A DNA stretch of 32,366 nt from Clostridia bacterium (GTDB taxonomy: Bacteria > Bacillota > Clostridia > Christensenellales > Aristaeellaceae). The notes below the pieces were generated by a model, which had not been told where the DNA came from, did not search any database, and worked only from the letters and a program-made list of their open reading frames with translations. The translations under genes were made by a program, and so were the position numbers. The stretch covers positions 1-32,366 of the forward strand of contig JAFUHD010000085.1 of the NCBI GenBank assembly GCA_017469025.1, read 5' to 3'. Numbering within the stretch: position 1 is the stretch's first letter; every line of letters begins with the position of its first letter. This document shows, in pieces, positions 1 to 32,366 of the stretch.

Positions 1-233
1 AGGAATAGGGATAATGACGGTGTTTAGAATGATTGTTCTTGATCGTAATAATTCTTTCCATATCCCGTTTCATTAATTGAAAACTGGTTCACATATCGCA
101 TACTTGGCTACTGTTTTGTCGCGTAAGCGATTTCGTTCAAAAAATCTGTGATAGAATAGCAATGCTTTTGTTAAAAAAGAGTTTTGAAAATGCGGGCAGA
201 AAAAGCGTTGCCTAAAGTGAAAGGTGAAAGAGA

Positions 234-1976
234 GTGAAGTCTATGAATAAACGCATTGATAAGGAATTTATTAAAATTGTTAGGCTTCCGCAATTGTTAG
301 TTGCATTAATGCTAAGTTTCACAGTGTTTGTCTTTGCACCGGTTAATGCTTATCAGTTGAACAGGATGAACTTTGATTTTACAAGCAATCTGTTTTTGAT
401 ATATCTGGCGATTCCATTTACAGCGGCTGCTGTTGTTTTATTGGGAATCATGACAATTTCAATGCTGGCGGGCAGAAAGGCTTATATTGTCACAGTGTCT
501 GCTTTATTTGGTATTGGTGTCGCTTTTTATATTCAGGGTAATTTTCTTTGTCTGAGCAACTCTGTTTTGATGGGCGGTGAACCGGAGTGGACGACACTGA
601 TGCGGCCGGCATTAATTAATCTGGCAGTCTGGTTCCTTATTACTGTTGTCAGTATTGTTTTTGCAATTACAAAAGCAAGAATTTTTCTAAAAACGGCATT
701 GTACGCATCAGCTCTTCTTATAGTGATGGAAGGCGGAAGCCTGGCTGTTACAGGTTTTTTGTCTCAAAGAATTCCAGAAACATCCCAAAGAGCATATTCA
801 ACTGTAAAAGATGAATTTACCGTTTCAGAGAATGGCGATATCATAGTGTTTCTTCTGGATGCATTTGATACACGTTATATGCAGATGGCTATGGATGCTT
901 ATCCGGAGTGGATGGGAAGCTTTTCGGATTTTACTTATTATCCAAATACTTCGTCTACGTATCAAAGAACGGAACCATCCTATATAAACATGTTAACCAG
1001 AACACGCTATTATAACCAGGAGCCGTTTTATACATGGGTAGATATCGCACTGCAGGATGAACCATTTTTTACTGTCCTCAGGGAGAATGGTTATACTTTG
1101 GATTTTTATGCTGTACCGGATAACCTTTTTCCCCTGCAGATGGCAGATGTGGCAGAAAATGTAAAAAAACCTGAGGTACAGATTACACATCCATATTCAT
1201 TTGTATACACGCTTGAAAGAATGGCACTGTATAAATTCGGTCCCCTGGTCCTACAACCTTTTATGTATGGCGATTATGCGGTTCTGTTACAGAGAGATTA
1301 TGAACTGACTGAGATGAAATCCACCTGGTTTGAGGCTGATGCTCTAGAGAGAATGAGAAAACATGGCGGTTATTCTTTGAACGGAGACAGTAAATATTTT
1401 AAATTCTATCATTTTCAGGGAGCACATAGTCCTGGAAATCTTGACCGATATGGGAATACAATCGACGACAGTTCAGGAACGCTGGACGAGCAGGCATTGG
1501 GAAGTTTGAATATTGTTGGACAGTATTTACAGGCATTAAAAGATTGCGGCGCATATGATTCGTCAATGATTGTGATTATGGGAGACCATGGACGCCAGGA
1601 TAGTGTTTATGAAGGGAATAATACGGTTTGCAATCCGATATTTCTTACAAAATACCCTGGGCAGCGGTCTGTTACGGGAGAGATAACGGTTAATGAAGTG
1701 TCTCAGGTTTCATTGGAAGACCTGGCAGCAACCTGTATGGATGGTGCCGGACTGGCGTATGATGCTGATATCTTTGGCAAGCCCGCAAGGGACTGGGATG
1801 GAACCGAGAGAGAGAGAATTTTCTATGCTTATCGGCATTCATTTACAACAATGAATGGAGATACCTATTTGGAAGGCATGCAGGAATATAAGGTCCCACA
1901 GGATGCACGCGATTTACATCTTTATGAGTTGACTGGAAAGACGATTCCGGATAAACAATGGATTGAGGGATATTAA
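234..1976 (+). CDS. Membrane-anchored sulfatase/LtaS-like phosphotransferase (alkaline phosphatase superfamily)
   Basis: The 580-residue protein has about five hydrophobic helices (roughly residues 17-40, 53-78, 84-103, 128-146 and 152-175) followed by an extracytoplasmic alkaline-phosphatase-superfamily domain. Visible metal-site motifs are FLLDAFD (Asp209), a Thr/Ser-rich nucleophile region around 239-247, FYHFQGAHSP with His393 and His398, and IVIMGDHGRQD with Asp451-His452. This is the layout of lipoteichoic acid synthases and phosphoglycerol or phosphoethanolamine transferases, although the five-helix top and the sequence around the nucleophile differ from classic LtaS. The GTG start at 234 follows AAGGTG at 221-226; an ATG at 243 is a close alternative. 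The gene is first in a three-gene operon, and its TAA directly precedes the next ATG. Catalysis of polyol-phosphate transfer on the cell surface is inferred from the fold and from the TagF-like neighbour. A true sulfatase is less likely, since I see no C/S-x-P-x-R sulfatase signature. Confidence 0.8.
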   Translation: MKSMNKRIDKEFIKIVRLPQLLVALMLSFTVFVFAPVNAYQLNRMNFDFTSNLFLIYLAIPFTAAAVVLLGIMTISMLAGRKAYIVTVSALFGIGVAFYIQGNFLCLSNSVLMGGEPEWTTLMRPALINLAVWFLITVVSIVFAITKARIFLKTALYASALLIVMEGGSLAVTGFLSQRIPETSQRAYSTVKDEFTVSENGDIIVFLLDAFDTRYMQMAMDAYPEWMGSFSDFTYYPNTSSTYQRTEPSYINMLTRTRYYNQEPFYTWVDIALQDEPFFTVLRENGYTLDFYAVPDNLFPLQMADVAENVKKPEVQITHPYSFVYTLERMALYKFGPLVLQPFMYGDYAVLLQRDYELTEMKSTWFEADALERMRKHGGYSLNGDSKYFKFYHFQGAHSPGNLDRYGNTIDDSSGTLDEQALGSLNIVGQYLQALKDCGAYDSSMIVIMGDHGRQDSVYEGNNTVCNPIFLTKYPGQRSVTGEITVNEVSQVSLEDLAATCMDGAGLAYDADIFGKPARDWDGTERERIFYAYRHSFTTMNGDTYLEGMQEYKVPQDARDLHLYELTGKTIPDKQWIEGY

Positions 1977-3878
1977 ATGGAATGGTTTTCGAATCTGATG
2001 CTTCGGCTTATACTCTGGTGCTATGAAATATGTGGAAGCTTTGGATTGGCTATTATACTGTTTACTTTTATCAGCAAGCTGATGCTATTGCCGGCTTCTA
2101 TCTGGACATACTTAAACTCCATTGTAATGCTTCGCATTCAGCCAGATGTGAATTTTCTCAAAGTAAAGTATTATGGACAACAGGATATTATCGCGGAAGA
2201 AGAGGCTAAGCTGTTTAAGAAAGAAGGATATCATCCTTTTGTTACGATTATCCCCACACTTCTGCAATTCCTACTGCTGGCAGGTGTAGCAAATGCCATT
2301 CGGAAATGCATAGATTCAGGTATGTGCAACACCATGCAGCAGGGGATTGATTTGGCGGGAATTCCCATGAAGATGGGGCTGAGCGGAATTGTTTTTCCTG
2401 TAATATCCGGTTTTGCGGCATTGTGCTTATGTCTTGTTCAAAATCACAGCAATGTACTGCAGGCGGAACAGTCGAAGTTCAATCAGTATGGAATGATGAT
2501 TTTTTCCGTGGGTCTTTCTTTATATCTAGGATGGGTTGTTCCGTTGGGAACGGTATTGTACTGGGTTTGCAGCAATCTGATGGCGATTGTACAGCTGTAT
2601 CTTATGAATGCGATCGTTCGACCAAAGAGAATGATTGATTATGAAAAGCTGGAAGAGAGCCGGAAACAGTTAAAAGCTTTTCAGGAAGTTGGAAAAGAAA
2701 AGAATAAAGCGCTTCATGCAGCAACAAAGCGAAAAGAAAGGGCGGATTACAAGCGCTTTTTCTCGACGACCAATAAGCATCTTGTGTTTTATTCGGAGAA
2801 TAACGGTTTCTATAAGTATTATAGGGGAACGATAGAAGCTTTGCTGAGAAAAACAAAACTGACCATTCATTATATTACCAGTGATCCCAACGATCAGATT
2901 TTTGAAGCAGCTAAAGTTAACCCACGGATTGTGCCGTATTATATAGGCGAAAACAAACTGATATCCCTTATGATGCGGATGGATGCGGATGTTGTATGTA
3001 TGACAATGCCTGATCTGGATAATTACCATATTAAACGCAGCTATGTAAGAAATGATATAGAATATATCTATATTCCGCATGCTATGGGCAGTTATAATCT
3101 GACAACCAGAAAAGGGTCGACAGATCACTTTGATACGTTCTTTTGTTCCGGACCTCATCAGAAAATAGAAGCGGAGGAAAGCGAACGTATCTTTGATACT
3201 AAGAAAAAGAATAATCTTGAGATTGGATATCCGCTTCTTGATGACATGATCTCAGAATATCGCCCAACTGAACCACATGAAAAGAAACGGATACTTGTTG
3301 CACCTTCGTGGCAGACAGATAATATCATCGATTCCTGCCTCGAGCCACTGCTGGATCAATTGACCAGGCTGGATTGTGATGTCACGGTAAGACCACATCC
3401 GCAACATGTTCGCCACAAAGGTGAGTGGCTGAAAAAACTGTCTGAAAAATATGCAGAGAAAGGGATTCAGTTTCAACTGGATTTTACATCACATGATTCT
3501 GTGATGGCAGCTGATATTGTAATCACGGACTGGTCTGCCATCGGATTTGAATATTCATTTACATCACTGCACCCAACGGTCTTTATCAATACGCCGATGA
3601 AAATCATGAACCCTGAATATGAAAAGATTCCGGTTATCCCCATCAATATTACCTTGCGGGAAGAAATCGGGCATAGTGTTAATCCGGATGCATTAGACAG
3701 AATTGTTCCAATGATCAATGAAATGTTGAACAATATGGAACTTTGGAAGAGAAAAATAGAAGAAATACGTGGAAAAACGATGTATAATCTGGGGACAAGC
3801 GGTGAAGCTGGAGCAGACTACATTATCAAGTCGATTCAATCCCAAATAAACAAGCGGAAAGCGGAAAGGAATGTTTAG
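1977..3878 (+). CDS. YidC/Oxa1-like membrane insertase domain fused to TagF-like CDP-glycerol glycerophosphotransferase
   Basis: The 633-residue protein has two parts. Residues 1-215 look like a full YidC/Oxa1 core. A first helix (SFGLAIILFTFISKLMLLP) carries Lys34 where YidC has its groove arginine. It is followed by a cytosolic helical hairpin at 53-85 (IQPDVNFLKVKYYG onward) and helices near 88-108, 134-155, 170-190 and 192-212. A charged linker (215-262) leads to a GT-B domain with TagF/CDP-glycerol glycerophosphotransferase motifs: YIPHAMGS (His368), APSW (442-445), VRPHPQ (His474) and ITDWSAIGFEYSF (516-528). Known family role: TagF-like enzymes move glycerol-phosphate from CDP-glycerol onto a lipid-linked or polymer acceptor at the inner membrane face; YidC folds membrane proteins. 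Their union in one chain is inferred to couple polymer synthesis to the membrane. ATG follows the previous stop directly, with GAGGG inside the upstream gene as ribosome site. Confidence 0.85.
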   Translation: MEWFSNLMLRLILWCYEICGSFGLAIILFTFISKLMLLPASIWTYLNSIVMLRIQPDVNFLKVKYYGQQDIIAEEEAKLFKKEGYHPFVTIIPTLLQFLLLAGVANAIRKCIDSGMCNTMQQGIDLAGIPMKMGLSGIVFPVISGFAALCLCLVQNHSNVLQAEQSKFNQYGMMIFSVGLSLYLGWVVPLGTVLYWVCSNLMAIVQLYLMNAIVRPKRMIDYEKLEESRKQLKAFQEVGKEKNKALHAATKRKERADYKRFFSTTNKHLVFYSENNGFYKYYRGTIEALLRKTKLTIHYITSDPNDQIFEAAKVNPRIVPYYIGENKLISLMMRMDADVVCMTMPDLDNYHIKRSYVRNDIEYIYIPHAMGSYNLTTRKGSTDHFDTFFCSGPHQKIEAEESERIFDTKKKNNLEIGYPLLDDMISEYRPTEPHEKKRILVAPSWQTDNIIDSCLEPLLDQLTRLDCDVTVRPHPQHVRHKGEWLKKLSEKYAEKGIQFQLDFTSHDSVMAADIVITDWSAIGFEYSFTSLHPTVFINTPMKIMNPEYEKIPVIPINITLREEIGHSVNPDALDRIVPMINEMLNNMELWKRKIEEIRGKTMYNLGTSGEAGADYIIKSIQSQINKRKAERNV

Positions 3879-4124
3879 ATGAATAAAGGAATTATGGTAT
3901 TAGTACTGTATTGTGCTTTTGTGATGGCAATGGTTCCCGGGGATGCGTGCGCATATATTGATCCTTCTGCGACAACATTTTTGCTTCAGGCAATCATTGG
4001 TGCAGGTGTTGCAATTGCTGCCGGCGTATCAATATATTGGCGTAAGGCAAAGAAGAAAGTAAATAAAATGATTGGGAAAGATGAAAACAGTGGGAAAAAT
4101 GCGGAAAGTGATGATATTTTATAA
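3879..4124 (+). CDS. Small signal-peptide/transmembrane protein with YIDPS motif
   Basis: This 81-residue protein has a hydrophobic N-terminal signal-like segment (about 4-25, ending PGDACA), the motif YIDPSATTFLLQ at about 26-37, a glycine/alanine-rich transmembrane helix to about residue 53 (ending SIYW), a basic stop-transfer stretch (RKAKKKVNK) and a polar acidic tail. ATG follows the TAG of the preceding gene with no gap, and GGA of AAAGGA in that gene serves as ribosome site, so translation is probably coupled. My recollection, not checked here, is that small proteins with this YIDP-S/T motif recur beside membrane sulfatase-like genes in clostridia and coriobacteria. No function is known to me. 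A membrane partner or scaffold of the two upstream enzymes is an inference from position alone. Confidence 0.75.
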   Translation: MNKGIMVLVLYCAFVMAMVPGDACAYIDPSATTFLLQAIIGAGVAIAAGVSIYWRKAKKKVNKMIGKDENSGKNAESDDIL

Positions 4125-4139
4125 TTGATAATAAAATGG

Positions 4140-4175
4140 AGGTCTCAGAGATTTCTGAGATCTCTATTGTTTTTC
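4140..4175 (+). terminator. Rho-independent terminator of the YidC-TagF cassette
   Basis: A ten-base arm, AGGTCTCAGA (4140-4149), pairs with TCTGAGATCT (4154-4163) with one G-U pair around the loop GATT. A T-rich tract (CTATTGTTTTT) follows. It lies 16 bases after the small membrane-protein gene and closes that operon. Confidence 0.8.
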
Positions 4176-4195
4176 AATCCCAAATGACATGGATT

Positions 4196-4239
4196 GTGGA
4201 AGGATGCTTAATCCTTCCACTGACCTTATTATTTAAGGT
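4196..4239. repeat. Two adjacent stem-loops upstream of the beta-lactamase-family gene
   Basis: GTGGAAGGAT (4196-4205) is a perfect inverted match of ATCCTTCCAC (4211-4220) around GCTTA. Three bases later ACCTTA (4223-4228) pairs with TAAGGT (4234-4239). Neither is followed by a T-run on either strand, so they are not canonical terminators. They may be leader RNA structure or an operator for the gene at 4391. The role is unknown. Confidence 0.45.
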
Positions 4240-4390
4240 AATATACCCGTTTTCGAAAATATCCGGCATATTTTGCCTCATGAACTGCGGCATTGCTTTG
4301 ACCCGCAGGTAAATCTGTTTTGAAGTGTTTTGAATACGAGTATAAACCAATCACTCACCATGAACTGGCTGGAAACAGGTGAAATGGGAA

Positions 4391-5563
4391 ATGAGAAATT
4401 TATCAGATACAGATACGGTTATATTGAAGAAAAAGACAGAGAGAATAAAGGCTGGGTTTGCTTTATCTGCTGCTGAAAAAATAAAACGGTCAAAACGCAA
4501 TTCTGATGATGTACAGATGTATTTTGAGCAGATTCTGAAGGCACATCATGCTGTTGGTGCTTCTATGGTGCTGGTTCATGCAGATGGCGGACAGGAAGTT
4601 TTTTGCTATGGAAAGGCCAGATGCCATCCGAAAGTAATTGTTGACAGGCAGACCTGTTTCCGTATTGCTTCAGTGACAAAACTGGTTTCAACCTTTGGGA
4701 TACTGGCCTTGGCAGAGGATGGGCTATTGTCACTGGATGAAGATATAAGCGGCCTGCTTGGCTTTCGGGTGTGTAATCCCCATTTTCCAGGTCAAAAAGT
4801 GACGCTCAGAATGCTTCTGACACATACATCCGGAATAAGAAATGTGGAATTGGTTTCAAAAACACCAAAGCCGCTGGAAGAAAGATTAAAGGACCCGGAA
4901 ATATGGTGTGAAACATTTCCCGGAGAGAACTTTTTGTACTCTAATCTTGCCGCTGGACTGGCAGGAACAGTGGCGGAGCATGCAGGAGGCTGTGATTTTA
5001 ATACATTGATGCAGAAACGAGTGTTTGGACCGCTTGGTGTATGTGCGGCATATGGCGCACATTTAATGCCTGGGGACAGAATGATAGCCGATGGATATTC
5101 GGTGCATTGGCCGTTGCCTCCAATAAAGAAATACGATGCAATATATCAGTCAGGACAGAAAGATATGGAGCAATACGGTCTGAATGCAGTGACCACCGTT
5201 GGAAGGCTGATAACAGATCCGGATGGAATGGCAGCATTTATTCATCTCCTGGGGGCCAGAGAAGATACGGGTATTTTGAAATTGGAGTCCATTAAGGAAA
5301 TGCGAACCTGTCAGGATGGAATCTCAGGGGTAATACATGCCGGACGCGGACTGAATGTTTCGTTTCTTCATGGAATCATACCTGGACATGATCTGGTGGG
5401 ACATCAGGGCGTGGCGTATGGGATGTGTTCGGAACTGTTTGTGGATCCTTCAAACGGTTCGGGCATTGGAATCATGATCAATGGTGTGCAGTTGGATCAT
5501 AATGTGCTGCAAGGTGTAGGCGTCGAACTGTTGACACTGGGATGCCTGGCATTGGAACACTAA
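4391..5563 (+). CDS. Beta-lactamase-family serine hydrolase (class C / esterase-like)
   Basis: This 390-residue member of the serine beta-lactamase/penicillin-binding-like family has the catalytic tetrad SVTK (Ser94-Lys97), a YSN tyrosine motif (183-185), the family signature LLTHTSG at about 142-148, and GHQG (about 337-340) in place of the Lys-Thr-Gly motif. That HxG form is usual in esterases, D-aminopeptidases and other non-lactamase members. No signal peptide is visible, so it is probably cytoplasmic and is unlikely to confer beta-lactam resistance. The ATG at 4391 is preferred because AGGTG (4377-4381) lies nine bases upstream; a GTG at 4379 would add four residues but has a poorer site. 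It stands alone, with no clear terminator after it. The substrate cannot be told from sequence. Confidence 0.8.
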   Translation: MRNLSDTDTVILKKKTERIKAGFALSAAEKIKRSKRNSDDVQMYFEQILKAHHAVGASMVLVHADGGQEVFCYGKARCHPKVIVDRQTCFRIASVTKLVSTFGILALAEDGLLSLDEDISGLLGFRVCNPHFPGQKVTLRMLLTHTSGIRNVELVSKTPKPLEERLKDPEIWCETFPGENFLYSNLAAGLAGTVAEHAGGCDFNTLMQKRVFGPLGVCAAYGAHLMPGDRMIADGYSVHWPLPPIKKYDAIYQSGQKDMEQYGLNAVTTVGRLITDPDGMAAFIHLLGAREDTGILKLESIKEMRTCQDGISGVIHAGRGLNVSFLHGIIPGHDLVGHQGVAYGMCSELFVDPSNGSGIGIMINGVQLDHNVLQGVGVELLTLGCLALEH

Positions 5564-5701
5564 TAATTTACAATTATTTTGGCAAAAATGTATTGATAAT
5601 TTACAGGATATGTTGTTGATAAAACGATATATAAACATTTTGTGTGTGATATGGTGGAGGTTTGGTTTGATATTATGGTAAAAAATTGGACAAGTTGTTG
5701 A

Positions 5702-5730
5702 TTGACAGAAAGTGAAGGGTAATGTATCAT
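5702..5730 (+). promoter_or_regulatory. Sigma-A promoter for the ROK fructokinase gene
   Basis: TTGACA at 5702-5707 and TATCAT at 5725-5730 are separated by exactly 17 bases, 63 bases before the start codon. Confidence 0.75.
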
Positions 5731-5793
5731 ATCCGCGGTTTTAACGCCTTGTGAAGACGTGATAAATATAGGATATTTTGGAGGGAGTACATC

Positions 5794-6696
5794 ATGTTAA
5801 TAGGCGCGCTGGAAGCAGGCGGAACAAAAATGGTATGTTCTATTGGCACGCCACAGGGGAATGTTCTGCAACGGGCTAGTTTTCATACACTGACGCCGGA
5901 GGACACTATTCCACAAATTGCTGATTTCTTTGAAAAATTTGAAATCAGTGCATTGGGCGTAGGCTCCTTTGGACCGCTCGATTTGAATCCGCGCTCTTCG
6001 ACATATGGACATATTACATCATCTCCTAAAAAAGCCTGGCGGGATTTTCCAATTATTACACGCCTTAAAGAGGCTGTAGGCGTACCGGTAGCTATTGATA
6101 CCGATGTGAATGCAGCGGCGCTGGCGGAACATATGATGGGAGCCGGAAAAGGCTATAAGAGTCTGGTTTATGTGACCGTCGGAACTGGGATCGGGGGAGG
6201 ACTTATCGTAAATGGAGAGATAGTTCATGGCCTGATCCATCCTGAAGTTGGGCATATGATTTTGACACCGACGGCGATGGATTCAATGCCTGATGGGATC
6301 TGCATATTCCATAAGCATTGTCTGGAGGGACTTGCCAGCGGTCCTGCAATAGAGAAACGCTGGGGGCTTTCTCCGACACTCATGATGGAGGATCATCCGG
6401 CATGGGACCTGGAGGCTATGTATCTTGCGCAGATGTGTGCCAATCTCATCCTTATCCTTTCTCCGGAAGTGATTGTTCTGGGCGGGGGTGTAATGCAGCA
6501 GGAGCATCTTTTCCCAAAGATCCGGAAATATACGCATGAACTGCTCGGTGGTTATGTAGCTTCTGAACGGCTTGACGAAGAACATATGGAAAAATATATA
6601 GTACCGCCTGCATTGGGAAATAATTCCGGAGTGATAGGAGCATTGCTGCTTGGAGCACGTATGATTTATAATCAGCGCAGACGGGGAATGCAATAA
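5794..6696 (+). CDS. scrK: ROK-family fructokinase
   Basis: The 300-residue protein is close to the usual fructokinase length. An N-terminal phosphate-binding motif ALEAGGTK, the domain-closing IDTDVNAAA, and VTVGTGIGGGL mark it as a ROK sugar kinase. A zinc site typical of this branch is visible in HPEVGH followed by GICIFHKHCLEGLASGP, with Cys-x2-His-x-His-Cys spacing. Known role: ATP-dependent conversion of fructose to fructose 6-phosphate in the cytoplasm. The start is fixed by a strong GGAGGG eight bases upstream. It has its own promoter and ends in a shared terminator, so it is monocistronic. No sucrose or mannoside transport genes are adjacent, so the physiological source of the sugar is open; another hexose is possible. 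Confidence 0.88.
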   Translation: MLIGALEAGGTKMVCSIGTPQGNVLQRASFHTLTPEDTIPQIADFFEKFEISALGVGSFGPLDLNPRSSTYGHITSSPKKAWRDFPIITRLKEAVGVPVAIDTDVNAAALAEHMMGAGKGYKSLVYVTVGTGIGGGLIVNGEIVHGLIHPEVGHMILTPTAMDSMPDGICIFHKHCLEGLASGPAIEKRWGLSPTLMMEDHPAWDLEAMYLAQMCANLILILSPEVIVLGGGVMQQEHLFPKIRKYTHELLGGYVASERLDEEHMEKYIVPPALGNNSGVIGALLLGARMIYNQRRRGMQ

Positions 6697-6702
6697 TGTG
6701 AC

Positions 6703-6735
6703 AAAGACCGAAGCATATGCTTCGGTCTTTTGTTA
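6703..6735. terminator. Bidirectional terminator between scrK and the convergent exoribonuclease gene
   Basis: The 28-base sequence 6703-6730 is a perfect palindrome starting AAAGACCGAAGC and ending GCTTCGGTCTTT. It has T-runs on the + strand and an A-run (T on the minus strand) on the other side, so it can end both convergent transcripts. Confidence 0.85.
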
Positions 6736-6740
6736 ATCTG

Positions 6741-7703
6741 TCAGTTGTTTTCCACAGGTATGCGATAAATCTGCCGGTTATCAAGTCCCCAGATTTTTTC
6801 GCTGAAATTTCCGGGCAGTGTATGTGCAATGGCTTCCTGCATTTCGTTCATTCGCGCATCCAGTGTATCAATCAGATGTAAAAATTCAGCTTCCGCAATC
6901 ATTGGCTGCTTTGGGCTGCCATATTCTGCAATGCCATGATGTGAAAGAACCATATGCTGGAGAAGAAGGATTTTTTCCGATGAAACAGATAGTGCTTTTC
7001 CTGCTTCTTCAATATGAATGACACCGCGGACAATGTGCCCAATAAGCTTTCCATCCAGGGAATAATCTGATACAACGCCATTGGAATCAGCGTCCATTTC
7101 ATCCAGCTTTCCAAGGTCGTGCACGATTACGCCGGCTATCAGCAGACTGGCATTCAGCTGCGGATAAATGGGCAGTAATGCTTTTGTTGCCCGAAGCATG
7201 GTTACGGTATGATGGAGCAGACCGGAACGCTCTGCATGATGCATTTGTTTGGCAGCCGGAAATGTCAGAAGTTTGTCGCCGCATCTTTCAAGTAATGCAC
7301 AAGTCAATAAGGAAAAATCCTGATCTTCAATTGCTTCAGCAGCGGCTTTTATTTCAGCAAGCATTTCTTTCGGATTCTCAGGTGCGGACGGAACAAGGAC
7401 TGACCAATCAACAGCGTCCTGATTACGTATCAGATCTACACGTTCCAGACGAAGCTGCATCCGCCCGTTGTATTCGTTGCCCATTGCGCGAATATGAACA
7501 ACAGAGCCGACTGCCGGTGGAAGGATGGATGCATCCCACATTTTTGCATTCATGGTACCGGTACAGTCGGAGACATTCATGTCAATGTATTTTTTTCCAG
7601 CCTGAGACACCCGAATTTCGGCACTGCGTACCAGAACGATGCCTTCGAATCGGGCTGCATTGGTAAGTTCAGCAAGAGAAATAGTATTTGTATATTCTGC
7701 CAT
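6741..7703 (-). CDS. yhaM: YhaM-like 3'-5' exoribonuclease (OB-fold plus HD domain)
   Basis: At 320 residues it is close to Bacillus YhaM (about 314). Residues about 18-93 form an OB-fold nucleic-acid-binding domain (GKKYIDMNVSDCTGTMNAK region). Residues about 150-300 form an HD phosphohydrolase domain with the pair His164-His165, the HD dyad in VIVHDLGKLDE (195-196), SHHG (255-256) and Asp279. Known family role: metal-dependent 3'-5' RNA exonuclease of Bacillota in the cytoplasm, with some action on DNA. ATG at 7703 is preceded by GAGG. It is monocistronic with its own promoter, convergent with scrK and divergent from the aldo/keto reductase. No key residue seems missing. Confidence 0.88.
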   Translation of the reverse strand: MAEYTNTISLAELTNAARFEGIVLVRSAEIRVSQAGKKYIDMNVSDCTGTMNAKMWDASILPPAVGSVVHIRAMGNEYNGRMQLRLERVDLIRNQDAVDWSVLVPSAPENPKEMLAEIKAAAEAIEDQDFSLLTCALLERCGDKLLTFPAAKQMHHAERSGLLHHTVTMLRATKALLPIYPQLNASLLIAGVIVHDLGKLDEMDADSNGVVSDYSLDGKLIGHIVRGVIHIEEAGKALSVSSEKILLLQHMVLSHHGIAEYGSPKQPMIAEAEFLHLIDTLDARMNEMQEAIAHTLPGNFSEKIWGLDNRQIYRIPVENN

Positions 7704-7731
7704 TTTTGAACCTCACATTCAGAATAACAAT

Positions 7732-7760
7732 ATTATCGCGGATTTATTTCCAAATTTCAA
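7732..7760 (-). promoter_or_regulatory. Promoter of the yhaM-like gene
   Basis: On the minus strand TTGAAA (7760-7755) and GATAAT (7737-7732) are separated by 17 bases, about 30 bases before the start codon. Confidence 0.6.
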
Positions 7761-7900
7761 GAGAAACGCTGAAAAAGGCATTCAGTTCTGGTTCTGAGAA
7801 CAGAGAAAATCAGTTTGGAATGGACAAAACAAGTCAGATGCACGCCAGTGTATCAGTGTAATATCAGGCAATGTTCATATGAAAACAGAGGAGAAAAAGA

Positions 7901-8884
7901 ATGCAGAAAATTGAGATGTACGGAGAAATACCTTATGTGGGAAAGCCGGTTTCACGGATTTTCTTTGGAACGGCGATTGCACCATTTCTGGCGGGCGAGG
8001 ACAGGGATGATTTGCTGGATCAGGTCCTGAAGTCCGGAATCAATGGATTCGATATGGCACAAAATTATCAGCAGGCAGAAAAAGTAATAGGCAGATGGAT
8101 GGAGAGGAGGGGGTGCCGGGGAAAACTGGTCCTTCTTTCAAAGTGTGGTCACCCGGACTCAAGTGGGATAAAACGTATAAATGAAGCGGAAATCCGCAAA
8201 GATTTTGCAGAATCTTCATCTTCCCTGCAAACGGATTACATCGATATTTACCTGCTGCACAGAGATGATCCCAGCGTTCCTGCCGGGACAATTGTTGAAA
8301 CAATGAATGCACTGCATGCAGAGGGAAAGATTGGTGCATTTGGCGGATCAAACTGGACGCATAAGCGAGTGGAAGAAGCAAATGAGTATGCGTATGCTCA
8401 TGGATTGATCCCATTCAGCGTTTCAAGTCCCAATTTCGGGCTGGCGGAACAGATTTCAGACCTGTGGGGCGGCGGTTGTGTGAGCATATCCGGACCGCAG
8501 AATACTGATGCCAGAGAATGGTACATTCGAACGCAGATGCCGGTTATTGCCTATTCAAGTCTTGGACGGGGATTATTTTCAGGACGTGTCAGCAGCTTGA
8601 ATCCGAAATCTGTTACAGATGGAATGGACAGTTATGCGGTTAAAGGATATGCGAGCCCGAAGAATCTGGAGAGACTAAGACGCTGTGAAATCCTGGCAGC
8701 GCAGAAAGGCGTCACGGTATCCCAATTGGCATTGCGATGGATTTTCAATCAGAAAATAAATACCTTTGCTGTTGTTGGCACACAAAATCAATCGAGAATT
8801 CGTGAAAATCTGGAATCATTTCGGATAGATTTAAGTCAGACCGAGGCAGAATATCTGAATCTTGAACCGGAAGAACCCATATAA
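7901..8884 (+). CDS. Aldo/keto reductase
   Basis: The 327-residue protein has the AKR (beta/alpha)8 pattern with a complete catalytic tetrad: Asp51 and Tyr56 in GFDMAQNY, Lys81 in LLSKCG and His120 in IYLLHRDD. Later motifs fit the NADPH site: FGGSNW (about 144-149), YSSLGRGLFSG, and a C-terminal VVGTQNQSRIRENLE segment. Known role: NAD(P)H-dependent reduction of aldehydes or ketosugars in the cytosol. The ATG follows a GAGGAG ribosome site. It stands alone between divergent yhaM and the downstream regulator gene. It is not closely tied to any visible pathway, so the substrate is unassigned; the YajO/IolS-type group is a reasonable guess. Confidence 0.85.
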   Translation: MQKIEMYGEIPYVGKPVSRIFFGTAIAPFLAGEDRDDLLDQVLKSGINGFDMAQNYQQAEKVIGRWMERRGCRGKLVLLSKCGHPDSSGIKRINEAEIRKDFAESSSSLQTDYIDIYLLHRDDPSVPAGTIVETMNALHAEGKIGAFGGSNWTHKRVEEANEYAYAHGLIPFSVSSPNFGLAEQISDLWGGGCVSISGPQNTDAREWYIRTQMPVIAYSSLGRGLFSGRVSSLNPKSVTDGMDSYAVKGYASPKNLERLRRCEILAAQKGVTVSQLALRWIFNQKINTFAVVGTQNQSRIRENLESFRIDLSQTEAEYLNLEPEEPI

Positions 8885-8923
8885 GAGTCGCTTGAAGATA
8901 AGTCCAGTGTCCAAAAGATAGTA

Positions 8924-8953
8924 TTGACTAACTATACCCTCTGCGAATACAAT
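8924..8953 (+). promoter_or_regulatory. Promoter of the Fur/PerR-rubrerythrin operon
   Basis: TTGACT (8924-8929) and TACAAT (8948-8953) are 18 bases apart, upstream of the TTG start at 8993. No clear Fur- or PerR-box palindrome overlaps them. Confidence 0.6.
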
Positions 8954-8992
8954 AATGATACAGAGTCTCAAAAAAGAAAGGGAGTGCAGTAT

Positions 8993-9394
8993 TTGCCAAG
9001 AATGAGGGAGGCTGTTACCCCGCTCATGAATCGAGTACTGCAAGTACTTTCTTCAGAAAAGGTGCATTTGACTGCGGAGGAGATTCTGGATCAACTTGAT
9101 GATGTCGGCCGGGCAACGGTATATCGTGCACTTGACCGCCTTTGTGAGGAAGGCATCATCAACCGTCTGTCGCTGGAAAGCGGTACATCGGTCTATGAAT
9201 ATGTGAGAAAGCCGCATATGCATTTTGTCTGCAGAAAATGTGGAAAACTTTATGATATTCCGGTACCGATGACAGATATTCTTGAACATACGGCAGCGGG
9301 AAGCGGTCACACAGTTCAAAAAATTGATGTGACAGCATATGGGATTTGCACAGCCTGCCAACAGGCAGCACAAAACGAATATGGAGGATATTAA
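8993..9394 (+). CDS. Fur-family metalloregulator, PerR-like
   Basis: This 133-residue Fur-family repressor has an N-terminal winged helix (about 1-72, with [11 protein letters not shown] as recognition segment) and a C-terminal dimerisation domain. The structural zinc site is complete, CRKC (Cys80, Cys83) and CTAC (Cys119, Cys122); HMHF (His75, His77) offers regulatory ligands. The start is a TTG at 8993 behind AAAGGGAG with eight-base spacing. An in-frame upstream extension would cross the promoter, and an ATG at 9002 lies too far from the ribosome site. Known role: metal-dependent repression, with PerR sensing peroxide through iron-bound histidines. One base separates it from a reverse rubrerythrin gene, which favours PerR over Fur or Zur, but the assignment is inferred. 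Confidence 0.85.
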
Positions 9395-9395
9395 A

Positions 9396-9944
9396 ATGGC
9401 TAAGTGGGTTTGCGGTATTTGCGGTTATGTTTATGAAGGCGATGAGCTTCCGGCGGATTTCAAATGCCCGGTCTGCAAGGCTCCGGCATCCAAATTCACC
9501 AAGCAGGAAGGTGAAATGGTGTGGGCAGCTGAGCATATTGTAGGAATTGCAAAGGATGTTCCGGAAGAGATCAAGCAGGGACTCCGCGAGAACTTTAACG
9601 GTGAGTGCTCTGAGGTTGGCATGTATCTCGCAATGAGCCGTGTGGCTTTCCGCGAGGGATATCCCGAAATTGGTCTTTACTGGGAGAAAGCCGCTTATGA
9701 AGAGGCCGAGCATGCAGCAAAGTTTGCCGAGATGCTGGGCGAGGTCCTTACGGATTCTACCAAGAAGAATCTTCAGATGCGCGTAGATGCAGAGAATGGT
9801 GCAACCGCTGGCAAGACTGAACTCGCCAAGAAGGCGAAGGCGCTGAATCTGGATGCCATTCATGATACCGTACATGAAATGGCAAGGGACGAAGCCCGTC
9901 ATGGCAAAGCGTTCAAGGGTCTTCTCGATCGTTATTTCAAATAA
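9396..9944 (+). CDS. Reverse rubrerythrin (N-terminal rubredoxin domain plus ferritin-like diiron domain)
   Basis: This is a 182-residue protein. A rubredoxin-like iron site comes first (CGIC at 6-9, CPVC at 24-27), then a four-helix diiron domain with [10 protein letters not shown] (about 68-77), YEEAEHA (Glu102-His106) and EMARDEARH (Glu161, Glu166, His169). Classic rubrerythrins have the rubredoxin part at the C-terminus, so this is the reversed form known from clostridia. Known role: NAD(P)H-linked reduction of hydrogen peroxide in the anaerobic cytoplasm, with electrons passed by a rubredoxin or reductase. The ATG at 9396 follows GGAGG inside the upstream regulator gene, so the two are cotranscribed. 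Codon use looks more GC-rich and biased than in its neighbours, as in highly expressed genes. A rubredoxin gene follows at 10650. Confidence 0.93.
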
Positions 9945-9959
9945 GAAATCTTACATTTT

Positions 9960-9987
9960 GACTGTCTCGAATCGAGACAGTCTTTTT
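9960..9987 (+). terminator. Terminator after reverse rubrerythrin
   Basis: GACTGTCTCG (9960-9969) pairs perfectly with CGAGACAGTC (9973-9982) around AAT, followed by TTTTTG. Confidence 0.88.
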
Positions 9988-10093
9988 GTATAGACGTTCT
10001 TTTAAGGCTGCTTTATGACCGGTTTAGAGATAAATCAACATTTCCGGCTGTTTTCGATGGGGATTCAATAATGCGAAAAGGGAAAGGGATGCC

Positions 10094-10327
10094 ATGAGGA
10101 AAAGCGGAAGAACAGTTTGCAATGATCTGCCATCTTCAGAGCTTGATCTGATGCTTTCGTGCTCACATACAAAGCGCTGCCTGCTGAATGCAGGTATAAG
10201 TACGCTTACACAGTTGATGGCTTTATCGAAGAATGATCTTTTACAAATTCGGGGAATTGGTCAGGTTATTGCAGATGATATTGTTAAAACACGGGCAGAG
10301 TACTGCAACTCTATGATGCAGGACTGA
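10094..10327 (+). CDS. Small helix-hairpin-helix protein resembling the RNA polymerase alpha C-terminal domain
   Basis: The 77-residue protein has a core matching the alpha-CTD/helix-hairpin-helix fold: KRCLLNAGISTLTQLMAL, then KNDLLQIRGIGQVIADDIV, with the IRGIG hairpin. The N-terminal alpha domains are absent, so it is not RpoA. ATG follows AAAGGGA in a purine-rich leader. Stand-alone alpha-CTD-like proteins occur in Bacillota but I know of no assigned function. Binding to DNA or to sigma/transcription factors is inferred from the fold only. It sits alone between the rubrerythrin terminator and a 322-base non-coding stretch. Being real rather than spurious is supported by the conserved fold and by the ribosome site. 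Confidence 0.65.
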   Translation: MRKSGRTVCNDLPSSELDLMLSCSHTKRCLLNAGISTLTQLMALSKNDLLQIRGIGQVIADDIVKTRAEYCNSMMQD

Positions 10328-10649
10328 TGTGAAAAAGCCTGCCGGATGGTATTTTTTGTCTTTGATGGATTTGCATTCAATACAGTATAATCTACGGTGG
10401 AAGCAGATTTTCCATCCTTGACATACATGTTCAGGGTACTAAATCACAAACAGTTAAGTAAACGTGCAGACTATGGCTGACAGATCAACAAAAGGTTAAG
10501 GACTTTTCAGGAAATATGAGGATGTACATTCTTGATTTTCCTGATTTTTTGAACGTTAAAAAAACATCTTGCGTATTTAATGTGTTTCAGATACAATGAA
10601 GTAAATCAATTCTGGAATAAAGAATTGAAAAAATAGGAGGTTGTTGTTA
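10328..10649 (+). other. Non-coding stretch upstream of rubredoxin
   Basis: No supported gene lies in these 322 bases. Besides the rubredoxin promoter listed separately, a second possible promoter is visible: TTGATG (10362-10367), 18-base spacer, TATAAT (10386-10391). TTGACA at 10418-10423 has no good -10 element at the right distance. A long leader transcript or small RNA beginning near 10398 is possible but not demonstrated. Confidence 0.4.
10569..10597 (+). promoter_or_regulatory. Promoter of rubredoxin gene
   Basis: TTGCGT (10569-10574) and TACAAT (10592-10597) are 17 bases apart, 52 bases before the rubredoxin ATG. Confidence 0.6.
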
Positions 10650-10808
10650 ATGGATAAGTATGAATGCCCGTGTGGCTATGTGTATGATCCTGCTGTGGGT
10701 GATCCGGACAATGGTGTTGCCCCCGGAACTGCATGGGAAGACGTTCCTGAAGATTGGGTATGCCCGACATGTGGTCTCGGTAAGGATATGTTTACAAAGG
10801 TTGAATAA
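10650..10808 (+). CDS. Rubredoxin with shortened C-x-C first iron knuckle
   Basis: This short gene encodes 52 residues, the normal rubredoxin length. Hallmarks are [19 protein letters not shown], the aromatic [12 protein letters not shown] stretch and a C-terminal GKDMFTKVE. The second iron knuckle is a normal C-P-T-C-G, but the first reads Y-E-C-P-C-G-Y: the two cysteines are one residue apart instead of two. Known role: one-iron electron carrier, for example to rubrerythrin. Nearby reverse rubrerythrin makes it the likely partner, though each has its own promoter and terminator. The start is set by AGGAGG (10635-10640) nine bases upstream. The C-P-C reading comes directly from the codons TGC-CCG-TGT. 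Confidence 0.9.
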
Positions 10809-10815
10809 TAAATTG

Positions 10816-10842
10816 TGGCTTCCCATATGGGAAGCCATTTTT
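10816..10842 (+). terminator. Rubredoxin terminator
   Basis: A perfect 22-base palindrome (10816-10837, TGGCTTCCCAT and its complement) is followed by TTTTTC. It also lies beyond the 3' end of the convergent GH125 gene but has a poor T-run in that direction. Confidence 0.85.
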
Positions 10843-10896
10843 CATTTGGTAAAGCGTGCAACAGAGTATCTTTTATTCGTTGAGACGCTGAAAGAG

Positions 10897-12174
10897 TTAC
10901 AGCCATTTCAGGGCGTATTCGATAAATTCACTGAAAATGGAATTCGCCCAAGCAAACCATGGACGGGAATATGTGTTTGGGTCATCGGCATGGATGCCTT
11001 CGTGCATCTGAAAAGTTCCCGCATCAGTGTCCTGCAGCGTATGGACCAGAGAACGGACTTCATCGGGATCATTTGATGTGAGTCCCTGAATGCAGAGAGA
11101 GATCGGCCACACGAATGGTTTCGGAGTATGAGGACTGCCAATCCCCTTAAGCGCTGTCCCCTCGTAGTAATACGGATTTTCAGGGCTCAGAAGCATTTTG
11201 CGGGTATTCAGATAGACGGGATCATCTGCTGAAAGACATCCGAGGTACGGCAGGCTGAGAAGGCTCGGGACATTGGCATCATCCATCAGGATGAAGTTGC
11301 CGAATCCGTCAACTTCATAGGCATAGACTTCACCGAATTTCGGATGACGTACTATGGCATGCTGCCGCAGTCCATTTTCGATCTGCTCTTTGAGCATCCT
11401 TGCGTGTGAGGCAAGTGCAGCATCCGCAAGTGGGCCTTCTGCGATTTCACACAGATGACCAAGCTCGCAGGCGGCAAAGAAGTTGGATGGAACCAGATAT
11501 CCGTAGCGGCAGGCGTCATCACTGGGGCGGAAACCGCTCCAGGTCATTCCGGTATAGGCAACAGGAGTTCCTTTGCCGCCGCAGGGAAGCGTATCGGTTG
11601 GTGGACACTGGGTACGCTCATAGAAGTAAGCAGAGCGTTCTGCATGGTGCTGTTCTGTTTCGAAAACTTTCAGGATGGTTTGTGCTGCCTGGACAAAACC
11701 GGCATCAAAGATCCCGGAATCACCGGTCTTTTTCCAGAAACGGTAGGCAAGCCGGACAGGATAGCAGAGGGAGTCGATCTCATACTTGTTTTCCCAGATC
11801 CAAGGCTTTTGCGCAGGTGTCCAACTGGTGTGATCGTCCCGATAGTGCTGACCGTTGGCCTCACGGTTGAATGCATTTGCATACGGATCCAGACATATGT
11901 ATTGAAACTGACGGCGAAGCAGGCCTGATATAGCTTCTTTGATCTCTGGTATGGAATCGGCGTGCTTTAGATAGTGGTAAACCTGGGCAGAGGAGTCCCG
12001 AAGCCACATGGCCGGAATGTCGCCCGTAATCAGAAAAACAGTTCCATCAGACTGTTCAAGTGTGGTTTCCCATGTGCTTGCGTAGCACTTCCGATACATT
12101 TCAGCCAGCTTGGCATGACCTTTTTCAATGAGACTTTCGTAAACAGGGAGGCTCATATGATTCATGAGTTCCAT
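10897..12174 (-). CDS. GH125 exo-alpha-1,6-mannosidase (metal-independent)
   Basis: The 425-residue glycoside hydrolase is full length for family GH125. Signature segments are TGDIPAMWLRDSSAQV (50-65) near the N-terminus and TWSGFRPSDDACRYGYLVPS (211-230). Asp219/Asp220 there match the general acid known from the Clostridium perfringens enzyme (Asp220), and Glu392 in QMHEGIH matches its base (Glu393). Known role: inverting release of alpha-1,6-linked mannose from N-glycans or yeast mannan oligosaccharides. No signal peptide is visible, so it acts in the cytosol on imported fragments. ATG follows AAAGGAAT. It is monocistronic here; no mannoside transporter or regulator is adjacent. A palindrome just downstream of its promoter may be its operator. 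Confidence 0.92.
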   Translation of the reverse strand: MELMNHMSLPVYESLIEKGHAKLAEMYRKCYASTWETTLEQSDGTVFLITGDIPAMWLRDSSAQVYHYLKHADSIPEIKEAISGLLRRQFQYICLDPYANAFNREANGQHYRDDHTSWTPAQKPWIWENKYEIDSLCYPVRLAYRFWKKTGDSGIFDAGFVQAAQTILKVFETEQHHAERSAYFYERTQCPPTDTLPCGGKGTPVAYTGMTWSGFRPSDDACRYGYLVPSNFFAACELGHLCEIAEGPLADAALASHARMLKEQIENGLRQHAIVRHPKFGEVYAYEVDGFGNFILMDDANVPSLLSLPYLGCLSADDPVYLNTRKMLLSPENPYYYEGTALKGIGSPHTPKPFVWPISLCIQGLTSNDPDEVRSLVHTLQDTDAGTFQMHEGIHADDPNTYSRPWFAWANSIFSEFIEYALKWL

Positions 12175-12202
12175 AGTTTAATTCCTTTCTCAAGTTGTTT
12201 GG

Positions 12203-12225
12203 CAGGCTGTACTAAAAACAGCCTG
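12203..12225 (-). repeat. Palindrome at the GH125 transcription start, possible operator
   Basis: CAGGCTGT (12203-12210) and ACAGCCTG (12218-12225) are perfect inverted arms around seven bases. The centre is about 20 bases downstream of the -10 element on the minus strand. The position suits a repressor operator; a 5'-UTR hairpin is the alternative. Confidence 0.45.
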
Positions 12226-12234
12226 TGTCGAGGT

Positions 12235-12264
12235 ATTATATCGCGACAGGCAAAGACGCGTAAA
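12235..12264 (-). promoter_or_regulatory. Promoter of GH125 mannosidase gene
   Basis: On the minus strand TTTACG (12264-12259) and a perfect TATAAT (12240-12235) are 18 bases apart. Confidence 0.6.
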
Positions 12265-12302
12265 GGGCATGCGATGAAAAAGGCTCAGGAAGTTTCCTGG
12301 AT

Positions 12303-12330
12303 AAAAAAACGGCCCCCGAGGGAGCCGTGA
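12303..12330 (-). terminator. Terminator of the serC-serA operon
   Basis: On the minus strand a GC-rich stem (ACGGCTCCC / GGGGGCCGT with a T-G pair, loop TCG) is followed by a run of T residues, just after the serA stop. Confidence 0.8.
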
Positions 12331-12335
12331 TTCAA

Positions 12336-13514
12336 TCAGCAGGTCAAAAGGCGAACGCGCTTCATGCCATCGATAGCTGAAACTTTTTCGATCAGTGAAG
12401 CAGCATCACTTTCCGGAAGATCATCAATGTCGAGCACGGAAACAGCCATGTTTCCGCGGGAACGGTTGACAAGATCGGAAATGTTAAGAGAGAAGCCGGA
12501 AACAGCCGTCGTGATGGAACTCAGAACATTTGGAATGTTGCTGTGGATGCATACAAGACGGGGTTTGGAGAGCGGTGCAAGGTCAACAGCAGGCAGGTTG
12601 ACACTGTTACGGATGATACCGGATTCGAGATAATCCCTCGTCTGGGCAGCAGCCATGACAGCACAGTTTTCTTCGCTTTCCGGTGTGGAAGCACCGAGAT
12701 GGGGCAGACAAATGACGCCCTCGGTTTTAAGAAGCGTTTCGCTTCCGAAATCGGTCACATAACAGGCAACGCGCTCGTCTCCCAGCGCGGTAATGAGAGA
12801 GGCCTCATCAACCAGTCCGCCACGGGCGAAGTTCATGATGCGTACACCCTTCTTGCACAGGGAGAAGGCACGGCTGCCAATCATACCGCGGGTCTTGTCA
12901 TTCAGCGGGACATGAACGGTGAGAAAATCGCTTTCAGAGAAGAGCGCATCGAGAGAATTCTCATGCCGTACTTTTCTCGACAGCTTCCACGCATGTTCGA
13001 CAGAGATCATTGGGTCGTAGCCAATGACGTTCATGCCGAGTGCAACTGCTGCATTGGAGACAAGCACACCGATGGCACCGAGACCGATTACACCCAGCGT
13101 TTTTCCACGGAGTTCAGGACCAACAAACTGGCTCTTGCCTTTTTCAACAACCTTTTCGAGATTGTCTCCCTGGCCGATCTGTGTTTTTTCCCAGGCAATG
13201 CCGCCGATAATGTTCCGGCAGGAAAGGAGCATGGCTGCAATTACCAGCTCACAGACAGCGTTTGCATTGGCACCCGGTGTATTGAATACGCAGATACCGG
13301 CTTCACTGCAGACGTCAATGGGAATGTTATTGGTACCAGCACCGGCACGTGCTATGCACTGAACACTGTCAGGAATGGTCATGTCATGCATGGATGCAGA
13401 ACGGACAAGGATAGCATCCGGTGAGTCAAAGCTGTCGGATACATGGTAATTATCGCGCAGCTCGGAATAGATGGCCGGCGAAATTGAATTCAATGTTTTA
13501 ATATTATATTCCAT
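12336..13514 (-). CDS. serA: D-3-phosphoglycerate dehydrogenase
   Basis: The 392-residue enzyme is the short form with one C-terminal ACT domain. The NAD-binding Rossmann motif GVIGLGAIG lies at about 141-149; catalytic residues appear in NFARGGLVDE (Arg231) and LPHLGASTPES (His272). The ACT-like domain begins near residue 320 (PRLVCIHSNIPNVLSSI) and usually senses serine. Known reaction: 3-phosphoglycerate to 3-phosphohydroxypyruvate, first step of serine synthesis. The ATG at 13514 is chosen for its GGAGG four bases upstream; an extension to 13550 would run back toward serC without a ribosome site. It lies 16 bases after serC in the same operon and ends at a strong terminator. Confidence 0.93.
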   Translation of the reverse strand: MEYNIKTLNSISPAIYSELRDNYHVSDSFDSPDAILVRSASMHDMTIPDSVQCIARAGAGTNNIPIDVCSEAGICVFNTPGANANAVCELVIAAMLLSCRNIIGGIAWEKTQIGQGDNLEKVVEKGKSQFVGPELRGKTLGVIGLGAIGVLVSNAAVALGMNVIGYDPMISVEHAWKLSRKVRHENSLDALFSESDFLTVHVPLNDKTRGMIGSRAFSLCKKGVRIMNFARGGLVDEASLITALGDERVACYVTDFGSETLLKTEGVICLPHLGASTPESEENCAVMAAAQTRDYLESGIIRNSVNLPAVDLAPLSKPRLVCIHSNIPNVLSSITTAVSGFSLNISDLVNRSRGNMAVSVLDIDDLPESDAASLIEKVSAIDGMKRVRLLTC

Positions 13515-13530
13515 AATTCCTCCATGGCCA

Positions 13531-14601
13531 TCATGCATTGGCAAGTTCAAATGCTTTCATGAAATCTATAAGTGCTTTGACGCCTTCAATCGGCATTGCA
13601 TTGTAGATGCTGGCACGCATGCCGCCGACGATACGATGACCTTTGACATTGACAAGCCCTTTTGCACCGGCTTCTTTGCAGAATTTGGCATCCATATCCG
13701 GATCACCGGTTACAAAAGTGACATTCATACGGCTGCGGTCTTCGCGTACTGCAGTTCCCTTGAAGAGTTTGCTGTTGTCAATGAAGTCATACAGAAGATT
13801 GGCTTTCTCAATGTTGATCTTTTCCAGCGCAGCAACGCCGCCCTGGGCTTTGATCCACTTGAAAACAAGACCGGCAACGTAGATGCCGAAGCAGTTCGGC
13901 GTATTCAGCATGCTGTCTTTGTCAGCCATTTCCTTAAAGTTCATGACCTTGGGCGTGATGGGCATGGCATTCCCAAGCAGATCTTCACGTACGATGACGA
14001 TGACGACACCTGCGGGAGCAACGTTTTTCTGTGCGCCGGCATAGATCAGACCGAACTTGGAGACATCATAGACTTCACTCAGAATATTGGAGGACATGTC
14101 TGCAACCAGCGGAATATTGCCGGTTTCCGGAAGCTTCGACCAACGGGTACCATAAATTGTATTATTCGTGGTAATATGAACATAGTTCGCGTCCGGACTC
14201 AGTGTATATGCCGGAATATGAGTGTAATTATCATCGCGGGATGAACCTGCCACGATAACTTCACCGTATTTTTTGGCTTCAACCAGTGCGTTGTGGGCAA
14301 AATTGCCGCTGTCTACATAATCAGCCTTGCCGCCGCGCATCAGGTTCATGGCCACAGCCGCAAACATGGCGGTCGCACCACCCTGAAGGAACAGAACTTT
14401 ATATCCCTCGGGGATGCCCATAACCTCCTTGAAGTTGGCAACAGCAGCTTCAAAAATGTCCAGATACATTTTTGAACGATGGCTCATTTCCATGACGGAC
14501 ATGCCGGTAGTGCCATAGCAGAGAAGGTCACGCTGAACCTCTTCCAGCACAGGAAGCGGCAGCATGGACGGGCCGGGTGCGAAGTTAAAAACGCGTTCCA
14601 T
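13531..14601 (-). CDS. serC: Phosphoserine aminotransferase
   Basis: The 356-residue class-V aminotransferase begins with MERVFNFAPGPSMLP, typical of SerC. The pyridoxal-phosphate lysine is Lys192 in YAGAQKNVAPAG. Other family marks are LQGGAT (72-77), TTNNTIYGT (144-152) and the C-terminal GGMRASIYNAMP. Known reaction: 3-phosphohydroxypyruvate plus glutamate to phosphoserine. The ATG at 14601 follows GAGGTG with six-base spacing; a 24-residue upstream extension lacks support. It leads a two-gene operon with serA. No serB phosphatase gene is in the window. Confidence 0.94.
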   Translation of the reverse strand: MERVFNFAPGPSMLPLPVLEEVQRDLLCYGTTGMSVMEMSHRSKMYLDIFEAAVANFKEVMGIPEGYKVLFLQGGATAMFAAVAMNLMRGGKADYVDSGNFAHNALVEAKKYGEVIVAGSSRDDNYTHIPAYTLSPDANYVHITTNNTIYGTRWSKLPETGNIPLVADMSSNILSEVYDVSKFGLIYAGAQKNVAPAGVVIVIVREDLLGNAMPITPKVMNFKEMADKDSMLNTPNCFGIYVAGLVFKWIKAQGGVAALEKINIEKANLLYDFIDNSKLFKGTAVREDRSRMNVTFVTGDPDMDAKFCKEAGAKGLVNVKGHRIVGGMRASIYNAMPIEGVKALIDFMKAFELANA

Positions 14602-14663
14602 TACATTCACCTCAATAGTCGTTAAGCATCTGTCCTGTATCAGGACGTTTTGAAAACGGATGT

Positions 14664-14692
14664 ATCTTATCATGAATTTGTCTAAAAGGCAA
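14664..14692 (-). promoter_or_regulatory. Promoter of serC-serA
   Basis: On the minus strand TTGCCT (14692-14687) and TAAGAT (14669-14664) are 17 bases apart. A small hairpin, GTCCTG-ATA-CAGGAC, lies in the leader at 14632-14646; its role is unknown. Confidence 0.55.
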
Positions 14693-14743
14693 GAAAATGA
14701 AAGTGATTGATGTTGAAACTGCAGAATTAGTGAAGTTTAACCT

Positions 14744-14771
14744 TGAACAGGATCATTTTTTGCAATATAAT
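14744..14771 (+). promoter_or_regulatory. Promoter of formate-tetrahydrofolate ligase gene
   Basis: TTGAAC (14744-14749) and a perfect TATAAT (14766-14771) are 16 bases apart, 30 bases before the start codon and divergent from the serC promoter. Confidence 0.7.
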
Positions 14772-14801
14772 TTCCGAACTACGCTTAAGTGGAGGAGAAA
14801 A

Positions 14802-16472
14802 ATGCTGACAGATATTGAAATTGCCCAGGCATGTACCCCAAAGCCTATAGAGACCATAGCCAAAGCGGCTGGCATTCCCATGGATGCTGTTGAACCATAT
14901 GGCAGAACAAAAGCGAAGATTGCTTATCAGCAGCTGGCTGACAGGCCGATGGATGGACGCCTCGTTTTGGTCACAGCCATTAATCCGACACCGGCTGGTG
15001 AAGGAAAGACGACGGTTTCGATTGGTCTGGCGGATGCACTGCGCCAGGAAGGAATCAATGCCGGTCTGGCACTGAGAGAACCTTCACTTGGACCGGTCTT
15101 TGGACTGAAAGGCGGTGCGACCGGAGGCGGATATGCGCAGGTATTGCCAATGGAGGAGATCAACCTGCATTTTACAGGGGATATGCATGCCATTACTGCT
15201 GCAAATAATCTGATTTGTGCCATGGTGGATAACAGTATCCAGCAAGGGAATCCCTGTGGTATTGATCCGAGAAGGGTTACGATAAAACGATGCATGGACA
15301 TGAATGACCGGCAGCTTAGAAATCTGGTCATCGGTCTTGGCGGAAAAGCGAACGGAACACCTCGTGAGGATGGTTTTGACATCACTACGGCAAGCGAGAT
15401 GATGGCGGTACTGTGTCTTGCGGATTCAATCAGTGATCTCAAGGCACGCATTGGCAGAATGGTTGTTGGACGTACATACCGGGATGAACTGGTAAGGGTA
15501 TCGGATATTGGTGCCCAGGGCGCTGCTGCCGCACTCCTGGCTGAGGCAATACGGCCCAATCTTGTACAGACGCTGGAAGGAACACCGGCACTGATTCATG
15601 GCGGACCATTTGCCAATATTGCGCATGGATGCAATTCCGTCATTGCTACAAAAACGGCACTGCGGCTGTTTGATGTGACAGTCACTGAGGCAGGCTTCGG
15701 TGCAGATCTCGGGGCGGAAAAATTTGTGGATATCAAGTGCCGTGCCAGCGGACTCAGGCCAAATGCTGTCGTAGTGGTTGCGACAGTACGGGCACTTAAA
15801 TATCATGGCGGTGTGCCAAAGGGTGAACTTCAGCATGAGGATCTGACGGCTCTGAGAGAAGGACTTTCAAACCTCAAACAGCATTTGTCTAATGTGACGA
15901 AGGTCTGGGGACTTCCGGCAGTTGTTGCGGTTAACCGCTTTGAAAGCGACACAGAGGCAGAACTGGAGCTGGTACGGAGCGCAGCAGCAGAGATGGGAGC
16001 CCAGTCGGTGCTTTGTGAGGTTTGGGGCAAAGGCGGTGCTGGCGGAAGAGAACTGGCAAGAGCTGTTCTCAAGGCTATGGATGCCGGAGATCCGGATAAA
16101 TTCACGCTGACCTATTCGGATGATCTGAGCCTTGAAGACAAGATAAAGGCTGTTGCCGAACGGATTTATCATGCGGATTCGGTGAAATTTGCACCGGCTG
16201 CTTCGAAAGAGCTGGCAGCGCTTACCGCACAGGGCTTTGGTCGTTGCCCGGTCTGCATTGCAAAGACGCAGTATTCTTTCTCGGATGATCCGTCCAAACT
16301 GGGAGCACCGGCACATTTTGAACTGAATGTCCGTCAGGTGCGTGTGAGTGCTGGTGCAGGCTTTGTTGTGGCACTTTGTGGTGAAATCATGACAATGCCG
16401 GGTCTGCCCAAGGTTCCGGCAGCCATGAATATTGATGTGGATGAAACGGGAAAGATTTCAGGATTGTTCTGA
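14802..16472 (+). CDS. fhs: Formate-tetrahydrofolate ligase
   Basis: The 556-residue protein is full length. The ATP-binding loop [12 protein letters not shown] is at about 62-73. Family signatures include [20 protein letters not shown] and [17 protein letters not shown]. Known reaction: ATP-dependent formation of 10-formyl-tetrahydrofolate from formate in the cytosol, used by anaerobes for purine synthesis and one-carbon supply. The ATG at 14802 follows a strong GGAGGAG; an upstream extension would cross the promoter. Its divergence from serC-serA places the two ways of feeding C1-tetrahydrofolate (serine and formate) side by side. I see no clear terminator after it. Confidence 0.95.
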
Positions 16473-16565
16473 TAAGCCTTTTGATTCCGGATATCAGGTG
16501 ACCATCTGATGCGGGCAGATAGTACGCAATGTGACAGGAAGCGTGTCAAATGAAAAATCTGTGCC

Positions 16566-16594
16566 TTGACAAGGTACGGAAAAGCCATTACAAT
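16566..16594 (+). promoter_or_regulatory. Promoter of the leuCDB-asnA T-box operon
   Basis: TTGACA (16566-16571) and TACAAT (16589-16594) are 17 bases apart, just before the T-box leader. Confidence 0.8.
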
Positions 16595-16600
16595 TGTCAC

Positions 16601-16831
16601 AATTTCTGAAACGCAATGAAAGGGAAAAGACGCACAGGCATTCATAAAGAGAGCTGACGGATGGTGAAAGCCAGCAGTGCGGTGCGGGATAGCTCACCCT
16701 GGAGCGGTCTGTGTGAAAGCACAGAACGGAAGCCACGTTAAGGCATTGAGGATCCGGAAGTTTCCGGATTGAATCAGGGTGGTATCGTGTGGTCAATACT
16801 TCGCCCCTGCGTATGCAGGGGCGATTTTTTT
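16601..16831 (+). promoter_or_regulatory. T-box leader, leucine-type (CTC specifier)
   Basis: The leader has the order expected of a tRNA-sensing T-box. An AGGGAAAAGACG start of Stem I (from about 16620) is followed by AGAGAGCTGACGG-type and GGTGAAAGCCAG-type Stem I motifs. The specifier region at 16690-16705 aligns with the common form GAACTCACCTTTGAGC and gives CTC (Leu) at 16693-16695. The conserved T-box bulge AGGGTGGTATCGTG lies at 16776-16789. The antiterminator base after TGG is T, which pairs with an A discriminator; tRNA-Leu has A73, whereas tRNA-Ser and tRNA-Asn usually have G. The leader should let the operon be read when tRNA-Leu is uncharged. The alternative frames AGC or TCA (Ser) fit the spacing less well. 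Confidence 0.85.
16801..16831 (+). terminator. Regulated terminator of the T-box leader
   Basis: TCGCCCCTGC (16801-16810) pairs perfectly with GCAGGGGCGA (16815-16824), followed by seven T residues. It lies directly after the T-box bulge and 19 bases before the leuC start. Confidence 0.9.
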
Positions 16832-16849
16832 GAAAAGGGAGGAAACACC

Positions 16850-18115
16850 ATGGGGATGACAATGACCCAGAAAATTCTGGCCAGGGCGGCTGGCGTTGAA
16901 TCCTGCAGGGCAGGCGAATTGCTGATGTGCAAGCTGAACCTGGTGCTGGGCAATGATATTACAGCACCGGTTGCCATTAATGAATTTGAGCGTATGGGCG
17001 CGACAAAGGTTTTTGATCCCGCCAAAATTGCTTTGATTCCGGACCACTTTGTACCGAACAAGGACATCAAGTCGGCCACGATGGCCAAGCAGATGCGTGA
17101 TTTTGCCAGAGCCCAGAAGATAGTTCATTATTACGAAGTCGGCCGTGTAGGGATTGAGCATGCACTGCTTCCTGAAAAAGGTCTTGTTGCGCCGGGTGAG
17201 GTTATCATTGGCGCGGACAGTCATACCTGTACATATGGTGCTGTTGGTGCTTTCTCCACAGGTGTTGGCTCCACGGACATGGCAGTTGGCATGGCAACCG
17301 GTGAATGCTGGTTTAAAGTACCAGAGGCGATTCGCGTGAACCTCACAGGAAAGATGAAGCCCTGGGTCAGCGGTAAAGATGTAATTCTGCATCTGATCGG
17401 TGAAATTGGTGTTGACGGTGCATTGTATCAGTCACTTGAATTCTGCGGGGAAGGCGTTAAGTCCATCAGCATGGATGGCCGTCTGACAATTGCGAACATG
17501 GCAATTGAAGCCGGTGCCAAGAACGGTATTTTCCCGGTGGATGAAATCTGCCAGGCGTATCTCAAGGACCGTGTGGACCGTGAGTGGACTGCTTTTGAAG
17601 CTGACCCGGATGCCATATACGCCCGCGAAGTGACGATCAATCTGGATGATCTTGAACTGACGGTTTCTCTGCCCCACCTGCCTGAAAATACGAAACTTGC
17701 CCGTGAATGCGCTGATCTTGCAATTGATCAGGCAGTGATCGGCAGCTGTACGAATGGCCGTGTTGAGGATATGCGGATGGCGGCAAAGGTGCTGCGCGGC
17801 CATAAGGTAAATGATCATGTACGCTGCATTGTGATTCCGGGAACGCAGCAGGTAGTCAAGGACTGCCTTGCAGAGGGGCTGGTGGACGTCTTTATTGATG
17901 CCGGCGCAATCTTTACAATGCCTACCTGCGGCCCGTGCCTTGGCGGTTTCTGCGGCGTGCTGGCAGAAGGAGAGCGGGCTGTATCCACGACAAACAGGAA
18001 CTTTGTTGGCCGTATGGGACATAAGAAGAGTGAAGTGATTCTGGCGAGCCCGGCTGTGGCGGCAGCATCTGCTATTCTGGGCCGGATCGCAACACCTGAG
18101 GAGGTAATGGCATGA
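16850..18115 (+). CDS. leuC: 3-isopropylmalate dehydratase large subunit
   Basis: The 421-residue aconitase-family protein is of the clostridial/archaeal-length LeuC type. The 4Fe-4S cysteines are Cys300 (VIGSCTNGR) and Cys360/Cys363 (PTCGPCLGG). [10 protein letters not shown] (about 122-131) is another family signature. Known role: with LeuD, interconverts 2- and 3-isopropylmalate in leucine synthesis. The short size and sequence type leave related homoaconitase or citramalate-type dehydratase as alternatives, but the leucine T-box supports the leucine role. ATG is nine bases after a GGGAGG-like site. It overlaps leuD by four bases. Confidence 0.94.
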
Positions 18116-18615
18116 AAGTTGCATCAACCGTTATAAAGTATGGCGATCATGTGGATACAGATGTCATCATTCCTGCACGCTATCTGAATACATCTGATCC
18201 GGCAGAACTTGCATCGCACTGTATGGAAGATCTGGACAGCGCTTTTAAGGCAAAGGCAGAAACAGCAAAGGTGATTGTTGCCGGGCGCAACTTTGGATGC
18301 GGTTCCTCACGCGAACATGCACCTATTGCCATAAAGGCAAGCGGGATTGAGCTGGTTATTGCAGACAGCTTTGCACGTATTTTTTATCGGAATGCGATCG
18401 ATATCGGTCTGCCGATTGTAGAGTGCCCGGCAGCAGCGGCTGCGATCCGTGACGGTGACCGAATTGAAGCGGATCTGGATAAAGGCGTCATTGTGGATAC
18501 AACGACAGGTGAAACTTTTGAGGCAGCGCCGTTCCCGGCTTTCATTGAGGAAATCATTGCTGCAGGCGGCATTGAAGGCTTTGTGCGCACTAAAATCAAT
18601 GGAAAGAAGGCGTAA
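18112..18615 (+). CDS. leuD: 3-isopropylmalate dehydratase small subunit
   Basis: The 167-residue swivelling domain of the aconitase family carries the substrate-recognition motif [14 protein letters not shown] (58-71) and an N-terminal [15 protein letters not shown]. Known role: partner of LeuC. The start codon overlaps the leuC stop (ATGA), with GGAGG just upstream, so translation is coupled. Length is typical of the small clostridial form. Confidence 0.95.
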
Positions 18616-18617
18616 AT

Positions 18618-19682
18618 ATGGAAGCCAGGATTGTAACGCTTCCCGGTGATTATATTGGACCGGAAATAACGCGTGAGGCAGTGAAGGTGCTCATGCGCGT
18701 GGCAGAAAAGTTCGGACATTCCTTTACATTTAAGGAATATGCGCTTGGCGGTGCATCTATTGATGCATATGGTGTTCCGCTGACAGAGGAGACGCTTGCA
18801 GCCTGCAATTCAGCAGATGCTGTTCTGATGGGCAGTGTCGGCGGCCCGAAATGGGATAAGGTACCTGCAGACAAACGTCCTGAAAAGGGACTTCTGGCAC
18901 TCAGAAAAGGCATGCAGGTATATGCAAATCTGCGTCCATGCCGGATTCATCCGCAGCTGGCAGAAGCCTGTCCGCTTCGTCCTGATATCATCAGTGAGCC
19001 GATTGATATCATGATTCTCCGGGAACTGACGGGCGACATTTACTTTGGCAGGCGGAGCCGTTCTGAAGACAGGACGAGAGCGACAGATGAGATGGCCTAT
19101 TCGGTAGCAGAGGTTGAACGGCTGGCACGTATCGGCTTTGAAATGGCGAAAAAGCGCCGCGGCAGGCTCTGCTCTGTTGACAAGGCAAATGTGCTTGAAT
19201 GCTCAAGACTCTGGCGCGAAACCGTGCAGCGTCTCAGTGCGGAATATCCTGAGGTGGATGTCAGTTATATGTATGTTGATAATGCTGCCATGCAGCTGAT
19301 TCTTCATCCCGGCCAGTTTGATGTGATGATCACTGGCAACCTGTTTGGCGATATTCTTTCTGATGAGAGCGCGGCGATTGCGGGCAGTCTTGGCATGATG
19401 CCGTCTGCCAGCCTTGGCGACGGGACACGTGGACTTTACGAGCCGATTCATGGCTCTGCACCGGATATTGCAGGACGTGATATTGCCAATCCGCTTGGAA
19501 CCATTCTTTCCGGAGCACTGCTTCTCAGACACAGTCTTGGACTTAATGAGGAAGCCGTGGCTGTTGAAACAGCAGTTTCCAGAGTGCTGGATGATGGTTT
19601 CCGCACGCCGGATATTTATTCGGAGGGATGCAGGAAAGTCGGCTGCACGGAGATGGGCACTCTGGTGACGGAAAGGATATAA
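18618..19682 (+). CDS. leuB: 3-isopropylmalate dehydrogenase
   Basis: The 354-residue isocitrate/isopropylmalate dehydrogenase-family enzyme has ELTGDIYFG (loop contacting substrate), Lys and Asp active-site segments in SVDKANVLE and YVDNAAMQ, and the NAD-site region DVMITGNLFGDILSDE followed by GSLGMMPSAS and EPIHGSAPDIAG. Known reaction: NAD-dependent oxidative decarboxylation of 3-isopropylmalate. The N-terminal signature reads LPGDYIGPE, with Tyr where most family members have Gly (LPGDGIGPE). It starts two bases after leuD and is one base from asnA. No leuA is present in the window. Confidence 0.94.
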   Translation: MEARIVTLPGDYIGPEITREAVKVLMRVAEKFGHSFTFKEYALGGASIDAYGVPLTEETLAACNSADAVLMGSVGGPKWDKVPADKRPEKGLLALRKGMQVYANLRPCRIHPQLAEACPLRPDIISEPIDIMILRELTGDIYFGRRSRSEDRTRATDEMAYSVAEVERLARIGFEMAKKRRGRLCSVDKANVLECSRLWRETVQRLSAEYPEVDVSYMYVDNAAMQLILHPGQFDVMITGNLFGDILSDESAAIAGSLGMMPSASLGDGTRGLYEPIHGSAPDIAGRDIANPLGTILSGALLLRHSLGLNEEAVAVETAVSRVLDDGFRTPDIYSEGCRKVGCTEMGTLVTERI

Positions 19683-19683
19683 T

Positions 19684-20697
19684 ATGCACGGATCTTATAT
19701 TCCGAAGGGGTATGAACCCCATCTGACACTGTATCAGACACAGGCGGCAATCAGCCTTATAAAGCGGATTTTTCAGGATTCCCTTTCTACTGAACTGAAT
19801 CTGAAGCGTGTATCTGCACCACTGTTTGTTGATCCTGAATCCGGACTTAACGACAATCTGAATGGCGTAGAGCGGCCGGTTGGATTTGATATTCCTGGTG
19901 CGGGAAAGGCAGGGGAGGTTGTTCATTCCCTCGCCAAATGGAAGCGCATGGCACTGTACCGGTATGATATTCATCCCGGGAAAGGCATATATACCGATAT
20001 GAATGCAATCCGGCGGGATGAAGAGCTGGATAATCTGCATTCCATATATGTGGACCAGTGGGACTGGGAAAAAGTAATTACTGCAGAAACCCGCAATGAA
20101 CATCTGCTGCACCAGACGGTGAGGAGCATTGTTGGAAGTATCTGCGATACCCAGCTGACCGTTCGTGGCAAATATCCGCAGCTTCTGAGTGTGCCGCTTC
20201 TGAACCGTGATGTGACATTTATCACTGCACAGGAACTTGAGGATCTTTATCCGGAACTGACGGCCAAGGAACGGGAAAACCGGTTTGCCAGAGAGCATGG
20301 GACGATCTTTATCCAGGGCATTGGTGGAAAGCTGCGTTCCGGCAAACCGCATGACGGACGGGCCCCGGACTATGATGACTGGGACCTGAATGGAGATATC
20401 CTTTTCTGGTATCCTGTTCTTGACTGCGCACTGGAAATATCATCCATGGGTATCCGGGTCTCGCCAGAATCACTGGACCGTCAGCTGACGCTGGCTGGCT
20501 GTGATGAACGCCGGGAACTGCCGTTCCATAAGATGCTTCTGGCAGACAAACTGCCGCTGACTATGGGTGGAGGTATCGGACAGTCGAGACTTTGTATGCT
20601 GCTGCTTGGAAAAGCGCACATTGGAGAAGTTCAGTCTTCTATCTGGGATGAAACGACCATTAAGGCCTTTGAGGCAGCGGATATAACACTTCTGTAA
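19684..20697 (+). CDS. asnA: Aspartate-ammonia ligase (AsnA)
   Basis: The 337-residue enzyme is the normal AsnA length. Recognisable segments are the N-terminal YIPKGYEPHLTLYQTQ, GVERPVGFD, the active-site HSLAKWKRMAL, DMNAIRRDE, QWDWEKVI and the C-terminal GGGIGQSRLCMLLL. It is a class-II aminoacyl-tRNA-synthetase relative. Known reaction: ATP-dependent asparagine synthesis from aspartate and ammonia. AAAGGA precedes the ATG, which is one base after the leuB stop. As last gene of the operon it should respond to the leucine T-box, which is unusual for an asparagine gene. It ends at a shared terminator. Confidence 0.95.
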   Translation: MHGSYIPKGYEPHLTLYQTQAAISLIKRIFQDSLSTELNLKRVSAPLFVDPESGLNDNLNGVERPVGFDIPGAGKAGEVVHSLAKWKRMALYRYDIHPGKGIYTDMNAIRRDEELDNLHSIYVDQWDWEKVITAETRNEHLLHQTVRSIVGSICDTQLTVRGKYPQLLSVPLLNRDVTFITAQELEDLYPELTAKERENRFAREHGTIFIQGIGGKLRSGKPHDGRAPDYDDWDLNGDILFWYPVLDCALEISSMGIRVSPESLDRQLTLAGCDERRELPFHKMLLADKLPLTMGGGIGQSRLCMLLLGKAHIGEVQSSIWDETTIKAFEAADITLL

Positions 20698-20706
20698 CAA
20701 ATACGT

Positions 20707-20735
20707 AAAGGCACGCCAATGGCGTGCCTTTTTTG
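20707..20735. terminator. Bidirectional terminator between asnA and the convergent GH13 gene
   Basis: AAAGGCACGCC (20707-20717) and GGCGTGCCTTT (20721-20731) are perfect arms around AAT, with T-runs outward on the + strand. Confidence 0.88.
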
Positions 20736-20748
20736 CTGATATGACCTG

Positions 20749-22695
20749 TCAGAATTCGATTGCTGTAACAGTAATGCCCATCATACCAGGGACCGGGATT
20801 GAGAAACCACCGTGATTGAGCAGATATATCTGACCTGAATCAGAGCGGAACTGTGTAGCACCGAATACCTCATCCTGGGGCAGGAACACATCTACGGGAT
20901 GGGAACTGCGGTTAATACAGGTCAGCATACAGGCGGGATCTGCAGGTGTGTTGAAAGCATCCAGCCCGTTCATGTTATACCGAAGGACACACAATACATC
21001 CTCACAGGGAGCGAAGTAATAACAGAATCCGGTTTTGAGTACCTGGCTTTCCTTGCGCATCTGAATGACATTTTTGTAATATTCAATCAGATAGGTGTCT
21101 TCTTTGCCCCATGGGTATGTACGGCGGCAGTATGGATCAGCTGCACCATCCAGACCTGTTTCATCTGCGTAATAAATGCAGGGAATGCCGGGCACACTCA
21201 TCATAAAGCGCAGCATGAGATGCTCTCTCAGCATGCCGAGCATGCGTTCCTCCTGAGACAGCTGCAGACGGGCACGATCGCTTCTTGGAATGTCATTTCC
21301 ATCCCGCCCGGCCAGTACATTGATGATTCTTGGCCGGTCGTGACTGCCCATAAGATTCATCAGGGAGTACAGGAAAGGATTCGGATAATTCTGGGCAAGA
21401 CAGGAAAGATCATGTGCGACTGAGACGGCACCCTGAACGCCAAGCAGGAAACGGATAAGTGCATCACGAATGGGATAATTCATAACGCTGTCGAGCGTAT
21501 CGCCGGTCACATAGCTGCGCATTTCATTATAAGCGACTTTGTGGCTGGCATCCTCCCAGACTTCACCCATAATAACGGCATCCGGTTTGGTCTTTTTGAC
21601 TTCGGTACGCAGTTCACGCAGGAACTGCATGGGCAGCTCGTCTGCTACATCCAGACGCCAGCCGGAAGCACCTGCTTTGAGCCAGTGCTTGACGACAGCA
21701 TCCTTTCCATTCAGAATATAGCGCCGATAGTCCTCGTCCATTTCATTGACATTCGGCAGGGTTTTGAATCCCCACCAGCAGTCATAATCATCCGGCCAGT
21801 GATGGAACGTGAACCATTTCAGATAAGGAGACTTTGGATCGCGGGTAGCACCGATCTTTTCTCCATGGGTACCGCGACGGTTAAAGTAGACGCTGTCATC
21901 ACCAACATGGGAAAATACGCCGTCCAGTATGATTCGGATGCCCAGTTTCATTGCATCTGAACAGAGCTTTTTAAAAGCTGTTTCATCACCGAACATCGGA
22001 TCGATGTGCATGTAATCGCTGGTATCATATTTGTGATTGCTGCGGGCATGGAAAATCGGATTCAGATAAAGAACGGTAACGCCCAGATCATAAAGATATG
22101 GAAGCTTCTGACGGATGCCTTCAAGGTTGCCGCCAAAGAAATCATTTGCCAGATTGTCGGAGTTTTCACTGATCTGCAGATACGGCAACTCATACCAGTC
22201 TTTATGGACGATAACACCCTGGTCTTCTTTGGTGGAAAGAAGTGCATCGGTGCCTTTACCGTGGAAGAACCGGTCCGTCATGATCTGGTACATGATACCT
22301 TCACGCATCCAGACAGGCGTCTTGAAATCGGCGCTGTAGACAGAAATCTGAAAGCCTTCTTCACTGCCCAGAACGCCAATGCCGCAGCCGGTGCCGTCTG
22401 CAGGGGCACCATAAACAGCGCGGCTGTGATCTTCGTCAAACATTTCAAAGCGGTACCAGACAAGTCCTGGAACCTGAGGCGTGGAAATCATGACCTCGAA
22501 TATCTGTCTGCCCTGATGGGTTCCAAGTGAACGCATAGGGTAACGGTGTTCGGCACCGTCCCAAATACGGAGATCAATACGGCTGGGAATGTGCTCGTTT
22601 CCAACACTGAGACGCAGACGGACCTGCGCGTTTACGGGAAGAGAGCCAAACGGGCTTCTGTAAAATGCATCGAAGGAATTGTGATAAACAGTCAT
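20749..22695 (-). CDS. GH13 alpha-glucosidase/neopullulanase-like enzyme
   Basis: The 648-residue alpha-amylase-family enzyme has an N-terminal beta-sandwich (about 1-120, CBM34-like, as in neopullulanase and cyclomaltodextrinase), the catalytic barrel, and a C-terminal beta domain. GH13 conserved regions are ILDGVFSHVG, GWRLDVADE (nucleophile Asp349), VIMGEVWED (acid/base Glu378) and LMGSHDRPR (Asp453). Known role of the group: hydrolysis of alpha-1,4 and some alpha-1,6 links in maltodextrins, pullulan or cyclodextrins. No signal peptide is visible, so it is probably cytoplasmic. ATG at 22695 is preferred, with TGGAG upstream; a TTG 45 bases further out would put the start near the promoter. 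It is monocistronic. Confidence 0.9.
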   Translation of the reverse strand: MTVYHNSFDAFYRSPFGSLPVNAQVRLRLSVGNEHIPSRIDLRIWDGAEHRYPMRSLGTHQGRQIFEVMISTPQVPGLVWYRFEMFDEDHSRAVYGAPADGTGCGIGVLGSEEGFQISVYSADFKTPVWMREGIMYQIMTDRFFHGKGTDALLSTKEDQGVIVHKDWYELPYLQISENSDNLANDFFGGNLEGIRQKLPYLYDLGVTVLYLNPIFHARSNHKYDTSDYMHIDPMFGDETAFKKLCSDAMKLGIRIILDGVFSHVGDDSVYFNRRGTHGEKIGATRDPKSPYLKWFTFHHWPDDYDCWWGFKTLPNVNEMDEDYRRYILNGKDAVVKHWLKAGASGWRLDVADELPMQFLRELRTEVKKTKPDAVIMGEVWEDASHKVAYNEMRSYVTGDTLDSVMNYPIRDALIRFLLGVQGAVSVAHDLSCLAQNYPNPFLYSLMNLMGSHDRPRIINVLAGRDGNDIPRSDRARLQLSQEERMLGMLREHLMLRFMMSVPGIPCIYYADETGLDGAADPYCRRTYPWGKEDTYLIEYYKNVIQMRKESQVLKTGFCYYFAPCEDVLCVLRYNMNGLDAFNTPADPACMLTCINRSSHPVDVFLPQDEVFGATQFRSDSGQIYLLNHGGFSIPVPGMMGITVTAIEF

Positions 22696-22749
22696 CGGGT
22701 ATACGCTCCAAACCAAGAGATTTATTGCACGTTGTGACAAATTCGTGTC

Positions 22750-22778
22750 ATTTTACAGTATTCATAATTGACTGTCAA
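22750..22778 (-). promoter_or_regulatory. Promoter of GH13 gene
   Basis: On the minus strand TTGACA (22778-22773) and TAAAAT (22755-22750) are 17 bases apart, about 55 bases before the chosen ATG. Confidence 0.75.
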
Positions 22779-22866
22779 TGAACCGAACTGCCAGAATTAT
22801 GTGCTCTGACATGCGAAAAGTGTGCATAAATGAAGCAGTGCGAAAGCCGGGATCATCTCAATTACA

Positions 22867-22895
22867 TTGACAGGTTTTGCCGGACTCTCTATAAT
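22867..22895 (+). promoter_or_regulatory. Consensus promoter of the GpsA-like/ribulokinase operon
   Basis: Perfect TTGACA (22867-22872), a 17-base spacer, and perfect TATAAT (22890-22895). The leader to the start at 23009 is about 105 bases and holds no obvious terminator. Confidence 0.85.
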
Positions 22896-23008
22896 GCTCA
22901 GCATCATATCTTTTCGAGATGCAAAAAGATAACAATATGACCGTCATGCAGTTCATGATCTTTTGTATGAACCGGAAGATGAAGAACACTGCTGCACTGG
23001 AGGACTCA

Positions 23009-24058
23009 ATGAGCGTAATTACTTTTATCTGTGCCGGGCAGATGAACTCGGCGATTACTTTTCCGGCTTTTGAAAACGGGCATGAGGTACGTCTTGTAGG
23101 TTCACCTCTGGATCGTGAAATTATTGCAAGGCTTCAGCAGGACAACTACCATCCGACGCTGAAGCGTACGCTTCACAGTGGAATCAGGTATTACCAGATT
23201 GAAGAACTGGAGGAGGCGCTTCAGGGAGCAGATCTGATTCTTAATGGTGTCAGCAGCTTCGGACTTGACTGGTTCAGCAGTGAAATTGTACCTGGACTGC
23301 CCGAGCACATTCCGATTCTGAGTGTGACCAAGGGAATGGTGGATATGGACGATGGTACAATGGTTCCATATCCGCATGTACTGGCAGCCAGGCAGCCAGC
23401 AGGCCGGCATATGAGTTTTAATGCGATCGGTGGACCGTGTACAAGCTATGAACTGGCCGATCACGATGACAGTCATGTTGCCTTCTGCGGGGAAAATCTG
23501 GAGACACTTGGATATATCCGCAGTCTGCTCGCAACACCGTATTATCATATCAGCCTGTCTACGAATGTGATTGGTGTTGAATGTGCGGTTGCCATGAAGA
23601 ATGCATATGCGCTCGGCGTTTCATTGGCAGTCGGTCTTGCGGAGAAAAGGGACGGAAGGATCGGCGCCGTGCACTATAATTCCCAGGCAGCATTGTTTGG
23701 ACAGGGTGTCCGGGAAATGACACATCTGCTTGAACTGATTGGCGGCGGTCCTGAAAATATAATCTATGGAGCCGGAGATCTTTATGTGACGGTCTTTGGC
23801 GGACGTACACGGAAAATCGGAACACTTCTTGGACGAGGCATGTCATTTGATGAGGCCATGCAGGCACTGGAAGGCGTGACGCTTGAATCCATAGTCATTG
23901 CGACGCGAACAGCAAGAACTGTTAGAAAGCTGGCTGAGCGGGGTATTGTATGTCTTGATGAATTCCCGCTGCTGATGCATGTGGATGAAATCATTAATCA
24001 GGGAAGACCGGTGGATATTCCCTGGGAAGCATTTACGATGGTTGCCGGTCGTGAATGA
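23009..24058 (+). CDS. GpsA-like NAD(P)-dependent polyol-phosphate dehydrogenase
   Basis: The 349-residue protein follows the NAD(P)-dependent glycerol-3-phosphate dehydrogenase plan: an N-terminal Rossmann domain (NGHEVRLVG, then LSVTKGM) and a C-terminal helical domain with VECAVAMKNAYALGVSLAVGL, which contains the catalytic-type lysine region, then YGAGDLYVTVFGGRTRKIGTLL. The glycine-rich loop is unusual, reading F-I-C-A-G-Q-M-N-S-A where GpsA has G-A-G-x-W-G-T-A. The ATG at 23009 follows GGAGG with five-base spacing. It is 11 bases ahead of an AraB-type kinase in the same operon. I infer a dehydrogenase for a sugar or polyol phosphate other than, or besides, glycerol 3-phosphate. Housekeeping GpsA cannot be excluded. 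Confidence 0.8.
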   Translation: MSVITFICAGQMNSAITFPAFENGHEVRLVGSPLDREIIARLQQDNYHPTLKRTLHSGIRYYQIEELEEALQGADLILNGVSSFGLDWFSSEIVPGLPEHIPILSVTKGMVDMDDGTMVPYPHVLAARQPAGRHMSFNAIGGPCTSYELADHDDSHVAFCGENLETLGYIRSLLATPYYHISLSTNVIGVECAVAMKNAYALGVSLAVGLAEKRDGRIGAVHYNSQAALFGQGVREMTHLLELIGGGPENIIYGAGDLYVTVFGGRTRKIGTLLGRGMSFDEAMQALEGVTLESIVIATRTARTVRKLAERGIVCLDEFPLLMHVDEIINQGRPVDIPWEAFTMVAGRE

Positions 24059-24069
24059 TGGAGGGAACT

Positions 24070-25728
24070 GTGTCAAAATACGCAATAGGCATAGACTATG
24101 GGACACTTTCAGTCCGTGCGCTGCTGATAGATATTCATACAGGTGATAAAATCGCACAGCGCGTCTATGAATATCCTCATGCTGTAATGACCGGCTGTCT
24201 TCCAACAGGTGAACAGCTTCAGCCTGACTGGGCGCTTCAACATCCGCAGGATTATCTGGACGGACTGGTGGAAACTGTTTCCGGAATAATGAAGGACAGC
24301 GGGGTTGCGCCTCAAAATGTGGTCGGACTGGCCATCGATGTGACGGCGTCGACCATCCTGCCGGTTTATCGCAACAAACAGCCTCTCTGCATGACCAGGC
24401 AGTTTGAACGTGAGCCGCATGCATATATCAAGATGTGGAAGCATCATGGCGGCGAAGCGGAAGCAGTGCGGATGACAGCAGTCGCACTGGAAAGGCAGGA
24501 ACCATGGCTTAAACGTTATGGCGGGAAGATTTCAAGTGAGTGGATGTTTCCAAAGCTCCTGGAGACACTTCACTGTGCGCCGGATGTTGCCAAATCAGCA
24601 GACTATTTTCTTGAGGTCATGGACTGGCTGACCTGGATTCTGACGGATCAGCTGAGTGTTTCCGCCTGCGGAACAGGTTACAAGGCTCTATGTGCGGAGG
24701 GCAGTTTTCCTGGACAGGAGTACTTTGAAGCTCTGGACCCGGAACTGGCATGGCTGGTGCAGTCAAAAATGACTCTGCCTGCTTCGAAAATTGGTGAATG
24801 TGCAGGCTGTTTGTGTCCTGAAATGGCGGGAAAACTGCATCTGCTGCCCGGAATACCGATTGGTGTGCCAATCATTGATGCACACAGTTCTGTACTCGGA
24901 GGCGGTATTTCCAGGCCGGGAGAGATGATGATTATCATGGGAACATCTTCCTGTCACCTCATGCTTAGCGCAAGAGATGCTGCCATACCAGGAATACAGG
25001 GAAATGTCAGAGATGGCATACTTCCGGGATTTTATGGGATTGAGGCAGGCCAGTCCTGTGTTGGTGATCATTTTGACTGGGTCATCCGGAACATGTTTCC
25101 GGAAACGTATGCCGTCGAAGCGCGGAAAATGGGAATCAGTCCGCATGCACTGATGGCAGACAAGCTTAAAGGATATCGTGCCGGTTCAAATGGACTGCTA
25201 GCTTTGGACTGGTTTAATGGTGTCCGGTCACCGCTGATGGACTTTGATTTGAATGGCCTGATCATAGGATTCAATCTGTCAACGAAGCCGGAGGATGTCT
25301 ATCTTGCGTTAATAGAGGCAACTGCCTTTGGCACACGGGCGATCTGTGACAGCTTTGAACAGGCGGGTGTACCGGTGGACAGCATCATACTGGGCGGCGG
25401 TATTCCGTCCAAAAATCCGTTTATCGTTCAGGTATATGCGGATGTGCTGGACAGAAACATCCGTATCTGCGCAAGCGATCAGGCGTGCGCACTGGGGGCT
25501 GCCATGCTGGGCATCCAAGCAGCCTCTCCATCAGTAACGGGATATGGTTCACTGTCGGAGATCGTTGCAACGCTGGGACGGGCACAGGGACAGATTTTTG
25601 TTCCAGATCCGGCACAGGCTGCCCGCTATCATGAACTATACAAGGATTATCTGCTGCTGCAAGACTGCTTTGGCAGAAAAGACAAGGCGCTTATGTACCG
25701 TCTGACCGGCCGCCGGAAGGATACATAA
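24070..25728 (+). CDS. FGGY-family kinase, ribulokinase (AraB) type
   Basis: The 552-residue protein is close to the AraB length. It has YAIGIDYGTLSVRALLID at the start, GLAIDVTASTILPV, EREPHAYIKMWKHH and RYGGKISSEWMFPKLLETL, all with AraB-type sequence. The C-terminal half has GTSSCHLML, GGGIPSKNPFIVQVYADVL and a SDQACALGAAM motif of the ATP domain. Known reaction of the family: ATP-dependent phosphorylation of L- or D-ribulose and related ketopentoses. I prefer the GTG start at 24070, which follows GGAGGG; ATG codons at 24055/24058 would overlap the upstream stop and lack a site. No araA or araD is present, so L-arabinose catabolism is not the obvious role. Confidence 0.88.
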   Translation: MSKYAIGIDYGTLSVRALLIDIHTGDKIAQRVYEYPHAVMTGCLPTGEQLQPDWALQHPQDYLDGLVETVSGIMKDSGVAPQNVVGLAIDVTASTILPVYRNKQPLCMTRQFEREPHAYIKMWKHHGGEAEAVRMTAVALERQEPWLKRYGGKISSEWMFPKLLETLHCAPDVAKSADYFLEVMDWLTWILTDQLSVSACGTGYKALCAEGSFPGQEYFEALDPELAWLVQSKMTLPASKIGECAGCLCPEMAGKLHLLPGIPIGVPIIDAHSSVLGGGISRPGEMMIIMGTSSCHLMLSARDAAIPGIQGNVRDGILPGFYGIEAGQSCVGDHFDWVIRNMFPETYAVEARKMGISPHALMADKLKGYRAGSNGLLALDWFNGVRSPLMDFDLNGLIIGFNLSTKPEDVYLALIEATAFGTRAICDSFEQAGVPVDSIILGGGIPSKNPFIVQVYADVLDRNIRICASDQACALGAAMLGIQAASPSVTGYGSLSEIVATLGRAQGQIFVPDPAQAARYHELYKDYLLLQDCFGRKDKALMYRLTGRRKDT

Positions 25729-25768
25729 AAAAGCGTATTCCCGGGTTTACCCGGGGATACGCTTTTTT
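25729..25768. terminator. Bidirectional terminator between convergent sugar-phosphate operons
   Basis: A long stem reaches from AAAAGCGTATTCCCGGG to CCCGGGGATACGCTTTTTT around TTTA, with one internal mismatch and T-runs in both directions. Confidence 0.88.
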
Positions 25769-25780
25769 CATGTACTCACA

Positions 25781-26461
25781 TCAGAAATGGAGAAGCTCTA
25801 TTACATCCAGAAGTGTAGTACAGACATGATCACAGAAGGGTGTCCATGTCTCCTGCCATGGCAGTAGATCAGGAACCATACATACCTGCATACCGCCACG
25901 CCTGCCGGCCTGGATGCCGCTTAATGAGTCTTCAAGGACCAGACAGTCCTGCGGCTGAACATGCAGGCGTTGGGCAGCCAGCAGGAAGATGTCAGGTTCC
26001 GGTTTTGAACGAATTGGATCATCGCCGCAGGCTATGACCGAAAAGCGGTTTGTCAGATTGCAGGCGCACAGGGAAAGTGCAATGCGGCGGGTTCCACTGG
26101 AGGAAGCAAGTGCGTGCGGAATACTGAGCCGGTCCAGTTCGTCCAGCAGTTCAATGGCACCGGGTTTTGCGGAAAGCTTTCCCGCACCAATCAGCTCCGC
26201 ATAATGCTTCTGGGTTAGTGGCCAGAAGCGGTCGGGATTAAACGGAATGTTCATATGGCTTGCAAAGATCTGATTGCTGGCGGCAGCAGTCTCGCCCAGT
26301 GTACTCAAAAGCACGTCGTAGGGCATGTCAATGCCCATATCGGTAAAGGCACGCCGGTCGCATTCCATGGCAATCCGTTCGGAGTCGATCAGGAGGCCGT
26401 CCATATCAAAAAGTACAGCGCGTATTGGCCTCAGGGAAGTGCCGCCAAGAATAAAGCTCAT
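25781..26461 (-). CDS. HAD-superfamily phosphatase, beta-phosphoglucomutase-like
   Basis: The 226-residue subclass-I HAD enzyme has LFDMDGLLIDSE (nucleophile Asp19, acid/base Asp21), ASSSGT (motif II), Lys in SKPEPDIFLLAA (motif III) and VLEDSLSGIQAG (motif IV). The helical cap lies between about residues 30 and 95. Known roles of close relatives: sugar-phosphate phosphatases or mutases. ATG follows AGAGGA. It lies 35 bases after the AraM-like gene and is third in the operon, so its substrate is probably an intermediate or by-product of that pathway. AraL of Bacillus, the analogous partner of AraM, is a different HAD subclass. Confidence 0.87.
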   Translation of the reverse strand: MSFILGGTSLRPIRAVLFDMDGLLIDSERIAMECDRRAFTDMGIDMPYDVLLSTLGETAAASNQIFASHMNIPFNPDRFWPLTQKHYAELIGAGKLSAKPGAIELLDELDRLSIPHALASSSGTRRIALSLCACNLTNRFSVIACGDDPIRSKPEPDIFLLAAQRLHVQPQDCLVLEDSLSGIQAGRRGGMQVCMVPDLLPWQETWTPFCDHVCTTLLDVIELLHF

Positions 26462-26496
26462 GAAATATCCTCTTTCAATATGTACAGGTCGGGTCT

Positions 26497-27846
26497 TCAG
26501 CTGTTATATGGAATGCTGGCGACTGCATCATCAAGCAGGCCGATATCCCACATCAAACTGCTGACAAGGTATTTGTCACGAAGATCACGGCTGCCAAGGA
26601 GTGCATCCTGAGTATCTTTGCGGTTCAGACCGAGGTCTGCCGGAGTTACCGGCATTTGAAGCCGCCGCATGAGATCAATAATGGACTGACGTGACGGTAG
26701 TTCATCCTTCATTGCCTGACGGATTATCGGCCAGTTGGCAGCAATCAGGTCAAGACGCTTCTGGTGACCGGCAGGGTCATTTTTGCCGGATGCCGCTTCA
26801 ATCTTGAATATTTCAGGTGCGACATTGCCGAAGATGCGATGGACTTCCGAGGCCCAGTGTTCAGGTGAAAATGCTCTCATGGCTGCATTGGCTTTTTCCA
26901 GGTCAACGGTGTCGGTGTTCAGATAATTTTCGAATACCCACAGAGCCAGCTGGGTACCGACGGCAACCTGGATGCCATGAAGGTCGCCCTGGGTGCCTTC
27001 ACGCAGGCTCTTCATTTCCCACATGTGACTGAAATAATGGTCAAGACCACTGGCCGGACGGCTGTTTCCTGCATACGCCATAGACAGACCGGACAGGACC
27101 AGTCCGTCAAAAACAGCGGCAATGGCTTCATCATCACGGGCAAGAAGTTTGTCGGACAGGGCAACGATTTTGGCAAGCGCCCGCCGTACCATCTCGGCAA
27201 TTTCTTCATCGTACGCATCTCCATGTACCATGGCAGCAATCCGCCACTCACAGACAGCCACGTACTTGGCCAGCATATCGCCAATACCGGCCTTGAGCAT
27301 GATATCCGGTGCAGTTTTTAAAATGTCAGTATCTCCGATGATGGCCTGGGGACAGGCATTATAGAGACTGACTTTGACTCTGTTCTGAATCATGGAGCCG
27401 GAATTGGAGGCATAACCGTCCATGGAAGGGGCAGTACCGACAACCATGCTCGGTTTTCCGGCAGCGTGAGCGACAACTTTGCAGCAGTCATTGATGACGC
27501 CGCTGCCGACAGCCAGAAGAATATCACAGGAAGGATCAAAAGCCATCGTCAGGGAGCCGACAGCGTTTTCATCCGGTTCAATATGTCCGTTAAACGGGAA
27601 GACAAAAGACGTATAAGGAATGTGTGCTTCATCCAGTACAGCCATTACTTTCCGGCCGCCGGCTTCGAGCGTATTGTGGTCCATCACAACAAATGGCTTT
27701 TTTCTGCCGAGTGCTTCAAGTGCTTCCGGTACTTTTTTTACAACACCCTTTCCGACTGCATAATAATGCAATCCACAATCCTTGTATGAATGTGCACCGG
27801 GTGTGATCAATTCTTCTACAGACATTTCGCAGATACGTTTTTTCAT
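26497..27846 (-). CDS. AraM/glycerol-1-phosphate dehydrogenase-like protein
   Basis: This 449-residue member of the iron/zinc alcohol dehydrogenase-dehydroquinate synthase superfamily is of the sn-glycerol-1-phosphate dehydrogenase (AraM/EgsA) type. The NAD loop is VGSGVINDCCK (113-123), followed by VGTAPSMDGYAS. Metal ligands are Asp190 (GIGDMLAKY), His270 (SGLDHYFSH) and His290 (DLHGIQVAVGT). Bacillus AraM (about 394 residues) reduces dihydroxyacetone phosphate to glycerol 1-phosphate; this protein is longer at both ends. ATG at 27846 follows AAAGGTGG. It lies between a PfkB kinase and a HAD phosphatase. A different polyol phosphate as substrate is possible. Confidence 0.87.
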   Translation of the reverse strand: MKKRICEMSVEELITPGAHSYKDCGLHYYAVGKGVVKKVPEALEALGRKKPFVVMDHNTLEAGGRKVMAVLDEAHIPYTSFVFPFNGHIEPDENAVGSLTMAFDPSCDILLAVGSGVINDCCKVVAHAAGKPSMVVGTAPSMDGYASNSGSMIQNRVKVSLYNACPQAIIGDTDILKTAPDIMLKAGIGDMLAKYVAVCEWRIAAMVHGDAYDEEIAEMVRRALAKIVALSDKLLARDDEAIAAVFDGLVLSGLSMAYAGNSRPASGLDHYFSHMWEMKSLREGTQGDLHGIQVAVGTQLALWVFENYLNTDTVDLEKANAAMRAFSPEHWASEVHRIFGNVAPEIFKIEAASGKNDPAGHQKRLDLIAANWPIIRQAMKDELPSRQSIIDLMRRLQMPVTPADLGLNRKDTQDALLGSRDLRDKYLVSSLMWDIGLLDDAVASIPYNS

Positions 27847-27870
27847 ATGCAAGACCACCTTTTTCTATCT

Positions 27871-27887
27871 GCACAGCGAGGCTGTGC
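27871..27887 (-). repeat. Intergenic hairpin between pfkB-like and AraM-like genes
   Basis: GCACAGC (27871-27877) and GCTGTGC (27881-27887) pair around GAG, in the 80-base gap. No T-run follows, so it may be an mRNA-processing or stability hairpin rather than a terminator. Confidence 0.4.
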
Positions 27888-27926
27888 AATGTTTAACAAT
27901 GAGACGGATAAATGACAGCATATCTG

Positions 27927-28862
27927 TCAGGGATTGACCGGCAGCAGCTTTACCTGGGGCAGCAACTGAAAAACAGTGTCATATGCAGGCGGCTGAGTGC
28001 CGGACTGCATGACTTCAGCGGCACTGACCGCAATAGACAGACGGCAGGTCTCCTCAAAACTGAGGCCATGACTGTCACCATGGCAGAAGGCAGCCATCAT
28101 TGAGTCACCTGCTCCGACAGTACTGGATACAGGCACATTCATCCCGGGTGCATGATACATCTTCTGGTCTCTGACAAATATGGCACCGTGTGCGCCGAGT
28201 GAGACGACAACTGTGCGGATGCCGCTGTCATTCAGATGCAGTGCGGCGCGGATGATATCTTCGACTGAATGCAGTTCATGTCCTGTCAGACGAGCCAGTT
28301 CCTCTTCATTTGGCTTGACCATATCAGGAAGCGCGGCAGCGCCATGGATCAGCAGTTCAGCGTCTGCATCCAGATAGCAGTGAATACCGCGGACTTTAAG
28401 GCGTTGAATCAAGTCACCGAAAACAGATGACGGGACGCCCTCCGGTGCTTTGCCTGCAAAGACTGCGATGTCTCCGGAAACGGTATTTTGCACGATTTTC
28501 TGATAGACAGCTTCAATAATCTCTGCATTCACAGCGGCACCGGGTTCGTTTATATCGGTATTTGTATGCAGAATATCGTCTATGATTTTAAGATTGGTTC
28601 TCGTTTCGGAATCAATGTGAACAAAATCGGAACCGATATCATACCGTTCCAGTTCACGTTCGATCCAGGTCCCGGTGTTCCCACCAAGAACACCCGTGGC
28701 AATGCTGTCAGTTCCAAGCATTTTAAGGACTTTTGATACGTTAATACCTTTTCCACCTGCATCAAGACGGATATTGCGGATGCGGTTCACCTTTCCAACG
28801 GTAAATGCCGGAATAACCACTGTTTTGTCAAGTGCGGGAGAAAGGGTTACGGTAGCAATCAT
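27927..28862 (-). CDS. PfkB-family kinase, 1-phosphofructokinase-like
   Basis: The 311-residue ribokinase-fold enzyme has DAGGKGINVSK (34-44) and the anion-hole/catalytic GAGDSMMAAF (250-259, Asp253). TLSPALDKTV at the start and KPNEEELARLTG in the middle are usual for FruK/LacC-type hexose-phosphate kinases. Known reaction: fructose 1-phosphate to fructose 1,6-bisphosphate, or tagatose 6-phosphate in LacC. A fruR regulator and a fructose PTS, the normal partners of fruK, are missing. Instead it leads an operon with AraM-like and HAD genes under a consensus promoter. The ribosome site (GAAAGAAG) is modest. Confidence 0.87.
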   Translation of the reverse strand: MIATVTLSPALDKTVVIPAFTVGKVNRIRNIRLDAGGKGINVSKVLKMLGTDSIATGVLGGNTGTWIERELERYDIGSDFVHIDSETRTNLKIIDDILHTNTDINEPGAAVNAEIIEAVYQKIVQNTVSGDIAVFAGKAPEGVPSSVFGDLIQRLKVRGIHCYLDADAELLIHGAAALPDMVKPNEEELARLTGHELHSVEDIIRAALHLNDSGIRTVVVSLGAHGAIFVRDQKMYHAPGMNVPVSSTVGAGDSMMAAFCHGDSHGLSFEETCRLSIAVSAAEVMQSGTQPPAYDTVFQLLPQVKLLPVNP

Positions 28863-28912
28863 GTAGGCGCTTCTTTCTGTAAGGATAACACGGTACCAAT
28901 AAAACAGTGAGT

Positions 28913-28941
28913 ATTGTATAAACCTGATGTTTCATTGTCAA
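28913..28941 (-). promoter_or_regulatory. Consensus promoter of the pfkB-araM-HAD operon
   Basis: On the minus strand TTGACA (28941-28936) and TACAAT (28918-28913) are 17 bases apart, about 50 bases before the start codon. Confidence 0.8.
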
Positions 28942-28947
28942 TAAGTG

Positions 28948-28993
28948 TGATATGAGGAAACCGGAAGAGTAACCGTGAAGTTTCCTCGTATCA
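28948..28993. repeat. 14-base inverted repeat upstream of the pfkB-araM-HAD promoter
   Basis: TGATATGAGGAAAC (28948-28961) and GTTTCCTCGTATCA (28980-28993) are inverted with one mismatch around an 18-base spacer. It lies six bases beyond the -35 element. No T-run follows on either strand. It may be a two-half-site binding region for a regulator of the operon. Confidence 0.5.
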
Positions 28994-29057
28994 GTACAAG
29001 CAGGAATGCACTGGAACATTTCATTCTGAAGGAAAAGCGGATGGATGATACTGGTGA

Positions 29058-30744
29058 TTACTGGGCCGTTCTTACATAATCCAGATATTGTTTGTATGCT
29101 TCAGAACAGCCGGTAATTACGCCACTTTGAACAAGAAGCGAGGACAACAGAACGAATGCCACAAGCAAAACAATCCATACAGCGGTTTGTTTTGCGGTTT
29201 GTTTTCTGGAAAAAATATGTTTCTGGAGTGAACGGCAATATACAGAGATACCTTGTACACTATAAGGAAGCAGAATAACAAAATATGGCAGGGTATACGG
29301 GCATTTTGCTTCCCAGATGCTGTGGAATATGAATCCACCGACAAAAGTGAGAAGTGGCAGATAGTACAGATCTGGTTTTCCGGAATGTATCCGTAAAACA
29401 GAGATCAGCATAAAGAAAATCAGCAGAAACTGAAGAGGATTCAGAAACTTTGTCAGGAAATCAACACCGGTCGGACGCATTAGACGTCTGACCCAGTCGG
29501 CTGGACGTATTACAGAATCCCTGACCTCATTTATCCAAAAAGCTTCAAATGTGGGATTATTCCACTGAGAAGCCGTTTTTGAAGAAAGAAGCGGAAACCA
29601 TCTGATGGATCAGAGCGAAAATGCTGAAGCCGGTCTGCATAATCAGCGAGTGCCTGCTTGCGCTGTTCAGACGCAGGAAGACCGCTTTCGCCATAGACGG
29701 CATTGACATAGCCGTTATACCATCCTGGTGCGCGTTCTCCATCCTGTGCGCCCATGACAATATAAGAATAAGATGAGATACCATCTGCCAGCTTTTTCCC
29801 CGTAACATGTTCAAGGATTTTTTGGGGGAAGAACAGCACTGAAAAGATCAGTATGACAAGCAGAAAAGGAAGACATAAAAGTCTGATTTTTTGTAGAGAT
29901 ATAGCTTTGACAGAACTGTAAAGAAATAATGCTATGAGAAAAATGAGTGAATTTTGCTTAAGGAAGACAGCAAAAGCCATGGACAGTGCACTGAGCAGTG
30001 CCTTTTTGAGTTGAGCGGTCTGTTCATAATCTGCTGCCAGATGAAAAAATATAAGAGAAAACAGGAATCCGGGGACAGTTGCATAAACAAATGTTGCATA
30101 GAAAAGAAACGGGAAGAAGACTATTCCGACAATAAACAGCATTATCTGCTGACTCCCGGATAATCCCATGTGCGAAGAAAAACGGGAAAGCACGTAGTAA
30201 CAGCAAGCAATCATTATTGCATGTTAGCTGGAAAAATACGTAGTTGTCCCGTCTGATAATACGCTGAATGAATGCGCTGACAAGAGCTGCGCCAATTTGA
30301 TGATGGTGTCTGGAAAGGTAGCCGGTTGAGTCCAAACTGGAGTAATCATGATAATTAAGCTGTTCTGCAGCTGCCTGTATTTCAGACTGATCTGAAATCA
30401 CAGTCGGTTGCGTGATAAGAACGAATAAGAGAGAGAGGATGAACAGGAGAAGTGTCAGGGCACGGCGTGTATGTTCAAGATATGCAGGATTGCTGTCAAA
30501 TTGCGCTGCAATTTCTGACAGATGTCTAATATGAACAAACCACAGCAAAAGCGTGATGGCAATGAATACTAAGAGCTTTGGCCAAAGCGGTGCCGGAATA
30601 AAGAAAGACGTTTCAAGATAATCACCGCGAAGTGTGCATGTGCTGATACCAGCCATGGACAGAAGAAGCAGAAGAAAAACCGCGGAAAGGAAAAAAAGAA
30701 ACAGATTTAAGCATACGATGTGGAAAACCAGTATGTTTTTTCAT
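29058..30744 (-). pseudogene. Frameshifted GT-C-type membrane glycosyltransferase
   Basis: Read on the minus strand, one polytopic membrane protein of about 550 residues is spread over three frames. Frame one carries PAPLWPKLLVFIAITLLLWF, then a luminal loop with DSTGYLSRHHHQIGAAL, as in family-39/dolichyl-phosphate-mannose-type transferases. It stays open until about 30220. The sequence then continues one base over (MIACCYYVLSRFSSH onward) to about 29580, where one missing A in a five-A run (29576-29580) returns it to the first frame (TASQWNNPTFEAFW, then RPTGVDFLTKFLNP) up to the stop at 29058. At the N-terminus, the first helix (LFLFFLSAVFLLLLLS) has no start in frame; the only nearby ATG (30744) needs a shift in a seven-T run (30691-30697). 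It would make or modify a surface glycan. Sequencing error is the main alternative to decay. Confidence 0.75.
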
Positions 30745-30874
30745 ATTTGCTTCAGGAAATTTTCTAGAATTAGATAAAATGGAATGGCATTTCATGCGAT
30801 ACGGCAATTCTATCATGGTAAATATTGAAGGGCAAGAGATCCGGAAAACCCGACTGAACAGCGCGAGGAATATA

Positions 30875-32023
30875 ATGGACAAAACTCAATTGGATACGGT
30901 AGAATCTGTGCAAAAGCTGAAACGGAGTGTATTCCGAATGAAATATAGAATTTTGCTGTGGGCTCTGCTGTTCATTACAGTGGTGTTTTCAGGCGTGGCT
31001 GAGACTATCTGGATCAGTACGGACCTGCATCTCTCGGACAGTGGTACGATGCAGGCGCTGGCATATGAACAACTGCTTGGAAGGGTTCAGAAGGGGGACG
31101 TGCTCATTTTGCTGGGAGATCTGGCAAACAGCGGACATGTGAAGGAACACGAATCCGTTCTTAAAGGCCTGGATCAGATAAAAAGCAAAGCAGCAGTATA
31201 TGTGCTGCCGGGCAATCATGATCTCACGGTAGAAACACCACCTGATATGTTTCGCACGCTGTACAGCGGTTATGGATATGATCAGGCGTTTGCATGTGAT
31301 ACGGATTCCCTCAGCTATGTGGCGATGACGCCGGACGGAACCTGTCTGCTGATGCTGGATACAAACTGCTGGGAGGCAGATAAAAAGGCGGTAATGCATG
31401 GACAGATTGGGGCACATCTGCCGGAATGGGTTCATGGGGTACTGTCGGGTCTTCCGACGGGAACACCGGTTCTTGCATGCGGACACTATCCGCTGTTTCC
31501 GCTCGAAGGAACAGATGCAACTGACCATGCATTTGAACTTGTGAAGATTTTGTCGGATGACAAAGTGCTTGCCTATCTGTGCGGACATCGGCATTCCAAC
31601 GATACGTTTTCAGGTGCCGGACTGAGGCAGATTACCGTCGGCGTACCATGGTCGTATCCTGCATATGCAGGTTGTGTAAGTCTTTCGGAGGGTGGATGCC
31701 TGTATACAGTGCAGGCACTCTTTGATGCTGAGGATCAGACAGGTACAGCGCTTAAACAGGCTTCAGTTGAACTGGCGGAACGGATGGCGACCGGTTCCCT
31801 GGCAGGAACTTCATTTGAAGATGACGCAGCTGCAACAGAGTGGTTTCTGCGCTTCTTCATGGCAGTTCTTGAAGGAACGCTGCCGGACCAGATAAAAGAA
31901 CTGCATGCGGATGAAGGATATTTTCATTGGGAGCAGGCTGAAGTCCGTTCCGCAGTGAAACCATGGATTCTTTCCACGATGGCGAGTCTTCCGGAAGATT
32001 ATCATTCCATACAACTGAGATAA
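30875..32023 (+). CDS. Membrane-anchored calcineurin-like metallophosphoesterase
   Basis: The 382-residue protein has a basic N-terminus, one hydrophobic signal-anchor (about 26-43, ILLWALLFITVVFSG), and an exported phosphoesterase domain with all five metal motifs: STDLHLSDSG (D-x-H), LLGDLANSG (GD), LPGNHD (GNHD), ACGHYP and LCGHRHSND (G-H-x-H). A helical C-terminal tail of about 100 residues follows. The ATG at 30875 has GAGGA five to six bases upstream; an ATG at 30938 just before the hydrophobic segment is the alternative. Known role of the fold: two-metal hydrolysis of phosphomono- or diesters; the substrate cannot be told. It is divergent from the broken glycosyltransferase gene. Confidence 0.85.
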   Translation: MDKTQLDTVESVQKLKRSVFRMKYRILLWALLFITVVFSGVAETIWISTDLHLSDSGTMQALAYEQLLGRVQKGDVLILLGDLANSGHVKEHESVLKGLDQIKSKAAVYVLPGNHDLTVETPPDMFRTLYSGYGYDQAFACDTDSLSYVAMTPDGTCLLMLDTNCWEADKKAVMHGQIGAHLPEWVHGVLSGLPTGTPVLACGHYPLFPLEGTDATDHAFELVKILSDDKVLAYLCGHRHSNDTFSGAGLRQITVGVPWSYPAYAGCVSLSEGGCLYTVQALFDAEDQTGTALKQASVELAERMATGSLAGTSFEDDAAATEWFLRFFMAVLEGTLPDQIKELHADEGYFHWEQAEVRSAVKPWILSTMASLPEDYHSIQLR

Positions 32024-32366
32024 TGACGCCTGGGATAACAGGAGAAAGTTCCAAATGCAATGTACAGACGGAGTCCCTCGCATTTTCAGAGGGAACGGCA
32101 GCAATTCAATAAAATTCCTGCTTGTGTGCGCTTGTTTCCTTTGTTTAAAGCAAAAAGCAGTATGAAACCGGACGGACATACAGATGATGGGCCTGGCGGG
32201 CTGAAGTACTTATAGTAAACGAATCTATGAGTATTGACGATTCCTATATGTCTGGGTGATTCATCTCAAATAAGCTGAAAGCGCAAAGTTCAAATTCGTT
32301 TACTATAATTGCAGGGTTGGTTTAGAGGTGAAAGTGGAGGTCAAATTCTGTTGAAAAGCATCTGTA
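32024..32366 (+). other. Non-coding right edge of window
   Basis: I see no complete gene in these 343 bases. TCCCTC (32072-32077) and GAGGGA (32088-32093) can form a weak stem without a T-run. A 99-bp inverted-repeat element follows. At the very end GTGGAGG (32334-32340) precedes a TTG at 32351 that stays open to the edge, which could be the start of a gene cut by the window. Confidence 0.4.
32210..32308. repeat. MITE-like element with 15-bp perfect terminal inverted repeats
   Basis: TTATAGTAAACGAAT (32210-32224) is exactly inverted as ATTCGTTTACTATAA (32294-32308), enclosing 69 bases with no coding capacity. The ends are AT-rich and start with TA-type dinucleotides. The right arm contains TATAAT (32304-32309), which could act as an outward -10 box. 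A miniature transposable element or a long RNA hairpin are the two readings. Confidence 0.5.

Follow-up and report, generated by a model that had tools for sequence, protein, structure and literature searches.

Characterised enzymes of the PF04464 family, the family of the TagF and TarL polymerases, work on lipid-linked glycans, and the substrates of YidC include short proteins with a short translocated N-terminus. For surface tailoring with phosphonates, Rice et al. (2019; PMC6697681) describe the steps that follow PEP mutase as still enigmatic and place LicD-like phosphotransferases or glycosyltransferases near the genes for donor synthesis; the terms YidC, TagF and glycerophosphotransferase do not occur in the main text of that paper. 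Here we describe a locus at the start of a 32,366-nucleotide contig from a Clostridia bacterium (JAFUHD010000085.1; the whole stretch is referred to as the window) in which YidC-like, TagF-like and LtaS-like modules are encoded together with a microprotein. The three genes, A, B and C, occupy positions 234-4124, follow one another with zero spacing and have one terminator in common, and the contig stops 233 bases upstream of them. The features are as follows:

234..1976, + strand: gene A, membrane-anchored phosphotransferase of the LtaS/sulfatase superfamily, from motifs and its relatives' profile
858-860, 969-971, 1425-1427 and 1584-1589, + strand: conserved residues of gene A, respectively D209, T246 (nucleophile-type), H398 and D451-H452
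1977..3878, + strand: gene B, YidC-TagF fusion of 633 aa
2040..2609, + strand: YidC/Oxa1-like domain of B, residues 22-211, with the Lys34 codon at 2076-2078
2745..3851, + strand: TagF-like GT-B domain of B, about residues 257-625
3078-3080, 3390-3401, 3528-3536 and 3549-3551, + strand: TagF-like motifs of B, respectively H368, RPHP, DWS and E525
3879..4124, + strand: gene C, 81-aa microprotein, with the YIDP motif at 3954-3965
4135..4178, + strand: terminator-like structure with a stem of 15 pairs (4135-4168) followed by a T-rich tail, serving A, B and C

The true start of gene A is likely the ATG at 243. In a consensus scan, the terminator had the longest stem of six sites in the region, where 3.3 were expected. 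An earlier sequence-only reading had identified an LtaS-like enzyme, a YidC-TagF fusion and a small membrane protein in an abutting cassette with a single terminator, and both the identities and the cassette, as a real unit conserved in gut bacteria, were borne out. Gene B was present in 27 of 200 family genomes; C accompanied it in 26, whereas the remaining 173 genomes had no C at E<1e-6. Gene A lay within 4 kb of B at 39 of 66 loci and was not seen at the other 27, some of which are cut by contig ends. The three genes thus travel together, with B and C nearly obligate partners in the family sample. A sister architecture exchanges the fusions: a YIDP-TagF protein is encoded beside a YidC-LtaS protein, within 150 bp for 16 of 24 sister ORFs, 13 of them on the same strand. 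Together, co-occurrence and permuted fusions suggest that the YidC, TagF, YIDP and LtaS modules are parts of a single machine.

The N-terminal domain of B has the YidC fold and matches the Pfam YidC/Oxa1 family (PF02096) with 87.4 bits against a cut-off of 35. The TIGR03592 cut-off (84.3 bits) was passed by all three relatives scanned (L052, 106.9; L056, 119.3; L137, 88.8) and not by the window's protein (78.7), and automatic annotation may therefore label such proteins membrane insertases. We rejected the notions that B is a housekeeping YidC caught by mistake, as the window's genome has a separate one, and that it is a chance fusion or assembly artefact, as 85 distinct full-length homologues were aligned. 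The positively charged groove residue in TM1 is Lys34 in 84 of the 85 proteins and Arg in the other, consistent with the possibility that the domain is a true insertase for C, a small N-out protein, or for A, and that the fusion serves only co-regulation. C is a small protein whose translocated N-terminus is short, as in YidC substrates, and in the family sample B and C are almost never found apart. However, the sister form joins the counterpart of C to TagF, its YidC part has Asn, Gln or Ser at the groove position in 24 of 24 proteins, and the housekeeping YidC is retained in the window's genome; we consider an insertase role improbable. The groove Lys is thus retained in homologues of B itself, but the missing charge in the sister form argues against canonical insertion as a role common to both architectures.

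The C-terminal domain of B scored above the Pfam cut-off for PF04464 and has a GT-B fold; TagF was the best match in a fold search, but GT-B epimerases tied with it. H368 and H474, candidates for the catalytic His pair of this family (compare His444 of TagF), are invariant in all 85 B proteins. In the window's protein the first stands in HAMGS, and what follows it presumably differs from the usual TagF motif at this position.

Genes of head-group type, called by BLAST to scanned representatives, were present in the fetched flanks of 44 of the 66 named loci (or 43, leaving aside a lone nucleotidyltransferase), and no donor gene was in view at the other 22. Representatives of PEP mutase, phosphonopyruvate decarboxylase and 2-aminoethylphosphonate (AEP) aminotransferase exceeded their NCBIfam cut-offs, and elsewhere there are LicC-like/choline kinase fusions, BCCT transporters or LicC-like/decarboxylase-like fusions. 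AEP-type loci are found, for example, in Roseburia inulinivorans DSM 16841 (L052) and Lachnospiraceae NC2008. Judged from these genes, the neighbours appear to make or activate AEP and phosphocholine and, only probably, hydroxyethylphosphonate and phosphoethanolamine. All four donor types recur beside the sister form: an AEP gene row at L185, choline genes at L186, Fe-ADH phosphonate genes at L188 and a decarboxylase fusion at L192; donor genes were found in 5 of its 22 regions and none was in view in the other 17. PEP mutase was present in 19 of 27 fusion genomes versus 41 of 173 others (p 3.5e-6, ignoring kinship), and in 4 of the 19 it shared a contig with B at a distance of no more than 5 kb. 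The decarboxylase fusion occurred at 13 of 66 fusion loci versus 2 of 200 family genomes (E<=1e-40), a comparison between different samples in which only six candidates per family genome were scored. In the window's own assembly, neither PEP mutase nor choline kinase was found, no decarboxylase fusion was seen at E<=1e-40 among the 6 of 13 candidates scored, and the six NTP_transf_3 hits look by eye like other enzymes.

These donors bear on the earlier proposal that CDP-glycerol or CDP-ribitol is used by the cassette to polymerise or modify a polyol phosphate. Membership of PF04464, with TagF as best fold match, is what such a function would predict, and small TagD-like genes occur at 5 of the 66 loci (L044, L045, L047, L080 and L081; by eye and clustering). 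Against this, inspection by eye of the window's assembly, with its four CTP_transf_like hits, brought up no TagD, and most of the 44 donor-bearing loci carry donors of the amino-alcohol phosphate or phosphonate kind, a pattern repeated in the 5 sister regions. The search for TagD-type genes in assembly and loci therefore left the proposal unsupported, and we regard a polyol-phosphate product as very unlikely.

The residue after H368 is other than Gly at 16 of 19 phosphonate loci versus 2 of 34 others (p 8.5e-9, ignoring kinship). With kinship taken into account, only six independent pairs on supported branches were left, 3.6 in the same direction and 0 in the opposite one (median p 0.125); the pattern was already known before donor labels were fixed. 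Residue 369 thus tracks donor class in these alignments, but the association loses significance when relatedness is considered. One AEP locus with Ser after H368 (L033) groups with two decarboxylase-fusion loci with Gly (L035 and L037).

Gene A encodes N-terminal TM helices followed by an ectodomain, in which a Thr nucleophile and metal ligands were assigned from the motif. Among relatives, T246 is kept in 44 of 46 proteins and D209, H398, D451 and H452 in 46 of 46 each, and all five are kept in 24 of 24 sister-form proteins; H393 (43/46) and R528 (46/46) are not retained there in our alignment. The window's protein scored below the Pfam Sulfatase cut-off (18.4 versus 25) and two relatives above it (L058, 52.4; L146, 50.7). 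A profile of the relatives matched choline-sulfatase (E 2.8e-9) and LtaS (2w5q; E 5.6e-9), and a fold search was headed by PbgA/YejM and sulfatases, LtaS not being singled out among sulfatase-fold enzymes.

Gene C encodes a signal-peptide-like start, the YIDP motif, one TM helix and a Lys-rich tail of cytosolic type. The Tyr and Asp of the motif are present in 85 of 85 sequences, although the pattern used to locate the motif itself demands both and matched at all 85 loci. From the signal peptide and the Lys-rich tail, we infer that the invariant Tyr lies at the outer face of the membrane. As to a possible dedicated signal peptidase, stand-alone C proteins had an S26 gene nearby in 7 of 23 cases if their start was signal-like and in 1 of 25 if it was not (p 0.02, confounded by kinship).

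C is fused to A at 14 of 85 loci; in a model of one such fusion (L058) the first 163 residues mostly have pLDDT below 70, and we claim nothing about C-A packing. Together with the swapped fusions of the sister form, YidC-LtaS and YIDP-TagF, this fusion speaks for a single machine and against a pair of enzymes that act independently. Such a pair would be expected if the TagF-like domain, like LicD, transferred the head group directly to a lipid-linked precursor of the glycan on the cytosolic side, as known PF04464 enzymes would lead one to expect, with YidC as a mere anchor and A doing a separate job, for which GacH-like transfer of glycerol-phosphate from phosphatidylglycerol outside the cell is a possibility. 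Loci L043-L047, which lie by eye among ABC exporter- and glycosyltransferase-looking genes, and the 27 loci at which A was not seen near B are in keeping with such a division of labour, which, given the shared fusions, we judge rather unlikely.

Our data suggest that head-group tailoring is the likely role of the cassette, in line with the surface phospho-transfer role proposed before, and that its products probably make up an envelope machine of four modules, which attaches small head groups containing phosphorus to a glycan or lipid of the surface. The cytosolic TagF-like domain would take the head group from a CMP- or CDP-activated donor (by species, CMP-AEP, CMP-hydroxyalkylphosphonate, CDP-choline or CDP-ethanolamine) and transfer it to an acceptor that resides in the membrane, in the simplest case a lipid. 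The membrane part would consist of the YidC-like domain and the YIDP microprotein, holding the transferase at the bilayer and passing or presenting the loaded acceptor, and the LtaS-like ectodomain would move the head group to a surface polymer via its conserved Thr and metal site. The donor class is drawn from gene context, and the direction of transfer, the acceptor and any lipid intermediate are what we infer from the genes. A two-step relay between inside and outside by way of a lipid carrier is plausible but somewhat doubtful. More tentative still is a new kind of transmembrane transfer machine, in which the TagF-like domain would load a phosphonyl or phosphoryl head group from CMP on the inside, the YidC-like domain would be a conduit without insertase duty and the LtaS-like enzyme would deliver the group to the surface polymer outside; the YidC-like fold might then carry a loaded lipid or, by analogy with DltX for D-alanine, a Tyr-loaded YIDP microprotein.

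If correct, the machine would account for the transfer step that is missing from phosphonate tailoring of bacterial surfaces, with a YidC-family protein repurposed as a conduit for lipids or head groups, and would give a YidC-family domain a role beyond protein insertion. Four modules in varied fusions beside four donor types make a concrete candidate for non-LicD surface transfer of CMP-activated phosphonates and phospho-amines. Among the open-access papers listed, titles and abstract openings contained no description of the YidC-TagF fusion, of the YIDP microprotein or of such a role for the transferase, which speaks, if weakly, for the suggestion that the system is undescribed.

The YidC-like domain of B shares fold, Pfam family and TM1 Lys with YidC/Oxa1 insertases, but is fused to an enzyme, and the charge is lost in the sister architecture. 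With TagF/TarL polymerases, B shares the GT-B fold, the PF04464 match and, putatively, the conserved His motifs; it differs in its fusion to YidC, presumably in the sequence after the first His, and in adjoining donor genes that are mostly not of CDP-glycerol type. Like LtaS/GacH and EptA/MCR-type phosphotransferases, A combines TM helices with a sulfatase-fold ectodomain, a putative Thr nucleophile and a putative Asp/His metal site, yet it is distant from LtaS in sequence, is associated with the YIDP microprotein by fusion and is fused to YidC in the sister form. The Dlt system (DltB, DltX, DltD; PMC12148441) shares with the proposed machine the plan of an inside enzyme, a membrane microprotein with an invariant extracytoplasmic Tyr and an outside transferase, and systems related to it have the Tyr motif joined to a partner protein, as for C, although the proteins are unrelated and the chemistry is acyl rather than phosphoryl or phosphonyl. 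Finally, the donor genes of the Lic/Pnt pathways (LicA/LicC/LicD for phosphocholine; Ppm/Ppd/AEP aminotransferase/PntC for CMP-AEP; Rice et al. 2019, PMC6697681) are of the same kinds as those adjoining the cassette's relatives, including the PEP mutase-cytidylyltransferase fusion, LicC/PntC-like enzymes and choline kinase, but where LicD-like transferases or glycosyltransferases would be expected, the relatives' loci contain the YidC-TagF/YIDP/LtaS set.

Three adjoining genes are considered here:
A, 234..1976, LtaS/sulfatase-like membrane protein
B, 1977..3878, YidC-TagF fusion
C, 3879..4124, 81-residue microprotein with a YIDP motif

In the family to which the window belongs, 27 of 200 genomes carry fusion B, the window's own counted, and these fall in 11 genus codes. 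A scan of named genomes yielded 66 B loci, mostly in metagenome bins, under record names that include Lachnospiraceae, Oscillospiraceae, Ruminococcus, Erysipelotrichaceae, Solobacterium, Bacilli, Peptococcaceae, Eggerthellaceae and Coriobacteriia; one is from Roseburia inulinivorans DSM 16841 (L052). Pooling these with the 27 others (the window's own included) gave 93 loci, in two sets that may share species, and 85 of the 93 provided full-length B proteins. The YidC groove lysine and TagF histidine on which the sequence-only reading relied are kept by these homologues: K34 in 84 of 85 (R in the remaining one) and H368 in all 85, as are R472-P475, D518-S520 and E525. B loci 49-52% identical to the window's occur in records titled Candidatus Saccharibacteria (L043-L047; the titles may be wrong), where adjoining genes resemble, by eye, ABC polymer exporters.

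C was detected in 85 of 93 loci, and in the L007 genome it lies just beyond the fetched flank, leaving 7 without it. All 85 match Y-[ILV]-D-[PI] (the search pattern itself required Y and D), followed by one transmembrane helix and a Lys-rich tail; in 14, C is joined to the N-terminus of A. Travel of the three genes together is supported, B and C being almost inseparable among the family genomes. Among the 200 family genomes, C was found at E<1e-6 in 26 of 27 with the fusion versus 0 of 173 others; the sole exception, G034, has its B on a 3.4-kb contig, and eight weaker matches (E 2e-6 to 0.01) all fall in genomes without B. Of the 66 named loci, 55 have a same-strand C no more than 600 bp from B, and 39 have A no more than 4 kb away; where at least 4 kb was available on both sides (n=41), C is beside B in 36 and A is near B in 24. 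A gene for a small S26 signal peptidase occurs close to B and C in L006, L024, L033, L034, L036, L037, L051, L055, L058, L087, L093 and L095, and is weakly associated with stand-alone C proteins that have a signal-like start (7/23, versus 1/25 without).

The closest stand-alone relatives of the B TagF domain (23-27% identity) begin with YIDPGTGS and then a transmembrane helix, and several adjoin YidC domains fused to LtaS-like domains. Profile alignment matched C to this YIDP start over 37 columns (probability 90.4, E 1.4e-6). The YidC-LtaS fusions L136, L137 and L138 score 90, 80 and 76 bits against PF02096 and 24, 24 and 21 bits, all below the cut-off of 25, against the Sulfatase model, and the A profile matches such fusions at E 1e-24 to 1e-41. 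L137, with the B proteins L052 and L056, passes the cut-off of the YidC model TIGR03592, so automatic annotation may name these proteins membrane insertases. YidC-LtaS occurs in 8 of 291 class-level genomes scanned, often in multiple copies. Across 20 regions, 24 such ORFs were examined: YIDP-TagF lies no more than 150 bp away from 16 of them (on the same strand for 13), elsewhere in the region for three, and nowhere in view for five. A residues D209, T246, H398, D451, H452 and K473 are kept in 24/24; two positions that are conserved among the A proteins themselves, H393 and R528, are not kept in the alignment used. The four modules thus occur as A + YidC-TagF + YIDP (the window), YidC-TagF + YIDP-A, and YIDP-TagF + YidC-LtaS. 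Because fusion partners swap while the module set stays together, the swapped fusions provide strong evidence that the four modules would form one working assembly.

Genes next to the 66 named loci were grouped into clusters, 20 representatives were scanned, and loci were assigned by BLAST to these representatives at E<=1e-15. Representatives exceeded model cut-offs for PEP mutase (TIGR02320, 408.8 vs 319.6), phosphonopyruvate decarboxylase (TIGR03297, 466.6 vs 312.5) and 2-aminoethylphosphonate (AEP) aminotransferase (TIGR03301, 474.6 vs 360.8); the best model match of an iron alcohol dehydrogenase (Fe-ADH) was below cut-off. Other neighbors are a LicC-like cytidylyltransferase-choline kinase fusion, BCCT transporters, ABC importers and a LicC-like/decarboxylase-like fusion, which matches LicC (1jyk) at 52.4 bits, PntC (6pd1) at 49.5 bits and its best solved relative, a threonine phosphate decarboxylase-like enzyme (6oux), at 172.6 bits. 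We read these sets, from gene content, as making CMP-AEP and CDP-choline, with one probably making CMP-hydroxyethylphosphonate and another probably making CDP-ethanolamine or a near relative.

At least one donor-set gene accompanies 44 of the 66 loci: the decarboxylase fusion (13), PEP mutase (11), phosphonopyruvate decarboxylase (11), choline kinase (7), AEP aminotransferase (6), Fe-ADH (6), a TagD-like/dehydrogenase fusion (6), BCCT (4) and ABC (3). None was in view in the fetched flanks of the other 22, some on short contigs. The decarboxylase fusion was found in at least 2 of 200 family genomes (E<=1e-40, up to six candidates scored per genome), a rate that compares with the named loci only across samples of unlike taxonomy; in one genome, G163, it is beside B. 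The single contig of G163 (L006, L100, L102, L150) carries two B-C copies, one adjoining this fusion; a PEP mutase gene and a fused LicC/choline kinase lie within ~20 kb. PEP mutase exceeds its cut-off in 60 of 200 family genomes, 19/27 with the fusion versus 41/173 others (p 3.5e-6, uncorrected for kinship), and four of those 19 have it 5 kb or less from B (expected 0.09). The TagD-like cytidylyltransferase-GFO/IDH dehydrogenase fusion adjoins B in L043 (12093-14490), L045, L046, L051, L081 and L090, in most cases alongside an aminotransferase of HisC-like or class V type; this set would supply a CDP-activated head group, perhaps a three-carbon amino alcohol.

The sister architecture carries the same predicted donor types. 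L185 has LicC/PntC-like, AEP aminotransferase, PEP mutase and decarboxylase genes in one row; L186 has BCCT, LicC and choline kinase on the opposite strand; in L188 decarboxylase, Fe-ADH and PEP mutase genes lie between both fusions; L192 has the decarboxylase fusion and L139 LicC. No donor genes were found in 17 of 22 sister-form regions.

Of 85 B proteins, 53 received a donor label, fixed after the motif pattern had been noticed. Residue 369, following His368, is Gly in 32 of the 34 rows whose donor is phosphate-type or an unassigned nucleotidyltransferase, and is not Gly in 16/19 phosphonate rows (p 8.5e-9 before kinship correction). HYPLST is the motif in eight of these 16, and seven of the eight have Fe-ADH or the triple-fused PEP mutase in view. 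Donor label requires 23 changes on the tree of labeled rows, and phosphonate versus other requires nine, indicating that donors swapped often. In the sharpest case, L033 (AEP genes, HSMDS) is placed with the decarboxylase-fusion loci L035 and L037, which read HGMDS. Since a kinship-aware test found only six independent pairs on supported branches, of which 3.6 agree with the residue trend and 0 oppose it (median p 0.125), the link between residue 369 and donor class is suggestive only.

The window's own B reads HAMGS from the first His and sits on a long branch (1.07), and its contig starts 233 bases before A. No PEP mutase or choline kinase was found in the window assembly, no decarboxylase fusion among the 6 of 13 candidates scored, and no TagD by eye. 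This assembly (93.7% complete, 4.9% contamination) is 4.25 Mb, versus 2.3-3.1 Mb for ten listed same-genus genomes, so the bin may be mixed. A possible pentose-use cluster at 24055-27858 comprises an FGGY sugar kinase and a dehydrogenase of the Fe-ADH_2 family.

The placement of the modules, with topology of A and C taken from hydropathy and signal peptide, would suit transfer across the membrane, with donors and TagF inside, the catalytic domain of A outside, and YidC and YIDP between. Sulfatase-fold phosphotransferases, LtaS and EptA among them, draw head groups from phospholipids, and the simplest relay would therefore run through a head-group lipid, made by the TagF-like domain, crossing the membrane at the YidC-like part and giving up its head group to A for onward transfer outside. 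The groove position in the sister form is N (20), Q (2) or S (2), and this absence of charge speaks against canonical insertion as what the YidC part does in both forms.

The YIDP-TagF protein from L137, the L034 C and the L058 C-A fusion have no NCBIfam match at E<0.001, and nothing closer was found in the open-access literature, judged by titles and abstract starts. We file the cassette as head-group tailoring by machinery for which no prior description was found; if true, the relay would be a new class of machine. Rice et al. 2019 (PMC6697681) describe PntC, propose delivery of CMP-AEP to the cell surface and mention LicD-like phosphotransferases; neither "YidC" nor "TagF" appears in the main text of that paper. 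A second template is the Dlt system, in which a microprotein with an invariant Tyr carries the transferred group (PMC12148441). C is likewise a microprotein with an invariant Tyr, on which the group might be carried.
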